A stretch of 64,000 nucleotides of DNA. Source: an uncultured Sterolibacterium sp. GTDB lineage: Bacteria; Pseudomonadota; Gammaproteobacteria; Burkholderiales; Rhodocyclaceae. Both the position numbers and the translations under genes were made by a program. Shown here piece after piece: positions 1 to 64,000 of this stretch (positions are counted from its first letter, which is position 1; every line of letters begins with the position of its first letter). Under the pieces are notes generated by a model that searched no databases, had not been told where the DNA came from, and saw only the letters and a list, made by a program, of their open reading frames with translations. Location of the stretch: NCBI GenBank assembly GCA_903930535.1, contig CAIYYX010000063.1, forward strand, positions 1-64,000, given 5' to 3'.

Positions 1-1
1 T

Positions 2-820
2 CTGACGACCGAGCAGGTAGCGGCACTGGAGACGGCGGATCTGGCGGCGATGAAGACCAGCCAGATCGCGGCACTGACGACGGCGCAGATTGCCAAGGGA
101 CTGTCCACGGAGCAGATTGCTGCGCTGACCACAGCGCAAGTTGCCAATGGCTTGATCACGGCCCAGGTTGCCGTGCTCACCACGGTGCAGATCAATCAGG
201 GGCTCTCCACGGCGCAGATTGCGGCGCTGAGTGTGACCAATGTGGCAGCGCTCACTACGGCGCAGATCAATCAGGGACTGAGCACCGACCAGATCGTTGC
301 ACTGACCACGGCGCAGGTTGCCGCATTGACTACGACGCAGATCGCCAAGGGACTGACCACGGATCAGGTGGCGGCAATGGAGACGGCGGATATTGCCGCC
401 TTCAAGACCAGCCAGGTTGTCGCGTTGACCACGGCTGGCGTGGCCGCGCTCACCACGAGCCAAGTCGCTCAGGGCCTGACCACTTCGCAAGTCGCAGCGC
501 TCACCACGGCGCAGATCAATCAGGGTCTGACCACCGATCAGATCGCCGCACTGACAACGACGCAGATCAATCAGGGTTTGACCACGGCGCAGATTGTCGC
601 GCTGACTACGGACGATGTGGCGGCGCTGACCACGACCCAGGTCAACCAGGGTTTGAGTACTACGCAAATCGTTGCCTTGACCACGACCCAGGTTTCCGCA
701 GGCTTGACCACGACGCAGATCAACCAGGCGCTGACCTCAGATCAGGTGTGTGCGCTGACGACGGATCAAGTTGCGGCGCTGACGACCCCCCAGCATGATT
801 CGCTGACTACAGAAAATCTC
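2..820 (+). repeat. Tandem coding repeat, alternating 24- and 27-bp units
   Basis: Within the adhesin-like gene the DNA repeats with a 24/27-bp period (encoding ALTTxQIA and GLTTxQIN units). Variants include ALETAD, AFKTSQ and ALTSDQ. The regular Leu-Thr-Thr spacing suggests a solenoid or coiled rod, and the near-identical DNA units make copy number likely to vary between strains. Confidence 0.85.
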
Positions 821-1687
821 CAATACCTGGGACTCGGCACACCGCTCGTTCTCGATTTGAGCGGAGCCGGAATTCAGACCCGGAGCATTGCCGCCGGCAC
901 GAAGTTCGATCTGTTCGCGACCGGGCAGGCGATCAATACCGGTTGGGTGACGGGCAGCACTGGTTTGCTGGTGATGGACAGAAACAATGACGGCGAGATC
1001 AACAACGGCGCCGAACTCTTCGGAGAAGCCACGCTGCTGTCCAACGGCGAAAAAGCCGCCAACGGTTACATTGCACTGACTGCGATGGACGCCAGCGGCG
1101 ATGGTTTGATCACCAACTCGGATAAGGGATGGTCGAATCTGAAGGTCTGGGTCGATAGCAATAGTGATGGCGTCAGTCAGGCGGGCGAACTCAAGACGCT
1201 TGATGATCTCGGTATCACCCAACTGAGTCTTGCTGCCACGGCATCGACTGAGACAAATAACGGCAATGTCGTGGGCCTGGTTTCCAGCTTCCAGATGAGT
1301 GACGGTTCCACGCATGCGATGGCCGACGTCTGGTTTGTTGCCGACAAGTACGCGCCAGTTGCCACAGCAACGGCAGCCCCGGCGCTCGCCGCGACAGGTG
1401 CCTTGTCCTCGAGCGTGGGTGGAATGGTTCAGGCCATGGGTGCTTTCAATGCGGCGCAAACGCCAAACGCTTCGACGACCACGCTAGCGGCCGTCACTGC
1501 GGCAACGCCAGATGTGGCGACGACCGTGGGCGGCGGGATTGTAAATGCGCTCAATGCGCTGAATCAGTTCGATCCGAACGGTAAGCTTGTGGCAGCGACC
1601 CTCCAGAGCGTGCCGGCAGTGCCTGCACTGACGCCCGCGACGCTGCCGAATCCCGCGAATAACGAAATACTGGCAAACGGCAAGTAG
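2..1687 (+). CDS. Repeat-rich calcium-binding RTX-like secreted protein, 5' truncated by window edge
   Basis: The frame is open from base 2 without a stop, so the start lies outside the window; an ATG at 50 is internal. The first ~270 visible residues are a tandem array of 8- and 9-residue units of the form A-A-L-T-T-x-Q-(I/V) alternating with N-Q-G-L-T-T-x-Q-(I/V). After about residue 275 the protein changes to a glycine/aspartate-rich domain with EF-hand-like loops (DRNNDGEINNGAEL, DASGDGLI, DSNSDGVSQAGEL), typical of large type I-secreted RTX adhesins. The last ~120 residues are Ala/Thr-rich and low in complexity. I infer an exported, calcium-binding surface or adhesin protein. No RTX nonapeptides or secretion partners are visible here. 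The repeat family itself is not one I can name. Confidence 0.8.
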   Translation: MTTEQVAALETADLAAMKTSQIAALTTAQIAKGLSTEQIAALTTAQVANGLITAQVAVLTTVQINQGLSTAQIAALSVTNVAALTTAQINQGLSTDQIVALTTAQVAALTTTQIAKGLTTDQVAAMETADIAAFKTSQVVALTTAGVAALTTSQVAQGLTTSQVAALTTAQINQGLTTDQIAALTTTQINQGLTTAQIVALTTDDVAALTTTQVNQGLSTTQIVALTTTQVSAGLTTTQINQALTSDQVCALTTDQVAALTTPQHDSLTTENLQYLGLGTPLVLDLSGAGIQTRSIAAGTKFDLFATGQAINTGWVTGSTGLLVMDRNNDGEINNGAELFGEATLLSNGEKAANGYIALTAMDASGDGLITNSDKGWSNLKVWVDSNSDGVSQAGELKTLDDLGITQLSLAATASTETNNGNVVGLVSSFQMSDGSTHAMADVWFVADKYAPVATATAAPALAATGALSSSVGGMVQAMGAFNAAQTPNASTTTLAAVTAATPDVATTVGGGIVNALNALNQFDPNGKLVAATLQSVPAVPALTPATLPNPANNEILANGK

Positions 1688-1758
1688 CAAAGCTTGAACG
1701 GCGGGTGCCTGGCAGCCTGATTTTGCCGCGCTTGGGCTTTCTCCCTTCCTGCCGCTAC

Positions 1759-1797
1759 TTGACTGCCCAGACTGAATGAGCGATCATTCAGTCTGGG
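1759..1797 (+). promoter_or_regulatory. Promoter with candidate TetR operator O1
   Basis: A perfect inverted repeat with 14-bp arms (1766-1779 and 1784-1797, core TGAATGA-N4-TCATTCA) lies ahead of the acyl-CoA dehydrogenase gene. A -35-like TTGACT (1759-1764) sits 17 bp before a weak -10-like GATCAT (1782-1787), so the palindrome covers the spacer and the -10. The same core recurs at 3047-3064 inside this operon. The TetR gene encoded downstream is the obvious candidate ligand-responsive repressor (inference). Confidence 0.75.
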
Positions 1798-1831
1798 GCG
1801 GCCGTCCATTATTTTGATCAGGAGCGCAAGA

Positions 1832-3001
1832 ATGAGTGATTGTCTGGAGTGGCCTTTTTTCGATGCGGGCCACCGCAATCAGGTGCGGGATTTGCATGCC
1901 TGGAGCGCAGAACACCTGCTTCATGCAGAGGAGGGCGCGGACGTCGATCAGGTCTGCCGCTCCCTCGTGGCCGAACTGGGTGAAGGCGGCTGGCTCAAGC
2001 ATTGCGTCGCCGCGGAGTATGGCGGCGGGCGCGACGCCATCGATGTTCGCTCCCTCTGCCTGATGCGGGAAAATCTCGCCAGGAGATCCGGTCTCGCCGA
2101 TTTCGCCTTTGCCATGCAGGGCTTGGGCAGCGGCGCCATTTCCCTCGGTGGCTCGCCCAGCCAGAAGAAAATGTATCTGCCACAGGTCGCCTCGGGCAAA
2201 CTCATCGCGGCCTTCGCCCTGTCGGAGCCGGAAGCCGGGTCCGACGTCGGCGCGCTTGCCACCACCGCGCGCCGTGACGGCGAGCATTATGTCCTGGACG
2301 GCGAGAAAACCTGGATATCCAATGGCGGCATCGCAGACTTTTATTGCGTCTTCGCCCGCACCGGCGAAGCGCCGGGAAGCCGGGGGATTTCCGGCTTCGT
2401 GATCGATGCCGATACTCCGGGGCTGGAAATCGCCGAAAAAATCCAGGTCATCGCACCGCATCCACTGGCCACGCTGCGCTTCAACAACTGCCGCATCCCC
2501 GCGCAGAGTCTCCTCGGCAAGCCCGGTTCAGGTTTCAAACTGGCCATGCAGACCCTGGACATTTTCCGCACCAGCGTCGCAGCCGCGGCAGTGGGTTTTG
2601 CGCGCCACGCCATGGACGAGGCACTGGCCCGATGCATTTCGCGCAAGATGTTCGGACAGACGCTGGGGGATTTTCAACTCACTCAGGCAGCGCTGGCGGA
2701 CATGGCGACGGGCATAGACGCGAGTGCGCTCCTCACCTACCGGGCGGCGTGGACGCGCGACTGTCTCGGCCTTGCGGCGACGGCGGAAGTGGCCATGGCC
2801 AAGATGGTTGCCACCGAAACTGCGCAGCAGGTGATCGACAAGGCGGTGCAGTTGTTCGGCGGCCTCGGCGTCAAGTCGGGTATGGCGGTGGAGCGGTTGT
2901 ACCGCGAGATCCGCGCCCTGAGAATTTACGAAGGCGCAACAGAAGTACAAAAATTGATCATCGGCCGGCAGGCCATCAAGGATTTCGCCGGCCATCCATA
3001 A
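1832..3001 (+). CDS. Acyl-CoA dehydrogenase (AliB-like role suggested)
   Basis: A 389-residue FAD-dependent acyl-CoA dehydrogenase: alpha-helical N-terminal domain, middle beta domain (SEPEAGSD around residue 135) and C-terminal helical domain ending in the family signature [10 protein letters not shown] with the catalytic Glu. The start at 1832 is chosen because AGGAG lies 7 bases upstream; an upstream TTG at 1814 has no site. It is first in an operon with an SDR, two crotonases, a TetR regulator and an acyl-CoA ligase. By context it would introduce the alpha-beta double bond into a ring or branched acyl-CoA, like AliB in cyclohexanecarboxylate breakdown. A similar dehydrogenase/SDR/crotonase set occurs, as I recall, in 2-aminobenzoyl-CoA pathways, so the substrate is open. 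Confidence 0.9.
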
Positions 3002-3017
3002 AGCTTGACCGGGGTGC

Positions 3018-3064
3018 TTGCATTACGAGAAAGCCCGTGATAAAACTGAATGAACAATCATTCA
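3018..3064 (+). promoter_or_regulatory. Internal promoter and second candidate TetR operator O2
   Basis: The inverted repeat TGAATGA-acaa-TCATTCA (3047-3053 and 3058-3064) matches the core of O1 exactly, with the same 4-base spacer. It follows a possible promoter (TTGCAT at 3018-3023, 17-bp spacer, TAAAAC at 3041-3046) and precedes the SDR start by about 20 bases. Repression at the transcription start is the simplest reading. Two identical operators in one operon suggest the SDR-onward genes can be transcribed separately from the first gene. Confidence 0.7.
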
Positions 3065-3084
3065 TATTGACTGGAGTGCATAAT

Positions 3085-3831
3085 ATGCGGCTAGACGGCA
3101 AGACAGCAGTGGTGACAGGGGCGGCTTCCGGCATCGGGCGGGCGGTCGCCGAGGTGCTCGGAGCGGCGGGTGCGCACGTGGTGCTCGGCGATATCGCCGA
3201 GGAGAACGGCGCAGCAGTCGCAAAGGCGATACAGGAGCGCGGCCAGGGGGCGGATTTCTTCCGCCTCGACGTCACCGATCTCGACTCGGTGGCCAGCTTC
3301 GCCAACAAGGCCTACGCGGCGCGCGGTCACGTCGATATCGTGGCCAATGTCGCCGGCTGGGGCATGATCCAGCCCTTCGTCGAGAACTCGCCGGAATTCT
3401 GGCGCAAGGTGATCGATCTCAACCTGATGGGCCCCGTGATGGTGACCCGGGCCTTCGTCGACAAGATGATGGAGAAGGGTGCCGGCAAGATCGTCACCGT
3501 CGCCAGCGATGCGGGCCGCGTCGGCAGCCTCGGCGAGACCGTGTATTCCGGTGCAAAGGGCGGCGCCATCGCCTTCACCAAGGGCCTGGCGCGCGAGATG
3601 GCGCGCTACAACATCAACGTCAATTGCGTCTGCCCAGGCCCGACCGATACGCCACTGCTCGCGGCCGTGCCGGAGAAGCACCGCGAAGCCTTCGCCCGCG
3701 CGACGCCTATGAAGCGCCTGGCAAAGCCATCGGAAATCGCCGATGCCGTGCTCTTCTTCGCCAGCGATCGCTCGAGCTTCGTCACCGGCCAGGTATTGAG
3801 CGTCAGCGGCGGCCTGGCCATGGCCGGATAA
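3085..3831 (+). CDS. SDR-family 3-hydroxyacyl-CoA-type dehydrogenase (BadH-like)
   Basis: A 248-residue classical short-chain dehydrogenase with the N-terminal dinucleotide motif TGAASGIG (residues 11-18), an NVAG-type motif and the catalytic YxxxK as YSGAK near residue 155. The start ATG at 3085 has CTGGAG upstream; the same open frame runs far upstream without a supported start. Position after an acyl-CoA dehydrogenase and before a crotonase suggests oxidation of a 2- or 3-hydroxyacyl-CoA. In alicyclic pathways this is the step of BadH (2-hydroxycyclohexanecarboxyl-CoA dehydrogenase). The assignment is by family and context only. Confidence 0.9.
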   Translation: MRLDGKTAVVTGAASGIGRAVAEVLGAAGAHVVLGDIAEENGAAVAKAIQERGQGADFFRLDVTDLDSVASFANKAYAARGHVDIVANVAGWGMIQPFVENSPEFWRKVIDLNLMGPVMVTRAFVDKMMEKGAGKIVTVASDAGRVGSLGETVYSGAKGGAIAFTKGLAREMARYNINVNCVCPGPTDTPLLAAVPEKHREAFARATPMKRLAKPSEIADAVLFFASDRSSFVTGQVLSVSGGLAMAG

Positions 3832-3858
3832 AGAATTTCTTACAATCAGGAGAATCGC

Positions 3859-4677
3859 ATGTACACACTCAAAGCGGCAGACTGGCGCCCCCAGCATTTC
3901 AAGTGGGAAGTGAAAAACCGCGTCGGCACCATCACCCTCAACCGGCCGGACCGCAAGAATCCGCTGACCTTCGAGAGCTACGCGGAACTGCGCGACACCT
4001 TCCACAAACTGCAGTACGCATCGGACGTGCGCACCGTGGTGTTTACCGGAGAGGGCGGAAATTTCTGCTCCGGCGGCGACGTGCATGAAATCATCGGCCC
4101 GCTGACCAAGATGGACATGACCGGGTTGCTCGCCTTCACGCGCATGACCGGCAATCTGATCAAGGAAATGCGTACCTGTCCGCAGCCCATCATCTCGGCC
4201 ATTGACGGCATCTGCGTCGGCGCCGGAGCCATCATCGCCATGGCCAGCGACATGCGCTACGCCACCCCCGCGGCAAAGACCGGCTTCCTCTTCGTCAAAG
4301 TCGGCCTGGCCGGCTGCGACATGGGCGCATGCAGCATCCTGCCGCGCATCATCGGCCAGGGCCGTGCCTCCGAACTGCTGTACACCGGCCGCATGATGAC
4401 CGCCGATGAAGGCCAGGCCTGGGGCTATTTCAATGCCATCGTGGCGCAGGACAAGCTGATGGAAACGGCGCAGAACATGGCGCAGTCACTGGCTGATGGT
4501 CCCGCTTTTGCGCACTCCGTAACCAAGAAGTGCTTGCACCAGGAGTGGAACCAGACCATAGACCAGGCTCTCGAAACCGAAGCCGAGGCTCAGGCCATCT
4601 GCATGCAGACCAAGGATTTCGAGCGCGCCTACCACGCCTTCGTCAACAAAACGAAACCCAACTTCGAGGGAAATTGA
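3859..4677 (+). CDS. Atypical crotonase-family protein lacking both hydratase glutamates
   Basis: A 272-residue enoyl-CoA hydratase/isomerase superfamily protein with the CoA/oxyanion features (FCSGGD near residues 69-74; GICVGAGA near 117-124). By motif alignment the two catalytic Glu of canonical hydratases are replaced by Ile125 and Phe145. An Asp (Asp154 in GCDMGAC) sits where crotonases with hydrolase, C-C lyase or related activities carry acidic residues. It is therefore probably not a simple hydratase; a BadI-like ring hydrolase or another CoA-ester chemistry is possible. AGGAG precedes the start. It follows the SDR by 27 bases, and the TetR gene begins one base after its stop. Confidence 0.88.
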
Positions 4678-4678
4678 A

Positions 4679-5386
4679 ATGGCGTCACCCGGACATGTCG
4701 ATAGTCTGGTGACGGACAGCAGACTCATAGAAGAGCGCCGGGGGCAGATCCTGCGCGCAGCGGTCAAGCTGTTTTCGCAGGAGGGCTACTACACCACGAC
4801 AATTGCCCAGATCGCTCGCGAAGCAGGGGTGAGCATAGGCCTCATCTACCAGTACTTCGGCGACAAGGATGACATCCTTTTCCTCTCGCTGAAGATGGTT
4901 CTGGAAACCTACGAGCGCGAAATTCCGCTGCGCCTCGAAGGCGTCAAGCATCCGGTGGATCGCCTTTGCACGGCAATCTGGGCCTATTGCGCCATCGTCG
5001 ACCGGCTGCGCGAAGCGACAGTGCTCGCCTACCGTTCGACCAACTCGCTGCGCGCCGACCGCCGAAGCCTGATCAAGGATGAGGAAATCAGAAGCAACCG
5101 CCTGCTTGAGGGTTGCCTGCGCGAGTGCATCGACGGTGGTTATATGCGCGCGGTGAACGAGTACCTGCTGGTTTATCAGTACGTGATGTTTTGCCATGCC
5201 TGGGCACTCAAGTACTGGGCATTTCAGGGCAAGCTGTCGCCTGCAGAGTATGTCTCGGAAGGGGTAAAAATCCTGGTCGAGCCCTTTCTGACGAGCAAGG
5301 GCAAGGCTGCGCTGGCGACGATGCGTAAGAATACCGGCAACTTCAAACACGACAAGAAGCGCGCCAGCCGCGCCAAGGCAAAATGA
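4679..5386 (+). CDS. TetR-family transcriptional regulator
   Basis: A 235-residue TetR/AcrR repressor: an N-terminal helix-turn-helix (about residues 22-65, with the typical GVSIGLIYQYFGDKDDI segment) and a C-terminal ligand-binding helical domain, ending in a Lys/Arg/Ala-rich tail. It is embedded within the operon it probably controls. The start lies one base after the crotonase stop and its ATG-containing stop overlaps the next gene (ATGA), so it is translated with the enzymes. Two TGAATGA-N4-TCATTCA palindromes upstream are its likely operators, giving autoregulation. An acyl-CoA of the pathway is the expected inducer by analogy with related regulators. Confidence 0.93.
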   Translation: MASPGHVDSLVTDSRLIEERRGQILRAAVKLFSQEGYYTTTIAQIAREAGVSIGLIYQYFGDKDDILFLSLKMVLETYEREIPLRLEGVKHPVDRLCTAIWAYCAIVDRLREATVLAYRSTNSLRADRRSLIKDEEIRSNRLLEGCLRECIDGGYMRAVNEYLLVYQYVMFCHAWALKYWAFQGKLSPAEYVSEGVKILVEPFLTSKGKAALATMRKNTGNFKHDKKRASRAKAK

Positions 5387-6132
5387 TCTCTCTCTCCATC
5401 GCCGGCCCCATTGCTATCGCCACGCTGTGCCAGCCACCCGTCAATGCCATCAACGACGCATGGGTGATGCGGCTGAACGAGGTACTGGACGAACTCGAGC
5501 AGTCCCCGGATGTCGCCGTTCTCTGGCTACGCAGCAGCGAGCGGGTGTTCTGTGCCGGTGCCGATCTGGAATTCATGCGGGCGCGCTTCCTGACTGAGGC
5601 TGGGCGCGAACTGATGATCGCCTTCACCAGAGACTTGCAAGCAGTCTATGCGCGGCTCGAACGGCTGGGCATGGCGACGGTCGCGGAAATCGGCGGGGCG
5701 GCTCTGGGCGGCGGTTTCGAACTGGCGCTCGCCTGCGATCTGCGCTTCGCTGCCGACAAGGCGAAAATCGGCTTGCCCGAAGCCAGGCTGGGGCTACTTC
5801 CCGCAGGCGGGGGAACGCAACGCCTGACCCGGCTCTGCGGTGCAGGGGTCAGCCGCAGGCTGATCCTGGGGGCGGAAATCGTTGCCGGCAATGAAGCGGT
5901 GTCGCTCGGGCTTGTGCAGTGGATGGCGCCGGCGGCGGAATTGCAGGCGGCCACGCGCGCTCTAGTCGAGCGCATTGCCGAGTTGCCGAGGGCTGCGATC
6001 GCAGCCTGCAAGGAGTGCATCGGCGCAGCAATGACGGGCGACGGCTTTGAGGTCGAACTTGCCGGCAGCCGCATGCTGCTCGGCACACCAGACACGCAAA
6101 GCCGCGTGCGCAAATTCCTAGAGAAGGAGTGA
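5383..6132 (+). CDS. Enoyl-CoA hydratase/isomerase (canonical crotonase)
   Basis: A 249-residue crotonase with both hydratase glutamates present (Glu113 in GFELALACD and Glu133 in GLPEARLG) and the GGGTQRL segment, so it is a competent enoyl-CoA hydratase by sequence. It overlaps the TetR stop by ATGA and is followed directly by the ligase gene. It probably hydrates the 1-ene acyl-CoA made by the acyl-CoA dehydrogenase (BadK-like step). It complements the upstream atypical crotonase, which lacks these residues. The ring substrate is inferred from context only. Confidence 0.92.
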   Translation: MISLSIAGPIAIATLCQPPVNAINDAWVMRLNEVLDELEQSPDVAVLWLRSSERVFCAGADLEFMRARFLTEAGRELMIAFTRDLQAVYARLERLGMATVAEIGGAALGGGFELALACDLRFAADKAKIGLPEARLGLLPAGGGTQRLTRLCGAGVSRRLILGAEIVAGNEAVSLGLVQWMAPAAELQAATRALVERIAELPRAAIAACKECIGAAMTGDGFEVELAGSRMLLGTPDTQSRVRKFLEKE

Positions 6133-6137
6133 GTAAG

Positions 6138-7760
6138 GTGACGATAGAGGGTGTTATTCTCAGCGAGAGCCGACTTAGGCTGGAAAAGACACGCGGCATC
6201 TGGGTCGACCGCGTGCTCACCGACTATCTCGATCGCTGGGTGGCGGAAAAGTCCGACGACACCGCGATCATCTCCTTCCATGAAGAGGATGGAACAACGA
6301 CGCGCCTGAGCTGGCAGGAGCTTGGCCAGAAGGTCGACAGCATCGCGCGCGGGCTCACGGCATGTGGCGTCGAGCCGGGAGACGTCGTTTCCTTCCAGTT
6401 GCCCAACTGGTGGCAGTTCATCGCGATCCACCTTGCCTGCGTGCGCATCGGCGCCGCCAGCAATCCCCTGATGCCGATTTTTCGCGACCGCGAGATGTCC
6501 TTCATGGTCAGGCACGCAGAATCCAAGGTTCTGATTGTGCCGACAAGATTCCGTGGTTTCGACCATGGTGCGCTGGCGCTCAAATTGTTGCACGACTGTC
6601 CGGCGCTCAAGCATGTTTTCATGATCGGCGGAACGGGCAGCCATTCCTTCGAAGAGGCGCTTCTGTGCAACGAAGGTCCGCCAACGACGGGGGCGATGCT
6701 CGAACCCAACGACGTCACCCAACTGCTGTTCACCTCCGGCACCACCGGTGAATCCAAGGGCGTCATGCACACCTCGAACACCCTGCTGGGCATCGTCCTG
6801 CAGTTCATCGAGCGCATGCAGCTGGGTTCCGAAGAAGTGGTCTTCATGCCTTCGCCCCTGGCGCATCAGGCGGGCTTTGCTTACGGACTCATCCTGTCGG
6901 AGATTCTCGGCGTACCCATAGTCCTGCAGGACATCTGGAATCCTGCGCGCGCGGTCGAGTTGATGGAAAAGTACGGCACCACGATGACCTTTGCGGCGAC
7001 GCCCTTTCTCGCCGATCTTGCCGGTTTCCCCGATATCGAAAAGCGTTCGTTAAAATCCTTCCGGCTGTTCGTCACCTCGGGCGCCCCGATTCCCCCGGTG
7101 GTGGTGCAGCTGGCCCAGGAAAAGCTGCACACCAAGGTCGTTGCCTCATGGGGAATGACCGAGTGCTGCTCGGCGACGACGACCCTGCTTTCGGGCTACA
7201 AGGTGCTCGAATCGGACGGCGTATGCATGCCGGGGCTGGAAGTCGCCATTGTCGATGCTGAGGGCAAGGAAATGCCCAGAGGGCAGCCGGGCTCCTTGAG
7301 GTTCCGTGGCGCATCGCTGTTCGTCGGTTACCTCAGGCGGCCGCAACTCTATGCCGTCGACGCGGAAGGCTGGTTCAACACCGGCGATATCGCGAGCATG
7401 GACGAGGAGGGTTATATCCGCATCTGCGGGCGCGTCAAAGACATCATCATCCGCGGCGGCGAAAATATCCCGGTCGTGGAAGTCGAAAGCGCCATGTACA
7501 AGATGCCCCAGGTGGTGGAGGTCGCCATCGTGGCCATGCCCGATCCGCGAATGTCTGAGCGTGCCTGCGCCTTCGTTACCCTGCGTCCGGGTGAGCGTCT
7601 GACGCTGGAGCAGATGCGATCCCATCTGGCCGCGGAAGGGCTGAGCAAGCATTTCTGGCCGGAGCGGCTCGAGGTCATCGAAAAAATGCCCTGGACCCCG
7701 ACCGGCAAGATCCAGAAGTTTGTCCTGCGCGAAATCGCCAAGGATTTTTCCGTCCAGTAG
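6138..7760 (+). CDS. Acyl-CoA ligase, ANL superfamily (cyclohexanecarboxylate-CoA ligase-like)
   Basis: A 540-residue AMP-forming ligase with the P-loop TSGTTGESKG near residue 200, the GWFNTGD and GRVKDIIIRGGENI hinge motifs and the C-terminal catalytic Lys in PTGKIQK. The GTG at 6138 is preferred over the GTG at 6129 because AAGGAG (6124-6129) lies 8 bases before it. It would activate a free carboxylic acid to its CoA thioester as the entry step. The neighbouring dehydrogenase, SDR and crotonases make a cyclohexane(ene)carboxylate-type acid (AliA-like) or a substituted benzoate the best guesses. It closes this operon; about 200 bases follow before the next gene. Confidence 0.9.
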   Translation: MTIEGVILSESRLRLEKTRGIWVDRVLTDYLDRWVAEKSDDTAIISFHEEDGTTTRLSWQELGQKVDSIARGLTACGVEPGDVVSFQLPNWWQFIAIHLACVRIGAASNPLMPIFRDREMSFMVRHAESKVLIVPTRFRGFDHGALALKLLHDCPALKHVFMIGGTGSHSFEEALLCNEGPPTTGAMLEPNDVTQLLFTSGTTGESKGVMHTSNTLLGIVLQFIERMQLGSEEVVFMPSPLAHQAGFAYGLILSEILGVPIVLQDIWNPARAVELMEKYGTTMTFAATPFLADLAGFPDIEKRSLKSFRLFVTSGAPIPPVVVQLAQEKLHTKVVASWGMTECCSATTTLLSGYKVLESDGVCMPGLEVAIVDAEGKEMPRGQPGSLRFRGASLFVGYLRRPQLYAVDAEGWFNTGDIASMDEEGYIRICGRVKDIIIRGGENIPVVEVESAMYKMPQVVEVAIVAMPDPRMSERACAFVTLRPGERLTLEQMRSHLAAEGLSKHFWPERLEVIEKMPWTPTGKIQKFVLREIAKDFSVQ

Positions 7761-7795
7761 GTAGGGCTGCACCCCGGCCTACACCCGGCAGCTAC
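7761..7795. repeat. Degenerate GTAG-headed palindromic sequence
   Basis: Just after the ligase stop is a GTAGGGCTGC...GCAGCTAC arrangement with GC-rich internal repeats. It resembles the GTAG-headed REP-like elements found elsewhere in this window but is badly decayed. It may serve as a weak terminator. Confidence 0.35.
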
Positions 7796-7845
7796 TCGCG
7801 ACGTAGCTAATGAATGGAAGCCAAACAATTGGAAACTAATCGTTA

Positions 7846-7859
7846 TTGATCTAAATCAA
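7846..7859 (+). promoter_or_regulatory. FNR/Anr-type box
   Basis: TTGAT-CTAA-ATCAA at 7846-7859 is a perfect match to the FNR/CRP-family anaerobic consensus TTGAT-N4-ATCAA. It lies 110 bases before the BzdN-like start, inside a 208-base intergenic region. I could not settle on one -10; candidates lie between 7882 and 7905. It predicts oxygen-controlled expression of the reductase-like pair. Confidence 0.8.
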
Positions 7860-7968
7860 CAGATCGGGAAATCGTGTTGTTTTCCGAAATGCCACATGAT
7901 AAGTTTGTGGCGAACGAATAATCATTCCGTTGTCGGTCGATGACGGAAGCAATTGAGGAGGAGCGCCA

Positions 7969-9108
7969 ATGAGCAGCGGCTTGTTTGACCAATTCAAATC
8001 GTGGTACGAAAATCGCCACGATTACGCGCGTTCCTGGAAGGAGCGCACCGGCGGCCAGGTCGTCGCGACGATGTGCACCTACACGCCGGAGGAGGTACTG
8101 ATCGCGGCGGGCATGCTGCCGGTCCGTGTTCTCGGCGCGCACGAGCCGCAGAACGTTTCCGAGCCACATATCTTCGGCATGTTCTGCCCGTTCTGCCGCG
8201 ACTCGCTGTCGCAAGGCCTGCTCGGCCGCTACGACTACTGCGAGGGGGTGACGTTGACCCAGTCATGCATCCAGTACCGTCAGACCTTCTCCTCCTGGCG
8301 CCAGCATGTGCCGACGGTGAAGTGGGACTACTACCTGCCCATGCCCAACGAGGTGCAGTCGCGCCACGCCCGCACCATGCATTACGGCGAGGTGAAGAAG
8401 TTCAGGAGCTTCATGGAAGGGGTCATCGGCAAACCGATCACCGATCTCGATCTGAAGCGCGGCAATGATGTGGTGAATGAAAACCGCCGCCTGCTGCGGG
8501 AACTGTTCGAATACCGCAAGGAGACCAATCCGCGCGTCAACGGCGTCGAGGCGCTGTACGCCTCCATCACCGCGCAGTTCGTGGACAAGGAGGATCACAA
8601 CCGGGAATTGAAACGCGTGCTGGCCGAACTGCCCAATCGCAAGCAGGACAGGCCGGAAGGCGTGCGCTTCATGACCATAGGCTCGGAGAACGACGACATT
8701 TCCTTCATGGCCATGGTCGAGTCGGTCGGCTCGACCATCGTCATCGACGACCAGTGCTCGGGCACCCGCTATTTCTGGAACGAGGCGCGTCCCGGCGACG
8801 ACCAGATCGCCATGATCGCCGACCGCTATTGCGACCGTCCCGCCTGTCCGACCAAGGACTATCCGGCGCACACCCGCTTCGATCACGTGCTCAAGCTGGC
8901 AAAGGACTTCAACGCCCGCGCCGCCATCTTCCTGCAGCAGAAGTTCTGCGACCCGCACGAGGGCGATTATCCTGACCCGAAAAAGCATCTGGAGAGCAAT
9001 GGTATTCCAACGCTGTTCCTGGAGTTCGACATCACCAATCCGCTGGGGCCGTTCCGCATTCGCATCGAGGCTTTCCTGGAAACCATGAGCGAAGAGGAGT
9101 TATTCTGA
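7969..9108 (+). CDS. Benzoyl-CoA reductase, bzd-type subunit N-like (2-hydroxyacyl-CoA dehydratase D family)
   Basis: A 379-residue protein of the FldB/FldC-HgdB-BcrC family, with the length and motif layout of BzdN/BcrC. Conserved cysteines at Cys73 and Cys76 (MFCPFCRD) and Cys100 (QSC) probably bind an iron-sulfur cluster and CoA-ester substrate with the partner subunit; YFWNE and ACPTKD motifs follow. AGGAGG lies ahead of the ATG. The stop overlaps the next gene by one base. In known class I reductases this subunit pairs with BzdO and is fed electrons by the ATPase subunits BzdP/BzdQ, which are not in this window. It could act on a different aromatic or alicyclic acyl-CoA. Confidence 0.88.
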
Positions 9109-10415
9109 TGGCAAAATATCCTACCGAGCCGCTGAAGTTCTGGAAGAAGGCGAAACAACTCAGGGATCAGTATTACTTCAACTACGCCAGCGCCCACGAA
9201 AAGGGCGGCATCCGCTGGGGTGCTGCCGGCTGGTCGTTCGACGCCATCCCCACGGCCTTCGGCGACGACGTTTATCCCCTGACGGGAGAGCCCTACGCCG
9301 CGTCCATTGCCCATGACCGCAAGTTCGCCAAGGAATGCCTGGAGAAGGCAGAGTCCATGGGCTTTGCCCGCGATCTGTGCGCCTATATGCGCATCTACTG
9401 GGGCAGCATGCATCTCAACAAATATCTGATGGGCGGGGCGTTTCCGAAACCGGATTTCAATTATCAGACCCAGATCTGCTGCAGCCACTCCAAGTGGTAT
9501 CAGCATGCTTCGAGCTTCGAGAACATTCCGGATTTCTACGTCGATGTTAATGTCGGCGCCTACAAGGACATGGACGAAGGCCGGCTGAACTACGTGGTGG
9601 CGCAGCTCCACGACTCGATCGCCTTCGTCGAGAAGACGACAGGCAGGAAGTGCGACGACGAACTCCTGTTCCGCGCCATCAAGAACGAGATGCGCGCCAC
9701 TTCCCTCTGGGCCGAGATCTGCACCCTCAACAAGGCTGTGCCGGCACCGCTCGACGAGAAGTCGATGTATTCCCTGTATGTGCTGGCCGTCCTGCACAAG
9801 TCTTCGCAGTGGTGCGCAGACTTCTACCAGGAGGTGCTGGACGAGGTCAAGGACAGGGTCGCCCGGGGTATTGCCGCCGTCGGCAACGAGCGCTGCCGCA
9901 TCATGTCAGACACCCAACCGCCCTGGGCCTTCCTGAAGATCTTCCGCTATCTGGAGGAGTTTGGCGCGGTATCCATCGGTTCGCTCTATACCTTCGGCCT
10001 CGAAGGAACCTGGGAGACCCTGCCGGACGGCACCTGGGCGCCGCGCAGGACGCCGATGCAGCTGGGCATAGAATTCACCTCGCGTGACCAGGCCTTGAGG
10101 CTTTACGCCGACTGGAACCTGTCCAAACCCTTGTGGCAGCACTTCTTCGACCCGAACCTGAAAACCGAGATGATGAAGACCATCGTCCGCGATTGGCAGG
10201 TCGATGGGGTGATGATTCACATGAACCGCGGCTGCGAAGGTCTGTCCCTCGGCATCATGGAGAATCGCCTGGGCCTTGCCGCAGCCGGTATCCCGGTGAT
10301 GACTTACGAGGGCAATATGGGCGATGAGCGCGAGTTTGACGAAGGGCGCGCGCAAAACAGGGTCGATTCCTTCATGGAAACGCTCAACCTGAAGCGCGAT
10401 TTCGTCTATGCCTGA
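9108..10415 (+). CDS. Benzoyl-CoA reductase, bzd-type subunit O-like
   Basis: A 435-residue 2-hydroxyacyl-CoA dehydratase-family subunit matching BzdO/BcrB in size and order after the N-like gene. Candidate cluster ligands include Cys91 and the Cys124-Cys125 pair (TQICCSHS), plus a C-terminal NRGCEGLS motif. The two genes overlap by one base, so they form one translational unit, presumably a heterodimer that holds the catalytic iron-sulfur clusters and reduces a CoA-thioester-activated ring. No BzdP/BzdQ or ferredoxin gene follows; a terminator-like hairpin comes directly after the stop. ATP-dependent activation would have to come from elsewhere in the genome. Confidence 0.88.
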
Positions 10416-10425
10416 GTGAAATCGG

Positions 10426-10451
10426 GCCTGGCCTCCCCGCGGTGGCCAGGC
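10426..10451. terminator. Terminator-like hairpin between convergent genes
   Basis: Perfect 8-bp arms GCCTGGCC / GGCCAGGC (10426-10433 and 10444-10451) around a 10-base loop lie between the stop of the BzdO-like gene and the stop of the convergent binding-protein gene. There is no strong T-run, so it may act as a bidirectional or Rho-assisted terminator. Confidence 0.55.
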
Positions 10452-10475
10452 TCAAAGCTGCAATGGGGCAGCCTG

Positions 10476-11555
10476 TTATTTGTTGCGCTTGACGTAGGGA
10501 CCGAGATCCTTGACCACCGCCTCGACGAAGGAATGGTCCACCACCTTCCCGATGTTCACGCTGCCCTCGATCAGCCCCTGCTCCCTGTAGAACTGCAAAT
10601 CCTTCACGAGGCTTGCCTCATTGACCTTGCCGTCGGGATTGGCGCCGTGGGCGACGATGCTCCGGTAGACGGCGGGGTCCTTGATCGGCGTGTATTCGTT
10701 CAGGATGGCAATGATTTCCTCCGCATTCGGACCGGCGAGCTTCGCGCCAAGCAATGCGTCGTTGTAATCCCTTACGCCCCGGATATAGGCGCGCATGAAC
10801 TTTCTTGCCGTGTCGGGGCTGTCCTTGATGAAGATGGCGCCATAAAGCACCACGGCGACTTGTTGGTTCGGATAAAACTCGTCGTTCCCTGCGAAGCGGA
10901 CCGCGGCGCCGAGGTTTACGACGGTTGTGACGTGGGGCTCGGTGGTGATGCTGGCATCCACCGCCTTGTTCTGCAGGGCCATCACGTGCTGCGGGAAGCC
11001 CAGGCTCACCACCGTCACATCGCTGTATGAAAGGCCTCCCTTCTTCAGGGCTTCATTGAGCATCACGGCAGGGCTGGTGCCTGCGGCACTGACGGCCACC
11101 TTCAGCCCCTTCAGGTCCTTGAAGCTCTTAAACCTGCCGCTGTCTATCAGGTCCTTGCGCACCAGGAGCGGGTTATAGCCGAACCCTGGCGGGCTCGATG
11201 CCTTGTCCGCGACAATCTTCACGTCGATTCCACGCGCGATGGCGTTGTAGAGTCCCGCCGACGGCGCTCCGGCCCCCACATCCAGTTGCCCGACGCCGAG
11301 CGGGGCAACCATTTTTGCGGCGGAATTAAAGGCGATGAACTCGACGTTAATCCCTTCCTGCTTGAAGTAGCCCTTCTTCTCGGCGATGAAAAAGCCGGCA
11401 TCGCTGGAGGTGTTGGCGGTGCCGACCTTGACCGTGGCGGCGGTCTGCGCATGAGCATCGGCGAGTCCCAAGCCAGTGGCGAGAGTGACGAGCGCAGCGC
11501 AAATCAGGAAGCGGTCCACCGCCAGTAACCGATACGTGCGAAAAATCATTTGCAT
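10476..11555 (-). CDS. ABC transporter substrate-binding protein, SsuA/TauA/NMT1-like
   Basis: A 359-residue periplasmic binding protein with an N-terminal signal peptide (about residues 1-36, cleavage after AHA) and the SsuA/TauA/ThiY two-lobe fold motifs (VGTANTSSDAGFF, LKGLKVAVSAAGTSP). GAGG precedes the start. It is the last gene of the minus-strand UbiD/EutA-like operon, but no permease or ATPase of this ABC class is adjacent, so its membrane partners must be elsewhere or it may serve as a sensor. An aromatic or sulfonate-like carboxylate ligand is plausible; the sequence does not tell. Confidence 0.88.
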   Translation of the reverse strand: MQMIFRTYRLLAVDRFLICAALVTLATGLGLADAHAQTAATVKVGTANTSSDAGFFIAEKKGYFKQEGINVEFIAFNSAAKMVAPLGVGQLDVGAGAPSAGLYNAIARGIDVKIVADKASSPPGFGYNPLLVRKDLIDSGRFKSFKDLKGLKVAVSAAGTSPAVMLNEALKKGGLSYSDVTVVSLGFPQHVMALQNKAVDASITTEPHVTTVVNLGAAVRFAGNDEFYPNQQVAVVLYGAIFIKDSPDTARKFMRAYIRGVRDYNDALLGAKLAGPNAEEIIAILNEYTPIKDPAVYRSIVAHGANPDGKVNEASLVKDLQFYREQGLIEGSVNIGKVVDHSFVEAVVKDLGPYVKRNK

Positions 11556-11609
11556 ATGCGACCTCGTCGGAAGATTGGATTGTCTAAGCTGTCGGTAACA
11601 CCTGCCTGT

Positions 11610-13205
11610 TCAGCCTGCGCTGCCGGGCTGCTTGCCGGGCTCAAAACCGCCGACCTCGTGATAGACGGTCTTGTTCTCCTCCTCGAAGGCGCGCACCGTC
11701 GGAATCTGCCCGGGCAAGCCGAGTTTTTCCCAGCGCGAGGCAACCTTGTCGTAGGTGGCCTTGGAGAGCGCAGTCCGCTTGGAGAACACCGGCAGGTGGC
11801 GGTGTTCCTTGCAGGCATTGATCAGCGCCTTGGAGCCGTATGGCCGCTTTTCCGGCGGATTCTGCGTCGGGTCCAGCCAGGTGCTCCAGGTATTGCGCAG
11901 GATGTCGATGTCGTCGATCGGATTGCAGCGGCTCGCCATCGCCCAGATCACCTGGTCGGTGTCGGTGGGATCGATGTCCTCGTCGACAGCGATGATCAGC
12001 TTGGTGTAATAAGCCCCCCCCGGAACCTGGGCCGCCAATGCCAGCACCTGGGCTGCGTGACCGGCGTAGCGCTGCTCGAGGCTGATCACCGTCATGCCGA
12101 AGCCGCCGGCAGCGGCCGGGTGGGCATAGACGCCATGGATGCCGGGAATGCCGAGCTTGTCCAGGTCATCCCAAATTTTCGCCGAGCGGATGATGGAGAA
12201 AAACCCGCTCTGCTCGCAGGAGGGGTAGTCGGCCATCAGGGCATTGGTCAGGATGGGTTTGGAACGGTAATGGACGGCGGTCACCTCGACCAGCGGGCAG
12301 CCGGCTTCGGGCCTGCCGTAGTAGCCGGGAAACTCGCCGAACGGGCCTTCGATCTTGACCGAATCCGGCCGGATGATGCCTTCGATGACCAGTTCGGCAT
12401 TGGCCGGCAGGAGCAAATCCGTGGTCGTGCCGCGCACCACGGGAATGGCCTGGCCCTTGATGCCGCCGGCAAATTCGTACTCGGAAATATTCTTCGGAAA
12501 GGTTTGCGAACCCACCATCATGAACAGCGGATCGATACCCCAGGCCGCGGCCACGGGGATGGACTCACCCTTCTGCCAGGCGCGGGTGATGTGCAGGCGG
12601 GCATCCTTGCCCGGCGACAGATACAGTCCCACATGCTTCTTCCCCTGCTGCATCATCCGGTAGGTGCCGATGTTCAGATAGCCCGTATCCGGGTCGCGGG
12701 TAATCACTGCGTCCCCCGTGCCAGCGTAGCGTCCGCCGTCCAGAGGCCAGTGCCTGGGGATGGGCAAGAGATCGAGGTTGATCTGGTCTCCTGTCAGCGT
12801 ATTCTCATACACAGGCGCCTCGCTGCGCGAGACCTCCCGCGGCGGAATGCGCTGCTTGAGCTTGTCCTTCGCCCGGCGTATCAGTTCCACCGTCGGCGTA
12901 TCCACAGGCTCCTCCAGGGTCAGGGCAATGCGCTTGAGACTGGGCCCCAGGATGTTCCACAGCAGTCTTGCGCCGATCGGGCTTTTTTCGAATCCGGCCG
13001 CCTGCTCGAACAGCACCGCGGGCGAAGGTTTCTGCTTCGCCAGGAGATAAGCGATCGCGCTCATTTCCTCGTCCCGGTCCACGGGCTGCTTCACCTGCAC
13101 CAGCTCGTCCATTTCCTCGACGCGCAAGAGCCACTCGCGCAGATCCTGTATCGGCTCGCCCGCCGCGAGTTTTCCTGCCTTTATGCCGCGCTTTTTCATA
13201 TCCAT
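11610..13205 (-). CDS. UbiD-family decarboxylase (UbiD-1)
   Basis: A 531-residue UbiD-family enzyme; these enzymes (de)carboxylate aromatic or alpha,beta-unsaturated acids using prenylated FMN. It retains the Arg of GTYRMM near residue 175 and the paired acidic residues in IEGPFGEF, the E-x4-E part of the E-R-E catalytic triad. The start at 13205 is chosen because GGGGAG lies 5 bases upstream; an upstream in-frame ATG at 13265 has none. It is fourth in the operon ubiD, eutA-like, cupin, ubiD, binding protein. No UbiX prFMN synthase gene is in the window, so the cofactor comes from elsewhere. Confidence 0.93.
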   Translation of the reverse strand: MDMKKRGIKAGKLAAGEPIQDLREWLLRVEEMDELVQVKQPVDRDEEMSAIAYLLAKQKPSPAVLFEQAAGFEKSPIGARLLWNILGPSLKRIALTLEEPVDTPTVELIRRAKDKLKQRIPPREVSRSEAPVYENTLTGDQINLDLLPIPRHWPLDGGRYAGTGDAVITRDPDTGYLNIGTYRMMQQGKKHVGLYLSPGKDARLHITRAWQKGESIPVAAAWGIDPLFMMVGSQTFPKNISEYEFAGGIKGQAIPVVRGTTTDLLLPANAELVIEGIIRPDSVKIEGPFGEFPGYYGRPEAGCPLVEVTAVHYRSKPILTNALMADYPSCEQSGFFSIIRSAKIWDDLDKLGIPGIHGVYAHPAAAGGFGMTVISLEQRYAGHAAQVLALAAQVPGGAYYTKLIIAVDEDIDPTDTDQVIWAMASRCNPIDDIDILRNTWSTWLDPTQNPPEKRPYGSKALINACKEHRHLPVFSKRTALSKATYDKVASRWEKLGLPGQIPTVRAFEEENKTVYHEVGGFEPGKQPGSAG

Positions 13206-13321
13206 GAACACTCCCCAAGTAAAGAATTCGCCAATGGGCTGGATGAGAGCCCCGTGCATTTCCAATCGTAGTTCAGTCTACACCTTGAACTGAGGCCAGC
13301 AGGTCGCGCATTAACCCGACT

Positions 13322-13368
13322 GTCGGCCTGCACCCGTCCGGGTGTCTCCAGCGAAAGACAGACCTGCA
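13322..13368 (-). repeat. Composite palindromic element, degenerate copy
   Basis: On the minus strand this 47-bp block shares with 63797-63843 the inner hairpin ACACCC-GGAC-GGGTGC, the TTTC-N2-TGGA bulge and the AGGCCGAC arm, while its GTAG-head arm has decayed. It lies between the cupin and UbiD-1 genes. The 20-base core GCACCCGTCCGGGTGTCTCC (13330-13349, plus strand) is identical in three places in the window. Confidence 0.7.
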
Positions 13369-13390
13369 CAACGGACCTGACAAGCCGCAG

Positions 13391-14479
13391 TCAGGCACGC
13401 GGTATATTGAACTGACCCATTTTCACCTCGACACCGTTTTTTCCCGTCGCTTCCTCATAAAGTTGCGCGATACGCGGCGACTGGTCTTCATACTCTATTT
13501 GCGCACCGCCTTCTTTCACGCTCGTCGATACGCCGCCAAACAGCGATGCGCGCTTGCTCTCGGTGAAGGGGTAACGGGAACTGCCGAAAGCGGTTGCCAG
13601 ATAGCGCGCCGGCATCGATCCGGTATTGAAATGCTGGTGGAACATCTGGTCAGGCGGCGCGAAAACAGTGCCATGCTTCCAGTCGACGCGCACATAATCC
13701 TGATCGCCTTCAAACCACAACAGAGAGTAGCCTTGTCCAGTCACGCACATGACGTGAAAGTCTGCGGCGTGGCGGTGGCCCTTCTTGTACGTTCCGACCG
13801 GCATCTCGGAAATATGGGCGTGCATCGTTCCGTCGGCCAGGACGAACATGATGTTTTTTCCGCCGGCGCCGCGCTCTGCCCAGTCCTTCAATTCGATCGC
13901 GCCCAGGTCTGGCACGAAGTTGGTCTCCCACAGATGGTTGCCGGGGCGAACCGGAATGAAGTCTCCTTCGCCGCTGAAGTATTTGTCGCCGCCCATGCGT
14001 TCGCCGAAATTCCAGGGATTGGCGAAGATGAACTCGGTGTTGTGGAACATGTTCAGCACAGCAGGCAAATTCGTCGTGCACACGATTCTCGCGGCATCAT
14101 GACCACTGCCGTTGAAGTGGCGATACTCGGCATTCAGGGGGATGGCAAACAGGCTGCCCGGACCCCATTCAAAGCTGTGCCGGCGCCCGTCGGTGGAAGC
14201 GATCGAGGTGCTGCCGCGTCCGGCCAGCACATAAACCACCTCCTCGTAAAGATGGCGCTGCGGTACCGTCGCCTTGCCCGGTCCCAGTTCCAGCAGGAAC
14301 ATGGAAATGAAATCGCCGCGTCCCTTCAGATGCACGGCCGCGCCGCTGACACCGTAGCGAGCCCAGGGCTTTGGTTCTACGGCGAACAAATCAACGCCAA
14401 AGCCTTCGATGACGGGAAGGCCTTCCTCTTTCACCCACTCCAGATAGGGGTCTCGCATCAAGTTGGGTGTCGTGTTCAT
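13391..14479 (-). CDS. Bicupin protein (gentisate dioxygenase-like fold)
   Basis: A 362-residue two-domain cupin. The N-terminal cupin carries PQRHLYEEVVYVL and the C-terminal cupin GHRHAADFHVM plus FHQHF, so at least one full His/Glu metal site appears possible. Relatives are often labelled ethanolamine ammonia-lyase-activating proteins in databases (from memory), which fits the EutA-like gene directly upstream, although ring-cleavage gentisate dioxygenases share this fold. GGAG precedes the ATG by 6 bases. It sits between the EutA-like gene and UbiD-1 in one operon. An oxygenase role seems unlikely beside anaerobic-type enzymes. A metal-dependent isomerase/hydrolase or helper protein is possible. 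Confidence 0.85.
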   Translation of the reverse strand: MNTTPNLMRDPYLEWVKEEGLPVIEGFGVDLFAVEPKPWARYGVSGAAVHLKGRGDFISMFLLELGPGKATVPQRHLYEEVVYVLAGRGSTSIASTDGRRHSFEWGPGSLFAIPLNAEYRHFNGSGHDAARIVCTTNLPAVLNMFHNTEFIFANPWNFGERMGGDKYFSGEGDFIPVRPGNHLWETNFVPDLGAIELKDWAERGAGGKNIMFVLADGTMHAHISEMPVGTYKKGHRHAADFHVMCVTGQGYSLLWFEGDQDYVRVDWKHGTVFAPPDQMFHQHFNTGSMPARYLATAFGSSRYPFTESKRASLFGGVSTSVKEGGAQIEYEDQSPRIAQLYEEATGKNGVEVKMGQFNIPRA

Positions 14480-14510
14480 CTAGTTCTCCATTCGCAAGTA
14501 GTCAATGGTC

Positions 14511-16079
14511 TTAGCGGCCCGCCGGAAACAGCAGCGATTTGATGACGAGGGGTACCACATTGGCCGGCTCCACCATTTTGCCGATATCGACATAATCCAG
14601 TTCCTGCAATTTAACGCCGTCGAGCGAAATCACCGGCCGCGCCACATTCAGTTCATCGGCAAGAATATGCCCGAGCGTCTTCCCGACATCGCCGTCCACC
14701 ATAAGAATAATCGGCAGGCTGCTGGCGTCGTCGAGCGCAATGGCGATTCCCTCCGCCAGGCTGCGCAAGCGAAAATAATGCGGCTCGCCATGCCAGGGAA
14801 TGGCCAGAGCGAGCGCTTGAGCCGGGCTGAGATCGGCGCGCTGCAACGCTGCGTGCACGGCTTGCGCAACTTCAGCCGAAGAAAAGTCGCTATTCGACGC
14901 CAGTGCCGGGAATACCACCGGAACGTTGTGCAAAGGCAGTGCGGCATGGCGGGAAATATGTATGGTCTTGCCGCTGACCTGCACCGTAAATTGCGAGGCG
15001 CCGATCACCGTCGCACGGATGCCATTGCCTGGATCGGTCAGGGTTGCCCCGATGCGCCCGCTTTTGAAAGCGTTCGCGATCTTGTCCGCGAGCGGCTTGG
15101 CAATATCGCCGTAAGTGCGCGCCTCGCGGCCGAACAGATATTCGGAAACGCCGCCGGAGAAGGTGACCAGATGCGGGCGCTCGCTCATGTCGAGCGGCTC
15201 GGTGAGCAGCAGGGTCTGCGCCAATCGCGTCGGCTGCTCGCCGCGGATGCAGGAAATAACGATCTCGGCGAGGGTTTCTATGATGCGCTCCATGTCTTCT
15301 GCTGCCGGCTTTTCCCCCAGAAGCATTGTCAGGCCGAGACTGTCTGCCGTCCGCTGTGCCGACTCGTCAAGCCGGATCAGCCTGTGCTCGGCATCTTGAA
15401 CCAGCAGGCGGCCGCCGACCGCAACCGCGCAGGTAGCTCTCACTTCTCCATTTTGCAGCAGTGCGAATTTCGTCGTGCCGCCGCCCAGATCAACGTTCAG
15501 AACCGTGCGATGAGTGAGCCTGGAATGCTCAGCCGCACCTGAACCGCGTGCAGCGAGGGTGCATTCCAGATGATGGCCGGCCGAGGCGCAGACGAATTTG
15601 CCGGATTCGGCGGCAAAAAGTTGGGCGATCGCCTGCGCATTGATGCGCTTGATCGCCTCTCCCGTCAGAATCACCGCACCGCTGTCGATCGCCTCGCGGC
15701 TAAGATCCGCTGCCTGATAGGCAGCGTCGATAAATTCCTTGAGCTGGACGGCATCGATCGTATTGTCCGGCAGGAATGGCGTGAGCAATATCGGCGACTT
15801 CCACAGTATCTTGCGCTCAACCACGAGATAACTGCTGGACAAGAGTTGCGCCTTGCGCTGCAAATGCACGCGGGCAAACATCAGGTGCGAGGTCGAACTG
15901 CCGATGTCGATGCCGACGGTGGTCAATTCGACGTTGTCGCTTTTCCAGAAAAAATCTGCGAGAGCGCTCTTGTCGGCCTCGGAGTAATCGTGGAAATGGG
16001 TCCCCCCGCCGTCATGAAAATGGCAGGGAGAACCATTATGAAACAGTGGGTGACCGCCGTAGGAAAAGTAATTTCTCAT
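14511..16079 (-). CDS. EutA-like ATPase (ethanolamine ammonia-lyase reactivase family) with His-rich N-terminus
   Basis: A 522-residue ASKHA-fold ATPase that follows EutA along its whole length: phosphate-1 motif GIDIGSSTS (about residues 56-64), phosphate-2 NVDLGGGTT (about 205), a TFSGGVSEY adenosine motif and a C-terminal DYVDIGKM...PLVIKSLLFP end. Known EutA exchanges damaged cobalamin on EutBC, but no eutBC is present here. The first ~45 residues form an unusual extension with HPLFH, CHFHD and THFHD, suggesting metal binding. The ATG at 16079 is preferred; a GTG at 16091 is also in frame and neither has a strong ribosome site. The operon partners are UbiD enzymes and a cupin, suggesting a re-purposed reactivase. 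Confidence 0.85.
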   Translation of the reverse strand: MRNYFSYGGHPLFHNGSPCHFHDGGGTHFHDYSEADKSALADFFWKSDNVELTTVGIDIGSSTSHLMFARVHLQRKAQLLSSSYLVVERKILWKSPILLTPFLPDNTIDAVQLKEFIDAAYQAADLSREAIDSGAVILTGEAIKRINAQAIAQLFAAESGKFVCASAGHHLECTLAARGSGAAEHSRLTHRTVLNVDLGGGTTKFALLQNGEVRATCAVAVGGRLLVQDAEHRLIRLDESAQRTADSLGLTMLLGEKPAAEDMERIIETLAEIVISCIRGEQPTRLAQTLLLTEPLDMSERPHLVTFSGGVSEYLFGREARTYGDIAKPLADKIANAFKSGRIGATLTDPGNGIRATVIGASQFTVQVSGKTIHISRHAALPLHNVPVVFPALASNSDFSSAEVAQAVHAALQRADLSPAQALALAIPWHGEPHYFRLRSLAEGIAIALDDASSLPIILMVDGDVGKTLGHILADELNVARPVISLDGVKLQELDYVDIGKMVEPANVVPLVIKSLLFPAGR

Positions 16080-16104
16080 GCTGATGCCCACGGCTATAGC
16101 GCGC

Positions 16105-16128
16105 GGCCCGGCGAGAGAACGCCGGGCC
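16105..16128 (-). promoter_or_regulatory. Intercistronic hairpin between UbiD-2 and EutA-like genes
   Basis: Perfect 9-bp arms GGCCCGGCG / CGCCGGGCC (16105-16113, 16120-16128) with a 6-base loop start 8 bases after the UbiD-2 stop. There is no T-run on the minus strand, so partial termination, processing or 3'-end protection that lowers expression of the downstream genes is more likely than full termination. Confidence 0.6.
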
Positions 16129-16135
16129 GACCGGC

Positions 16136-17653
16136 CTATTTCAGCAGATAGCCGAATTTCTCCAGCGTCTTCTTCGCCAGTTCGGGACTCGGCATATTGA
16201 CCTTCGGGAACTTGTCGCGCCAGGAGAAGGGGCGGCAGGCGTCAATGATGGCGCGGGAGTTGGTGTTATCACCCCTGTCCTTTTGCTCCGGAGGTATGCG
16301 TGGGTCGAGCGGCGTGCTCCAGGTGTTGGTGATGATGTCGATGGAGGTGGCTGGATCGGAGCGGGTCACCAGCGCCCACATCAGGTCCTCGAGGTTGGAG
16401 ACGTCGATGTCGTCATCGACCACGACCACGTACTTGCCGGCATAGGCGCCGGCGTGGCACATGGCCGCCACATGGCCGGCCTGCTTGGCATGGCCGCCGT
16501 AGCGTTGCTTGATAGAAACACCGAGCAGCAGCCGCGAGCCGCCCACCTCGTGAGCCCACACCGCGGTCACGTCGGGAACGCCTGCCGCCGTGATGTTCTT
16601 GCGAATCAGGGCCGAGCGGGTGACGGCGCGGTAGCGCGCCTGTTCCTCGGGGGGGCGCTGCGGCGGGCAGCCGAGAATGATGGGGTTGTTGCGGTGGTAT
16701 ATCGCCTTGATGTCGAGTACCGGCTCTTCGCGGATGTCGCTGCCGTAGTAGCCAGTCCACTCGCCGAACGGCCCCTCCAGCTTGCGCTTGCCCGGTTGCA
16801 CGAAACCCTCGATGACCATCTCGGCATTTGCCGGAATGGGTAGCCCCGTGACCTTGCCCTTGATTACCTTGACCGCCTTGCCGCGCAGGCCGCCGGCGAT
16901 ATCCAGTTCGCAGACGCCATAGGGCATTTCGGTGCAGGCGAGAAGAAACTGCAGCGGATCGCCGCCGATGACGATGACCACAGGCATCGGCTCATTGCGT
17001 GCTTCGTACTTGTCGCGATGGATTCGCCCGTGCTTGCCGGGAGACATGTAGAAGCCGAGCGTATTCTTGTCGTGGATCATGACGCGATAGGTGCCGACGT
17101 TGATCCATTTTTCCTCGGGGTCAATGGTGATGTTATAGCTGCCCGTGCCGACATAACGCCCGCCGTCGCCTTCGTGCCAGAGGGGGACGGGAAACTTTGT
17201 GATGTCGATGTCGTCTCCGGTGATGACGTTCTCCATCACCGGGCCGGTCTCGACGAACTCGTGGGGGATGGGCTTCAGCTCCCGCATGTAGTTCTCCAGG
17301 AAGGCTTCGGAGAGCTGGAGCTTGGAGTAATGCAGGGGAAAACCCAGGGTGAAGTTCTTGCGCTTGCCGCCGAAGAAATTCGTAAGCACGCGGTAGCCCT
17401 TGGCGCAGCCTGGGATTTCGTCAAAAATCACGCAGGGCGCATTCTCGTCGTGCTGGACGAGCTCGGCAGCCATGCCGATTTCCTCCTGCCAGGTAGCGCC
17501 TTTCACCACCCGGATCTCTCCCAGTTTTTCGGCTTCGAGAATCCACTCGCGAAGGTCTTCGTAGGGGATCTTGAAGCCCAGGGCTTCGCGCTGCTTCTTG
17601 GCTTCCTCGGCGGAAAGCTGCATCGTTGCCATATTGCTGTCTCTCGCGGTCAT
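16136..17653 (-). CDS. UbiD-family decarboxylase (UbiD-2)
   Basis: A 505-residue UbiD-family enzyme and first gene of the minus-strand operon. It has the conserved Arg (GTYRVMIHD), the metal/prFMN-loop MSPGKHGRIH and the acidic pair of LEGPFGEW, so the E-R-E triad is complete. GGGAG lies 8 bases before the ATG at 17653, preferred over an ATG at 17677 with no site. Its promoter region carries an IclR-type operator touching the -10. It resembles UbiD-1 and differs clearly from UbiD-3. Aromatic acid decarboxylation, or carboxylation of an unactivated ring, are both family activities; direction and substrate are unknown. Confidence 0.93.
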   Translation of the reverse strand: MTARDSNMATMQLSAEEAKKQREALGFKIPYEDLREWILEAEKLGEIRVVKGATWQEEIGMAAELVQHDENAPCVIFDEIPGCAKGYRVLTNFFGGKRKNFTLGFPLHYSKLQLSEAFLENYMRELKPIPHEFVETGPVMENVITGDDIDITKFPVPLWHEGDGGRYVGTGSYNITIDPEEKWINVGTYRVMIHDKNTLGFYMSPGKHGRIHRDKYEARNEPMPVVIVIGGDPLQFLLACTEMPYGVCELDIAGGLRGKAVKVIKGKVTGLPIPANAEMVIEGFVQPGKRKLEGPFGEWTGYYGSDIREEPVLDIKAIYHRNNPIILGCPPQRPPEEQARYRAVTRSALIRKNITAAGVPDVTAVWAHEVGGSRLLLGVSIKQRYGGHAKQAGHVAAMCHAGAYAGKYVVVVDDDIDVSNLEDLMWALVTRSDPATSIDIITNTWSTPLDPRIPPEQKDRGDNTNSRAIIDACRPFSWRDKFPKVNMPSPELAKKTLEKFGYLLK

Positions 17654-17720
17654 TTCATGTTCTCCCTGTTCTTGCATCTGGGAACGCTACTCACGTGCCG
17701 GCTGTTTCTTTAGGGCTTGG

Positions 17721-17744
17721 ATTGTAAAGTCCAGATAATGGACT
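17721..17744 (-). promoter_or_regulatory. UbiD-2 promoter with candidate IclR operator
   Basis: The perfect inverted repeat AGTCCA-GATAA-TGGACT (17728-17744, plus strand) sits one base upstream of a minus-strand -10 element TACAAT (17726 down to 17721). The -35 is poor, consistent with a regulator acting at the promoter. The same AGTCCA-N5-TGGACT motif lies in the UbiD-3 promoter at 18803-18819. Confidence 0.72.
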
Positions 17745-17872
17745 AAATATATTCCAGGCTTTGTTTCCGGCGCTCTTGCTCGCAGCCGCGTTGCCATGGC
17801 AGCCCGTCTGCGAAGACTGAGGGAATCCTAGCACCGAATATTAATCGATGTCATGTTCGAGCGATGGAAACT

Positions 17873-17889
17873 AATCCACAATATGGACT
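17873..17889. promoter_or_regulatory. Imperfect IclR-type operator
   Basis: AATCCA-CAATA-TGGACT has one mismatch to the AGTCCA-N5-TGGACT motif with the same 5-base spacer. It lies about 150 bases upstream of the UbiD-2 -10, between that promoter and the IclR stop codon. It could be an auxiliary site for looping or activation. Confidence 0.55.
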
Positions 17890-17924
17890 CTTGAGACAGG
17901 CTTTTCCGGGGCCGGTGTCGGCGT

Positions 17925-18710
17925 TCACGGGTGAGCCGTATCCTCGATGTAAGGTTCCAGGTTGTCGATCTCAGCCCTGATCAGCGACGCGAGTTCTTTT
18001 TTCCGTTCCTTGGTCATCCTGCTCGATATCGCGCCAATGCTGATGGCCAGCACCGGCTCTCCTGAGCGGGAGCGGATCGGCAGGCCGAGCGATGTGCTGC
18101 CGGGCGTGACTTGGGCGTCGTTCAAGGCGAAGCCAAGTTCCCGGCTTCGCTTGAGCAGCTTCATCACGGCGGGCACAGTCAGGTTGTTGTATGCGCCCAG
18201 GCGCAAGGCATTGGCAGAGACGATGGCCAGTTGGGTTTCGCTGGGGAGTTTCATGAGCAGCGCCAAACCGCCGGCACCGACACCCAGAGGCCGGCGCGTT
18301 CCGACGTCGAGGGTAAAGGTTTTGATCGGGAATTTGCCTTCCACGCGATCTATGCAGACCGAGTCAGCGCCGCTTCGTATGGTCAGAAAAACGGTGTCGC
18401 CCGATATCTCGGCGAGTCTCAGCAGCGACGGATGGCAGATATCCCTCAGATTGAAGCTCGAGGCTGCCGCGAGGCCAAGTTCGAAGATCAGATGGCCGAG
18501 AAAGTAACGGCGAGTCTCGGGATCCTGCTTGACCAAACCCTCGCTGGCCAGGCACTTCAGGATGCGGTGCGCTGTCGGACGCTCGAGCTTCGCCTGCTTC
18601 GAGATATCCACCAGGCGTTGCCCGACGCTGTTGCGGCTGGCGATGAGGCGCAGAACCTGTGCGGCCCGCTCTATGCTCTGTGTGCCACCGCCGGCTTTTT
18701 CCTTTTCCAT
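17925..18710 (-). CDS. IclR-family transcriptional regulator
   Basis: A 261-residue IclR regulator: an N-terminal winged helix-turn-helix (about residues 10-75, LERPTAHRILKCLASEGLV) and a C-terminal effector-binding domain (SGADSVCIDRVEGK, RRPLGVGAGGLALL). AAGGGAA precedes the start. It lies between the two UbiD arms, in the same direction as UbiD-2 and divergent from UbiD-3. Matching palindromes at both UbiD promoters make it the likely shared controller. Its own promoter (TTGACA, 16 bp, TATAGT) overlaps a different palindrome. IclR proteins often sense aromatic acids or pathway metabolites, so the UbiD substrate or product is a reasonable effector. Confidence 0.94.
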   Translation of the reverse strand: MEKEKAGGGTQSIERAAQVLRLIASRNSVGQRLVDISKQAKLERPTAHRILKCLASEGLVKQDPETRRYFLGHLIFELGLAAASSFNLRDICHPSLLRLAEISGDTVFLTIRSGADSVCIDRVEGKFPIKTFTLDVGTRRPLGVGAGGLALLMKLPSETQLAIVSANALRLGAYNNLTVPAVMKLLKRSRELGFALNDAQVTPGSTSLGLPIRSRSGEPVLAISIGAISSRMTKERKKELASLIRAEIDNLEPYIEDTAHP

Positions 18711-18728
18711 AAAGCGTGTTCCCTTTCA

Positions 18729-18772
18729 AGTTCCACAATGTGAAACTATAAGACATACCTGTCGGTTGTCAA
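18729..18772 (-). promoter_or_regulatory. IclR gene promoter with overlapping palindrome
   Basis: On the minus strand, TTGACA (18772-18767), a 16-bp spacer and TATAGT (18750-18745) form a strong sigma-70 promoter for the IclR gene. A near-perfect palindrome AGTTCCAC-AAT-GTGAAACT (18729-18747, one mismatch) covers the start point, a classic autorepression position. Its sequence differs from the AGTCCA-N5-TGGACT sites. Confidence 0.65.
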
Positions 18773-18795
18773 CTGCAAACAGCGTTGATAGACTG

Positions 18796-18824
18796 TTTTC
18801 ACAGTCCATAAGTTGGACTATACT
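18796..18824 (+). promoter_or_regulatory. UbiD-3 promoter with operator filling the spacer
   Basis: TTTTCA (18796-18801), a 17-bp spacer and TATACT (18819-18824) form the likely promoter. The perfect inverted repeat AGTCCA-TAAGT-TGGACT (18803-18819) fills the spacer and touches the -10. A second small repeat, GACTGT-TTTC-ACAGTC (18791-18806), overlaps the -35. Binding here should block or reshape polymerase access. Confidence 0.72.
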
Positions 18825-18890
18825 TCTGCAGCGATTGCAAATTAGTCCCAGGAACAAACCGAAGAAACCGAAGATATTGGAGAATAAGAA

Positions 18891-20471
18891 ATGAACGATA
18901 TTCCGAACAAGGCGGTTGGCAAGGCAGGGGTCAAGGATGTCACGAGTCTGCGCTCGACGTTGGAATGGTTCCGCAGCAAGGGCTATCTGGTCGAAACCGA
19001 CAATGAGGTCAATCCTCACCTCGAGATCACCGGCTTGCAGAAGATTTTCGATGGCAGCCTGCCGATGCTGTTCAACAACGTCAAGGGCATGCCCTACGCT
19101 CGCGCCATCACCAACCTGTTCGGCGACATCCGCGTCGTCGAGGACATGTTCGACTGGGAGAACTCGCTGGATCGGGTAAAGAAGGTGGCGCGCGCCATCG
19201 ATCATCCGCTCAAGCCGGTGATCATTGAGCAGAAAGATGCGCCGGTTCAGGAAGAAGTCATCACCGAGAATATCGATGTCAATAAGTGGATCACGGCCAT
19301 CAGCCACACGCCGATGGATACCGAACTGACCATCGGTTCGGGCATTTCCTGCGTTGTCGGCCCGTATTTTGACGGTGGCAGCCACATCGGTTACAACCGC
19401 ATGAACTTCCGCTGGGGCGACGTCGGCACCTTCCAGATCTCTCCCGGATCCCATATGTGGCAGGTGATGACCGAGCACTACAAGGATGAGCAGCCGATTC
19501 CCCTGACCATGTGCTTCGGTGTTCCGCCGTCTTGCACTTATGTCGCCGGTTCCGGCTTCGACTATGCAATTCTGCCCAAGGGTTGCGATGAGATCGGCAT
19601 CGCCGGCGCCATCCAGGGCTCGCCGGTGCGTCTCGTCAAATGCCGGACCATCGACGCCTACACCTTGGCCGATGCCGAGTATGTGCTGGAAGGCTACCTT
19701 CATCCGCGCGACAAGCGCTACGAAACTGCAGAGTCGGAAGCGGCCGACACGCAAGGACGCTTCCATTTCCATCCTGAATGGTCAGGCTACATGGGCAAGG
19801 CCTACAAGGCGCCGACTTTCCACGTCACCGCGATCACCATGCGCAAGCGGGAAGGAAAGCCGATCATTTTCCCGCTGGGCGTGCATACCTCGGACGACGC
19901 CAACATCGACACCTCGGTGCGCGAGTCGGCGATCTACTCCCTGTGCGAGCGCCTGCAGCCGGGCATCGTGCAGAACGTTCACATCCCCTACTGCATGACC
20001 GACTGGGGCGGTTGCATCATCCAGGTGAGAAAGCGCAACAAGATCGAGGAAGGCTGGCAGCGCAACTTCCTCGGCGCGATCCTCTCCTGTTCGCAGGGCA
20101 TGCGTCTGGCGATCGCGGTGTCTGAAGACGTCGATATCTACTCGATGGACGACATCATGTGGTGCCTGACGACGCGCGTGAACCCGAAGACGGATATTCT
20201 CAACCCGATTCCCGGCGGCCGCGGTCAGACCTTCATGCCGGCAGAACGGATGACCTCGGGCGACAAGCAGTGGACGGCTTCCAACACCGAGTTCGAAGGC
20301 GGCATGGGCATCGATGCAACGGTGCCTTATGGCTACGAGAGCGACTTCCACCGCCCGGTTTATGGGGTGGATCTGGTCAAGCCGGAAAACTTCTTCAACG
20401 ACAAGGATATCGAGAAGATGCGTTCGCGCATGGCCGGTTGGGTGCTGTCACTGGCGCGGACCGGACGGTAA
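18891..20471 (+). CDS. Divergent UbiD-family decarboxylase (UbiD-3)
   Basis: A 526-residue UbiD-family protein preceded by GGAG 8 bases before the ATG. The fold motifs are present (GYNRMNFRWGD with the likely conserved Arg; ISPGSH; AEYVLEGYL; HPEWSGYMG). However, the E-x4-E pair that completes the E-R-E triad in UbiD-1 and UbiD-2 is changed: the first Glu position reads Gln (TQGRF), and the spacing to the second Glu is lengthened, with about 13 extra residues in this loop. From memory, phthaloyl-CoA decarboxylases also depart from the canonical triad, so a CoA-ester substrate is possible. No phthalate CoA-transferase gene is in the window. The cation exchanger gene follows 33 bases later. Confidence 0.92.
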   Translation: MNDIPNKAVGKAGVKDVTSLRSTLEWFRSKGYLVETDNEVNPHLEITGLQKIFDGSLPMLFNNVKGMPYARAITNLFGDIRVVEDMFDWENSLDRVKKVARAIDHPLKPVIIEQKDAPVQEEVITENIDVNKWITAISHTPMDTELTIGSGISCVVGPYFDGGSHIGYNRMNFRWGDVGTFQISPGSHMWQVMTEHYKDEQPIPLTMCFGVPPSCTYVAGSGFDYAILPKGCDEIGIAGAIQGSPVRLVKCRTIDAYTLADAEYVLEGYLHPRDKRYETAESEAADTQGRFHFHPEWSGYMGKAYKAPTFHVTAITMRKREGKPIIFPLGVHTSDDANIDTSVRESAIYSLCERLQPGIVQNVHIPYCMTDWGGCIIQVRKRNKIEEGWQRNFLGAILSCSQGMRLAIAVSEDVDIYSMDDIMWCLTTRVNPKTDILNPIPGGRGQTFMPAERMTSGDKQWTASNTEFEGGMGIDATVPYGYESDFHRPVYGVDLVKPENFFNDKDIEKMRSRMAGWVLSLARTGR

Positions 20472-20504
20472 CAGAAGAGGAATGCGCCAGATGAGTCGGA
20501 CTGG

Positions 20505-21515
20505 ATGACATCTCTCGTCATCCAGTTGCTGCTGATGCTTCTGGTCATTCTCGCGGCCTCTGAACTGTTCACCAATGCGCTAGAGCACCTCGGCGAGAAA
20601 CTGGGTATTTCAGAGGGCGTGACAGGCTCTGTTTTCGCCGCCGTGGGAACGGCACTGCCGGAAACCATGGTGCCGCTGCTGGCGATTTTTGCCGGCACCG
20701 CGAACGCCAACATCAATGAGGAAATCGGCGTGGGCGCCATACTCGGCGCGCCGCTGATGCTGGCGACACTGACGACCTGTCTCATGGCGCTGGCGATCGC
20801 CCGTCGCCGGGGAATGCGCGGCACCGTCCGGCCGGAACGCAGCGGCTTCCTGCGCGACCTCGACTTTTTCCTGTTCGCCTTCGTGCTTGCCGCCGCCGCC
20901 ATGTTTGTTCCGCAGGAGGCACGCCATGTTCGCGGCGCATTGAGCTTCGTCCTGGTGCTTACCTACTTCGTCTACATCATGCTGACCCTGCGGGCATCGG
21001 AGAATCTGGTCAAACTGGGGCACGGCACCGAGGCCAATGAACAGATGTTTCTTTGCCGAGTGGGCTTGCCTGCCAAATTGCCGACCATACTGCTTCAGCT
21101 TGGCATCGGGCTGGCGCTTCTGGTTTTTGGCGCAGAAGGATTCATTCGCGGCGTCGAAGGCGTCTCGAAGATCCTCGGCATCTCGGCCCTTCTGCTTTCC
21201 CTGCTGATCATTCCGATTGCCACCGAACTGCCGGAGAAGGTGAACAGCATTCTCTGGATTCGCCGCGGCAAGGACACCCTGGCCTTCGGTAATATCACCG
21301 GCGCCATGGTGTTTCAGGGAACCTTGCTTCCCGCCATAGGCATCATGCTCACGCCCTGGCAACCGCGCATAGAAGTGCTGACCGGGATAATGGTCACCCT
21401 CATCGCAGCCGCATGGCTCCGGGTCAATGCCCGCTCGGGAGGACTGTTCGTGTGGGTGTTGTTGGCAAACGGCGGGCTATACCTGGGTTTTCTGGCCATC
21501 ACCCTGACGCGATAG
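20505..21515 (+). CDS. CaCA-family cation exchanger (Na+/Ca2+ antiporter-like)
   Basis: A 336-residue integral membrane protein with about 10 hydrophobic segments and two alpha-repeat signatures in each half, GTALPETMVP (near residue 48) and IATELPEKVNS (near 245). These carry the acidic/polar ion-binding residues of the calcium/cation antiporter superfamily. It lies 33 bases after UbiD-3 in the same direction and may be co-transcribed. UbiD enzymes need divalent metal and a monovalent ion, so a cation-supply role is conceivable, but plain calcium or sodium homeostasis is as likely. The ribosome site is weak. Confidence 0.88.
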   Translation: MTSLVIQLLLMLLVILAASELFTNALEHLGEKLGISEGVTGSVFAAVGTALPETMVPLLAIFAGTANANINEEIGVGAILGAPLMLATLTTCLMALAIARRRGMRGTVRPERSGFLRDLDFFLFAFVLAAAAMFVPQEARHVRGALSFVLVLTYFVYIMLTLRASENLVKLGHGTEANEQMFLCRVGLPAKLPTILLQLGIGLALLVFGAEGFIRGVEGVSKILGISALLLSLLIIPIATELPEKVNSILWIRRGKDTLAFGNITGAMVFQGTLLPAIGIMLTPWQPRIEVLTGIMVTLIAAAWLRVNARSGGLFVWVLLANGGLYLGFLAITLTR

Positions 21516-21718
21516 CGCGGTCGAGTTCACCAGGGAGGCCTGCGCTCAACACCGATTACAAGCGTCAGGGCGTGGATGTCATGGGTATTCGCTACCCGTT
21601 CACCCAGTGGCTCACCATCTGGCTGGTCTTCTTCTGGCAGTTCTTCGCCAACCGCATTTGCACTTTTCGCGCAGACATGATTTTGATCTGGCGCCGTTCG
21701 CGGTCTCTACTTGGCAGG

Positions 21719-21746
21719 TTGCCTAAATTTAGCAGAATGCTACAAT
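21719..21746 (+). promoter_or_regulatory. mqsRA promoter with palindromic operator candidate
   Basis: TTGCCT (21719-21724), a 16-bp spacer and TACAAT (21741-21746) form a sigma-70 promoter. The perfect 10-bp palindrome CTAAATTTAG (21723-21732) lies in the spacer and a small repeat GGCA-GGT-TGCC (21713-21723) overlaps the -35. MqsA-type antitoxins autorepress through palindromes in such positions. The expected transcript start falls at or next to the GTG start codon. Confidence 0.6.
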
Positions 21747-21752
21747 TCTGTG

Positions 21753-22058
21753 GTGGAAAAGACAAAGCCGCATTACCCTCTGGAATTGGTCAAGCGCTTG
21801 ATCGTGGATGAGGAGCGCGACCCGTTTACCCAGAGTGCCAAGAACGGCGCGGCGGAAATGGGTTTGGATGCGGGGGAGTTGCGAGGAATAATGACAGGCC
21901 TTGTTATGCAGGATTTTTACAAAAGCATGACTACGCACGAAAGTAGCCGGGTATGGCAAGACGTGTACCGACCTGTTACCCGCATGGGTGCGGCTTACGT
22001 CAAGGTGACGATCAACCCGGCGGAGAATCTGATCGTAGTGTCTTTCAAGGGATTGTGA
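21753..22058 (+). CDS. mqsR: Type II toxin MqsR (mRNA interferase)
   Basis: A 101-residue MqsR homologue; the family cleaves mRNA at GC-rich trinucleotides and is held inactive by MqsA. The segment DFYKSMTTHESSRVWQDVYR is nearly the same as in the E. coli toxin, and the protein ends in the typical VSFK strand. There is no ATG: the GTG at 21753 gives a protein aligned with E. coli MqsR (98 residues), while a TTG at 21711 would add 14 unlikely residues and overlap the promoter. With transcription predicted to start at about 21753 the mRNA could be leaderless. The antitoxin starts 3 bases after the stop, toxin first as usual for this pair. Confidence 0.93.
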   Translation: MEKTKPHYPLELVKRLIVDEERDPFTQSAKNGAAEMGLDAGELRGIMTGLVMQDFYKSMTTHESSRVWQDVYRPVTRMGAAYVKVTINPAENLIVVSFKGL

Positions 22059-22060
22059 TT

Positions 22061-22459
22061 ATGAAAAAAATTGAATGCCCGGCCTGCGGCAGCAAGATGA
22101 CGCGGGCAATTCAGGATCTGCGTTACGTCTATAAAAGGCAGGCTCTCGTTGTGCCTGCGCTGGATGCGCTGGTCTGCGCTAGCTGCGGTGAGGCACTGTT
22201 TGCCACGCCGGCAGACGGCGCGCGTTACGATGCCGCCATCCGCGCCCATATCGCTGCTGTGAATCTCAACAGTGCGCCGGATTTGCGAGCAATTCGCAAA
22301 CGGCTGAAGCTAACCCAAGCGGAAGCAGGTCGTATATTTGGCGGCGGGGTCACAGCCTTTTCGCGCTATGAGCGTGGCGAAGTCAAGCCGCCCGTCGCAC
22401 TGGTGAAGTTATTTCAGGTACTCGACAGACACCCTGATCTGCTGGCCGAGTTGAAATAA
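22061..22459 (+). CDS. mqsA: Type II antitoxin MqsA
   Basis: A 132-residue antitoxin matching MqsA (131 residues in E. coli). The N-terminal zinc domain carries CPAC (residues 4-7) and CASC (near 40). The C-terminal XRE-type helix-turn-helix includes LKLTQAEAGRIFGGGVTAFSRYERGE. It binds MqsR through the zinc domain and represses the operon through the helix-turn-helix. The ATG at 22061 follows the toxin stop by 3 bases. A 26-base perfect palindrome terminates the unit just after the stop. Confidence 0.95.
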   Translation: MKKIECPACGSKMTRAIQDLRYVYKRQALVVPALDALVCASCGEALFATPADGARYDAAIRAHIAAVNLNSAPDLRAIRKRLKLTQAEAGRIFGGGVTAFSRYERGEVKPPVALVKLFQVLDRHPDLLAELK

Positions 22460-22485
22460 GAAGACCCGCACGCGTGCGGGTCTTC
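22460..22485. terminator. Bidirectional terminator between mqsA and the HU gene
   Basis: A perfect 26-bp palindrome (13-bp arms, GAAGACCCGCACG and its complement) directly follows the mqsA stop and lies 30 bases after the convergent HU stop. It suits both directions, the T-rich arm ends acting as short U-tracts. Confidence 0.8.
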
Positions 22486-22515
22486 AGAATGGCCGAGGTT
22501 AAACTTTGCTGAATC

Positions 22516-22815
22516 TTATTTCTTCTTTGCAGCAGCCTTCTTCCCTGCCACTGCTGCCTTGAAGCCGGCGCCTGCCGAGAACCGCGGCACAGTGGTTGCG
22601 GCGATCTTGATCTCCTTGCCGGTCTGAGGATTGCGACCGGTGCGGGCAGCACGCTTGGATGACTTGAAACTGCCGAAGCCGATCAGGGTGACGTTGTCAC
22701 CCTTGGCAACGGTTTTCGTGATTGCGCCGATGATGGCATCGAGTACCTTGCCGGCAGCGGCCTTGCTGAGGTCTGCTTCCTTGGCGGCAACTTCTATCAG
22801 TTCTGCTTTATTCAT
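22516..22815 (-). CDS. HU-family DNA-binding protein
   Basis: A 99-residue HU/IHF-type histone-like protein ([21 protein letters not shown]..., [21 protein letters not shown] with the DNA-binding arm). It bends and compacts DNA as a dimer. The C-terminus carries a short Ala/Lys tail ([13 protein letters not shown]), seen in some betaproteobacterial HU proteins. The start at 22815 has AGGGGAG upstream; an in-frame ATG at 22866 is unsupported. It is convergent with mqsRA. Confidence 0.96.
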
Positions 22816-23131
22816 GTGATCTCCCCTTAAGGTTAGTACTGACATATGGACGCTGATCCATGGCAAATTCTAACTCTAAAATGATGGCTTTTGATACAAG
22901 CGAAATATTTTTCTCGGCAAGGGGCTGCAACCATCTCGCTTAAAGGAGGATTATCCGCTTACATTGACAAGCATGACTAGGTAAGTAAAATACTAGTGAA
23001 ATATCTTTTGCGGCCACAAAAATCAGGCCGATGTCGCTTTATTCATGGATCCTTCCGATCCTGATATACGGCTTGGCCATCCCGGCGCAGGCTGCCATGG
23101 TTTTTCAATAAGGCAGAAAGAGGAGACACTC
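22816..23131 (+). promoter_or_regulatory. 316-base intergenic region with TAXI-TRAP promoter
   Basis: Between the divergent HU and TAXI genes. On the plus strand TTGACA (22964-22969), a 16-bp spacer and TAAAAT (22986-22991) make a strong sigma-70 promoter, flanked by two CTAG-containing repeats (ACTAG at 22976-22980 and 22992-22996) that could bind a regulator. The HU ribosome site is at the left end. An AGGAG at 23121-23125 serves the TTG start of the TAXI gene. No gene is seen in between. Confidence 0.6.
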
Positions 23132-24106
23132 TTGATTTCGTTCAAATCCTTGATAGGCGCGACGTTCATGTCGTGCGCGGCAGCAGCGGCGATGGCTCAG
23201 GTCGTCGGCGTCGCGACCAATGCCCAGGGCTCGCTGTATTACTCTGTCGGGGCTGCGGTATCGGGAGTCATGCAGCAGAAAGCCGGCCTCACCGCCCGGG
23301 TCCAGCCCATGTCGGGTTCCTCGGCTTATGCGCCCTTGGTCAACCGCGGCCAGGTCGAGTTCGGCCTGATGAATGCGCTCGATGTGGTCAATGCGTTCAC
23401 GGGAGTGGATAACTTCAAGGACAGGAAACACACCGATCTGCGCCTGGTCGGTGTCATGTTCGCCCTGCCGATCGGCATGGCCGTACCCAATGATTCCCCG
23501 GCCAAGTCCATCAAGGACTTGAAGGGTATGCGCGCACCCAGCAAGTTCACATCGCAGAGCACGATACAGTTCGTCCAGGATGCGGCGTTGGCCACAGGCG
23601 GTCTGTCCATCGCCGACATGAAGCAATTCCCCGTCTCGGACTATGTCAAGGGGATGGAGGCTCTGGGCGACGGCAAGGTGGATACCGCCATGTTCTGTGT
23701 CGGTTGCGCCACTGCGCAGGAGGTCAATGTGAACCTCTCCTCGCACGGCGGCCTGCGCTTCATCCCTCTGTCCGATTCGCCAGAGGCAACGGCGGCCATG
23801 CGCAAGGTTTTCTCCAGCGCCTATACAAAGGTGTTCGAGCCTTCTCCAGCCTATCCGGGAGTCCTGGTATCGATCCGCCTGATGGCGTATAGCGCTTTTC
23901 TCGTCACCAGCACCCATGTTCCGGACGACGTGGTGTACAAGGTCACCAAGGCGCTCTATGAGAACAAGCAGTTGCTCGAGGTCGCCTCGACGACGATGAA
24001 GAGTTTCGATCCCAGCGTGATGGCCGAGGCCAACACCGTCGCCTATCATCCCGGGGCGGAGAAGTATTTCAAGGAAGTCGGGGCATGGCCGCCCAAGAAA
24101 CGCTAG
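23132..24106 (+). CDS. TAXI-family TRAP transporter solute receptor
   Basis: A 324-residue TAXI (TRAP-associated extracytoplasmic immunogenic) receptor with a signal peptide (residues 1 to ~22, ending AAAAAMAQ) and the family motif GSLYYSVGAAVSGVM. The TTG at 23132 is chosen since AGGAG lies 6 bases upstream and it places the signal peptide at the N-terminus; the longer frame from 23045 adds 29 non-signal residues. It captures a small organic acid in the periplasm and hands it to the fused permease encoded 170 bases downstream. TRAP importers accompany anaerobic phthalate and related aromatic-acid clusters in denitrifiers, which suits this locus. Confidence 0.93.
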   Translation: MISFKSLIGATFMSCAAAAAMAQVVGVATNAQGSLYYSVGAAVSGVMQQKAGLTARVQPMSGSSAYAPLVNRGQVEFGLMNALDVVNAFTGVDNFKDRKHTDLRLVGVMFALPIGMAVPNDSPAKSIKDLKGMRAPSKFTSQSTIQFVQDAALATGGLSIADMKQFPVSDYVKGMEALGDGKVDTAMFCVGCATAQEVNVNLSSHGGLRFIPLSDSPEATAAMRKVFSSAYTKVFEPSPAYPGVLVSIRLMAYSAFLVTSTHVPDDVVYKVTKALYENKQLLEVASTTMKSFDPSVMAEANTVAYHPGAEKYFKEVGAWPPKKR

Positions 24107-24160
24107 TGCCCGTGAGGTGCTAGTGCCCGCTACCTCTTCGGGTCGTGCCGCCCTGTCGTC

Positions 24161-24180
24161 GGAGACACCCGGACGGGTGC
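24161..24180 (+). repeat. Core of the composite palindromic element (solo hairpin)
   Basis: GGAGACACCCGGACGGGTGC is identical over 20 bases to the hairpin cores of the elements at 13322-13368 and 63797-63843, but the outer GTCGG arms are only vaguely kept. It lies in the 172-base gap between the TAXI receptor and its permease and could tune their ratio. An 11-base direct repeat, GCTAGTGCCCG, sits just upstream across the receptor stop. Confidence 0.6.
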
Positions 24181-24278
24181 GGGCAGTTGTCGAAGACAAC
24201 CCAGGGTACTTGTACTCATGCGGCGTTAGAAGCCAATCAGGCGAACGCAGAACATAAACCAACTTTGGAACTTACACA

Positions 24279-26228
24279 GTGACCAACGAAGCCGAGCACG
24301 AATATAGCGAGACCATAGTCGAACCCATCAATCCCTTGATGAAGGCTGTGACCGCCTTCCTCGGTGCCTTACTCACCGCCGCCTGTATCGCCTGGTCTCT
24401 GGATTTGCCCAGTCGCCTGGGTGCCGCCTTCTACACCCAGCAACTGCTGGCTTTTTCCCTGGGCATGGGCATCGCGATCGTCTATTTCTCCGTCTCATGG
24501 CGCGGCAAACCGCATCAGAGCAAGTTTCCCTGGCCCGATGTGATACTCGGCGTGCTTGGCCTTTGCGTCAGCCTCTGGATCTGCGTCGAATACCAGCGCC
24601 TGCTGGACGACGTCCCGTATTACACGCCCGAGGTTCTCTGGCTCAGCGTCGTCATCGTGCCTTTGGTGCTCGAGGCTTTGCGTCGCTGCACCGGATGGGC
24701 GCTGATGACCGTCGTCGTGGTCTTCATCGGCTACGCCCTGGTCGCCCACCTCATGCCTATCCAGATCCGGGGCAAGGCGGCAGAGTTTTTCCCCCTGATG
24801 ACTTATCTGGCCTTCGATACCAATGCCATGCTTGGCAGTTCCCTGAAGATCGGCGTCGAGGTGGTGATTCTCTTCCTGTTCATGGGCGACATGCTGATCC
24901 GGGCTGGCGGCGGCGAGTTTTTCATCGATATCGCCATGGCCTTTCTCGGCAAGAAGCGCGGCGGCCCGGCCAAGATCTGCGTCGTCGGATCGGGACTGTT
25001 CGGCATGATCTCGGGCAGCGCCGTCTCCAACGTGGCTTCGGTGGGACCGCTGACCATTCCGATGATGATTCGCTCCGGTTACAGCAAGAAGGATGCCGGC
25101 GCGATCGAGGCGGTCGGCTCGACGGGCGGCCAGCTCATGCCGCCGGTGATGGGCGCTGCAGCCTTCCTGATGGCCGAGTTCCTTGAGATTCCCTATGCCA
25201 CGGTTGCTCTCGCCGCCGCCATTCCGGCGGTGCTCTATTACATGGCGCTGTACTGGCAGGTCGATTTGATCGCGGCGAAAGACCATCTCAAGCCGATGAC
25301 CGATGAGATGCCCAAGCCGCGCGAAGTGCTGAAGGCAGGCTGGCATTTCATCGTGCCGCTGGCAGCTCTCGTCGGCATGCTGTTCTACTGGACGTCGGCG
25401 CCGCAACTCTCCGCCGTCGTCGCCGCTGTCGTCATCCTGGCGACAGGCATGGTGCGAGGCTATCGCCGTGATCGTCTCAAGCTCGCGGATCTGTGGCACT
25501 CGCTGGGTTCCACCGGGCGCTCCATGACCGACCTGATCATGACGCTGGCCGCAGCCGGCTTCGTCATCGGCGTGTTGAACGTCTCGGGCCTGGGCTTCGC
25601 CCTGACCTACTGGCTGGTCAGCCTCGCCGGCAACAATCAGTTCGTGCTCTTGATCATCTGCGCCGGTGTGGCCCTGGTCCTGGGGATGGGCATGCCGACC
25701 TCCGGTGTTTATATCCTGCTCGCCGTGCTCGCCGGCCCCGCCCTGATCCAGGCCGGGATCATGAAGCTCGCCGCCCACATGTTCATACTCTATTTCGGCA
25801 TGCTGTCGATGATCACGCCGCCGGTCGCGCTCGCCGCCTTCGCCGCCGCCAACATCAGCAAGGCCGGGCCTATGGAAACCGGCTGGGCGGCCTGCCGCAT
25901 CGGCTGGGCAAAATTCATCCTGCCCTTCATGTTCGTGCTCTCGCCGACGCTCTTGATGCAAGGCCCCGCCTTCGCCATCGTGTTTGACACCGTCACCGCG
26001 ATGATAGGCATCTATTATGCGACCTGCGGCATGATCGGCTACTATCGGAGGCCGATGTCGATTCTCCCGCGCATTCTGCTTTCCCTGGCGGGCCTGGCCG
26101 CAATCCTGCCCGACTCGCAACTGAACTTCGTGTTTCCGGGATTCGTCAGTCTGACGGGAGTTGCAGTCGGTCTGGTGGTGCTGGTTGTCGAATATCTCGC
26201 GATGCGCGGGAAGGCGATAGCCGCATAA
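24279..26228 (+). CDS. TRAP transporter fused permease (DctQ-DctM fusion)
   Basis: A 649-residue membrane protein in which the small four-helix DctQ-like domain (about residues 20-140) is fused to the large DctM domain with about 12 further segments. Typical large-subunit motifs are GSAVSNVASVGPLTIP, GSTGGQLMPPVMGAAAFLMAEF and LGMGMPTSGVY. Such fusions are the rule for TAXI-type TRAP systems. It is energised by a sodium or proton gradient. The start is a GTG at 24279 with little ribosome site. It ends just before a strong terminator hairpin. Confidence 0.95.
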   Translation: MTNEAEHEYSETIVEPINPLMKAVTAFLGALLTAACIAWSLDLPSRLGAAFYTQQLLAFSLGMGIAIVYFSVSWRGKPHQSKFPWPDVILGVLGLCVSLWICVEYQRLLDDVPYYTPEVLWLSVVIVPLVLEALRRCTGWALMTVVVVFIGYALVAHLMPIQIRGKAAEFFPLMTYLAFDTNAMLGSSLKIGVEVVILFLFMGDMLIRAGGGEFFIDIAMAFLGKKRGGPAKICVVGSGLFGMISGSAVSNVASVGPLTIPMMIRSGYSKKDAGAIEAVGSTGGQLMPPVMGAAAFLMAEFLEIPYATVALAAAIPAVLYYMALYWQVDLIAAKDHLKPMTDEMPKPREVLKAGWHFIVPLAALVGMLFYWTSAPQLSAVVAAVVILATGMVRGYRRDRLKLADLWHSLGSTGRSMTDLIMTLAAAGFVIGVLNVSGLGFALTYWLVSLAGNNQFVLLIICAGVALVLGMGMPTSGVYILLAVLAGPALIQAGIMKLAAHMFILYFGMLSMITPPVALAAFAAANISKAGPMETGWAACRIGWAKFILPFMFVLSPTLLMQGPAFAIVFDTVTAMIGIYYATCGMIGYYRRPMSILPRILLSLAGLAAILPDSQLNFVFPGFVSLTGVAVGLVVLVVEYLAMRGKAIAA

Positions 26229-26236
26229 GAAAATTC

Positions 26237-26267
26237 TGCGCCGGGGGGCGCGAAGTTCCCCGGCGCA
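26237..26267. terminator. Terminator hairpin after the TRAP permease gene
   Basis: Perfect 10-bp arms TGCGCCGGGG / CCCCGGCGCA (26237-26246 and 26258-26267) enclose an 11-base loop 8 bases after the permease stop. It also lies just beyond the end of the decayed minus-strand SulP gene and may originally have served both. Confidence 0.75.
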
Positions 26268-26272
26268 AGCCG

Positions 26273-26690
26273 TTAGCGAAGGGTCAGCGCTGCTACTGCT
26301 TCCTCGTCCGAGTCGAAGAGATTGTGCTCCGCGTTTTCCTTGATCAGATCGGTGCGCCCCATCACCTCCAGAACCGGCTTGGGCAGGCGGTAGAGATGAG
26401 TCGTGAACAACAATAATGTGAGAAGCACGAAGGCGACGCAGATCAGTTACGACAGCTCCGTTTTCGCCTCGGCAGACAGATTGAGCGCAGAGCGCGAGAA
26501 AGAACCGCTCACCGGCACGGAACTGCAGAAGGCCGCGGCGATCTTGGCTATCGCCTGACTGATCCATTGCTGATTCTCGTCCCAGCGGCTCTTGCTCTTG
26601 ATGGCAATTATTTTGCTGCTCGACAGGGTTTCCATGAAGCTGATCAGGGCGCGTCTGAGAAACGCTGCCAGGCCGAGATGACGGACGGCG
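26273..26690 (-). pseudogene. Decayed SulP-family anion permease (N-terminal loss, stop codon, internal deletion)
   Basis: Read on the minus strand in one frame, this stretch gives RRALISFMETLSSSK and VSGSFSRSALNL, both SulP permease transmembrane signatures. A premature TAA follows at 26446-26444. The same frame then continues with a hydrophobic helix and LYRLPKPVLE, and then jumps directly to a STAS-domain C-terminus (GRTDLIKENAEHNLFDSDEEA) ending in TAA at 26275-26273. The N-terminal half and most of the helices and STAS domain are missing. It is a relic of a sulfate-type permease, evidently dead. It fills the 464-base gap between the TRAP permease and the XRE regulator. Confidence 0.85.
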
Positions 26691-26692
26691 AT

Positions 26693-27361
26693 TTAAGTCT
26701 CTTGCTTGCGGCTGTTGCTGTGTCTGTTGAGAATGACCCAGATGGCAACGGCCGGCTTCTTTCCAATGGTCCACAGGCGGTGAGGCATCTGTGCATCGAA
26801 AGAGATTGAATCGCCTGGCCCCAGTTCGAACTCCTCGAAGCCTATCTTGAAGCCGAGTCGCCCGCTGATGAGGTAGGCATATTCGCGTCCGCCGTGGCGG
26901 ACCAGAGAATCCTCGGGGCAGGAAGCACCGCCGACGTCATAGACGATGTTGAGGAACTCGACCTCGGAGTCGGGCATGGCGGTCAGTCGCTCCCAGCGGA
27001 CCCCGTCAGCCAGTCTGATAGCCTTGCGGCTGTTGTGGCGCTGCACAGGAACGGCTGCGCTGACAGCGGCTTTTCCCCGAGTTTGTCGGCGAGTGGGTTC
27101 GTGATCGGGAGCAGAGGTTTCGCCGTCCCTGAAAAGATCATCGAGAGACAGTCCGAGCAGATTGGAGATCGTGTAAAGTGTTCCCACCGAAGGCTGCACG
27201 CGGCCGAGCTCGATCTGCGAAACGAGACTCGGTGAGACGCCGGCGCGACGGGCCAGGCCGCGCACGCTTTCTCCCGCTTGCTCGCGCGCCAGCCGCAGTC
27301 TTGCGCCGAGTTCGGAACCGACATTGGCTGGGGCGGGGGCAGGCGACAGTTTCTTGAGCAT
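26693..27361 (-). CDS. XRE-cupin transcriptional regulator
   Basis: A 222-residue regulator: an N-terminal XRE helix-turn-helix (about residues 20-75, GVSPSLVSQIELGRVQPSVGTLY) and a C-terminal cupin_2 ligand-binding domain (GREYAYLISGRLGFKIG, GDSISFDAQMPHRLW). The ATG at 27361 is preferred because a -10-like TATAGT lies 9 bases before it; a GTG at 27391 would give 232 residues. The choice is uncertain. It is divergent from the bicupin/SDR/Liv operon and likely controls it. Its cupin fold next to a bicupin enzyme hints that both recognise related small molecules. Confidence 0.92.
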   Translation of the reverse strand: MLKKLSPAPAPANVGSELGARLRLAREQAGESVRGLARRAGVSPSLVSQIELGRVQPSVGTLYTISNLLGLSLDDLFRDGETSAPDHEPTRRQTRGKAAVSAAVPVQRHNSRKAIRLADGVRWERLTAMPDSEVEFLNIVYDVGGASCPEDSLVRHGGREYAYLISGRLGFKIGFEEFELGPGDSISFDAQMPHRLWTIGKKPAVAIWVILNRHSNSRKQET

Positions 27362-27406
27362 GGCAATACTATACAGATTGTTTGTTGCCACTGGACAAAA
27401 TTACCA

Positions 27407-27435
27407 TTGACAGCCTAGATCGAGCGGATTATTGT
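27407..27435 (+). promoter_or_regulatory. Sigma-70 promoter of the bicupin-Liv operon
   Basis: A consensus -35 TTGACA (27407-27412), a 17-bp spacer and TATTGT (27430-27435) lie in the 118-base divergent region shared with the XRE-cupin gene. The start point would be near 27442, giving a leader of about 38 bases to the ATG at 27480. Confidence 0.7.
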
Positions 27436-27479
27436 TCGGCGCTACTTTACATGTCGCTTAATAATAAACAGGGGGCGGG

Positions 27480-28373
27480 ATGCATCACTTCATTTGCGCA
27501 GGCGATATAAGACTCGTGCCCGAATATGCGGGGAACAGCATTTCCTTCACCCGCTGTTCCGTGGTCGATGCGGCAGCAGGCTCGGTACACATGGGTGTGG
27601 GCATGTGCGAACTGGCAGCCGGCGGACGCATAGACAGCCACCTGCATTCCTTCGAGGAGAGCTTCTATGTGGTCGAGGGCAATCCGATTCTGGTGATCGA
27701 TGGCCGCGGTTATCCCCTCGTGCCAGGCGCCTGTGGCCTGATTCCGGTGGGCGTCGAACATGCCTGGCTTGGGCCCGCGCAGGGAAAAGCGAAATGGATA
27801 GACATGCTGGCGCCGCAGCCCAGGGTTTCCCCGGCTGACACCTTCTTTCTCGGGCCGCCGGCAAAAGTCGAAATGATGGATCTGGACATCCGCGACCCGC
27901 GCTCGCGAAATCTCTTCCGCATGGTGGACAGCGATATCGTGCTCGACAATCTCAAGAAGGGTGCGGGCGTCAATGCGCCGACCGTTTCCGCGAGCATGTC
28001 CACAGCGCTCCTCGCCTACAGCGGCATCGCGCTGAAGATGCTGGTCGATCAGCGCCTGGACGCACAGTTGCATACCATATTCATGGTCGAGTACCAGCCC
28101 GGCGGCGTCGCCCAGCCGCACGACCATCCGATGGAAGAGTCGTATATCATCCTCGATGGCGAGGTGGAGGCGGTCGCCGATGACAAGCGCTATACGCTCA
28201 AGGTCGGCGATGTGTTCTGGACGGGCGTGGGCTGCATCCACGCCTTCTACAACACCAGCGGCAAGACCGTGCGCTGGCTGGAGACGCAATCGCCGCAATT
28301 GCCGGCGCGGCATGGTTACCGCTTCAATCGCGACTGGGATTACCTCGCGGAGAAGCTGGCAAAAAAGGGCTGA
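27480..28373 (+). CDS. Bicupin protein of unknown function
   Basis: A 297-residue protein with two cupin_2 domains, each with a complete metal motif: SHLHSFEESFYVVEG (about residues 51-65) and PHDHPMEESYIILDG (about 207-221), plus downstream His. The layout resembles ureidoglycine aminohydrolase-type bicupins, but no purine-breakdown genes are near. It leads an operon with an SDR, a Liv-type importer and an amidohydrolase. A metal-dependent hydrolase or isomerase acting on the imported compound is the best guess. A G-rich GGGGGCGGG precedes the ATG. Confidence 0.87.
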   Translation: MHHFICAGDIRLVPEYAGNSISFTRCSVVDAAAGSVHMGVGMCELAAGGRIDSHLHSFEESFYVVEGNPILVIDGRGYPLVPGACGLIPVGVEHAWLGPAQGKAKWIDMLAPQPRVSPADTFFLGPPAKVEMMDLDIRDPRSRNLFRMVDSDIVLDNLKKGAGVNAPTVSASMSTALLAYSGIALKMLVDQRLDAQLHTIFMVEYQPGGVAQPHDHPMEESYIILDGEVEAVADDKRYTLKVGDVFWTGVGCIHAFYNTSGKTVRWLETQSPQLPARHGYRFNRDWDYLAEKLAKKG

Positions 28374-28403
28374 TCCAGTCACATTCACAGCAATGGAGAA
28401 AAT

Positions 28404-29096
28404 ATGAGTTCAGTCATTGTCGGAGGAACCTCGGGCCTGGGGCGGCAGCTTGCCGAGGTACTGGCCAAGCGCGGCGAGGAGGTCGTGATCACGGGACGCG
28501 ACGAGGCCCGGACGAAGAAAATCGCCGCTGAAATCGGCGGCAAGACGCGCGGCATTGCCCTGGATCTTGGCTCTCCCGATGAGATTGCAGGCAGGCTTGC
28601 CGGAGTCGGCCAAGTCAAGCATGTGGTGCTCGCGGCCATCGAGCGCGACGAGAACAGCGTGAAGAAGTACAACATCGCCAGCGCGATCCGTCTCGTGACG
28701 CTTAAGCTCGTCGGCTACACGGAAGTCATCCACACCCTTTCCCCGCGTTTCACGCAGGATGCTTCCGTGGTGCTCTTCGGCGGCCTGGCGAAGGAGCGGC
28801 CTTATCCCGGCTCGACAACGGTCTCCACGGTGAACGGCGGCATCACCAGCATGGTGAAAACCTTGGCGGTGGAATTGGCCCCGGTGCGCGTCAATGCCGT
28901 GCACCCTGGCGTCGTCGGCGACACGCCGGCCTGGGAAGGCAAGCCGCCCGAGGTTCTGGAGCGCATCAGGGTACGCACACCGATAGGTCGTCTGGCAACG
29001 ACCGATGACGTCGTTGACGCAGTAATCTTTCTGCTCGACAATCGATCAGTCAACGGCGTTAATCTGAACGTCGACGGCGGCTGGCTACTGCTTTAA
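28404..29096 (+). CDS. SDR-fold protein lacking the catalytic YxxxK
   Basis: A 230-residue short-chain dehydrogenase-fold protein with a nucleotide-binding GGTSGLGR near residue 7 and a good C-terminal end (GVNLNVDGGW). In the active-site region, where the family has YxxxK, it reads VSTVNGG (about residues 138-144), so both the Tyr and the Lys are absent. It may act as a reductase with an altered proton relay, or as a non-catalytic or isomerase-like member. GGAG precedes the ATG. It sits between the bicupin gene and the binding-protein gene, so is part of the operon. Confidence 0.88.
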   Translation: MSSVIVGGTSGLGRQLAEVLAKRGEEVVITGRDEARTKKIAAEIGGKTRGIALDLGSPDEIAGRLAGVGQVKHVVLAAIERDENSVKKYNIASAIRLVTLKLVGYTEVIHTLSPRFTQDASVVLFGGLAKERPYPGSTTVSTVNGGITSMVKTLAVELAPVRVNAVHPGVVGDTPAWEGKPPEVLERIRVRTPIGRLATTDDVVDAVIFLLDNRSVNGVNLNVDGGWLLL

Positions 29097-29135
29097 TTCC
29101 GGATTTTTGAAGTGTTTAACAGAGAGGGAGAAGAC

Positions 29136-30338
29136 ATGAAACTCATAAAAAAATTGATATTGTCCGCAACAGGAGTGTTGCTCGGCCTGGGTCTGCAAGT
29201 GGCAGTGGCTGCGCCCAGCGGTCAGCCGATAAAGGTAGGCGGCACACTGGCCCTGACCGGACCGCTGTCGGCTACGGCTCTTATTCACAAGCTCGCCGGG
29301 GAAATTTATGTTGAGCAGCTGAACAAGAAGAATGGCTTGCTCGGCCGCCCGGTGGAATGGATTCTGAAGGATGACCAGTCGAAGCCGGATCTGGCTCGCA
29401 CACTGTACGAGCAGCTGGTCACCGTGGACAAGGTGGATCTCCTGCTCGGACCCTACGCCACCGGCAACATTCTCTCCGCCGTCGGTGTGGCGCAGAAATA
29501 CCAGAAGGTGCTGGTGCACCACACGATGGGCATACCCAGCCTGGTCAAGTACGACATGCAGTTTCCGGCCTGGTCGGTCGGCTACGATCCGGCGACGACA
29601 GTCACCAACACCCTGCTTGATGCGCTCGCCTCGACCACGAAGTTTCCCAAGACGATCGCCATCGTCTCAAGCAAGTTCCCGTCTGTCTATATGATGTCGG
29701 TCGGCATGCGCGAAGCGGCGAAGAAGCGCGGTATCAAGGAAGTACTGTTCCTCGAATGGGAGTTCGGCAACAAGGATTTCGGCCCCATCGCCAGTCGTGT
29801 CAAGGATGCCAATCCTGATTTCATCTTCGTCGGCGCCATTGGCCTCGAAGGCAATCAACTGCTCGACGCCATGAAGAAGATCGACTATGTGCCGCCCATG
29901 CAGTACTTCATGTATCCGGCACCGGGCCCACTGGCCAAGGCACCGGGTGCCGAGCGGGCCATGGCCGGTTCGATCTTCGAACAGCATCCGCCCTTCACCA
30001 ACAATCCTCTCGCCGCCGAGTTCGTCAAGATTTTCAACGAGCGTGCAACCAAGGCGGGTCTGCCCGACAACGCCGTGGAAACCCAGGCTGCAGCCTCCTA
30101 TTCAGCCTGGCAGGTGATCGAAGCCGCGGTCACCGCGACCAAGAGCCTGGATGACAAGGTGCTCGCGGCATGGCTGAAGAAGAACAAGGTCGACACCATC
30201 CAGGGCAAGTTGCGTTTCGACGGCCCGAGTAATTTCGGCGATGATCTGCTGCGCGTGAAGCAGGTGCAAAACGGTCACTGGGTCGTCGTTTGGCCCAAGG
30301 AATGGGCCGCTCCCGGCGCCAAGCTGCTCACTCAGTAA
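29136..30338 (+). CDS. Branched-chain-type ABC substrate-binding protein (LivK-like)
   Basis: A 400-residue type I periplasmic binding protein of the Leu/Ile/Val-BP family with a signal peptide (residues 1 to ~27, cleaved near AVAA) and the opening VGGTLALTGPLS typical of the family. The start at 29136 has GAGGGAG upstream and is followed directly by the signal sequence. It supplies the LivH, LivM-LivG and LivF proteins encoded next. Members of this family in such loci often bind aromatic acids or amides rather than amino acids. Confidence 0.94.
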   Translation: MKLIKKLILSATGVLLGLGLQVAVAAPSGQPIKVGGTLALTGPLSATALIHKLAGEIYVEQLNKKNGLLGRPVEWILKDDQSKPDLARTLYEQLVTVDKVDLLLGPYATGNILSAVGVAQKYQKVLVHHTMGIPSLVKYDMQFPAWSVGYDPATTVTNTLLDALASTTKFPKTIAIVSSKFPSVYMMSVGMREAAKKRGIKEVLFLEWEFGNKDFGPIASRVKDANPDFIFVGAIGLEGNQLLDAMKKIDYVPPMQYFMYPAPGPLAKAPGAERAMAGSIFEQHPPFTNNPLAAEFVKIFNERATKAGLPDNAVETQAAASYSAWQVIEAAVTATKSLDDKVLAAWLKKNKVDTIQGKLRFDGPSNFGDDLLRVKQVQNGHWVVVWPKEWAAPGAKLLTQ

Positions 30339-30353
30339 CTCGACCTCAACCCG

Positions 30354-31211
30354 ATGAATTTTCCGAGCTGGACGCTTCTTGGTCAGTCCTTGTTATCAGG
30401 GATTTTCATCGGTTCTCTTTATGGCTTGCTGGGTCTGGGCCTCTCGCTATCCTGGGGCATGCTGCGGCAGATAAACCTGGCGCACTTTGCCCTGGCTTTC
30501 CTCGGCGCCTATCTCACCTTTCAACTCACTTCCGTCGGCGGCATGGATCCGCTTCTCACCCTGGGCTTGATCGCACCCGCCTTCTTCGCCTTCGGGGTCC
30601 TGATGCAATGGCTGTTCTCGCGCTTTTCCATCAGCCCTTTCAATTCGCTCCTGGTCACCTTCGGCCTCACCGTGATCATCGAGAGCCTGATCCAGTGGAT
30701 CTGGACCGCCGATTACCGCAAGATGGACTCGGTCTACGGCGAGATGAAATTCAAGATCGGCAGCCTCTATGTGCCCTTGCCTGAACTGCTCACGCTCATC
30801 ATCGCGGTAACGCTGTCCTTGTCCACCTGGGCCCTGCTGCGTTATACCGATCTGGGCAAGGCAATGCGGGCGGCTGCAGAGGATCCGCAAATCGCCGCGG
30901 CCTTCGGCGTCAATGAAAAAAGGCTGGCGCTGCTCCTCTCGGGTCTCGCCGCCACCTTTGCCGGAGTGGCAGGTCTCTGCCTGGCGCTGTCCTACACGCT
31001 TTCGCCATCGCAGATCTATGCCTGGATTGGCGTCGTGTTCGCCGCGGTGATGATAGGCGGCCTGGGCAATCCCATCGGCCCTCTCATTGCCGGCATCGTG
31101 ATCGGGGTAGCCGAAGCCATGACCATGGCGCTCATTTCCCCGGCGTGGGCGCCTCTGGTTTCCTTTTCCCTGCTGATACTCGTGCTCCTGACGCGCGCGG
31201 ATAAAGTATGA
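30354..31211 (+). CDS. Branched-chain-type ABC permease (LivH-like)
   Basis: A 285-residue inner-membrane permease with about eight hydrophobic segments and the LivH cytoplasmic-loop motif AMRAAAEDPQIAAAFGVN, followed by VFAAVMIGGLGNPIGP. It starts 15 bases after the binding-protein stop and overlaps the next gene by four bases (ATGA). It forms the channel with the LivM part of the fusion protein. Confidence 0.95.
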   Translation: MNFPSWTLLGQSLLSGIFIGSLYGLLGLGLSLSWGMLRQINLAHFALAFLGAYLTFQLTSVGGMDPLLTLGLIAPAFFAFGVLMQWLFSRFSISPFNSLLVTFGLTVIIESLIQWIWTADYRKMDSVYGEMKFKIGSLYVPLPELLTLIIAVTLSLSTWALLRYTDLGKAMRAAAEDPQIAAAFGVNEKRLALLLSGLAATFAGVAGLCLALSYTLSPSQIYAWIGVVFAAVMIGGLGNPIGPLIAGIVIGVAEAMTMALISPAWAPLVSFSLLILVLLTRADKV

Positions 31212-32941
31212 AGCTATCGGCTCCTGCTTGGATCGCACTTGTCGGACTTGGTTTGGCAACCGTTCCCTTTTTTGGGCTGCCTGCCTTCTACGAGTCTTTC
31301 CTGTACCTTATTTTTTCGGCCATCGTACTGGCCACCTCGTGGAATATTCTCTCCGGCTACTCCGGTTACTTTTCCTTCGGACACGGCGCCTTCTTCGGCG
31401 CCGGCATGTACACCACTGCGACGCTCACCAGCAAATTCGAGATCCCCTTCCTCTGGACCTTGCCCGCTGCGGGAATCATCGCTGCGCTCCTGGGCGTGGG
31501 TGTGGGCGCGGTGGTGTTTCGCCTGCGCAGGTTGCGCGGCGAGTTGTTTGCCCTCTTGACCCTGGCGGTCACCTTCGTACTGGCTACCATTGTGCTGAAC
31601 ACGCCCATCGATGGCGGTCAGGGGGTTCCCCTTACGGCGGTGACGCTGCCGGCCATCCTCTCTTCGCCGTCTTCGACGCTTTATGTTCTGGGGCTGGCCA
31701 TGGCGCTCCTGACCTTGTGGATCGCCTACTCCATCTATCTCGCGAAACTGGGAACGGGCCTGTTCGCCATCCATGACGACGAGGATGTTGCCGAAGTCAT
31801 GGGCGTGCCGACATACCGCTACAAGCTCATCGCCTTCGGCTTGTCGTGCGCACTGGCTGGCGTGGCCGGCGGCATTCATGCCATGTTCATTTCCTATGTC
31901 ACGGTTGGCGAGACTTTCTCCATCATCGTGCCCCTCAACGTCGTGTTGATGAGCGTCTTGGGCGGCACCCGCCACTGGCTGGGCCCTGCGGTCGGCGCGA
32001 CAGTGATCACAGCACTGCTCTATGGTTTCACCGCCGGCGATTATCCTGTGGCCGGGCGCGCCGCCGTCGGCCTGATCCTGATCGTGGTCATCCTGTTCAT
32101 GCCGGAAGGTTTGCTCGGACGTTTCATTCCGCGTCTGGAGGGGCGCAGACGCAAGACCACGGCAGCGACGCCCGTGGCAGCGGCGCCCGCGCCGGACGCC
32201 GTGCAGGCAAGTTCCGAGACCCTGCTCAGGATCAACGGTCTTTCCAAGGCCTTTTCCGGTGTCCAGGCGCTCGATGGCGCCGATGTCGAGGTGCGCCGCG
32301 GCGAGATCCTGGGCCTCGTGGGACCGAACGGTTCGGGGAAGTCCACGCTGATCAATATGATTAGCGGCCACTTCCGCTTGGATTCGGGAAGCATCGTCTT
32401 CGATGGCGTGGACATCGCGGGGCTGCCCGCCCACCGCGTGGCCCAGGCCGGCATCGCCCGCACCTACCAGATACCCAGACCCTTCGCGCATCTCTCCGTG
32501 CTGCAGAACGTCACCCTGCCGGCCATGTTCGGCCGCGCTGCCCTGGGCAGGGGTGCTGCAGAATCCGAGGCCAGATACTGGCTGGAGTTCACAGGCCTGG
32601 CGGAAAAGGCCGACGCCTTGCCGGGAGAGCTCAATCTGCATCAACGCAAGTTTCTTGAACTGGCACGCGCGCTCGCATCCAGACCGCGGCTGCTGCTGCT
32701 GGACGAGGTCCTGTCGGGGCTCACGCCCGCGGAGATCGACCATGCGATTGCCACCATCAGAACGATACGTGACCTGGGCGCGACCATTGTTTTCGTCGAA
32801 CATGTGATGCATGCCGTGATGGAACTCTCTGACCGCATCGTCGTCCTGAACTACGGCAAGGTGATCGCCGAGGGCAAGCCCGAGGAGGTGATGCGCCGGC
32901 CGGAAGTTGTCACCGTCTATCTTGGCAAACCCCATGCTTGA
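31208..32941 (+). CDS. LivM-LivG fusion: ABC permease joined to ATPase
   Basis: A 577-residue fusion. Residues 1-310 are a LivM-type permease (HGAFFGAGMYT, VMGVPTYRYKLIAFGLSCALAG). After an Ala/Pro-rich linker (about 315-335) residues 340-577 are a LivG-type ATPase with Walker A GPNGSGKST, Walker B LLLLDEVLSG and the switch His in FVEHVMHAVM. The LSGGQ-type signature is weak: the corresponding segment reads LNLHQRKFLELARAL, as in many LivG proteins. Overlaps LivF by 8 bases. Fusion locks permease and ATPase into 1:1 supply. Confidence 0.94.
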   Translation: MKLSAPAWIALVGLGLATVPFFGLPAFYESFLYLIFSAIVLATSWNILSGYSGYFSFGHGAFFGAGMYTTATLTSKFEIPFLWTLPAAGIIAALLGVGVGAVVFRLRRLRGELFALLTLAVTFVLATIVLNTPIDGGQGVPLTAVTLPAILSSPSSTLYVLGLAMALLTLWIAYSIYLAKLGTGLFAIHDDEDVAEVMGVPTYRYKLIAFGLSCALAGVAGGIHAMFISYVTVGETFSIIVPLNVVLMSVLGGTRHWLGPAVGATVITALLYGFTAGDYPVAGRAAVGLILIVVILFMPEGLLGRFIPRLEGRRRKTTAATPVAAAPAPDAVQASSETLLRINGLSKAFSGVQALDGADVEVRRGEILGLVGPNGSGKSTLINMISGHFRLDSGSIVFDGVDIAGLPAHRVAQAGIARTYQIPRPFAHLSVLQNVTLPAMFGRAALGRGAAESEARYWLEFTGLAEKADALPGELNLHQRKFLELARALASRPRLLLLDEVLSGLTPAEIDHAIATIRTIRDLGATIVFVEHVMHAVMELSDRIVVLNYGKVIAEGKPEEVMRRPEVVTVYLGKPHA

Positions 32942-33641
32942 ACTCGATCACATAGAGGTCTGCCACGGTTTGGCGACCGCTCTCTGGGACGTCTCCCTGA
33001 AAATGGCCGCGGGCGAACTCGTCTGCGTCGTCGGGCCCAACGGAGCGGGCAAGACCACCCTGATCGAAGCCATCGCCGGCCTGAACCGCATCACCGCAGG
33101 CACGCTGTCCATGGATGGAGCCAGTCTTAACAAATTGGCCAGGAACAGGTTCTGCGACCAGGGTATCGCCATTGTTCCCGAGGGACGGCGCTTGCTCACC
33201 ACCATGAGCGTGCAGGAGAACCTCGAACTTGGCAGCTACAGGGCTGCCGCCCGCGTGCATCGGCAGGCATCGCTGGAGCGGGTGCTCGCCCTGTTTCCTG
33301 TGCTGAAGATGCGTCTTGCGGCGCCGGCCGGAACGCTTTCCGGCGGTCAGCAGCAGATGGTGGCGATAGGTCGCGCGCTGATGGCGCAGCCGCGACTGCT
33401 TCTCCTGGATGAACCTTCGCTGGGTCTCGCGCCATCCATCGTTCTGGAAATGTTCAAGGCCATTCGCGACATCAACGAGAGCGGCGTTGCCGTGCTGCTC
33501 GTCGAACAGAACGTAGCCATGGCGCTGGAGATCGCGGCGCGCGCCTATGTGCTGGAAGAGGGCCGTATCATTGCCGAAGGCACTCCGGAAAAACTGCTGA
33601 CAGAGCCCCATATTCGGCGTGCTTATCTCGGAGAAGCGTAG
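32934..33641 (+). CDS. Branched-chain-type ABC ATPase (LivF-like)
   Basis: A 235-residue ATPase: Walker A GPNGAGKTT (near residue 35), signature LSGGQQQM, Walker B LLLLDEPSLGLAP and switch His replaced by Gln in LLVEQNVAMAL, as usual in LivF. The ATG at 32934 is inside the end of the LivG coding region, so translation is coupled. The TAG stop codon is the TAG of the GTAG head of a REP element that begins at 33638. Confidence 0.95.
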   Translation: MLELDHIEVCHGLATALWDVSLKMAAGELVCVVGPNGAGKTTLIEAIAGLNRITAGTLSMDGASLNKLARNRFCDQGIAIVPEGRRLLTTMSVQENLELGSYRAAARVHRQASLERVLALFPVLKMRLAAPAGTLSGGQQQMVAIGRALMAQPRLLLLDEPSLGLAPSIVLEMFKAIRDINESGVAVLLVEQNVAMALEIAARAYVLEEGRIIAEGTPEKLLTEPHIRRAYLGEA

Positions 33642-33707
33642 GTCGGGCTTCAGCCCGATGACAGGATGAAATTCCTCTGCCACATGTCGGGCTGAAGCCC
33701 GACCAAC
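33638..33707. repeat. REP doublet (REPIN-like): two inverted GTAG-type REP sequences
   Basis: The first REP (33638-33658) begins GTAG and folds as TCGGGCT-TC-AGCCCGA. The second (33685-33707) is its inverted copy, starting GTTGGTCGGGCTTCAGCCCG on the minus strand. They are 26 bases apart and can fold on each other. This is the form of REP elements mobilised by RAYT (TnpA_REP) transposases; no RAYT gene is in the window. The element supplies the LivF stop codon and ends immediately before the ribosome site of the amidohydrolase gene. Confidence 0.85.
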
Positions 33708-33719
33708 AAGGAGACTGAG

Positions 33720-35714
33720 ATGGCGATTCATTCATGCGTCGACCCGCACTGCGGCGTGGCGAAGGAATATGTTGCAAATCCGTGTATCGCAGCATCGGGC
33801 ACTTCTCTGACTCATGGCCGAAGGGATTTCATCAAGGACACCCTGACCGCCAGCGCAGGCCTCCTGGGACTGACAACACTGGGCGGCTGTGCGCAGATCC
33901 TCAAGTCTGACGCTCCCGCAGACACCCTGCTGGTGAACGGCCGCATCGCGACATTGGATGGCAAGAAGTCGATGGCCAGTGCGCTCGCCATTCGCGGCGA
34001 CAGCATCGCGGCTGTCGGCACCATGGCTGAACTCGCCCATCTCCAGGGACCCAAGACAAAAGTCATCGACCTGGCCGGCCGCACCGTGGTGCCGGGTCTC
34101 AACGATGGCCATACCCATTTCATCCGCGGCGGGCTCACCTACTCGATGGAAGTGCGCTGGGATGGACTGCCATCTCTCGCCGATGGTCTGCGCATGCTGC
34201 GCGTGCAGGCACAGCGCACGCCTTCGCCGCACTGGGTGCAGGTGATAGGCGGCTGGACCTGGGCGCAATTCGCGGAAAAGCGCTTCCCGACGCTGGACGA
34301 AATCAACGCCGCGACCGGCGACACGCCGGCGATGGTGATGCATCTTTATGATCGTGCCTGGGTGAACCGCGCCGGCCTCAAGGTTCTCGGCTGGAACAAG
34401 GAAACGCCCAATCCATTCGGTGGCGTGATAGAAAAGGATGCATCGGGCAACCCGACGGGCCTGTTGGCAGCGACAGTCGGCCTGGTGGCGCTGGTCTCCG
34501 CCTGGTTGAAGATTCCGCGCCTGTCGGAGGAAGACCAGATGGTCTCGACCCGACATTTCATGCGCGAGCATAACCGCCTGGGCATCACCAGCGTCATCGA
34601 CGCGGGCGGCGGCGGCCAGAACTACCCGGACAACTACAAGGCGATCGCCAAACTCGCGGCAGATGACCAGTTGACGCTGCGCATCGGCTACACGCTGTTC
34701 GCTCAGGCTGGCGGCAAGGAGTTGGAAAATTACCAGAACTGGTCGAAGCTGGTGAAGCTGGGACAGGGCAACGATTATTTCCGCATGATAGGCGCGGGCG
34801 AATACATCGTCTGGGCGGCGGGAGACGTGACCAATTTCGACAAGGATCCCGCGGCCATTCCTCCAGTCATGGAGAGCCAACTCACCGCGGTGGCAAAGTT
34901 TATCGCCGGCGAGCGCTGGCCCTTCCGCATGCACGCGAGCTTCGACTACACGGCGCAGAGAATTCTCGGCGTGCTCGAACAGGTCAACCGCGAGGTGCCT
35001 CTCAAGGGTCTGCGCTGGGGTCTCGACCATTGCGAAACCATACAGCCGAAAACTCTTGAGCGCGTCGCGGCACTGGGCGGCAGCATCAACATCCAGAACC
35101 GCATGTCGACCGACGGCGAGGCCTTCCTCAAGAGATACGGAGAAAAGGTGGCTCTCGACGCGCCGCCCATCGCACGCATCCGCGAGATGGGCATACCGCT
35201 CGCGGCGGGTACCGACGCCAACAGGGCGAACACCTACAACCCCTGGGTCGGCGTGCATTGGCTGGTCACGGGCAAGACGCTGGGCGGTGCTTCGTTGAAC
35301 GGCAAGCACAACCTGCTCGACAGGACAGAGGCGCTGCGCCTCTATACCTCCGGCGGCGCCTGGGTTTCCAGCGAGGAGTCGAAGAAGGGAACGCTGGAAG
35401 CGGGCAAGCTCGCCGACCTCGTGGTCTTGTCGGCAGACTATTTCAACATTGCCGAGGAGGCGATCAAGGAACTGGAGTCGGTGATGACCGTGGTCGGCGG
35501 CAAGGTCGTCTATGCATCGGGCTCCTATGCCAGCCTGTCACCTGCTGCGCCGCCGATTGCCCAGGACTGGCTGCCGGTCAAATCCTTCGGCCAGTATTAC
35601 AAGCGCGCCGGCATGGAGCCGCCAGTGCAAGTCGCCGTTGCATCAACGCACCAGCATCCCTTGATCATCAGTGACAGCGGCACCTGGGGCATGGAGTGTC
35701 CCTGCTCGTTCTGA
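33720..35714 (+). CDS. Exported amidohydrolase, YtcJ-like (amidohydrolase family 3)
   Basis: A 664-residue metal-dependent amidohydrolase with GLNDGHTHF (HxH metal site), LDHCET and GTDANRAN. A twin-arginine motif, RRDFIKD at residues 34-40, is followed by a hydrophobic stretch and LGGC with Cys57, so the protein looks like a Tat-exported lipoprotein with an unusual 33-residue Cys-containing pre-sequence. AAGGAG (33708-33713) lies 6 bases before the ATG. The C-terminal tail ends in CPCSF. Family members hydrolyse amides or N-acyl groups. Placed after a Liv-type importer, it may release the imported compound outside the cytoplasm. Confidence 0.9.
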   Translation: MAIHSCVDPHCGVAKEYVANPCIAASGTSLTHGRRDFIKDTLTASAGLLGLTTLGGCAQILKSDAPADTLLVNGRIATLDGKKSMASALAIRGDSIAAVGTMAELAHLQGPKTKVIDLAGRTVVPGLNDGHTHFIRGGLTYSMEVRWDGLPSLADGLRMLRVQAQRTPSPHWVQVIGGWTWAQFAEKRFPTLDEINAATGDTPAMVMHLYDRAWVNRAGLKVLGWNKETPNPFGGVIEKDASGNPTGLLAATVGLVALVSAWLKIPRLSEEDQMVSTRHFMREHNRLGITSVIDAGGGGQNYPDNYKAIAKLAADDQLTLRIGYTLFAQAGGKELENYQNWSKLVKLGQGNDYFRMIGAGEYIVWAAGDVTNFDKDPAAIPPVMESQLTAVAKFIAGERWPFRMHASFDYTAQRILGVLEQVNREVPLKGLRWGLDHCETIQPKTLERVAALGGSINIQNRMSTDGEAFLKRYGEKVALDAPPIARIREMGIPLAAGTDANRANTYNPWVGVHWLVTGKTLGGASLNGKHNLLDRTEALRLYTSGGAWVSSEESKKGTLEAGKLADLVVLSADYFNIAEEAIKELESVMTVVGGKVVYASGSYASLSPAAPPIAQDWLPVKSFGQYYKRAGMEPPVQVAVASTHQHPLIISDSGTWGMECPCSF

Positions 35715-35733
35715 GGGACTGCTGCCTGCAACT

Positions 35734-35770
35734 GTAGGTCGGCCTAAAGGCCGACCTACAGCCGACCTAC
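35734..35770. repeat. REP palindrome between convergent genes, with partial second copy
   Basis: GTAGGTCGGCCT-AA-AGGCCGACCTAC is a perfect 12-bp-arm palindrome (35734-35759), followed by a partial repeat AGCCGACCTAC (35760-35770). It lies between the amidohydrolase stop and the convergent dehydrogenase stop and probably doubles as a terminator. Confidence 0.8.
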
Positions 35771-35773
35771 AAA

Positions 35774-36700
35774 TCACGCAAGACCGTCGGCTACGTCCAC
35801 GTTTTCCGACTTCAATTCCAGCCCGGCGCTTTTTGCCGTCTCGGCCAATAGCACGCCGAAATCGATGTCGTCATAGCCGCGGCCGATGAGCCCGGCTATG
35901 GATTCGCGCGTGGCCGCAGCAGCAGGCATGGGCACGCCATGCGCCTTGGCGGTGCTCATGCCCAGATCCATGTCCTTCAGGAGCAGCTTGGGCGTGAAGG
36001 TGATCTTGTCGAAGCCGAGATTCACCAGCATGGGCGTCTTGTATCGAGTGTACATCGAGCCCAGCACGCTGTTGTTGATCGCCTCGAGAAACACATGGCG
36101 CGGAATGCCGGCTTTTTCGGAGAGCACGGTCACTTCGCAAAGACTCTGGATGATGACGCCGAACATGGTGTTGTGGGCGATCTTCCAGACGCGCGCCAGT
36201 TCTCCCTCGCCGACCCAGATTTCGCTGCGACCGAACATGGCCAGATAAGGCTTGGCCGTCTCGTAGGCTGGCTTGGGCCCTGAAGCGACGACGAGCAGTT
36301 TGCCGGCTTTGACCACCTTGGCATTGCCGGAGACCGGGGCGCAGAGATAGGCGATGCCGCGTTTTTCCAGCTCGATGCGGATCTCGGCCGAGCCATCCAG
36401 GGAAATCGAGGTGCTGTCGACAATCATCTTCGGCTTGGCTGCCCCGGACAGCAGGCCACCCTTGCCGAACAAAACTTCCTTGAGGTCGTCGGTGGTGGAC
36501 ACCATGGTGAACACGATGTCGCAGGCGGCCAGATCGGCCTTGCCATCGACCAGCTTGGCGCCATAGGCGAGCAGGGGTTCGGCCTTGGCTTTGGTGCGGT
36601 TCCACACCGACACATCGCATTCACTCTGCAACAGGCGCTTTGCCATTGCCTCGCCCATGCGACCCAGACCTATCCAACCCAGTTTGAGTTTGTTGCTCAT
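35774..36700 (-). CDS. Beta-hydroxyacid dehydrogenase (3-hydroxyisobutyrate dehydrogenase family), copy 1
   Basis: A 308-residue NAD(P)-dependent oxidoreductase: a Rossmann motif GWIGLGRMGEAMAKRL at the N-terminus, the NADP_Rossmann/6PGDH domain to about residue 165, and a C-terminal helical domain with the catalytic Lys in WKIAHN (near residue 175). The usual substrate-binding loop GxGGxGxxxK-type glycines appear as APVSGNAKVVKAG. AAAGGA precedes the ATG. It is the last gene of the long minus-strand run, after the ribose-type importer and an intercistronic hairpin. It may oxidise the imported sugar-like hydroxyacid. Confidence 0.92.
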   Translation of the reverse strand: MSNKLKLGWIGLGRMGEAMAKRLLQSECDVSVWNRTKAKAEPLLAYGAKLVDGKADLAACDIVFTMVSTTDDLKEVLFGKGGLLSGAAKPKMIVDSTSISLDGSAEIRIELEKRGIAYLCAPVSGNAKVVKAGKLLVVASGPKPAYETAKPYLAMFGRSEIWVGEGELARVWKIAHNTMFGVIIQSLCEVTVLSEKAGIPRHVFLEAINNSVLGSMYTRYKTPMLVNLGFDKITFTPKLLLKDMDLGMSTAKAHGVPMPAAAATRESIAGLIGRGYDDIDFGVLLAETAKSAGLELKSENVDVADGLA

Positions 36701-36721
36701 CTTGCTTTCCTTTGCATTTAT

Positions 36722-36745
36722 CCCGGTGAAGAACTCTTCACCGGG
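36722..36745 (-). terminator. Hairpin between binding-protein and dehydrogenase genes
   Basis: Arms CCCGGTGAAGA / TCTTCACCGGG (36722-36732, 36735-36745) lie just after the minus-strand stop of the RbsB-like gene. The tight centre and lack of a T-run fit a transcript-stabilising or attenuating hairpin that raises the binding-protein level over the next gene. Confidence 0.6.
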
Positions 36746-36754
36746 GTGTGACTA

Positions 36755-37720
36755 TCATTTCTTCACCAGGTCCTCGTACTTCGGGCAAACCCGCTTGTCT
36801 GCGGCGATGTCGAAGGCCTGATAATTTCCCTTGTGGATCACGAAAGCCGGGAACAGGATTTCCTTGGGTACGGGCAACTTGCGCAGTTCGCGGATGGCGA
36901 CCATGGTGCCCAGGCAGCCCTGCTCGAAGCCGCCGGGATCGCCACTCGCGAGCATTTTCCCGGCCTTGATGGCATCTATTGCCTCCTTCGAGCCGTTGAT
37001 GCCTATCACCAGCGCCTTGCGGTTGGCCGCGTCCATGGCTTCGATGACGCCCGTGGCCATGGCGTCGTTGCCGGCGAGCACGCCGTCGATCTGCGGGAAG
37101 GTCTGCATCAGATTCTCCATGACCTGCAGGGCCTGGAGTCTCTGGTAGTTGGCCGGCTGCTGCGCGATCAACTTGACGCCGGGATTCTCATCCAGCGCTT
37201 TCTTGAAGCCGCGGACGCGGTCCACATTGCTCAAGGACGCCTTGACGCCTTCGAGGATCACGACATTACCCTTGCCGCCCATCGTCTTCAGCATGAAGCG
37301 CCCGGTTTCCAAGCCCAGACTGTAGTCGTCGGTGCCGATGAAGGAGACGAACTTCCCGGATTCGCTGCGGTCGGTGATGTTGACCACGGGAATGTTGGCG
37401 GCATTGAGTTTCGCCACGCCTGTCGCCATCGCCTTGTAGTCGACGGGAATGAACACGATGGCGTTGGGCTTCTTCACGGCCACATCCTCGATCTGACTCA
37501 TCTGCTCGGGAATGCTGTCGGGCTTGGTAGGAACATAGTTCTGGGTCACTGCATTCATGGTTTTCGCGGCATTGTCGGCACCCAGGCGCACCATCTGGAA
37601 ATAGGGGTTGGTCAGGTTTTTCGTGAATACCGCGATCTTCTCGCCGTCGGCATAGGCCGCGGAAGAGAAGAGGGCGGTGGCGGCGAGGGTAGTGGTGAGC
37701 GCAGTCGTGAATAATTTCAT
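36755..37720 (-). CDS. Sugar-type ABC substrate-binding protein (RbsB-like)
   Basis: A 321-residue periplasmic binding protein of the ribose/galactose family (peripla_BP_4) with a signal peptide (cleavage after AAYA, about residue 24). Family motifs include FTKNLTNPYFQMVRLGA, VNITDRSE and GNDAMATGVIEAM. AAAGGAG precedes the ATG. It works with the two RbsC-like permeases and the RbsA-like ATPase immediately upstream on this strand. The ligand is a sugar, polyol or similar polar compound, not further defined. Confidence 0.94.
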   Translation of the reverse strand: MKLFTTALTTTLAATALFSSAAYADGEKIAVFTKNLTNPYFQMVRLGADNAAKTMNAVTQNYVPTKPDSIPEQMSQIEDVAVKKPNAIVFIPVDYKAMATGVAKLNAANIPVVNITDRSESGKFVSFIGTDDYSLGLETGRFMLKTMGGKGNVVILEGVKASLSNVDRVRGFKKALDENPGVKLIAQQPANYQRLQALQVMENLMQTFPQIDGVLAGNDAMATGVIEAMDAANRKALVIGINGSKEAIDAIKAGKMLASGDPGGFEQGCLGTMVAIRELRKLPVPKEILFPAFVIHKGNYQAFDIAADKRVCPKYEDLVKK

Positions 37721-37745
37721 GCAAGTCTCCTTTGGTGTGATGATT

Positions 37746-38714
37746 CTATTTGCGGGCTTCCTCGCCCCTGCGGGTGAGAGTGTCGAAAAATACGGCGAGC
37801 AGGACGATGACCCCGGTCACCAGTGGCTGCCAGCTGGCATCGATGGTCAAAAGGTTCATGCCATTCAAGACCAGGGTCAGTATCAAGGCGCCGACCAGCG
37901 TCCCTGAAACCGTGCCGATGCCGCCGAACAGCGAGGTGCCGCCGATCAATGCCGCGGCGATGGCGGGCAGGGTGAAGGCCTCGCCGATGTCTCCCTCGGC
38001 GGAGTTCATGCGCGCCAGGAACACCAGGGATGCCAGACCGGCCATGGCGCCGCTGACCGCATAGACGAGTATCAGGCGCTTCACGATGGGTACACCTGAG
38101 AGCCGCGCTGCTTCCCGGTTTGCGCCGATGGCGTAGATTTCCTGACCATAGGTGGTGCGCTGGGAAAAGAATGCGCCCAGCGTCAGGAAGACGAACATCA
38201 GATAGACGGGAATCGGCACGCCGAGGAAGTAGCCGCTGCCCAATGCGCGGAAGGCCGGCGGGAAGCCGTAAAGGGTCGTGCCCGCCATGAACCAGTAAGT
38301 GATGCCATGGACCACCCAGAGCATGCCATAGGTCGCGATGAAGGGCGGCATGCGCATCAGCGCAACCAGCAGGCCATTGGCCAGGCCAATGGTCAGGCCA
38401 ATGCCGACGCCGCAGGCGGCACCGAGCAGGGCGGAGCCTGTGAGCTTCATGATGCTGGCGGCGATGCAGGCCGACAGGCCGATGTTCGCCCCGACCGAAA
38501 GATCGAGGCCGGCCGTCAGAATCACCAGCGTCAGACCCGAGGCGAGCAGGAACAGCAGGCTGGCCTGGCGCAGGACGTTCATCAGGTTGTTGGTGGTGAG
38601 GAAGGCGTCACTCAAAAAGGTCAGCACGACGCAGATCGCCAGGGCAGCGGCGAGGCGGTAGCCAATGGTCTTGAGCTCGGCAGCGAGTGCCGCAATGCGC
38701 AGGGTCGATTTCAT
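37746..38714 (-). CDS. Sugar-type ABC permease (RbsC-like), copy A
   Basis: A 322-residue membrane permease of the ribose/xylose transporter family with 8-10 hydrophobic segments and the motifs LTAGLDLSVGAN and GTSLFGGIGTVSGTLVGA. It overlaps the upstream permease gene by ATGA. Two different permeases after one double ATPase imply a heterodimeric channel. Confidence 0.94.
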   Translation of the reverse strand: MKSTLRIAALAAELKTIGYRLAAALAICVVLTFLSDAFLTTNNLMNVLRQASLLFLLASGLTLVILTAGLDLSVGANIGLSACIAASIMKLTGSALLGAACGVGIGLTIGLANGLLVALMRMPPFIATYGMLWVVHGITYWFMAGTTLYGFPPAFRALGSGYFLGVPIPVYLMFVFLTLGAFFSQRTTYGQEIYAIGANREAARLSGVPIVKRLILVYAVSGAMAGLASLVFLARMNSAEGDIGEAFTLPAIAAALIGGTSLFGGIGTVSGTLVGALILTLVLNGMNLLTIDASWQPLVTGVIVLLAVFFDTLTRRGEEARK

Positions 38715-39676
38715 TTCTTCCCCTTGAAGCCGTCGATCAACAGGGCCACGATCACCAGGAGGCCGATGCAGGAAACCTGGACCGAGGAGGGGACGGTGAG
38801 GAGATTCAGTCCGTTGCGCAGCGCACCCACGGCCAGGACGCCGAGGAGCGTGCCGAACAGCCAGCCGTTGCCGTGCTCGAAAGATGTGCCGCCGACGACC
38901 ACAGCGGCGATGGCGTCGAACTCCATGCCTATTGCTGCGGTCGGGTGACCCGAACTCATGCGCGATGTCAGGATCAGTGCCGCCAGACCCGTCATCAGGC
39001 CGCCGAAGGCATAGACCGCGATCAGATAGGCGTTGGTGCGGATGCCGGCGAGCGAGAGCGCATCGGGGTTGCCGCCGAGAGCGAAGATATAGGTGCCAAA
39101 GCGCGTGTGGTAGAGCAGCCAGTGCGTGAAGACATAGGCGATGGCGCCTATCAGGAGCGTCTGCGGAATGCCCAAGAGGCTGCCTCCATAAACGGCTGCA
39201 AGGGTGTCGTTCGCCACCACAATGCTCTGGCCGTCTGTGAACAGGAGAGCCAGACCTTCTGCCATGCCCATGGTTCCCAGGGTGACGACGAAGGGCGGCA
39301 TTTTCAGCCAGGCCACCAGCATCCCGTTGGCGAGACCGAAGACCAGACCGATGGCGAGCGAGGCTGCCAGCGCCAGCATCAGCGAGCCGTCGTGGGCCAG
39401 CACCCAGGCCAGCACCACGCTGGCCAGCGTCAGCAGAGCGCCCATCGAGATATCGACGCCCTCGGTCATGATGATCAGCGTCATGGGCAGGGCCAACATC
39501 AAGAGGATCACCGACTGCAAGCCGATATTGAGCAGATTGGGTCCGGAGAGAAAGTCGCCTGTGGCGAACGCGAAGCCGATGACCAGGAAGCCGAGTATCC
39601 AGGCCACGCCGGGAACGCGGCTAAGCCCGGCCCAGAGCGCCGAGGGTGAATTCAGGGCGATGGTGGAATCATTCAT
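38711..39676 (-). CDS. Sugar-type ABC permease (RbsC-like), copy B
   Basis: A 321-residue RbsC-like permease paired with the 37746-38714 protein; it has MTEGVDISMGALL and GTSFEHGNGWLFGTLLGVLAVG. The ATG at 39676 lies inside the end of the ATPase gene (8-base overlap); an in-frame upstream start at 39760 would overlap the ATPase by more and has no support. Confidence 0.93.
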   Translation of the reverse strand: MNDSTIALNSPSALWAGLSRVPGVAWILGFLVIGFAFATGDFLSGPNLLNIGLQSVILLMLALPMTLIIMTEGVDISMGALLTLASVVLAWVLAHDGSLMLALAASLAIGLVFGLANGMLVAWLKMPPFVVTLGTMGMAEGLALLFTDGQSIVVANDTLAAVYGGSLLGIPQTLLIGAIAYVFTHWLLYHTRFGTYIFALGGNPDALSLAGIRTNAYLIAVYAFGGLMTGLAALILTSRMSSGHPTAAIGMEFDAIAAVVVGGTSFEHGNGWLFGTLLGVLAVGALRNGLNLLTVPSSVQVSCIGLLVIVALLIDGFKGKK

Positions 39677-41177
39677 GTTGGACACCCAGTTTGAGAATGT
39701 TTTCTTCCGACAGTTGCTCGCGCGACAAGTGGCCGGCGATGCGGCCATCACGCATGACATAGGTCCGGTCGCAGACCTGGACGATCTCGGAGAGTTCGGA
39801 GCTGATCATCAGGACGCCCGCACCTTGCTGCACCAGCTGATCTATCAACGCGAAGATCTCGGCCTTGGCGCCGACATCGATGCCGCGGGTCGGTTCATCG
39901 ATGATGAACAGGCGCGACTCCGAGCCCAGCCACTTTCCTATCACCACCTTCTGCTGGTTGCCGCCGGAGAGCAGGCGAACCGGGCGCAGCGCACTCGGGG
40001 TCGAGATGCGCAGTCGCTCGATCAGGGCATTGGCTATCTGCCTCGCCTTCGTCGCCTTGTAGATACGGTTGGGGAAGGCCAGCGGCAGGCCGGGCAGAAC
40101 AAGGTTGTCGCAAACCGAGCGTATCAGCGCCAGTCCCTCGGCCTTGCGGCTCTCGGGAATCAGCGCCATGCCGGCGGCGACCGCCTTGTCAGGACCGCCC
40201 TGATGCGGCTTGGAATAGAGCAATACTTCGCCGCCGGTGACGCGGTCGGCGCCGAAGATCGCGCGCGCAACCTCGGTCCGGCCGGCGCCTACGAGGCCAG
40301 ACAGGCCAACGATTTCGCCGGACCTGACGGTCAGATCGACGCCATTGACGCCCATTGCAGAGCGCAAGCCCTTTACCTCGAGGAGCAGTTCCCCCGCAGT
40401 CTTGCAGAAGTTCCGGGCATAGCTTCTATCTACGCTGCGCCCGACCATCAGGCGCACCAGTTCGTCCGGCGTGGCTTCTCCAGGCAGGAGCGAACCGACC
40501 TTCTTGCCGTCCCTCAACACCGTGATGCGGTCCCCCATGGCGAACACCTCGGCCATGCGGTGGGAAATGTAGACGATGGCCACGCCGTCAGACTGCAATT
40601 GGCGGATCATGGCGAAGAGACGCTCCGTCTCCCTGTCGGACAGGGCCGCGGTCGGCTCGTCCATGACCAGGATGCGGGCATTCTGCGACAGCGCCTTGGC
40701 GATTTCCACCATCTGTTGCTGGGCTACTCCGAGGTCATGCACCAGGGTCCGGGTCGGGATATCCAGGCCGAGCAGAGCGAGAATCTTCTTCGCTTCCCTG
40801 TGCATTTTCGTGTGGTCTATCGTTCCCGGGAATCTGCCAGGAAACTCGCGGCCGAGAAAAATATTCTGGGCGATGGAGAGATAGGGTACCAGGGAGAACT
40901 CCTGGAAGATCACGGCGATGCCGAAGGCACGCGCATCCGCCGGCGAGCCGATCACCACCTTCTCGCCCTTGTAGAAAAACTGTCCTTCGTCGGCGGTATA
41001 GGCGCCGCAGAGAACCTTCATCAGCGAGGACTTACCCGCACCGTTTTCTCCGACCAGCATATGTACTTCGCCGGGATAGACGGCGAAGGAAACGTCGTCC
41101 AGCGCCTTCACGCCCGGGAACTGCTTGCTGATTCCGCGCAACTCTAAGAGCGGTGCGGTACTACTTGCCGTGTTCAT
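39669..41177 (-). CDS. Sugar-type ABC ATPase with two nucleotide-binding domains (RbsA-like)
   Basis: A 502-residue double ATPase. The first domain has Walker A GENGAGKSS (about residue 40), signature LGVAQQQMVEIAKAL and Walker B ILVMDEPTAAL. The second has a degenerate Walker A (GLVGAGRTE), LSGGNQQKV and FIIDEPTRGIDVG, as is normal in RbsA/MglA. CGGGAG precedes the start. It energises import through the two permeases encoded next. Confidence 0.95.
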   Translation of the reverse strand: MNTASSTAPLLELRGISKQFPGVKALDDVSFAVYPGEVHMLVGENGAGKSSLMKVLCGAYTADEGQFFYKGEKVVIGSPADARAFGIAVIFQEFSLVPYLSIAQNIFLGREFPGRFPGTIDHTKMHREAKKILALLGLDIPTRTLVHDLGVAQQQMVEIAKALSQNARILVMDEPTAALSDRETERLFAMIRQLQSDGVAIVYISHRMAEVFAMGDRITVLRDGKKVGSLLPGEATPDELVRLMVGRSVDRSYARNFCKTAGELLLEVKGLRSAMGVNGVDLTVRSGEIVGLSGLVGAGRTEVARAIFGADRVTGGEVLLYSKPHQGGPDKAVAAGMALIPESRKAEGLALIRSVCDNLVLPGLPLAFPNRIYKATKARQIANALIERLRISTPSALRPVRLLSGGNQQKVVIGKWLGSESRLFIIDEPTRGIDVGAKAEIFALIDQLVQQGAGVLMISSELSEIVQVCDRTYVMRDGRIAGHLSREQLSEENILKLGVQHE

Positions 41178-41196
41178 TGCGTCTCCCGTGTTTCGC

Positions 41197-41568
41197 TCAG
41201 ACTTGCGTCGTCGCCTGCCATATCATCATTCTCCAGCGCCCATTCATAAAGTGCCAGGTGCTGACGATGAGCGCGCGAACCCTTCTTTCCTCGCCGCCCA
41301 CCAGGACTTTCATGTCGACTCTGCCAAGAATCAGCGCAAAGTCTTTGGCAAAACGATATTCGTCAGGCTGGTAGTCAATTGCCAGATATTTCGTCTTGCC
41401 GGTCTTCAGACCGTCGAGATAGACCTTCTTGTCGTCTATCACGCCGGTCGAGTGGAGGAAAATCAAGTCATCGGTAAACAACTCATCGAGGACTTTTATA
41501 TCGGTCGCGAGCAAGGCATCGTGGCGCTGCCGGTCGCATTTGATGAGATCTTCTTGAGTGGGGTTCAT
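41197..41568 (-). CDS. SnoaL/DUF4440-like small protein
   Basis: A 123-residue protein with the NTF2-like cone fold (DLIKCDRQRHDALLATDI at the N-terminus, TWHFMNGRWRMMIWQATT at the C-terminus), as in DUF4440/SnoaL proteins. These are ketosteroid-isomerase-fold proteins, some enzymatic, others binding small ligands. AGGA lies 6 bases before the ATG at 41568; a GTG at 41583 touches the preceding gene's stop. Function unknown; it sits in a block of three small genes between the TRAP and ABC importers. Confidence 0.85.
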   Translation of the reverse strand: MNPTQEDLIKCDRQRHDALLATDIKVLDELFTDDLIFLHSTGVIDDKKVYLDGLKTGKTKYLAIDYQPDEYRFAKDFALILGRVDMKVLVGGEERRVRALIVSTWHFMNGRWRMMIWQATTQV

Positions 41569-41583
41569 GGATAGTCCTGTCAC

Positions 41584-42048
41584 TTAAACTGGAAGGATGT
41601 TCCAGACTTCGGTAAGTTTGGTGCCAGAAGCACGCACCACCTTGGCGATCGGGCAATACCGCGACAACTCATGGCGGATCAGGTCGATCTGGGCCTGACT
41701 AGCCTCGGTGGTCACGTCGATGATGAGCGTCATGGCGGGGAAGGGCACCTCGACCTCTTCGCTCAGGGTGACGCCGCGCCGGTCGAAATCTGCTTCCAGG
41801 CGGACATTCAGCGTTTTGAAAACCACCCCGTTCTTGTGCGCGATCTTGTGGCTGATGACGCTGGTGCAGCCGATCAGCGCGGCAGCAAAAGTTTCGGTCG
41901 GACTCATGCCGAGATTGGTGCCGCCACGCTCCACCGGTTCATCGATGATTTGGGTCAGTCCGCGAATGCCGACATCGGTGCGTGAATGCGATTGCGCCAG
42001 TCCCTCCATGCGCATCGTGACGGTGGTCTTTTCCCTGATGATAGCCAT
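41584..42048 (-). CDS. OsmC-family protein
   Basis: A 154-residue OsmC/Ohr-like protein with both conserved cysteines (GCTSV near residue 61 and YCPIAK near 131). Family members reduce organic hydroperoxides or act as related redox/hydrolytic enzymes. It lies between YciI-like and SnoaL-like genes in the same direction. In a catabolic operon it may protect against peroxide or thiol-reactive intermediates. Confidence 0.9.
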   Translation of the reverse strand: MAIIREKTTVTMRMEGLAQSHSRTDVGIRGLTQIIDEPVERGGTNLGMSPTETFAAALIGCTSVISHKIAHKNGVVFKTLNVRLEADFDRRGVTLSEEVEVPFPAMTLIIDVTTEASQAQIDLIRHELSRYCPIAKVVRASGTKLTEVWNILPV

Positions 42049-42066
42049 AGCGCGAGACCCTGAAAA

Positions 42067-42456
42067 TCAATCAACTGCCCGATACTGCTCTGAATAGCGC
42101 ACCGAGACCGTGTAGCTGCCCTCGTTCAACAGCCACGGGCGCACGCGAAATGTTCTCGCGCCCGAGCTGTGCATCGGGTCGGACTCGGCGATAGCGCGAG
42201 CCTCAGCCAGGGACGCGGCGCGCACGATGATCATGCCCTCGCCGCTCCAGTCTGTCTCGGTGTCGTCAGCGAACGGCCCGGCAGCGAAGGTGATGCCGCG
42301 CGCCTCGAGATCCTTCTGATAAGCCAGGTGCTCACCCAGATGCATTTCCAGGGCAGCCAGCCCGCTGGCCGGCGTGGTGAGTATCACATACAGCCGCTTT
42401 GCCAGCAGCCCCTTGGCGGTGACGCGATCGATATGTTCCTGCCAACTGCTATCCAT
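42067..42456 (-). CDS. YciI-like protein
   Basis: A 129-residue YCII-related domain protein (dimeric alpha-beta barrel fold) with HLAYQKDLEARG and the acidic/His pair in ESDPMH. The family includes muconolactone isomerase-like and dehydrochlorinase-like proteins; most have unknown roles. It follows the TRAP permease gene by 16 bases in the same operon. Confidence 0.86.
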   Translation of the reverse strand: MDSSWQEHIDRVTAKGLLAKRLYVILTTPASGLAALEMHLGEHLAYQKDLEARGITFAAGPFADDTETDWSGEGMIIVRAASLAEARAIAESDPMHSSGARTFRVRPWLLNEGSYTVSVRYSEQYRAVD

Positions 42457-42471
42457 GGGGCTTCCTCAAGC

Positions 42472-43794
42472 TCAAATCAGCGCCAGGGAGATCTGTGGGA
42501 ACACGATGAGCACGACGAGCACCAGCAGCATGACGGCCGCGAAGGGCAGCGCACCCATGAAGACGTCGTTCAGCGTGATCGATGGATCGTCGATGGTGGC
42601 TTTGATGACAAAGCAGGAAATACCGAAAGGCGGCGTGAGCAGACCGATCTCGGCCCCGACCACGGTGATGATGCCGAACCACACCAGATTGATGTTGAAC
42701 GGTTGCAAGGCCGGCAAAAACAGCGGCACGACGATGAGAATGATGGAGGCGGTGTCGATGATGGTTCCGAGTGCGAGCAGCAGCAGGACATAGATCACCA
42801 TGAAGCCGGCGAAGGAGAGGTGGATCGCGCTCAGCCATTCGCCGAAAAGCGTCGGCAGGCCGGCGATGCCGAGCAGGCGGCTGTAGATCGACGCGGCGAT
42901 GATCAGGAAAAGGATGTTAGCGGTGATATGCCCGGTATCGACCAGCGCCCCCCAGATCGCCTGCGTGTTCAGGCGGCGCTTCATGGCGCCCATGATGGCC
43001 GCGGCCACCGTGCCGGCGGCACCCGACTCGACGGGCGTCAGGATGCCGCCGTAGATTCCGCCCAGCACCACCACGACCAGGAGGGCCACGGGCCCGAGTT
43101 TGGTCACTGCGTCCTGGGCCAGTTTCCTGGGCGACGGCCGGCTCGGGTCGACGTCTGCGCCGCCGACGAACTGCGGGGCGATCACGACGAACAGCATGAT
43201 GGCTAGGCAGTAGGCGATGGAGAGCAGAATGCCTGGCAACACCCCGGCGAGAAACATGGCGCCGACCGATTGTTCGGTGATCACCGCATAGATGATCAGC
43301 ATCACGCTGGGGGGAATGATCATGCCCAGCACCGAGCTGCCCGCCACGATGCCCACGGCGAAGCGCTTGCCGTAGCGGAAGCGGATCATTTCCGGGATCG
43401 CGACCTTGGCGAACACCGATGCCGAGGCGATCGATGAACCGGTCACCGCCGCGAAAATGGCGTTGGCGACCACGGTGGCGATGCCCAGTCCGCCGCGCAC
43501 GCCGTGAAACACGTCATTGGCGAACTCATAGACGTCTCGACCCAGGCCGCAACGACTGACCACCAGTCCCATCATGACGAACAGGGGAACGGTGGCGAAG
43601 GCTTCATCGGAAATGGAATCGGCCATCGCCAGGGAAAGCAGGTTCAGCGCGATGTCTACGTTCCCCTTGAGCAGCAGGACGCCGACGAAGGAGATCATGC
43701 CAAGTGCGACGGCGATATGAACGCCTGCATAAATGAAAACGACGATGGCGACGACTGAGGTGAGGCCGACGGTGACGCTGCTCAATTCAATCAA
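42472..43794 (-). CDS. TRAP transporter large permease (DctM-like)
   Basis: A 440-residue, 11-13-segment membrane protein with DctM motifs (FAAVTGSSIASASVFAKVAIPEM, GIIPPSVMLIIYA, and GLLTPPFGISCFV). It overlaps the DctQ gene by ATGA. Together with the DctP and DctQ proteins it forms a gradient-driven importer for an organic acid. Confidence 0.95.
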   Translation of the reverse strand: MIELSSVTVGLTSVVAIVVFIYAGVHIAVALGMISFVGVLLLKGNVDIALNLLSLAMADSISDEAFATVPLFVMMGLVVSRCGLGRDVYEFANDVFHGVRGGLGIATVVANAIFAAVTGSSIASASVFAKVAIPEMIRFRYGKRFAVGIVAGSSVLGMIIPPSVMLIIYAVITEQSVGAMFLAGVLPGILLSIAYCLAIMLFVVIAPQFVGGADVDPSRPSPRKLAQDAVTKLGPVALLVVVVLGGIYGGILTPVESGAAGTVAAAIMGAMKRRLNTQAIWGALVDTGHITANILFLIIAASIYSRLLGIAGLPTLFGEWLSAIHLSFAGFMVIYVLLLLALGTIIDTASIILIVVPLFLPALQPFNINLVWFGIITVVGAEIGLLTPPFGISCFVIKATIDDPSITLNDVFMGALPFAAVMLLVLVVLIVFPQISLALI

Positions 43795-44351
43795 GAGGGC
43801 TCATCCTGTGTTGTGGGCCGGCCAGCCGCATTGACGGCACGACGCAGCGCGTGAAGCGCCTGTCGCATGAATTCGACCAGACAGACCGCGAGGCCGATCA
43901 CCATGATGGCCTTGACCGGCCACACGATTACCGTGAATACGCCTTGGTTGCCGAGATAGGCGTTGCGCTCGAACGCTTCCTTGAGCAGCGGTAGCGAGCC
44001 CCATAGCCCGAGGCCCATATAGACCGCACCGAGCAGGAAAAACGCGCTCTCCATGGCGTGGGCGAAGCGCGGACGCCAGCTATAGACCAGGGTGAGGAAG
44101 GAGTCTGCCCGCGTCAGCCTGCCGGTACGGATCGCGTCGGCGAGCTGCAAAAAAACGATGCCAATGATCGAAATCTGGATCATTTCGGTCACGCCGGCGA
44201 TCGGGCGGGTGAAAAAGCTTCGGCTCAGGGCATCGCTGGTCACCATCAGGACCAGCAGCAGGATCCATACCGATCCTGTTGCGTTCATGCCGACGATGAG
44301 CAGGTCTAACGCGCCCCGAGTAGCTTGTTTTGGCTGATGTTCGCCGCTCAT
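43791..44351 (-). CDS. TRAP transporter small permease (DctQ-like)
   Basis: A 186-residue four-helix membrane protein with the DctQ pattern (MVTSDALSRSFFTRPIAGVTEM). The ATG at 44351 overlaps the receptor stop by ATGA; the open frame extends further upstream but only as a shadow of the receptor gene. Confidence 0.92.
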   Translation of the reverse strand: MSGEHQPKQATRGALDLLIVGMNATGSVWILLLVLMVTSDALSRSFFTRPIAGVTEMIQISIIGIVFLQLADAIRTGRLTRADSFLTLVYSWRPRFAHAMESAFFLLGAVYMGLGLWGSLPLLKEAFERNAYLGNQGVFTVIVWPVKAIMVIGLAVCLVEFMRQALHALRRAVNAAGRPTTQDEPS

Positions 44352-45418
44352 TCGCGGTCCCAGTGACGCTCGATCGGCTGCTTGGCTGCGCGCATTGCGT
44401 CCATGTAGAACTTGAGCATTTCCGTGCCCTGCGCCCCTTCCTTGTCCAGACCTGTGGCCCACTGCTGGGCGATGTTGGGCAACTCGCGCGCCCACTTGGT
44501 CCGCTCCACCTTGGGTAAGTCATGGACGACCCCGCCGGCCTTCTTGTAGGCTGCGATGCTGTCCGCGCCTTCTTCGGCGGCGAGCTTGGCCAGCCGGTCG
44601 CGGTACTCGATGGCAACCACCTTCAGCACCGTCTTGACTTCGTCAGGCAGGCGCTTCCAGGTGTCGGCGTTGGCCGTGACGACTTTCGTATTTACCGAAC
44701 CGATGTCGGCCTTGAGCATCGAGGGGGCAACCTCGGCGAGCTTGAAGGTCACGGCAGCCTCTGGCCAGGCCAGGCAGCCTTCGACCACGCCGGTCTGGAT
44801 CTGATTGTAGTAGTTGACCAGGGGAGCGGATACGCCGACGGCTCCGAGCGGTCCGAGATAGCGCAGGTTGAATCCGGCGCCGGCGATCTTCAGGCCCTTC
44901 ATGTCGCTCAATCCCTTGACCGTGGGCTTGGTGAACACCTGATAGCTGTCGAGGACCACGGCATTGGTGAGATACACCTGGTTGTAGGACTCAAAGGTTT
45001 TTCTGATCGCGGGAAACTTCTCCACCATCGCATCGATGGTGTGGGAAACCAGCTTCGGGTCGGTGCTCACGAAGGGCGTGGCGTAGGCGACGGAGAGAAT
45101 GTTCATCTTGTCGCCGTAGATGGCGGTGGTGACGATGCCGATATCGCCCAGCCCCTTCTGTATGCCTTCGAGGACACCGTTGGGCTTGACGATCTGGCCG
45201 CCCCAGGCCTGGTTCCAGTGGATCTTGTACTTGTTGGTCTTGGCCAGGCGCTTGTCTACTTCGGGAATGTAGAACTCGATAAACTCCTTGATCCAAAGCG
45301 ACTTGGGCGGGTAGCCATCGACCGCCGTCAGATTGATCGTGGTCTGCGCGTGGATGGGCGCGGCGGCAGCGATCAGAGCGATGCCGGTAGCGATGAATAG
45401 CGAACGAACCTTGAACAT
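44348..45418 (-). CDS. TRAP transporter solute receptor (DctP-like)
   Basis: A 356-residue periplasmic receptor with a signal peptide (about residues 1-25, cleaved after IHA) and the DctP-fold region GLKIAGAGFNLRYLGPLGA holding the conserved Arg that binds carboxylates. The ATG at 45418 has GGGGAG upstream. It heads the receptor-DctQ-DctM gene order. A 124-base gap separates it from the preceding dehydrogenase gene; I see no clear promoter in that gap. Confidence 0.93.
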   Translation of the reverse strand: MFKVRSLFIATGIALIAAAAPIHAQTTINLTAVDGYPPKSLWIKEFIEFYIPEVDKRLAKTNKYKIHWNQAWGGQIVKPNGVLEGIQKGLGDIGIVTTAIYGDKMNILSVAYATPFVSTDPKLVSHTIDAMVEKFPAIRKTFESYNQVYLTNAVVLDSYQVFTKPTVKGLSDMKGLKIAGAGFNLRYLGPLGAVGVSAPLVNYYNQIQTGVVEGCLAWPEAAVTFKLAEVAPSMLKADIGSVNTKVVTANADTWKRLPDEVKTVLKVVAIEYRDRLAKLAAEEGADSIAAYKKAGGVVHDLPKVERTKWARELPNIAQQWATGLDKEGAQGTEMLKFYMDAMRAAKQPIERHWDRE

Positions 45419-45542
45419 GATTGTCTCCCCTCTCGTGCTGGTTTGTCTGAGTATCATTTTGTCGCCGAAAGTCTAACGTCTATCAGCTTTCCAAGCAATG
45501 CTGCCAGCTTTTCCCGTTACCCTCTGGTGCACCGTCCGCCCT

Positions 45543-46418
45543 TCACTCCAGCCCGCTGGCTCTGGCTTGCTCGCGTGCCATGACCGCCCAGTCCTTTTCT
45601 CCGTCGCCGTGCGCGATCGCGCCAAGCAAGCGGTCGCGCAGGACGTTGACACTGGGCAGGGGAACGCGGGCAGCGCCCGCTGCTGCGAGGGCGAGATCCG
45701 CGTCCTTCAAGGCGAGTACCGAGGTGAAGCCGGGATTGTCGTAAGCTTCGTCGACGATGATCTTGCCGTAGACCTTGTAGGCGGGCGCCGAGAACAGTCC
45801 TTCGGTCAGAACGTCGTAGAGAGCCTGGGGCGCGACGCCGTGTTTCCTCACCAGCGAGAAGGCCTCGCTCATGGCCTGAATGGCGCAGCCTAAGGTGAAG
45901 TTGTTGGCGAGCTTGATCGCAGTGGCGCCTTCGGGTTCTGCACCTGCTTCAAAGGTGCGGCGGCCGATCACCTCGAACAGGGGACGGCAGCGGTTCACCG
46001 CGTCGACGGGTCCGGCCGCCACGATGCCGAGTTGCCCCGCTGCGGCGACGTCCGGGCGACCGAGCACGGGAGCGGCGACCAGAGTCTGTCCCGCCTTGGC
46101 GTGCGTGTCAGCCAGGGCGCGAATAGTGGGCACGCCATGGGTGCCCATGACCATGTGGATGGCGCCCTTGGGCAGGGAGTTAAGCAGGCCGCCTGCGACG
46201 ATGCTCTCCAGCGCCGCGTCGTCGCCCAGCATGGTGATCACCACCTCGCGACCCTCGCAGGCCGCTGACACCGTGGTACAGAGCCTGGCTCCGGCCTTGC
46301 AAAGTTCGGCTGCCTTCGCCGGCGTGCGATTGTAGACCACGAGGTCGTGGCCGGCAGAGAGCAGTCTGCCGGCGATGCCCGATCCCATGCGACCCAGTCC
46401 GATGAATCCTATTTTCAT
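45543..46418 (-). CDS. Beta-hydroxyacid dehydrogenase (3-hydroxyisobutyrate dehydrogenase family), copy 2
   Basis: A 291-residue NAD(P)-dependent dehydrogenase with the Rossmann motif GFIGLGRMGSGIAGRL at the N-terminus and the catalytic Lys in AIKLANNF (near residue 170). It is related to, but clearly different from, the enzyme at 35774-36700. AAGGA precedes the ATG. It lies 12 bases after the EboE-like gene in the same direction. Confidence 0.92.
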   Translation of the reverse strand: MKIGFIGLGRMGSGIAGRLLSAGHDLVVYNRTPAKAAELCKAGARLCTTVSAACEGREVVITMLGDDAALESIVAGGLLNSLPKGAIHMVMGTHGVPTIRALADTHAKAGQTLVAAPVLGRPDVAAAGQLGIVAAGPVDAVNRCRPLFEVIGRRTFEAGAEPEGATAIKLANNFTLGCAIQAMSEAFSLVRKHGVAPQALYDVLTEGLFSAPAYKVYGKIIVDEAYDNPGFTSVLALKDADLALAAAGAARVPLPSVNVLRDRLLGAIAHGDGEKDWAVMAREQARASGLE

Positions 46419-46430
46419 GATCTGTCCTTG

Positions 46431-47627
46431 TTAAGCAAGCTGGCCTTGAACCCACTCGAGTTCGCGCACGACATAATCGTTGATGTCGCCGGTCTTGAGG
46501 TTGGCGGGAAGCACGTCCCATGTATAGGTCTCGATTTCCAGCTGTGTGGAAACGGGTGTGGCCTTGTGGAAGCGCAAGGCCTCCTCGATGGCGAAGCGGG
46601 TGGTCTTGAACATTCCCAGGTCGTCGAGAAATACCGGGACATGGAAATGCGTGCGCCACTCGCGCGGGCCGGGATCCTTCTTCCAGGCAGCGAAGGCGTC
46701 TTCGAGATTCAGGTAGCGCGTGAGCTTGCCGTCCCTTTTCTCCACCGTCTGGGTGAGATAGACGGTGTCGGCAAAAGGCGTCAATGCATCGACGAGTTCC
46801 TGGGTGACCACGGGAGTCCGCAGCGCGGCGGCCTCCTGCAGCTTGAATATCGGGATGCCGGCTTTGACCAGGGCGGCTAAGGATGCGCTGATGTCCTCGA
46901 ACTCCACCGCCTGGTGGCAAATGTCGTAGACCAGACCCAGATGTTTCCGCAGAGCCATTGCCGCCTTGGCGACCGACAGTCCCGTCGCCTTGGCCAGCGT
47001 CTCTGCGGACTTTTCCGCATAGAGTTCCTGGGTGAAATAATCCACGGCCTCGGAGGTCACTTCCATGAAGCAGAAGGGCTCGGGCTCGAGTGCGAGCGTC
47101 ACGGTTCTGCCGGTTTTCTCTTCGAGTTTGACGAGGTGTGCGATGACTCGCAGCACCTGGCGGGTGTAGGCATCCACCACCTCGGGTCCGGTCACCCGCG
47201 GCTTGAAGCCACAAGGCGGGCTCTGGATCGACGGATTGATGCCCGGGGCCGCGACTTCCGCGAGGATGTCCGCGACCTGCATGGTGTAGATGGCGCGCGC
47301 ATCCGAACGCCAGTCCGGCTCATACACCTGTTCCTTGACCCGCTCCCCCTTGAAAGAACCCTGCGGGAAGGCATTCACGGTGTACAAATACATGTTGTTG
47401 GCGGCGAGGAAGTCTTTCAGCTTGGTGCGCTCTTTCGGTTCGGCAGTCAGACGCTCGGCCGATTTTCCGGACAGACGCAGGGAGACGCCGAAGGGCTTGT
47501 CGGGGCAGAAGCGGCGCTTCACTTCCGGGACATAGGTGATGAGGCTGTGCCACATCTCATCCCAGGTGTCGCCCGGATGAACCAGAGTCGAATACGTCAA
47601 ATGGCCTAAGCCTCTACCCAAATCCAT
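46431..47627 (-). CDS. EboE-like TIM-barrel protein
   Basis: A 398-residue protein resembling EboE (metabolite traffic protein, sugar-phosphate isomerase/epimerase-like barrel): GHLTYSTLVHPGDTWDEM, PDKPFGVSLRLSG, VNAFPQGSF and VYEPDWRSDARAIYT near the N-terminus, and LALEPEPFCF with a likely metal-binding Glu near residue 190. The ATG at 47627 has GGAGG upstream; the longer frame from 47672 begins inside a repeat element. Other ebo genes are absent, so it probably acts here as an isomerase or epimerase on a pathway metabolite rather than in an ebo cluster. Confidence 0.82.
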   Translation of the reverse strand: MDLGRGLGHLTYSTLVHPGDTWDEMWHSLITYVPEVKRRFCPDKPFGVSLRLSGKSAERLTAEPKERTKLKDFLAANNMYLYTVNAFPQGSFKGERVKEQVYEPDWRSDARAIYTMQVADILAEVAAPGINPSIQSPPCGFKPRVTGPEVVDAYTRQVLRVIAHLVKLEEKTGRTVTLALEPEPFCFMEVTSEAVDYFTQELYAEKSAETLAKATGLSVAKAAMALRKHLGLVYDICHQAVEFEDISASLAALVKAGIPIFKLQEAAALRTPVVTQELVDALTPFADTVYLTQTVEKRDGKLTRYLNLEDAFAAWKKDPGPREWRTHFHVPVFLDDLGMFKTTRFAIEEALRFHKATPVSTQLEIETYTWDVLPANLKTGDINDYVVRELEWVQGQLA

Positions 47628-47647
47628 GATGCCGCCTCCAAAAATAT

Positions 47648-47693
47648 GTAGGTCGGGGTTTCTCTGGACCACCTTTATGGTGGCAGCCCGACT
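47648..47693 (+). repeat. Composite palindromic element, variant with different inner hairpin
   Basis: GTAGGTCGGGG, then TTTC-TC-TGGA, then an inner hairpin CCACC-TTTAT-GGTGG, then CAGCCCGACT. The layout matches 63797-63843 base for base in the outer arms and the TTTC-N2-TGGA bulge, but the inner hairpin is a different sequence. It lies between the Gfo/Idh/MocA and EboE-like genes. Confidence 0.75.
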
Positions 47694-47705
47694 CGGTGCC
47701 GCGTG

Positions 47706-48731
47706 TTAAAGAACTTTCTCAGCCTTGCCCGATGCCGCCGACCTCACTGCCGCCTCGGTCACCGCGACGCAGTGAATCATCTCGGACAGCGGCAGAGGAT
47801 AGGCCGGTCCTCCCGCTGCCGCCCGGGCGAAGGCTTCGAGGGCGGCGCGCGAGACGTCATAGGCCTCGGCCTGCCAGTTCTCTGTCTCGCCCTTCACGGG
47901 CTGGAAGGTACAGTCGGCGAAAAGACGGCTGCGCCTCTCCTCGGAAGATGCCCCGGCGATGTGGGTCATGCCGTTTAACCTGACCCAGCCCGCGGAACCA
48001 AAAACCTGAAGGCGGAAGCTGCCCGCCGTGGCTGTCATGGTGGAGAGATAGCCGGACATGCCGTTTTTCATGCGGAACAGCATCGAAGTGGTGTCGTCCG
48101 CGTCTATCGCCACGGTCCTGTGAAAACTCATGCAATAGACCTCGTCGACCTCGCCGAACAGCTCGATCGCGGCGTCGATGATATGGACGCCCATGGGCAT
48201 CAGGCCGCCGCAGGGCGTCTCCTCCCGTTTTGCGCGCCACTGGTTCGGTTTCAGGTAGAGGGCGTTGGGAAAGGTCACCGTCCCCTCGAAATGCAGCATC
48301 GTTCCCAGGGCACCCGTCTTGATGCGTTCATTGATGTTCACCATGGTCGGATGGAAGCGGCGATTGTAGTCCAGCGCCAGGCTCACCCCGGCCTTCCGGC
48401 AGGCCTCTACAGCCGTTTCGGCATCAGCCTTGGAGAGCGCCAGCGGCTTCTCGCAGAAGACATGTTTTCCGGCGCGCGCCGCCGCGACGATTTGCGCGAC
48501 GTGCATGGAGTTCGGAGTGGCAAGCACCACGGCTTGCACGTTTGCATCGGCAAGCAACTCCTCATAGCTCGCGCGCAGAACGACGCCTTGTGCCTTGGTG
48601 AATTCCTCGACCTCCGGCGTCGGCGTTCCGGTGGCCCCCGCCACGAAGCGGATGTCCTCGCTCCTGCCCTGGACCGCTTCCACCAGCGTCTTGCCCCACC
48701 AACCCAGTCCCACTATCGCAGCATTAATCAT
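47706..48731 (-). CDS. Gfo/Idh/MocA-family oxidoreductase
   Basis: A 341-residue NAD(P)-dependent oxidoreductase with the N-terminal Rossmann motif VGLGWWGKTL, the family signature CEKPLALS (Lys near residue 95) and an alpha/beta C-terminal domain (GGLMPMGVHIIDAAIELFG with the catalytic His region). It would oxidise a hydroxyl of a sugar, inositol or similar cyclic compound. Upstream is DoxX, downstream the EboE-like gene; this trio resembles parts of sugar- or polyol-catabolic loci. Confidence 0.92.
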   Translation of the reverse strand: MINAAIVGLGWWGKTLVEAVQGRSEDIRFVAGATGTPTPEVEEFTKAQGVVLRASYEELLADANVQAVVLATPNSMHVAQIVAAARAGKHVFCEKPLALSKADAETAVEACRKAGVSLALDYNRRFHPTMVNINERIKTGALGTMLHFEGTVTFPNALYLKPNQWRAKREETPCGGLMPMGVHIIDAAIELFGEVDEVYCMSFHRTVAIDADDTTSMLFRMKNGMSGYLSTMTATAGSFRLQVFGSAGWVRLNGMTHIAGASSEERRSRLFADCTFQPVKGETENWQAEAYDVSRAALEAFARAAAGGPAYPLPLSEMIHCVAVTEAAVRSAASGKAEKVL

Positions 48732-48746
48732 GATGTCGTTTCCTCT

Positions 48747-49136
48747 TCAGACGAACAATTTGGCGAGCCAGACGGGTTGGGCCGGATCCAGGGCGATCAA
48801 GGCGATGAGGCCGCCGATCAGCGAAAGGTTTTTCGAGAACTGGACGAATTCAGGAAAGATTATCTTGCCATCCTCGATGAACTTCATATGGTACACAGGC
48901 GTGGCGATGAGTATGAAGGCGATCCAGGCGAGGGCCACCAGCCAGACATGGAGGTTGGCGAGCATGAGCAGTGAGCCGCCGAGTTCGATGGCAATCGTGA
49001 TGACCAGAAACAGGGCCGGCGCGGGAATGCCGCGACTGGCCATGTCCTGCGTCGTGGGCTTGAAGTGGGCCAGCTTAAAGAGCCCTGCCAGCAGCCAGAT
49101 GCCGCAGGAGAATAGGCGCGCGAGAGTGAATAGCAT
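48747..49136 (-). CDS. DoxX-family membrane protein
   Basis: A 129-residue protein with four hydrophobic segments and the DoxX-like opening LARLFSCGIWLLAGLFKLAHF. DoxX proteins are small quinone-associated or redox-accessory membrane proteins of mostly unknown role. TGAGG precedes the ATG; it starts 8 bases after the E3 stop. Confidence 0.85.
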   Translation of the reverse strand: MLFTLARLFSCGIWLLAGLFKLAHFKPTTQDMASRGIPAPALFLVITIAIELGGSLLMLANLHVWLVALAWIAFILIATPVYHMKFIEDGKIIFPEFVQFSKNLSLIGGLIALIALDPAQPVWLAKLFV

Positions 49137-49144
49137 GCTTGGCC

Positions 49145-50545
49145 TCAGAAGTGAATGACTCGCCCGTAGGCGTCGAGAACGGACTCATGCATCATTTCGG
49201 AAAGCGTCGGATGCGGGAACACCGTGCGCATGAGCTCAAGCTCGGTGGTCTCCATGGTCTTGGCAATGGCATAGCCCTGGATCATTTCCGTCACCTCCGC
49301 GCCTATCATGTGCGCACCCAGGAGTTCCCCTGTCTTCGCATCGAACACCGTCTTGACCAGGCCCTCGGGCTCGCCCAGGGCGATGGCCTTGCCGTTTCCC
49401 TGGAAGGGGAAGCGGCCGACCTTGATCTCTCTGCCGTCCGCCCGTGCTCTCTCCTCGGTAAGCCCGATGGAGGCGATCTGCGGATGGGAGTAGGTGCAGC
49501 CGGGAATCTTCAGGCTGTCCAGCGGATGCACGTCGGGCAATCCGGCAATCTTCTCGACGCAGATGACGGCCTCGTGGCTCGCCTTGTGGGCGAGCCAGGG
49601 CGGGGCGGTCAGGTCGCCGATCGCATAGACGCCCGGCTCTTCGGTTTCCAGCCATTTGTTGACCAGGACGTGGCCTTTCTCCAGGCGCACTCGCGTGCCT
49701 TCCAGCCCGAGGTCTTCCGTGTTTGCGCTGATGCCCACCGCGACGATGATGCGCTCGGCGGAAATCTCGACGGTCTTGCCTGCAGATTCCACCTTCGCAA
49801 TGACCGAGTCGCCTCCGCGCTGCAATTCCTTCACCGTGGCAGCGGTGAACACTTTGATGCCCTGCTTCTCGAAAGCCTTTCTTGCCAGCGTCGAAATTTC
49901 CGCGTCCTCGACAGGAAGGATTCTATCCATCACTTCGACCACGGTGACATCTGCGCCCAGCGTGCGATAAAAACTCGCGAACTCTATGCCTACCGCGCCC
50001 GTGCCCACCACCAGCAGCGACTTCGGCATGACCGTCGGCACCATGGCCTCCTTGTAGTTCCAGACGAGCTTGCCGTCGGGCTCGAGGCCGGGAATGATGC
50101 GGGGCCGCGCGCCCGTGGCGAGAATGATATGGCGTGCGGCGAGGTCAATCGCCTTGCCGTCTTTGCCAGCCACGGTCACTTGCCCTTTTCCCGAGAGCCT
50201 GCCTTGTCCTTCGAAGACGGCGACCTTGTTCTTTTTCAAAAGGTGTTTGACGCCAGCCTGCAACTGGGCGGAGATGGCCCGCGAGCGCTTGACCACCAGA
50301 GGGAGATCGAAGGAGGCCTTGGGCACCACGATGCCGAAGGATTCGGCGTGCTGCGCCAGGCGCAGCACTTCGGCGCTGCGCAATAGCGCCTTGGTCGGGA
50401 TGCATCCCCAGTTCAGACAAATGCCTCCGAGGTGCTCGCGCTCCACGACCGCCACCTTGAGGCCCAGCTGCGCCGCGCGAATGGCGGCGACATAGCCGCC
50501 GGGGCCGGCGCCGATGATGACGATGTCGAAGGAAGTCTCTGCCAT
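49145..50545 (-). CDS. lpdA: Dihydrolipoamide dehydrogenase (E3)
   Basis: A 466-residue FAD-dependent disulfide oxidoreductase with GAGPGGYVAAIRAAQLG at the N-terminus, the redox pair in GGICLNWGCIPTKALLR (Cys about 42 and 47), the NAD motif GTGAVGIEFAS and the C-terminal His-Glu pair in FPHPTLSE. It reoxidises the lipoyl groups of the E2 encoded directly upstream, passing electrons to NAD+. AGGAGG precedes the ATG. Confidence 0.96.
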   Translation of the reverse strand: MAETSFDIVIIGAGPGGYVAAIRAAQLGLKVAVVEREHLGGICLNWGCIPTKALLRSAEVLRLAQHAESFGIVVPKASFDLPLVVKRSRAISAQLQAGVKHLLKKNKVAVFEGQGRLSGKGQVTVAGKDGKAIDLAARHIILATGARPRIIPGLEPDGKLVWNYKEAMVPTVMPKSLLVVGTGAVGIEFASFYRTLGADVTVVEVMDRILPVEDAEISTLARKAFEKQGIKVFTAATVKELQRGGDSVIAKVESAGKTVEISAERIIVAVGISANTEDLGLEGTRVRLEKGHVLVNKWLETEEPGVYAIGDLTAPPWLAHKASHEAVICVEKIAGLPDVHPLDSLKIPGCTYSHPQIASIGLTEERARADGREIKVGRFPFQGNGKAIALGEPEGLVKTVFDAKTGELLGAHMIGAEVTEMIQGYAIAKTMETTELELMRTVFPHPTLSEMMHESVLDAYGRVIHF

Positions 50546-50554
50546 GACTTCCTC

Positions 50555-51787
50555 CTACAGCAACATGGTCAGAGGTTGCTCGATCAGCTTTTTGAAGGCC
50601 GCGAGATATTCGGCGCCCAGCGCGCCATCGACGACCCTGTGGTCGGCCGAGAGCGTGCAAGTCATCATGGTTGCGATAGCCAATGCGCCATCTTTCACCA
50701 CGGGTCTTTGTTCGCCGGCACCCACGGCCAGGATGGCCGATTGCGGCGGGTTGATGATGGCCGCGAATTCGCGGATGCCGTACATGCCGAGGTTGGAGAT
50801 GGTGAAGCCGCCGCCCTGATATTCCTCGGCCGCGAGTTTGCCCAGGCGGCCGCGTTCCGCGAGTTCCTTCATCTCGGCAGAGATCTCGCCCAGACCCTTC
50901 TGGTCTGCATTCCGGATGATGGGGGTGATCAGACCGGAAGGCGTGGATACCGCGACAGAGACATCGACGCTTAGGTAGCGGCGTATCGCCGCCTCTGTCC
51001 AGGAGGCATTGACCCCGGGCAGCTTCCGCAATGCCAGGGAGGCCGCCTTGATCACGAAATCATTGACGGAAATTTTCACCCCTTCCGGGCCGTTGGCCAT
51101 GCCGCGGCGAAGAGCGAGCAGGGCGTCGATATTGCAATCGATGGAAAGGTAGAAGTGCGGGATGGTTTGCTTCGCCTCCACCAGACGCTTGGCAATCATT
51201 CTGCGCATGCTGTTGTTCGGAACTTCCTGATAAGCCGCACCTGCAACAGCGACAGCAGGCGCGGGTATGGGCGCCGATGCGCCGGCGGCTTCGATATCCA
51301 GCCTGACGATGCGACCATTGGGGCCGGAACCCCTGATGCCGGCGAGATCGACATGGCGCTCGGAGGCCAAGCGGCGGGCCAGGGGGCTGGCCAGTATGCG
51401 TCCTGAGGCGGACGCAACTGTGGGCGCCGGCGCTGGAGCAGATGCCGGTGCAGCAGATGCCGCGACAGCTGCGGGCTGGGTGACTTGAACCGGCTGTGAA
51501 GCGACAGCGGGCTTTGCAGCCTGTACTGGCGCAGACGCATCTTCGCCCGGCTTCAATAGCATGGCGATGACCTGTCCGACCTTCACATTCTGCGAGCCAT
51601 CGGGCGCCATGATCTTGCCGAGAATGCCGTCCTCCTCGGCCTCGAATTCGACGACGGCCTTGTCGGTCTCGATCTCGACCAGGAACTCCCCGACCTTGAC
51701 CGCTTCGCCTTCTTTTTTCAGCCAGCGTGCGATGCTGGCTTCTGTCATGGACGGAGATACTGCGGGCATTTTGATCTCTATGGGCAC
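50555..51787 (-). CDS. Dihydrolipoamide acyltransferase (E2) of a 2-oxoacid dehydrogenase complex
   Basis: A 410-residue E2: one lipoyl domain (residues 1-75, lipoyl Lys in ETDKAVVEF), an Ala/Pro-rich linker, the E3-binding domain ([23 protein letters not shown] region, about 125-160) and the catalytic domain ending in SADHRVVDG (His and Asp). It starts with GTG, preceded by GAGGGAG. One lipoyl domain and the neighbours suggest an acetoin dehydrogenase-type or branched-chain-type complex rather than the housekeeping pyruvate complex. Confidence 0.95.
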
Positions 51788-51809
51788 TTCTTTCTCCCTC
51801 TTAGCTCTC

Positions 51810-52343
51810 TTAGCGATCCGGAAAAGCCGGATGCCAGAGGCGTTGGTTGGTTTCTTTCTCGTAGGCCTTGCCGTCGGGGTAACTCACCAGTTCCATTTGC
51901 ATGCCCCAGGGCGAAAGAAAATACACCCAAGTCTGGCCGGCACTGGCATTTTTTGAAAGTATAGGCTCGCCGAGAATGCGCACGCCCTTCTCCTTGAGAT
52001 AGGCGACCGCCTTTTCCATGTCGTCTACGTAAAAGGCCAGATGATGGCCGCCGACATCGCTGTTTTTCGGCTGCGTGCGATTCTGGTCCGGGGACTGGTA
52101 TTCGAAAATCTCGAAATTGGGGCCGAACTGGCAGCGGAAGAATTTCAGCCTTTTCATCACCGTCTGCGGATGGACATTGAGGTTGGTGTGCAACCAGTCG
52201 CCTGAAAAAGGCCCGAGATCGTAGAAGGCCTCGCAGCCAATCACATTGACGAAGAAATCGGTCGCCTCCTCCAGATCGGGTACGGTGAAGCCGATGTGGT
52301 CGGTTCCGCGCAGGCCCGGCAGGCCGGTCGTTGCCGCGCTCAA
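51810..52343 (-). CDS. VOC-family protein (glyoxalase/ring-cleavage dioxygenase fold)
   Basis: A 177-residue vicinal-oxygen-chelate protein of two beta-alpha-beta-beta-beta modules, with likely metal ligands His16 (GTDHIGF), His~101 (GGHHLAFYV) and Glu~152 (GMQMELVSY). It overlaps the E1 gene by ATGA and sits between E1 and E2. VOC members do epimerisation, glutathione lyase or dioxygenase reactions; here it may make or detoxify the 2-oxoacid or diketone used by the complex. Confidence 0.88.
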
Positions 52344-54526
52344 GATAGCGGCCTGCCCATGTCGGACATCATGGCGCTGAAACCGGCCTTGATTTCCTCG
52401 AGGCCGACAAAGGCCGCCCGCTCAAGAACCTTGGAGACGCTGGGCGAAGCCTCGCCGCCGCGTATTCTTGCCACAGGCTGATCGAGATGATCGAAATACC
52501 GGCGCTGCACTTCGTCTGTGACCATGGCACCGTAGGAAACGGTGAGCGGGCTTTGTTCGAGCACCACGACATTGTTGGTTTTCATGATGCTTTTCCCGAT
52601 GGTTTCCCAGTCGAGACCGGCACGGTCGAGCGAACGCAAGTCGATGATCTCGACATCGACCCCCATCTCCTCGGCCGCCTTTATCGCCAGCGGCGTCATG
52701 GCGAGATAGGTTAGCACGGTGAACGCCGACCCGGATCTGACGACCTTGGCTTTTCCCAGCGGGATGAAATAATCGACATCCTCGAGCGGACCCGGGCCGC
52801 TGGAATTATAGAGCGCGACATGCTCTATCATGAGCACGGGGTCCTCGCACAACAGCGCGCTGTTCATCAGACCGACGTAGTCGAAAGGCGTGGAGGGGGC
52901 GACGATGCGCCAACCCGGCCACATCGCATACATGCCTGCAGGGTCCATGGAATGCTGCGAGCCGTAGCCCGTGCCTATGGCCACCTTGGTTCTCAGCACC
53001 AGCGGCATCCGGGTCTCGCCGCCGAACATGTGGCGGGCCTTGGCGATCTGGTTGAAAACCTGGTCGGCTGCGACCAGGGCGAAGTCCGGATACATGAATT
53101 CGACCACGGGACGGTAAGTGCCTTCCATCGCCACGCCGCCGGCAAGGCCGACGAAGCCCTGCTCGGCGATCGGGGAGGGCACGATGCGGTCGGGGAAACG
53201 GGCAGCCAGGCCGCGCGTCGCACCGTTGGTGCCGCCCTTCAGTTGGTGGATGTCCTCGCCGACGACGAAAATGCGCTCGTCCTTTTCCATCCGCCGCCCC
53301 ATCACCTGGGAGACGACATCGATGAACTTGACCTCGCCCACTTTGCCGCTGGCGGTTTCCAATTCCTCGAAGCGGGCACCTGCAAACTCGGAGAGGTCGC
53401 CGCGCAGTCCCTCGTCGCGGAACTCTGGTTTGGGCCAGCGGCCGGGGATTATCCTGCGTTTTCCGCCTTCCATTTCCGTGAGCCGCTCGACCGCTTCCTG
53501 CATGGCGCTTTTTGCGTTTGTGCGAATCGCAGCGTCTTCCTCGGCGGTCAGCCAGTTGCGGACAATCATTTCCTTCGCCATGCGCACCAGGGGGTCGCGC
53601 TCGCGCCAGGATGCCTCCTCTTCCTTGCTGCGATAGCCAAAGGCGCTGCCGGGAAGGCCGCCGCCGTGATGGAAGAAGCGATAGACATCGGCCTCGATGA
53701 TGGCCGGACCCTTGCCTTTTCTCATCACATCGAGCGCCATCTGGGTGGCCAATCTCACCGCCACAGGATCCATGCCGTCGACCTTGAAGGCAGGAATCCC
53801 GTAGGCGCAACCGCGCGAGGACAGACGCGTCTCCCTCGTCTCTTCCTTGATGGTGGTGGATACCGCGTAGCCGTTGTTCTCGATGAAAAAGCAGATGGGG
53901 ATGTTCCACAAGGCCGCGAGGTTCATCGATTCCGGGATCGCCCCGATATTGACCGCACCGTCGCCCATGAAGGTGAAGGCGACATGACCCTCGCCGCGCC
54001 GCTTCTTGGCCCAGGCCACGCCGTTGGCGATGGGCACGCCACCGCCGACGATGGCATTGGTTCCCAGGGCGCCGGCTTCTTCCCAGCGCAGGTGCATGGA
54101 GCCACCGCGTCCCTTGCAGAAGCCGTCGGCCAGGCCGAGAATTTCCGCCAGCGTGCGGTAGAGGAACTGCCTCACCTGAGCGGGAATCGCTGCCTTTTTC
54201 GGGTCATAGTCGGAGGGGTCGATATGGCGCAAGCCCTTGGCCAGGAATTGATGATGGCCGCGGTGCGAGCCCGTGATGCCGTCTCCCGAGTGAAGCTCAG
54301 CCATGACCCCGACAGCGCCGCCTTCCTGGCCGATGCTGGAATGCGCCGGGCCATGGATCAGACCCTGACCGTCCAATTCCAGCACAGATTCTTCGAAGGC
54401 GCGAATGATGTGCAGGTGATGCAACATGCGCAGCAAGGCGCTGGCACCCAATGCGTCCCAATCCTTGGAGGTCGAGCGAATCTCCTGCCACGGCGCTTCC
54501 GGGGTGAGGTTGATGATTTTCGGCAT
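52340..54526 (-). CDS. Fused alpha-beta E1 (thiamine-diphosphate 2-oxoacid/acetoin dehydrogenase)
   Basis: A 728-residue single-chain E1. Residues 1-350 correspond to the alpha subunit with the ThDP motif GDGAVNIGAIPESMNLAALWN, and about 385-728 to the beta subunit (VVGEDIHQLKGGTNGATRGL, EGTYRPVVEFMYPDF, GSQHSMDPAGMY). In most relatives these are two genes. AAGGGA precedes the ATG. With the VOC, E2 and E3 genes it makes a complete complex converting a 2-oxoacid or acetoin-like substrate to acyl-CoA and NADH. The sigma-54 activator upstream also points to an acetoin-type system, though the substrate is not proven. Confidence 0.94.
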   Translation of the reverse strand: MPKIINLTPEAPWQEIRSTSKDWDALGASALLRMLHHLHIIRAFEESVLELDGQGLIHGPAHSSIGQEGGAVGVMAELHSGDGITGSHRGHHQFLAKGLRHIDPSDYDPKKAAIPAQVRQFLYRTLAEILGLADGFCKGRGGSMHLRWEEAGALGTNAIVGGGVPIANGVAWAKKRRGEGHVAFTFMGDGAVNIGAIPESMNLAALWNIPICFFIENNGYAVSTTIKEETRETRLSSRGCAYGIPAFKVDGMDPVAVRLATQMALDVMRKGKGPAIIEADVYRFFHHGGGLPGSAFGYRSKEEEASWRERDPLVRMAKEMIVRNWLTAEEDAAIRTNAKSAMQEAVERLTEMEGGKRRIIPGRWPKPEFRDEGLRGDLSEFAGARFEELETASGKVGEVKFIDVVSQVMGRRMEKDERIFVVGEDIHQLKGGTNGATRGLAARFPDRIVPSPIAEQGFVGLAGGVAMEGTYRPVVEFMYPDFALVAADQVFNQIAKARHMFGGETRMPLVLRTKVAIGTGYGSQHSMDPAGMYAMWPGWRIVAPSTPFDYVGLMNSALLCEDPVLMIEHVALYNSSGPGPLEDVDYFIPLGKAKVVRSGSAFTVLTYLAMTPLAIKAAEEMGVDVEIIDLRSLDRAGLDWETIGKSIMKTNNVVVLEQSPLTVSYGAMVTDEVQRRYFDHLDQPVARIRGGEASPSVSKVLERAAFVGLEEIKAGFSAMMSDMGRPLS

Positions 54527-54555
54527 TGCTATTCCCTTCTTTGATGTCTGTTAGG

Positions 54556-55569
54556 TCAGGCCCGCCCCACCCTGAGGCGGGCTCTGGCAGTGTTTGCGGC
54601 GAGACGGTCGGCCAGTGCGATGAGTTCCTCGACCAGTTCCCGCCCTGCGTCCAGGGTGATGAATACGATGCGGCTCCTGCGGTCTTCGGATGGCCATGCA
54701 TTCAGCCATTCGACTTCATGCAGCAGTTTTTGCGCGCCGTGAATCACGGCAGGTCTGTCGGGATATTCGAGGACATTGACGATACCTTTTATCCGCAAGA
54801 GTTGCGGCCCGAGGTTTTCGCCTATGGCCTCGAGGAGCAGTTTCAGGGCGAACTCGCTGATCGCATCCTCGCGCACATAGCAGAAGGAGCTGAAACGCTG
54901 GTCGTGGCCGTGCTGGCGGAAAGGCCTTGCCGCCTCGCCATAGGCATCATCGCGCAGCCCTCTTTGCGGAAAGAAGGCGTCGAGAAGTGCATCGTGTTTC
55001 AGTCCGCTCGCCTCTGCCACCGCAGCGGCAGGATTGATTGCTCTGATGCGCTGTTTCAACTGTGCAGCTGCGCTTTCCGGCAGGTCCGTCATGGAGAGGA
55101 TCACGCTGTCGGCGACCGCCACCTGTTTCACCGATTCCACATGGGCATCGAGGGTCGCTTCGCCATTGACCGCGTCGACAACCGTCAGAACGCCTTCCAG
55201 CCTGTAGCGTGAGCTGATCGAGGGCTCGGAGAGCAGCAGTTGAATGACCGGGCTGGCGTCTGCCAGACCGCTGGTTTCGATGACGACGCGCTTGAACGAT
55301 CTGGTCTGGTCCCGCTGCCCGCCTCGGTAGAGCTTGTCCAGCGCGGTCACCAGGTCGCCTTTCATGGCACAACAGAAACAGCCATTGGCCAGCAGCACGA
55401 CATTGTCGTCGCTACTGATGATGAGTTCCTGGTCGAGACCGATCTCTCCGAACTCATTGACGACGACCGCCGTCGCCGCCGCCTCGGGAAGGCCAAGCAG
55501 CCTGTTTACCAGGCTCGTCTTGCCGCTTCCCAGGAAGCCGGTGATCAGGGAGACCGGAATGCGCTGCAT
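54556..55569 (-). CDS. CobW/COG0523-family GTPase (metal chaperone)
   Basis: A 337-residue G3E-family GTPase with Walker A GFLGSGKT (residues 10-17), the CxCC metal motif in NGCFCCAMKGDL (near residue 65) and a CobW C-terminal domain. COG0523 proteins deliver metal to specific metalloenzymes. It starts 2 bases after the aldehyde dehydrogenase stop, inside an operon with an M24-family metalloprotein and two-metal-type VOC protein, either of which could be the client. Confidence 0.9.
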   Translation of the reverse strand: MQRIPVSLITGFLGSGKTSLVNRLLGLPEAAATAVVVNEFGEIGLDQELIISSDDNVVLLANGCFCCAMKGDLVTALDKLYRGGQRDQTRSFKRVVIETSGLADASPVIQLLLSEPSISSRYRLEGVLTVVDAVNGEATLDAHVESVKQVAVADSVILSMTDLPESAAAQLKQRIRAINPAAAVAEASGLKHDALLDAFFPQRGLRDDAYGEAARPFRQHGHDQRFSSFCYVREDAISEFALKLLLEAIGENLGPQLLRIKGIVNVLEYPDRPAVIHGAQKLLHEVEWLNAWPSEDRRSRIVFITLDAGRELVEELIALADRLAANTARARLRVGRA

Positions 55570-55571
55570 GT

Positions 55572-57032
55572 TCAGGTCGCTAAGCCGCCCATGCACAGAT
55601 ACTTGATTTCGAGGAAGTCCTCGATGCCGTATTTGGAGCCTTCGCGGCCGATGCCGGATTCCTTGATGCCGCCGAAAGGGGCGACCTCGGTGGAGATGAT
55701 GCCCTCGTTGATGCCGACGATGCCATATTCGAGCGCCTCTGCCACCCGCCAGATGCGGCCGATGTCGCGGGAATAGAAATAAGAAGCGAGGCCAAACTCG
55801 GTGTCATTGGCCATCTTGATCGCTTCTTCGTCTGTCTTGAAGCGGAACAGGGGGGCGACGGGTCCGAAGGTCTCCTCGCGGGCCACGGCCATTTTTGGCG
55901 TGACGTCGGCGAGAATCGTGGGCTCGAAGAAGCTGCCGCCCAAGGCATGACGCTTGCCCCCGAGCAGCACGCGCGCACCTTTGGCGACGGCGTCCTGAAT
56001 ATGCTCTTCCACTTTCTTGACCGCGTTCATGTCGATGAGCGGTCCCTGTTGCGATCCTTCCTTCATGCCGTCGGAGACCTGGAGCTTGGCCACCGCTGCG
56101 ACCAGGCGGCGGGCGAACTCGTCATAGACGCCGTCCTGCACCAGGAACCTGTTGGCACAGACGCAGGTCTGGCCGGTGTTGCGGTACTTGGAGGCGAGTG
56201 CGCCCTGGACCGCGGCGTCGAGATCGGCATCGTCGAAGACGATGAAGGGGGCATTGCCTCCGAGTTCCAGAGAAACCTTTTTCACCGTGTCGGCGCACTG
56301 CTTCATCAGCACCTTGCCGATTTCCGTTGAGCCGGTAAAGGTGATTTTCCTGACGATGGGGTTTGCCGTGAGCTCGCCGCCGATGGCTGTCGCCGTACCC
56401 GTGACGACGTTGAAAACACCCTTGGGAATGCCGGCGCGCTCTGCCAGTTCGGCCAGAGCCAGTGCGGAGTAGGGCGTCTGGCTGGCCGGCTTGACCACGA
56501 CGGTGCAGCCGGCGGCCAGAGCCGGCGCGCATTTGCGGGTGATCATGGCATTGGGGAAGTTCCAGGGCGTGATCGCACCGACCACGCCGATCGGCTGCTT
56601 GATGACCACGATGCGCCTGTCCGTGCCATTGGCCGGAATGGTGTCGCCATAGACGCGCTTGCCTTCCTCTGCAAACCACTCGACAAAGGAGGCGCCATAA
56701 GCGATTTCACCCAGAGACTCGGAATAAGGTTTTCCCTGCTCGGCAGTCATGAGCAGTGCCAGATCCTCCTTGTGCTGGAGCATCAGATCGAACCAGCGAC
56801 GCAAATGGGCTGCCCTATCCTTGCCCGTCCTGGCGCGCCAGGACGGCAATGCCGCGTCGGCGGCGTTGATGGCGCGACGGGTTTCAAGGGCGCCCATCCT
56901 GGGTACCGTGCCCAGCTTCTGGTCGTTGGCGGGATTGGTCACATTGATGCTTGCGCCGTCGTCTGCGTCAGACCAGGCGCCATCTATGTAGCACTTCTCG
57001 CGGAACAGCAGACTCTCTTTTAGCTTCAACAT
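55572..57032 (-). CDS. NAD(P)-dependent aldehyde dehydrogenase (GabD-like)
   Basis: A 486-residue ALDH with FTGSTEIGKVL, catalytic Glu in ELGGNAP (near residue 255) and catalytic Cys in GQTCVCANR (near 289). Overall features and length match succinate-semialdehyde dehydrogenases, but related ALDHs use other aldehydes. GAGGG precedes the ATG. It lies between the M24 and CobW genes. Confidence 0.93.
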   Translation of the reverse strand: MLKLKESLLFREKCYIDGAWSDADDGASINVTNPANDQKLGTVPRMGALETRRAINAADAALPSWRARTGKDRAAHLRRWFDLMLQHKEDLALLMTAEQGKPYSESLGEIAYGASFVEWFAEEGKRVYGDTIPANGTDRRIVVIKQPIGVVGAITPWNFPNAMITRKCAPALAAGCTVVVKPASQTPYSALALAELAERAGIPKGVFNVVTGTATAIGGELTANPIVRKITFTGSTEIGKVLMKQCADTVKKVSLELGGNAPFIVFDDADLDAAVQGALASKYRNTGQTCVCANRFLVQDGVYDEFARRLVAAVAKLQVSDGMKEGSQQGPLIDMNAVKKVEEHIQDAVAKGARVLLGGKRHALGGSFFEPTILADVTPKMAVAREETFGPVAPLFRFKTDEEAIKMANDTEFGLASYFYSRDIGRIWRVAEALEYGIVGINEGIISTEVAPFGGIKESGIGREGSKYGIEDFLEIKYLCMGGLAT

Positions 57033-57049
57033 TTATTCATTCCCTCGTA

Positions 57050-58303
57050 TCAGAACACGTCGCAACCGGGCAGACCGCAGGAAATCAGGCGGTCCGAGGG
57101 GAAGTTGGTGATGACCTGGCAGCCGTCCTTGGTGACGACTACTTCTTCTTCTATACGCGCGGCGCCCGAACCGTCGGCGGCACCCTTCCAGGTCTCGACC
57201 GCGAACACCATGCCTTCCTTCAGCACCGTCTTCTGGCCGCCGAAGCGGCGGCTGATGATGGGCCGCTCCCAGAGAGAGAGTCCGATGCCGTGGCCGTACT
57301 GCAGCAGGAAGGCCTCATCCTCGTTCTTGTAGCCGAACTCCTCGGCGCGCGGCCAGCTGTTGGCCACATCGTCGACGGTCGCGCCGGGACGGATCGCATC
57401 TATCGAGGCGCTGATCCACTTCGAGGCCAGATCGTAGGCATCGATCTGGTGCTTGTTTGGCTCGCCGCAGACGAACGTCCTGTAGTAGCAGGTGCGGTAG
57501 CCGTTGAAGGAATGCATGATGTCGAGATAAATCATGTCGCCCGGCTGAATGATGCGGTCCGAGAAGGTATGCGAGTGCGGCGTGCCTCTAGGCCCGGCCA
57601 CCGAGTTCACGCATTCGACGCGCTCCGAGCCGAGACGGAACAGGCGGTCGTGGGCGATGGCCACGAGTTCGTTTTCGCGCACGCCCGGCCGGATGGCCTT
57701 GCAGATGTCGTAATAGGTGGCATCCACCATGCCGGCTGCCACTTTGAGGAGTTCGATTTCGTCGGGCGTCTTGATTTCGCGCGCATCGAGCATCGCCTGC
57801 TGTCCGTCCACCACTTCTATGCCCGCCTTCTCCAGGGCGCGCAGCATCGGCAGTTCGAGCAGGTCAATGCCCAGCGGCAGTTTGTCTATGCCGTAGTGGA
57901 CGAGCATTTTCTTGATCTGCTCGGCGAACTCGTCCTGCACACGCATCGAGGGCGGCAGCGCACCCTGCATATTGCTGATTGGGGCAGCAACCCGATCGGC
58001 GATCCAGGGGCTGCTGATGCGCTTTGCCGGTGGCGCCGGATCCCAGAGATAGGGCTCGCCATCCCTCGGGCAGAGGGCATAGCGATCGAACTTGTCGCGC
58101 GCCCACTCGCCGATATGCGTGCCGGTGATGTAGCGGACATTGTCCACATTGAAGCACAGCACGCCGCCTAAGCCTGCTGCCTTGACCGAGGCTTGCGCGC
58201 GTTCGAAGCGCTCGCGGATCAGCCTTTGGTAATCGATGCCGTGTTCCCAGTCCTTGGCCATCGTGCCCCAGGATGCTGTAGCGTGGGGTCGGTTGTATTT
58301 CAT
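57050..58303 (-). CDS. M24-family (pita-bread fold) protein with one altered metal ligand
   Basis: A 417-residue aminopeptidase P/creatinase-like protein. The metal centre is mostly present: Asp261 (MIYLDIMHSF), the His of QYGHGIGLSLWE, the Glu of FAVETWKG and the Glu of RIEEEVVVT. The second Asp, expected 11 residues after the first, is Cys272 (RTCYYRTF). M24 folds include peptidases, creatinase, ectoine hydrolase DoeA and the DMSP lyase DddP, so peptidase activity should not be assumed. AGGAGG precedes the start. It lies between the Old Yellow Enzyme and aldehyde dehydrogenase genes. Confidence 0.88.
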   Translation of the reverse strand: MKYNRPHATASWGTMAKDWEHGIDYQRLIRERFERAQASVKAAGLGGVLCFNVDNVRYITGTHIGEWARDKFDRYALCPRDGEPYLWDPAPPAKRISSPWIADRVAAPISNMQGALPPSMRVQDEFAEQIKKMLVHYGIDKLPLGIDLLELPMLRALEKAGIEVVDGQQAMLDAREIKTPDEIELLKVAAGMVDATYYDICKAIRPGVRENELVAIAHDRLFRLGSERVECVNSVAGPRGTPHSHTFSDRIIQPGDMIYLDIMHSFNGYRTCYYRTFVCGEPNKHQIDAYDLASKWISASIDAIRPGATVDDVANSWPRAEEFGYKNEDEAFLLQYGHGIGLSLWERPIISRRFGGQKTVLKEGMVFAVETWKGAADGSGAARIEEEVVVTKDGCQVITNFPSDRLISCGLPGCDVF

Positions 58304-58358
58304 GATTGCCTCCTGATCGTCGAATCAATGGAACATGTGTCGCATTATGCGACAGTTG

Positions 58359-59468
58359 TTATTTCGCCGCGCGCCGGGTGAAAATCTGCGGCCTCAGCGA
58401 GGGCAGACAGGGCGTCGCCCGCACCGGATAAGGTGCATCGACGCCCAGTTCTTCAGCGGCGTGCCAGGCCCAGCGCGGGTCCCACATCGCCCCGCGGCCT
58501 ATGGCGATCAGATCTGCGCGACCGGAGGCAACGATTTCCTCGGCCAGTTTTGCATCGGCAATCAGGCCCACCGTGCGGGTGACGACGCCGGTTTCCTTCT
58601 TGACCTTTGCTGCGAACTGCACGTTGTAGCCTGGCGCCAGAGGAATCTGCTGCCGCGGGTCGACTCCGCCCGAAGAGACATCGACGTAATCGCAGCCGAG
58701 CTTTTTCAGTTCTTTGGCGAAGAGGACGGTTTCTTCCGGGGTCCAACCGCCCTCGACCCAGTCGGTCGCCGAGACTCTGATGCCCATGGGTTTGTCTGCC
58801 GGCCAGGCATCACGCATGGCGGCGAATATTTCCAGGGGGAAGCGGATTCTGTTTTCCGTGCTGCCGCCATATTCGTCGGTTCGCTGGTTGGACAGGGGGG
58901 AGAGAAACTGGTGGATCAGATAGCCATGGCCACCATGAAACTCGATCAAATCGTAGCCGACGCGCTCTGCCCGTTTCACCGCGGCGACGAAGTCAGCCTT
59001 GACCTTGGCCATCCCTGCCTTGTCCAATGCTTCGGGAAGAGGCCAGTCGGGGGCATAGGGCAGCGCCGAGGGGGCAAGCGTCTTCCAGCCGCCCTCTGCT
59101 GCCGTGAGGGGCTTGCCGCCGGTTGCCGGATGGCCCGTCGAGGCCTTCCTGCCGGCATGCGCCAATTGCACCCCAAGCTTGGCCACGCCGAAGGCCTTGC
59201 AAAAATCCACCACGCGCTTGGCCGCAGTTTCCTGGGCATCGGTATAGAGTCCTGCGCACTTCAGGGTGATGCGCGCCTCCGGGTTGACGTCGGTCATCTC
59301 CGTCATCACCAGGCCGGCAGCGCCCAGGGCAAACTGTCCGTAATGGACAAGATGCCAGTCGTTGGCGCTGCCATCGTCGGACATGTACTGGCACATCGGC
59401 GATACGACGATTCGGTTGGGGAGGGTCAAGCCTCTCAACTGCAGAGGGGAAAACAGCGCGCTAGTCAT
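58359..59468 (-). CDS. NADH:flavin oxidoreductase (Old Yellow Enzyme family)
   Basis: A 369-residue FMN-binding TIM barrel of the OYE family, YqjM-like: LFSPLQLRGLTLPNRIVVSPMCQY at the start, HAGRK, EFHGGHGYLIHQFLSPLSNQR and a C-terminal FMN-phosphate site (ALIAIGRG-type). It reduces activated C=C bonds (enones, nitro compounds) with NAD(P)H. The ATG at 59468 has GGAG 6 bases upstream. It is the first gene after a sigma-54 promoter and so heads the long catabolic run. Confidence 0.93.
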   Translation of the reverse strand: MTSALFSPLQLRGLTLPNRIVVSPMCQYMSDDGSANDWHLVHYGQFALGAAGLVMTEMTDVNPEARITLKCAGLYTDAQETAAKRVVDFCKAFGVAKLGVQLAHAGRKASTGHPATGGKPLTAAEGGWKTLAPSALPYAPDWPLPEALDKAGMAKVKADFVAAVKRAERVGYDLIEFHGGHGYLIHQFLSPLSNQRTDEYGGSTENRIRFPLEIFAAMRDAWPADKPMGIRVSATDWVEGGWTPEETVLFAKELKKLGCDYVDVSSGGVDPRQQIPLAPGYNVQFAAKVKKETGVVTRTVGLIADAKLAEEIVASGRADLIAIGRGAMWDPRWAWHAAEELGVDAPYPVRATPCLPSLRPQIFTRRAAK

Positions 59469-59510
59469 TTCAGTCTCCGTATCAATCCTGGTTGGATTGG
59501 CAAAGCCATA

Positions 59511-59526
59511 AGCAGCTACCATGCCA
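59511..59526 (-). promoter_or_regulatory. Sigma-54 (-24/-12) promoter
   Basis: On the minus strand TGGCAT-GGTAG-CTGCT (59526 down to 59511) keeps the essential GG and GC dinucleotides 10 bases apart, with TGGCA matching the -24 consensus. Transcription would start near 59500, giving a leader of about 31 bases to the Old Yellow Enzyme ATG. The adjacent gene encodes a sigma-54 activator. Confidence 0.7.
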
Positions 59527-59615
59527 TCTATTTTCGGTAGCTATTTTTCTTTAGTACACTGATTACGCAGGGAGTATTCTTGCAAGGCCGCCCTTGCTGA
59601 ACACGCAAGACTAGC

Positions 59616-59635
59616 ACACATGTGTCACTCTGACA
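59616..59635. promoter_or_regulatory. Candidate activator binding site (UAS)
   Basis: TGTCA-CTC-TGACA (59623-59635) is a perfect inverted repeat and overlaps a second palindrome, ACACATGTGT (59616-59625). They lie about 105-125 bases upstream of the -12 element, the usual distance for an enhancer-like site of a Fis-type sigma-54 activator. Confidence 0.6.
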
Positions 59636-59660
59636 TGTTGCCCCGAGCTTCATTCGACCC

Positions 59661-61643
59661 TCACTCAACCTTCACCGATCTGCTGATCCCGTGTTCTCTC
59701 ATGCGGCGGTAGATTGTGCTGCGCGACATGCCCAGATTGCGGGAAACCAGTGCGATATTTCCTTGCAGCTTCTGCAGGGTTTCGCGCAGCATGTCGATCT
59801 CGACTTCCTTCATCTTTGCCGGACGCGCGTCGGTCTGCCTGGAGGTCAGCCGCAGCGGCGTTACGGCGGCCTTGATGCGCGGACCGAGATGCCCCGGCTC
59901 TATGATTCCCTTATCGCACACGATAGCTGCCATCTCGAGCACGTTCTCGAGTTCCCTGATATTGCCTAGCCAGCCATAGGCGCGGAATATGTCCATGGCG
60001 CCGGCCGATATCTTGATCGTTCTCCCCGGGACTTTTCTGGAGAGACGCTCCAGGAAATGTCCGGCAAGCAGGGGGATATCCTCCACTCTCTCGCGCAAGG
60101 GTGGCAGGGCGATCTCTATGACGGAGAGGCGGAAATACAGATCCTGCCGGAATCCGCCGGAGCGGCTCTTCTCGTACAAGTCTTCGTTGCTGGCGGTAAT
60201 CACCCTAACATCGACCCGCATCGGCTTGGTATCTCCGAGCCGCGTGATGATTCCGTCCTGGAGCACGCGCAAGAGCTTGGCCTGCAAGTCCATGGGCATC
60301 TGGCTGATCTCGTCTAAGAATATCGTGCCGCCGTCGGCCAGTTCCAGTTTTCCGACCTGACCGCCCTTCCGCGCTCCCGTGAAGGCGCCGTCCTTGTAAC
60401 CGAGAATTTCGGATTCCAGGAGATCCCTCGGAATCGCTGCACAGTTGATGGCCACGAAAGGACCTTGGCTCCGCTCCGAGCCGTTATGGATGGCCTGGGC
60501 AAGAAGCTCCTTGCCAGTGCCTGTTTCGCCGCTGATCAGGACGCGGGAATCCTGCCGCGCGGCAATCCTGGCAAGCTCGATCTGGCGCAGGAAGCCCGGG
60601 GCTTTTCCGACCAGATCCGCGAAGGTGTAGAAAGCGTTCAGGCCCGACACCCCGCGCACGCTATGGATGAATTTGCGCCGCTCGGCGACAACCAGAATCG
60701 CGCCCTGAAAAGAGTCTCCCAATTGCATCTGATAGGGCGTGAGCATGAAATGACCCCGGCCCTTGCGGGTTTCAATATTGGCTTCGACGGGCGAAGTACT
60801 CCTGTTCTCCTGTATGGCCTTCAGAATTTCCGGCGTCCCGGGGAAAAGATGGATCACGCTCTTGCCGACGACGGCCTCAGGTTTGACCGAGAGCAGGCGC
60901 GCAGCAACGGGGTTGACGTCTGTGACCAGGCCTTCGCTGTCGACTGCGATGATGGCCTCGGACACGGATCTCAAGAGCGAAGCCAGAATGGTTTCTGACC
61001 TGCTTTTCTGCAGCGCCGTGTCGAGTTCGCGCAGGTGGTTCTGGATGGCCTCGGCGGCCGCGATCACCATGCCGAAAGTGTGACTGTGGGCGCCGATGGA
61101 AGCGCCGGACAGGGTCACGGTCCCCAGCATTTCCCCCGTCGGCGAGAAAACCGGTGCGGAGGAGCAGGTCCAGCTTTGGTGGCGAACATTGTAATGTTCC
61201 GGCCCGGTCAACTGGACAGATTTTTTCTCCTGGAGAGCCAGGCAGATCGCATTGGTCCCGACCTCCATTTCCGCCCGGCTGCATCCGGGAACGTAGTTGT
61301 TCTCGCGCGCCATCTTCAGGATGTTCTCGTCACCAAAAACTTCCAGGACAATGCCTGTGCTATCGGTCAGCACCAGGACGAAACCGGATCCGCTGACGGC
61401 GGTTTGGAGAAAGTGCATGAAGGGCAAAGCGGCATCGATGAAGGCCGCGTTGCGGTTTCGCACCGCAGCGAGCTTTGTCGCAGACAGTCTGACCGGCGGC
61501 TTGGGGGCATGGGGATTGATTCCCGCAGCGGCGCTCCTTCTCCAGGACAGGGCCACCTCCTTGCGCACCTGGCTCGGGGCTATCGTGCCATGCTCGACAA
61601 AACGATGCCATGCGGCAAGCTGCTTTTCCAGGCCGCCTCTCAT
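59661..61643 (-). CDS. Sigma-54-dependent Fis-family activator (AcoR-like)
   Basis: A 660-residue enhancer-binding protein: N-terminal GAF-like sensory region (about residues 75-215), a PAS domain (about 225-320, [20 protein letters not shown]), the AAA+ domain (about 345-580) with Walker A GETGTGKE and the sigma-54-contact loop GAFTGA, and a C-terminal Fis helix-turn-helix ([18 protein letters not shown]). The ATG overlaps the YgiQ stop by ATGA. This layout is that of AcoR, activator of acetoin catabolism, which fits the E1-E2-E3 genes downstream. The inducer is unknown. Confidence 0.94.
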
Positions 61644-63775
61644 CTCACTCTCCGCGTTGCTTGTGTTCTGCCTGCAAGGGGTGTGAGCTTGCCCGTGCCT
61701 GCCGGCTGGAAGGCAGGCACCAGATGCTTCTTGCCGTTGCCTATCAGGTCGGCGCGACCCATGTGCCGCAGGGCTTCACGCAAGAGCGGCCAGTTCTCCG
61801 GATCGTGGTAGCGGAGAAAGGCCTTGTGCAGGCGACGCTGGCGCCCGGAGCGCACCACGGCCACCTGTTCGCTGATCTGGGTCACTTTATGCAGCGGGTT
61901 CTTTTCCGTGTGGTACATCGCCGTGGCCATCGCCAGCGGTGTCGGCAGGAAGGTCTGCACCTGGTCCAGGCGGAAGCCGCCGCGCTTCAGCCAAATCGCC
62001 AGTTCCAGCATGTCCTCGTCTGTCGTCCCGGGGTGGGCGGCGATGAAGTAGGGGATCAGATACTGCTCCTTGCCCGCTTCCTTCGAGAACTTCTCGAACA
62101 GTTCCTTGAACTTGTCATAAGAGCCTATGCCCGGCTTCATCATCTTGGAGAGGGGGCCAGCCGCGATATGCTCGGGGGCGATCTTGAGATAGCCGCCGAC
62201 GTGATGAGTGACCAGTTCCTTGACGTATTCCGGCGAGCGCACGGCGAGGTCATATCTCAAGCCTGAACTCACCAGCACCTTCTTGATGCCGGGGAGTGCG
62301 CGCGCCTTGCGATAGAGTTGAATCAAGGGTGCATGGTCGGTGCCGAGGTTCTCGCAGACGTCGGGAAAGACGCAGGAGAGCTTGCGGCAGGCCGACTCGA
62401 TCTCCTGGCTCTTGCAGGCCATGCGGTACATGTTGGCGGTGGGCCCGCCGACGTCCGAGATGACGCCGGTGAAGCCGGGCGTCTTGTCGCGGATCTCTTC
62501 GATCTCATGCAGGATGGAGGCTTCCGAGCGGCTCTGGATGATGCGGCCTTCATGCTCGGTGATCGAGCAGAAGGTGCAACCGCCGAAGCAGCCGCGCATG
62601 ATGTTCACCGAGTAGCGGATCATCTCCCAGGCGGGAATCTTGGCTGCACCGTAAGACGGATGCGGCGCCCGGGCATAGGGCAGGCCATAGACATGGTCCA
62701 TCTCGAATGTGGCCAAGGGCAAGGGCGGCGGGTTCAACCAGACATCGCGCCGACCCGGTCCGACGCCGTGGGATTGCACCATGGCGCGGGCGTTGCCCGG
62801 GTTCGATTCGAGGTGGAAGGTGCGCGAGGCGTGGGCGTAAAGCACCGGGTCGGCTGAGACCTGCTCGAAGGAGGGCAGTCTCACCACGGTATGGGCACGT
62901 TCCTCTTTCCTCGCGGCAAGACGCTCACTCTTGCTGTGGAAACGGATGGCCTGCGGCGTCCCGTCAGAAGCCGGAGCGGCGGGCGCCGAGGCCGTCATCA
63001 GGTAAGGATCGGGATGGGGGTGCACCGCTCCCGGGGTATCCACCGTCTTTGCTTCGGCCACCTGCCAGCCTTCACCCGGCAGCCAGCCGGGCGGCACCAT
63101 GAAGGCGCTGCCGCGCAAGTCACGGATGGTCTCTATCGGCACGCCGGCAGCCAGGCGATGGGCCAGTTCCACCAAGGCGCGTTCGGCGTTGCCAAAGAGC
63201 AGCAGATCGGCTTTCGAGTCCGGCAGGATGGAGCGCCTGACCTTTTCCGACCAGTAGTCGTAGTGGGCGATGCGGCGCAGGCTGGCCTCGATGCTGCCGA
63301 TGACCACGGCGCTGTCCGGGTAGGCTTCGCGTGCCCGCTGCGAGTAAACGATGACTGTACGGTCGGGGCGCTTGTTGGCTTCGCCGTTAGGCGTGTAGGC
63401 GTCGTCGGAGCGGATCTTGCGGTCGGCGGTATAGCGGTTGACCATCGAGTCCATGTTGCCGGCGGTGATGCCGAAGAACAGGGTCGGGCGGCCAAGTGAC
63501 CTAAAAGCCTCTGCGGAGTGCCAGTCGGGCTGGCTGATGATGCCGACGCGAAAGCCTTGCGCCTCCAGGAGTCGTCCGACCAAGGCCATGCCGAAGCTGG
63601 GATGGTCGATATAGGCATCACCTGTGACCAGGATGACATCGCAGGCGTCCCAGCCGAGTTCATCCATTTCGGCGCGCGACATGGGCAGAAAGGGGGCTAT
63701 CCCGAAACGCCGGGCCCAGTATTTTCGGTAGGAGGTGAGCGGCTTGGGGACGGCGGACGCGGATGTGCTAGGCAT
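61640..63775 (-). CDS. YgiQ-family radical SAM protein
   Basis: A 711-residue protein: an N-terminal domain ([21 protein letters not shown]) and a radical SAM domain with the cluster motif [10 protein letters not shown] (CxxxCxxC) near residue 395. Its length and layout match UPF0313/YgiQ. The substrate of this widespread family is unknown to me. It overlaps the sigma-54 activator by 4 bases, so the two are probably co-translated, although YgiQ itself is usually a stand-alone gene. Confidence 0.94.
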
Positions 63776-63796
63776 CCGCGTATTGTACCGTGGGGC

Positions 63797-63843
63797 GGTC
63801 GGCCTGCACCCGTCCGGGTGTCTCCATCGAAAGGCCGACCTAC
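63797..63843 (-). repeat. Composite palindromic element, intact copy
   Basis: On the minus strand: GTAGGTCGGCC, TTTC-GA-TGGA, an inner hairpin ACACCC-GGAC-GGGTGC region, then AGGCCGACC. Outer arms GGTCGGCCT/AGGCCGACC pair perfectly. It lies just upstream of YgiQ and downstream of the partial gene at the window edge. Confidence 0.8.
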
Positions 63844-63871
63844 GACAGGAGCGAGTCCCAGTGGGACATCA

Positions 63872-64000
63872 TCAGGCCGCGGTCTTCACACGGCTCGCGC
63901 TGGGTACGTGGCGGGCGAGAAAGTCCATCTGGTCGGCGAGAATCTGGCGGTTGCAGAGAATCAGGTATTCGGCCTTGTTCGGCACATAAGGGGCATAGAG
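63872..64000 (-). CDS. 3' end of an unidentified protein (truncated by window edge)
   Basis: The minus-strand frame from the window edge is open and ends at TGA (63874-63872). The 42 visible C-terminal residues begin LYAPYVPNKAEYL and contain CNRQILADQMDFLARHVP. I do not recognise the family. Reading-frame continuity to the edge and codon choice like its neighbours support a real gene. Confidence 0.55.
   Translation of the reverse strand, partial: LYAPYVPNKAEYLILCNRQILADQMDFLARHVPSASRVKTAA

Follow-up and report, generated by a model that had tools for sequence, protein, structure and literature searches.

What does a relative of EutA do among UbiD-type decarboxylases? EutA strips damaged cobalamin from ethanolamine ammonia-lyase in an ATP-requiring manner (PMC5821096). 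The DNA analysed here, a stretch of 64,000 nucleotides from an uncultured Sterolibacterium sp. (contig CAIYYX010000063.1, positions 1 to 64,000; hereafter the window), carries a EutA-like gene in a run of five genes that also encodes two UbiD-family decarboxylases and a protein of two cupin domains (bicupin). The relevant features of the window are the following.

7969..9108, plus strand: benzoyl-CoA reductase, bzd-type, subunit N (bzdN); TIGR03190, 759 bits, cut-off 454
9108..10415, plus strand: benzoyl-CoA reductase, bzd-type, subunit O (bzdO); TIGR03191, 819 bits, cut-off 449
10476..11555, minus strand: NMT1/SsuA-type periplasmic binding protein, final gene of the run; PF09084 (NMT1), E 2.4e-26
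11610..13265, minus strand: UbiD-family decarboxylase 2 (UbiD2), downstream of the bicupin; PF01977, E 8.8e-64
13391..14479, minus strand: bicupin, 362 aa; Cupin_2, E 2.3e-10
14511..16091, minus strand: EutA-like ATPase, 526 aa, ASKHA fold, GTG start; PF06277, E 1.1e-118
16136..17677, minus strand: UbiD-family decarboxylase 1 (UbiD1), directly upstream of the EutA-like gene; PF01977, E 5.6e-69
17925..18710, minus strand: IclR-family regulator, upstream of the operon; PF01614 and PF09339
18891..20471, plus strand: phthaloyl-CoA decarboxylase, third UbiD-family gene, divergent; 8pmk, 1127.8 bits, full length

The gene order given by an earlier sequence-only reading (ubiD, eutA-like, bicupin, ubiD, binding protein) is borne out: all five genes are present and lie close together on the minus strand, and the earlier coordinates are right, with 17677 instead of 17653 as a possible start of UbiD1. 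The IclR-family protein may control the operon. Since phthaloyl-CoA decarboxylase, bzdN, bzdO and an acyl-CoA ligase, the last also found on the bzdN/bzdO side of the operon by the family scan, are nearby, the operon appears to lie within a region of anaerobic phthalate/benzoyl-CoA degradation. The 8pmk-like gene at 18891-20471 (+) makes the organism probably an anaerobic phthalate degrader. The nearest solved structure of both UbiD1 and UbiD2 is 7pda, a 'UbiD family decarboxylase' (E 4.8e-112 and 3.3e-75, respectively), and their scores against phthaloyl-CoA decarboxylase are much lower. Elsewhere in the window, genes of an MqsR toxin and an MqsA antitoxin (PF15723, PF15731) are located at 21750-22459 (+), and an ORF with six ALTTAQ repeats (PF20080) at 50-1687 (+).

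The Pfam family PF06277 covers the whole EutA-like protein (profile positions 2-474 of 475), and structure matches identify its fold as ASKHA. Nevertheless, the protein fails all NCBIfam EutA equivalogs, scoring 322.8, 278.7, 226.9 and 215.8 bits against cut-offs of 598, 769, 952 and 799, respectively. A tree was built of 107 sequences, namely 94 EutA-like proteins and 13 true EutA from E. coli, Klebsiella, Listeria, Clostridioides, haloarchaea, relatives of the host and others. The 94 are split from the 13 with an SH-aLRT support of 100; some branches are long, yet this is the main split. The tree, suggested by the sequence-only reading as a check, thus gives the EutA-like proteins a clade of their own. 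Sterolibacterium, Oxalobacteraceae, Rhizobiales, Rhodospirillaceae, Chloroflexi and Pseudonocardia are among its named members. Within the family of the host, true EutA scores about 540 bits to Pfam and was found in four other sampled genomes, and the EutA-like clade (about 358-405 bits to Pfam) only in genus g1.

The genomic neighbourhoods differ too. Neither eutB nor eutC occurs near the EutA-like gene in any of the 94 loci, whereas among the 13 true EutA loci eutB is nearby in 9 and eutC in 8, three of the others having only about 1.5 kb of flank. The lack of eutBC that had been claimed for the window extends further: EutB has zero matches across the entire home assembly (G000; 92% complete, 289 contigs, 4.0 Mb). 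At the N-terminus, an HD...HxH motif is found in 73 of 91 EutA-like proteins and in none of the 13 true EutA, with 2.7 expected after shuffling. In the AF2 model (pLDDT 84.6) residues 1-33 fall below 50 and form a His-rich, disordered tail at the N-terminus. EutA-like and true EutA proteins have the nucleotide-site glycines and aspartates of the ASKHA fold in common. Clade-specific positions include S65, H173, K208, S366, D466 and G467, of which all except S65 are noted as standing in for true EutA residues; position 208, past the second phosphate motif, is Lys in the EutA-like clade and Asn in true EutA. Thus the protein is like EutA in full-length homology, ASKHA motifs and core length. Judging from the failed equivalog cut-offs, the separate clade, the EutBC genes that are never neighbouring, and the HD...HxH tail of most members, it is not EutA. 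Two further differences are the genome without EutB and the bicupin partner.

The bicupin gene is adjacent to the EutA-like gene and co-directional with it in 77 of 94 loci, with a median gap of 32 bp and some overlaps. The named loci are the best 80 matches to the query and share ancestry, so that the counts are not independent; the genome scan found at least 497 EutA-like relatives. Among 399 genomes from the order, the five with a bicupin are the same five that have the EutA-like gene, distributed over three families (Fisher 1.2e-11); a sixth has true EutA only and lacks the bicupin. A phylum-wide sample revealed the EutA-like clade or the bicupin only in the home genome, and the bicupin was absent from the five genomes of that sample whose EutA-family matches had scores outside those of the clade. 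The home genome itself has four full-length EutA-like genes, the window one and three more, and a bicupin of the same family is clustered with all four, some clusters being cut by contig ends. One of these clusters, L018, also carries a NicO-type permease, a binding protein and ABC transporter parts; its EutA-like paralogue (3446-5182, +) has His-rich stretches at both ends.

In 18 positive genomes, a bicupin lies within 3.5 kb of 50 of the 66 EutA-like genes, the copy numbers of the two are correlated (Spearman 0.84), and in 22 of 24 cases EutA class I is matched by a bicupin of class a. The distance matrices of the two proteins agree as well (Mantel r 0.52, p 0.001), the species tree contributing too; a within-genome cupin distance of 0 at L091 was disregarded, one bicupin having been assigned there to two EutA genes. 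At the level of genes and sequences, these data show that the EutA-like protein and the bicupin are linked and have been inherited and duplicated together. Many bicupins are orphans with no partner close by: only 54 of the 114 bicupins in the same 18 genomes, i.e. about half, lie within 3.5 kb of a EutA-like gene. A culturable host is available in Phyllobacterium zundukense, where a plasmid (L134, 10665-13467) carries a 'hypothetical protein' at the bicupin profile match followed by a gene annotated as EutA.

The C-terminal cupin domain of the bicupin holds a full 3-His site, H235, H237 and H281, kept in 88, 88 and 89 of 89 homologues, respectively; the N-terminal metal site is degenerate. The AF2 model (pLDDT 93.4) resembles, according to Foldseek, the oxalate decarboxylase and quercetinase bicupins (OxdC, E 5.6e-17), and the profile match to 3bu7 is weak (E 3.3e-6). 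Among curated families, none specific was matched above cut-off (AminoSalDhMabB, 31.9 bits, cut-off 650). A 3-His arrangement like that of the bicupin is known from gentisate 1,2-dioxygenase. Two cupin domains are common to the bicupin, OxdC, quercetinase and gentisate 1,2-dioxygenase, but it differs from known bicupin metalloenzymes by an identity of about 14%, a TM-score below 0.5, the degenerate N-terminal site, and its occurrence in a genome in which no heme-copper oxidase was detected. That genome, G594 (assembly completeness not given), has four EutA-like genes and eight bicupins, yields no match for a heme-copper oxidase, and carries desulfoferrodoxin and an ATPase that we take, from its motif, to be CooC-like. 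A strictly aerobic dioxygenase role of the bicupin is weakened by these features; because G594 has the module with no heme-copper oxidase match, the reaction is less likely to depend strictly on O2. In the Chloroflexi genome Centralia_MAG_115 (G598; L161, L162) some of 31 bicupin matches stand in tandem in one reading frame.

The pair is found in varied pathway surroundings. Three unrelated families of decarboxylase type occur near it: UbiD; a relative of 4,5-dihydroxyphthalate decarboxylase (solved structure 9jp7, E 1.1e-52), present within 5 kb in 25 of 94 loci; and class II aldolase-fold proteins weakly like 3,4-dihydroxyphthalate decarboxylase, present within 5 kb in 15 of 94. Other neighbours are Rieske oxygenases with a LigXa C-domain, Gfo/Idh dehydrogenases, LigB-type dioxygenases and TctABC transporters, and some EutA-like clusters contain genes of NicO-type Ni/Co permeases. 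The common theme of these contexts seems to be carboxylated, often aromatic, substrates. NadC (cluster c9) was considered as a pathway member and rejected: it is common only among related Rhizobiales that share their chromosomal surroundings (c60/c61, chromate transporter-like genes), so its presence was taken as synteny, not function.

Based on these comparisons, we propose that the bicupin has a dedicated helper in the EutA-like ATPase, either an ATP-driven reactivase or a chaperone that loads metal or cofactor, and that the pair serves several carboxylate or aromatic-acid pathways, a reading to which we give a little less than an even chance. The bicupin would be the enzyme and would act on a carboxylated, often aromatic, substrate through the 3-His metal centre in the C-terminal domain. 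The EutA-like protein would use ATP to replace a metal or cofactor that is damaged or missing and so keep the bicupin active, comparable to the action of EutA with cobalamin. The HD...HxH tail of most members could bind or deliver metal. The module may be plugged into differing carboxylate pathways, here into the anaerobic phthalate/benzoyl-CoA region, and the UbiD enzymes of the window would perform prFMN decarboxylations of their own. Metal-inserting NTPases of the HypB, UreG and CooC type have His-rich tails. The EutA-like protein is akin to them in its putative metal-binding tail, in presumed nucleotide hydrolysis and in a metal permease that is sometimes nearby, but they are P-loop proteins, whereas it has the ASKHA fold. 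Delivery of metal by the tail cannot be a universal step, because 18 of 91 members lack the motif, including sub-clades in which all bicupin ligands are kept; such sub-clades weaken a universal metal-tail mechanism.

It is also conceivable, though rather unlikely, that the EutA-like protein is not a repair factor at all, but the ATP-using subunit of the bicupin enzyme, responsible for instance for carboxylate activation by phosphorylation. Such activation is known from ASKHA enzymes of the hydantoinase/acetone carboxylase type, which depend on ATP. Linkage, co-duplication and short gaps suit a two-subunit enzyme no less than an enzyme with its helper; Lys 208, which replaces the Asn of true EutA, speaks for such a role, as does one orphan locus in which the bicupin follows two genes of cluster c35, presumably of HyuA/HyuB type. 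However, the nearest characterised family is a reactivase, and a fixed co-encoded complex cannot be general because about half of the bicupins lie away from a EutA-like gene.

The proposal of the sequence-only reading, that UbiD, a prFMN enzyme, has its chaperone or reactivase in the ATPase together with the cupin, appears improbable. The pairing with UbiD that it pointed out does recur beyond the home genome: the two genes are adjacent in 9 of 94 loci, with about three origins at 2.5 kb. The window clade, a deltaproteobacterium (L045) and a marine clade (L052, L053, L054, L057, L087) all have UbiD as the gene directly upstream of the EutA-like one. In the marine clade the EutA-like gene adjoins UbiD and NicO with no adjacent bicupin, the bicupins being elsewhere in the genome, which favours a UbiD client and counts against our reading of a bicupin helper. 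Several members of this clade have lost the third His of the tail motif. The gene order in the marine alphaproteobacterial locus L053 (9986-11518 and downstream; also L052, L054 and L057) comprises UbiD, the EutA-like gene, the NicO-type Ni/Co permease, a mono-cupin and a 4,5-dihydroxyphthalate decarboxylase-like gene.

As the conserved main partner, though, UbiD was rejected, its 9 of 94 adjacent loci standing against 77 for the bicupin, which is also the one that shares the same 5 of 399 genomes and has a matched copy number. The home genome has 34 UbiD-family genes, a large set for 4.0 Mb, vs. four EutA-like genes; in the loci read only 2 of the 34 are beside a EutA-like gene, and the window cluster is the only one that unites the two families, whereas a bicupin is near all four EutA-like genes. 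Elsewhere the pair is accompanied by other decarboxylase types. UbiD in general does not depend on the EutA-like protein, because UbiD-family proteins are present in 9 of 14 control genomes and the EutA-like clade is rare. The literature searched contains no ATPase helper for UbiD. Phthaloyl-CoA decarboxylase and other prFMN-dependent UbiD enzymes share the genomic region, with the window gene at 18891-20471 as a near-identical relative, and supply the pathway context. UbiD as a client seems to fail as a general rule, a role for it may be retained in one marine clade, and the UbiD decarboxylase beside the pair is probably a pathway neighbour only. What stands of the earlier idea is an ATPase of the EutA family without EutBC, in its own clade and with no description found; UbiD as the client is not supported.

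An ordinary EutA for ethanolamine ammonia-lyase or another B12 enzyme encoded elsewhere, in line with the same full-length Pfam family and common nucleotide-site residues, is hardly credible given the separate clade, eutB/C that are never adjacent, scores of 216-323 bits vs. equivalog cut-offs of 598-952, and the lack of any EutB match in the 92% complete assembly, for which action on a remote EutBC was rejected.

The literature searched, which misses most subscription journals, contains no description of a EutA-like/bicupin system; searches on EutA with UbiD, cupin or phthalate returned only ectoine genes named Eut, ethanolamine and unrelated papers. To our knowledge, no reactivase-type helper has been known for the cupin superfamily, so the EutA-like protein would be the first if it is a reactivase. 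We consider it possible, if short of probable, that the EutA-like proteins make up a separate ASKHA class of reactivases or metallochaperones serving a metal-dependent bicupin of (poly)carboxylate catabolism. If this is true, metal cupins join the B12 radical enzymes as clients of reactivases, and a metal-loading ATPase exists on the actin/Hsp70 fold. Many of the at least 497 relatives would carry the label 'ethanolamine ammonia-lyase reactivating factor EutA', although that enzyme is very probably not their target. In general, since a single Chloroflexi genome has as many as 31 copies of the bicupin, enzymes of an unrecognised class that act on aromatic or carboxylated compounds may be widespread.
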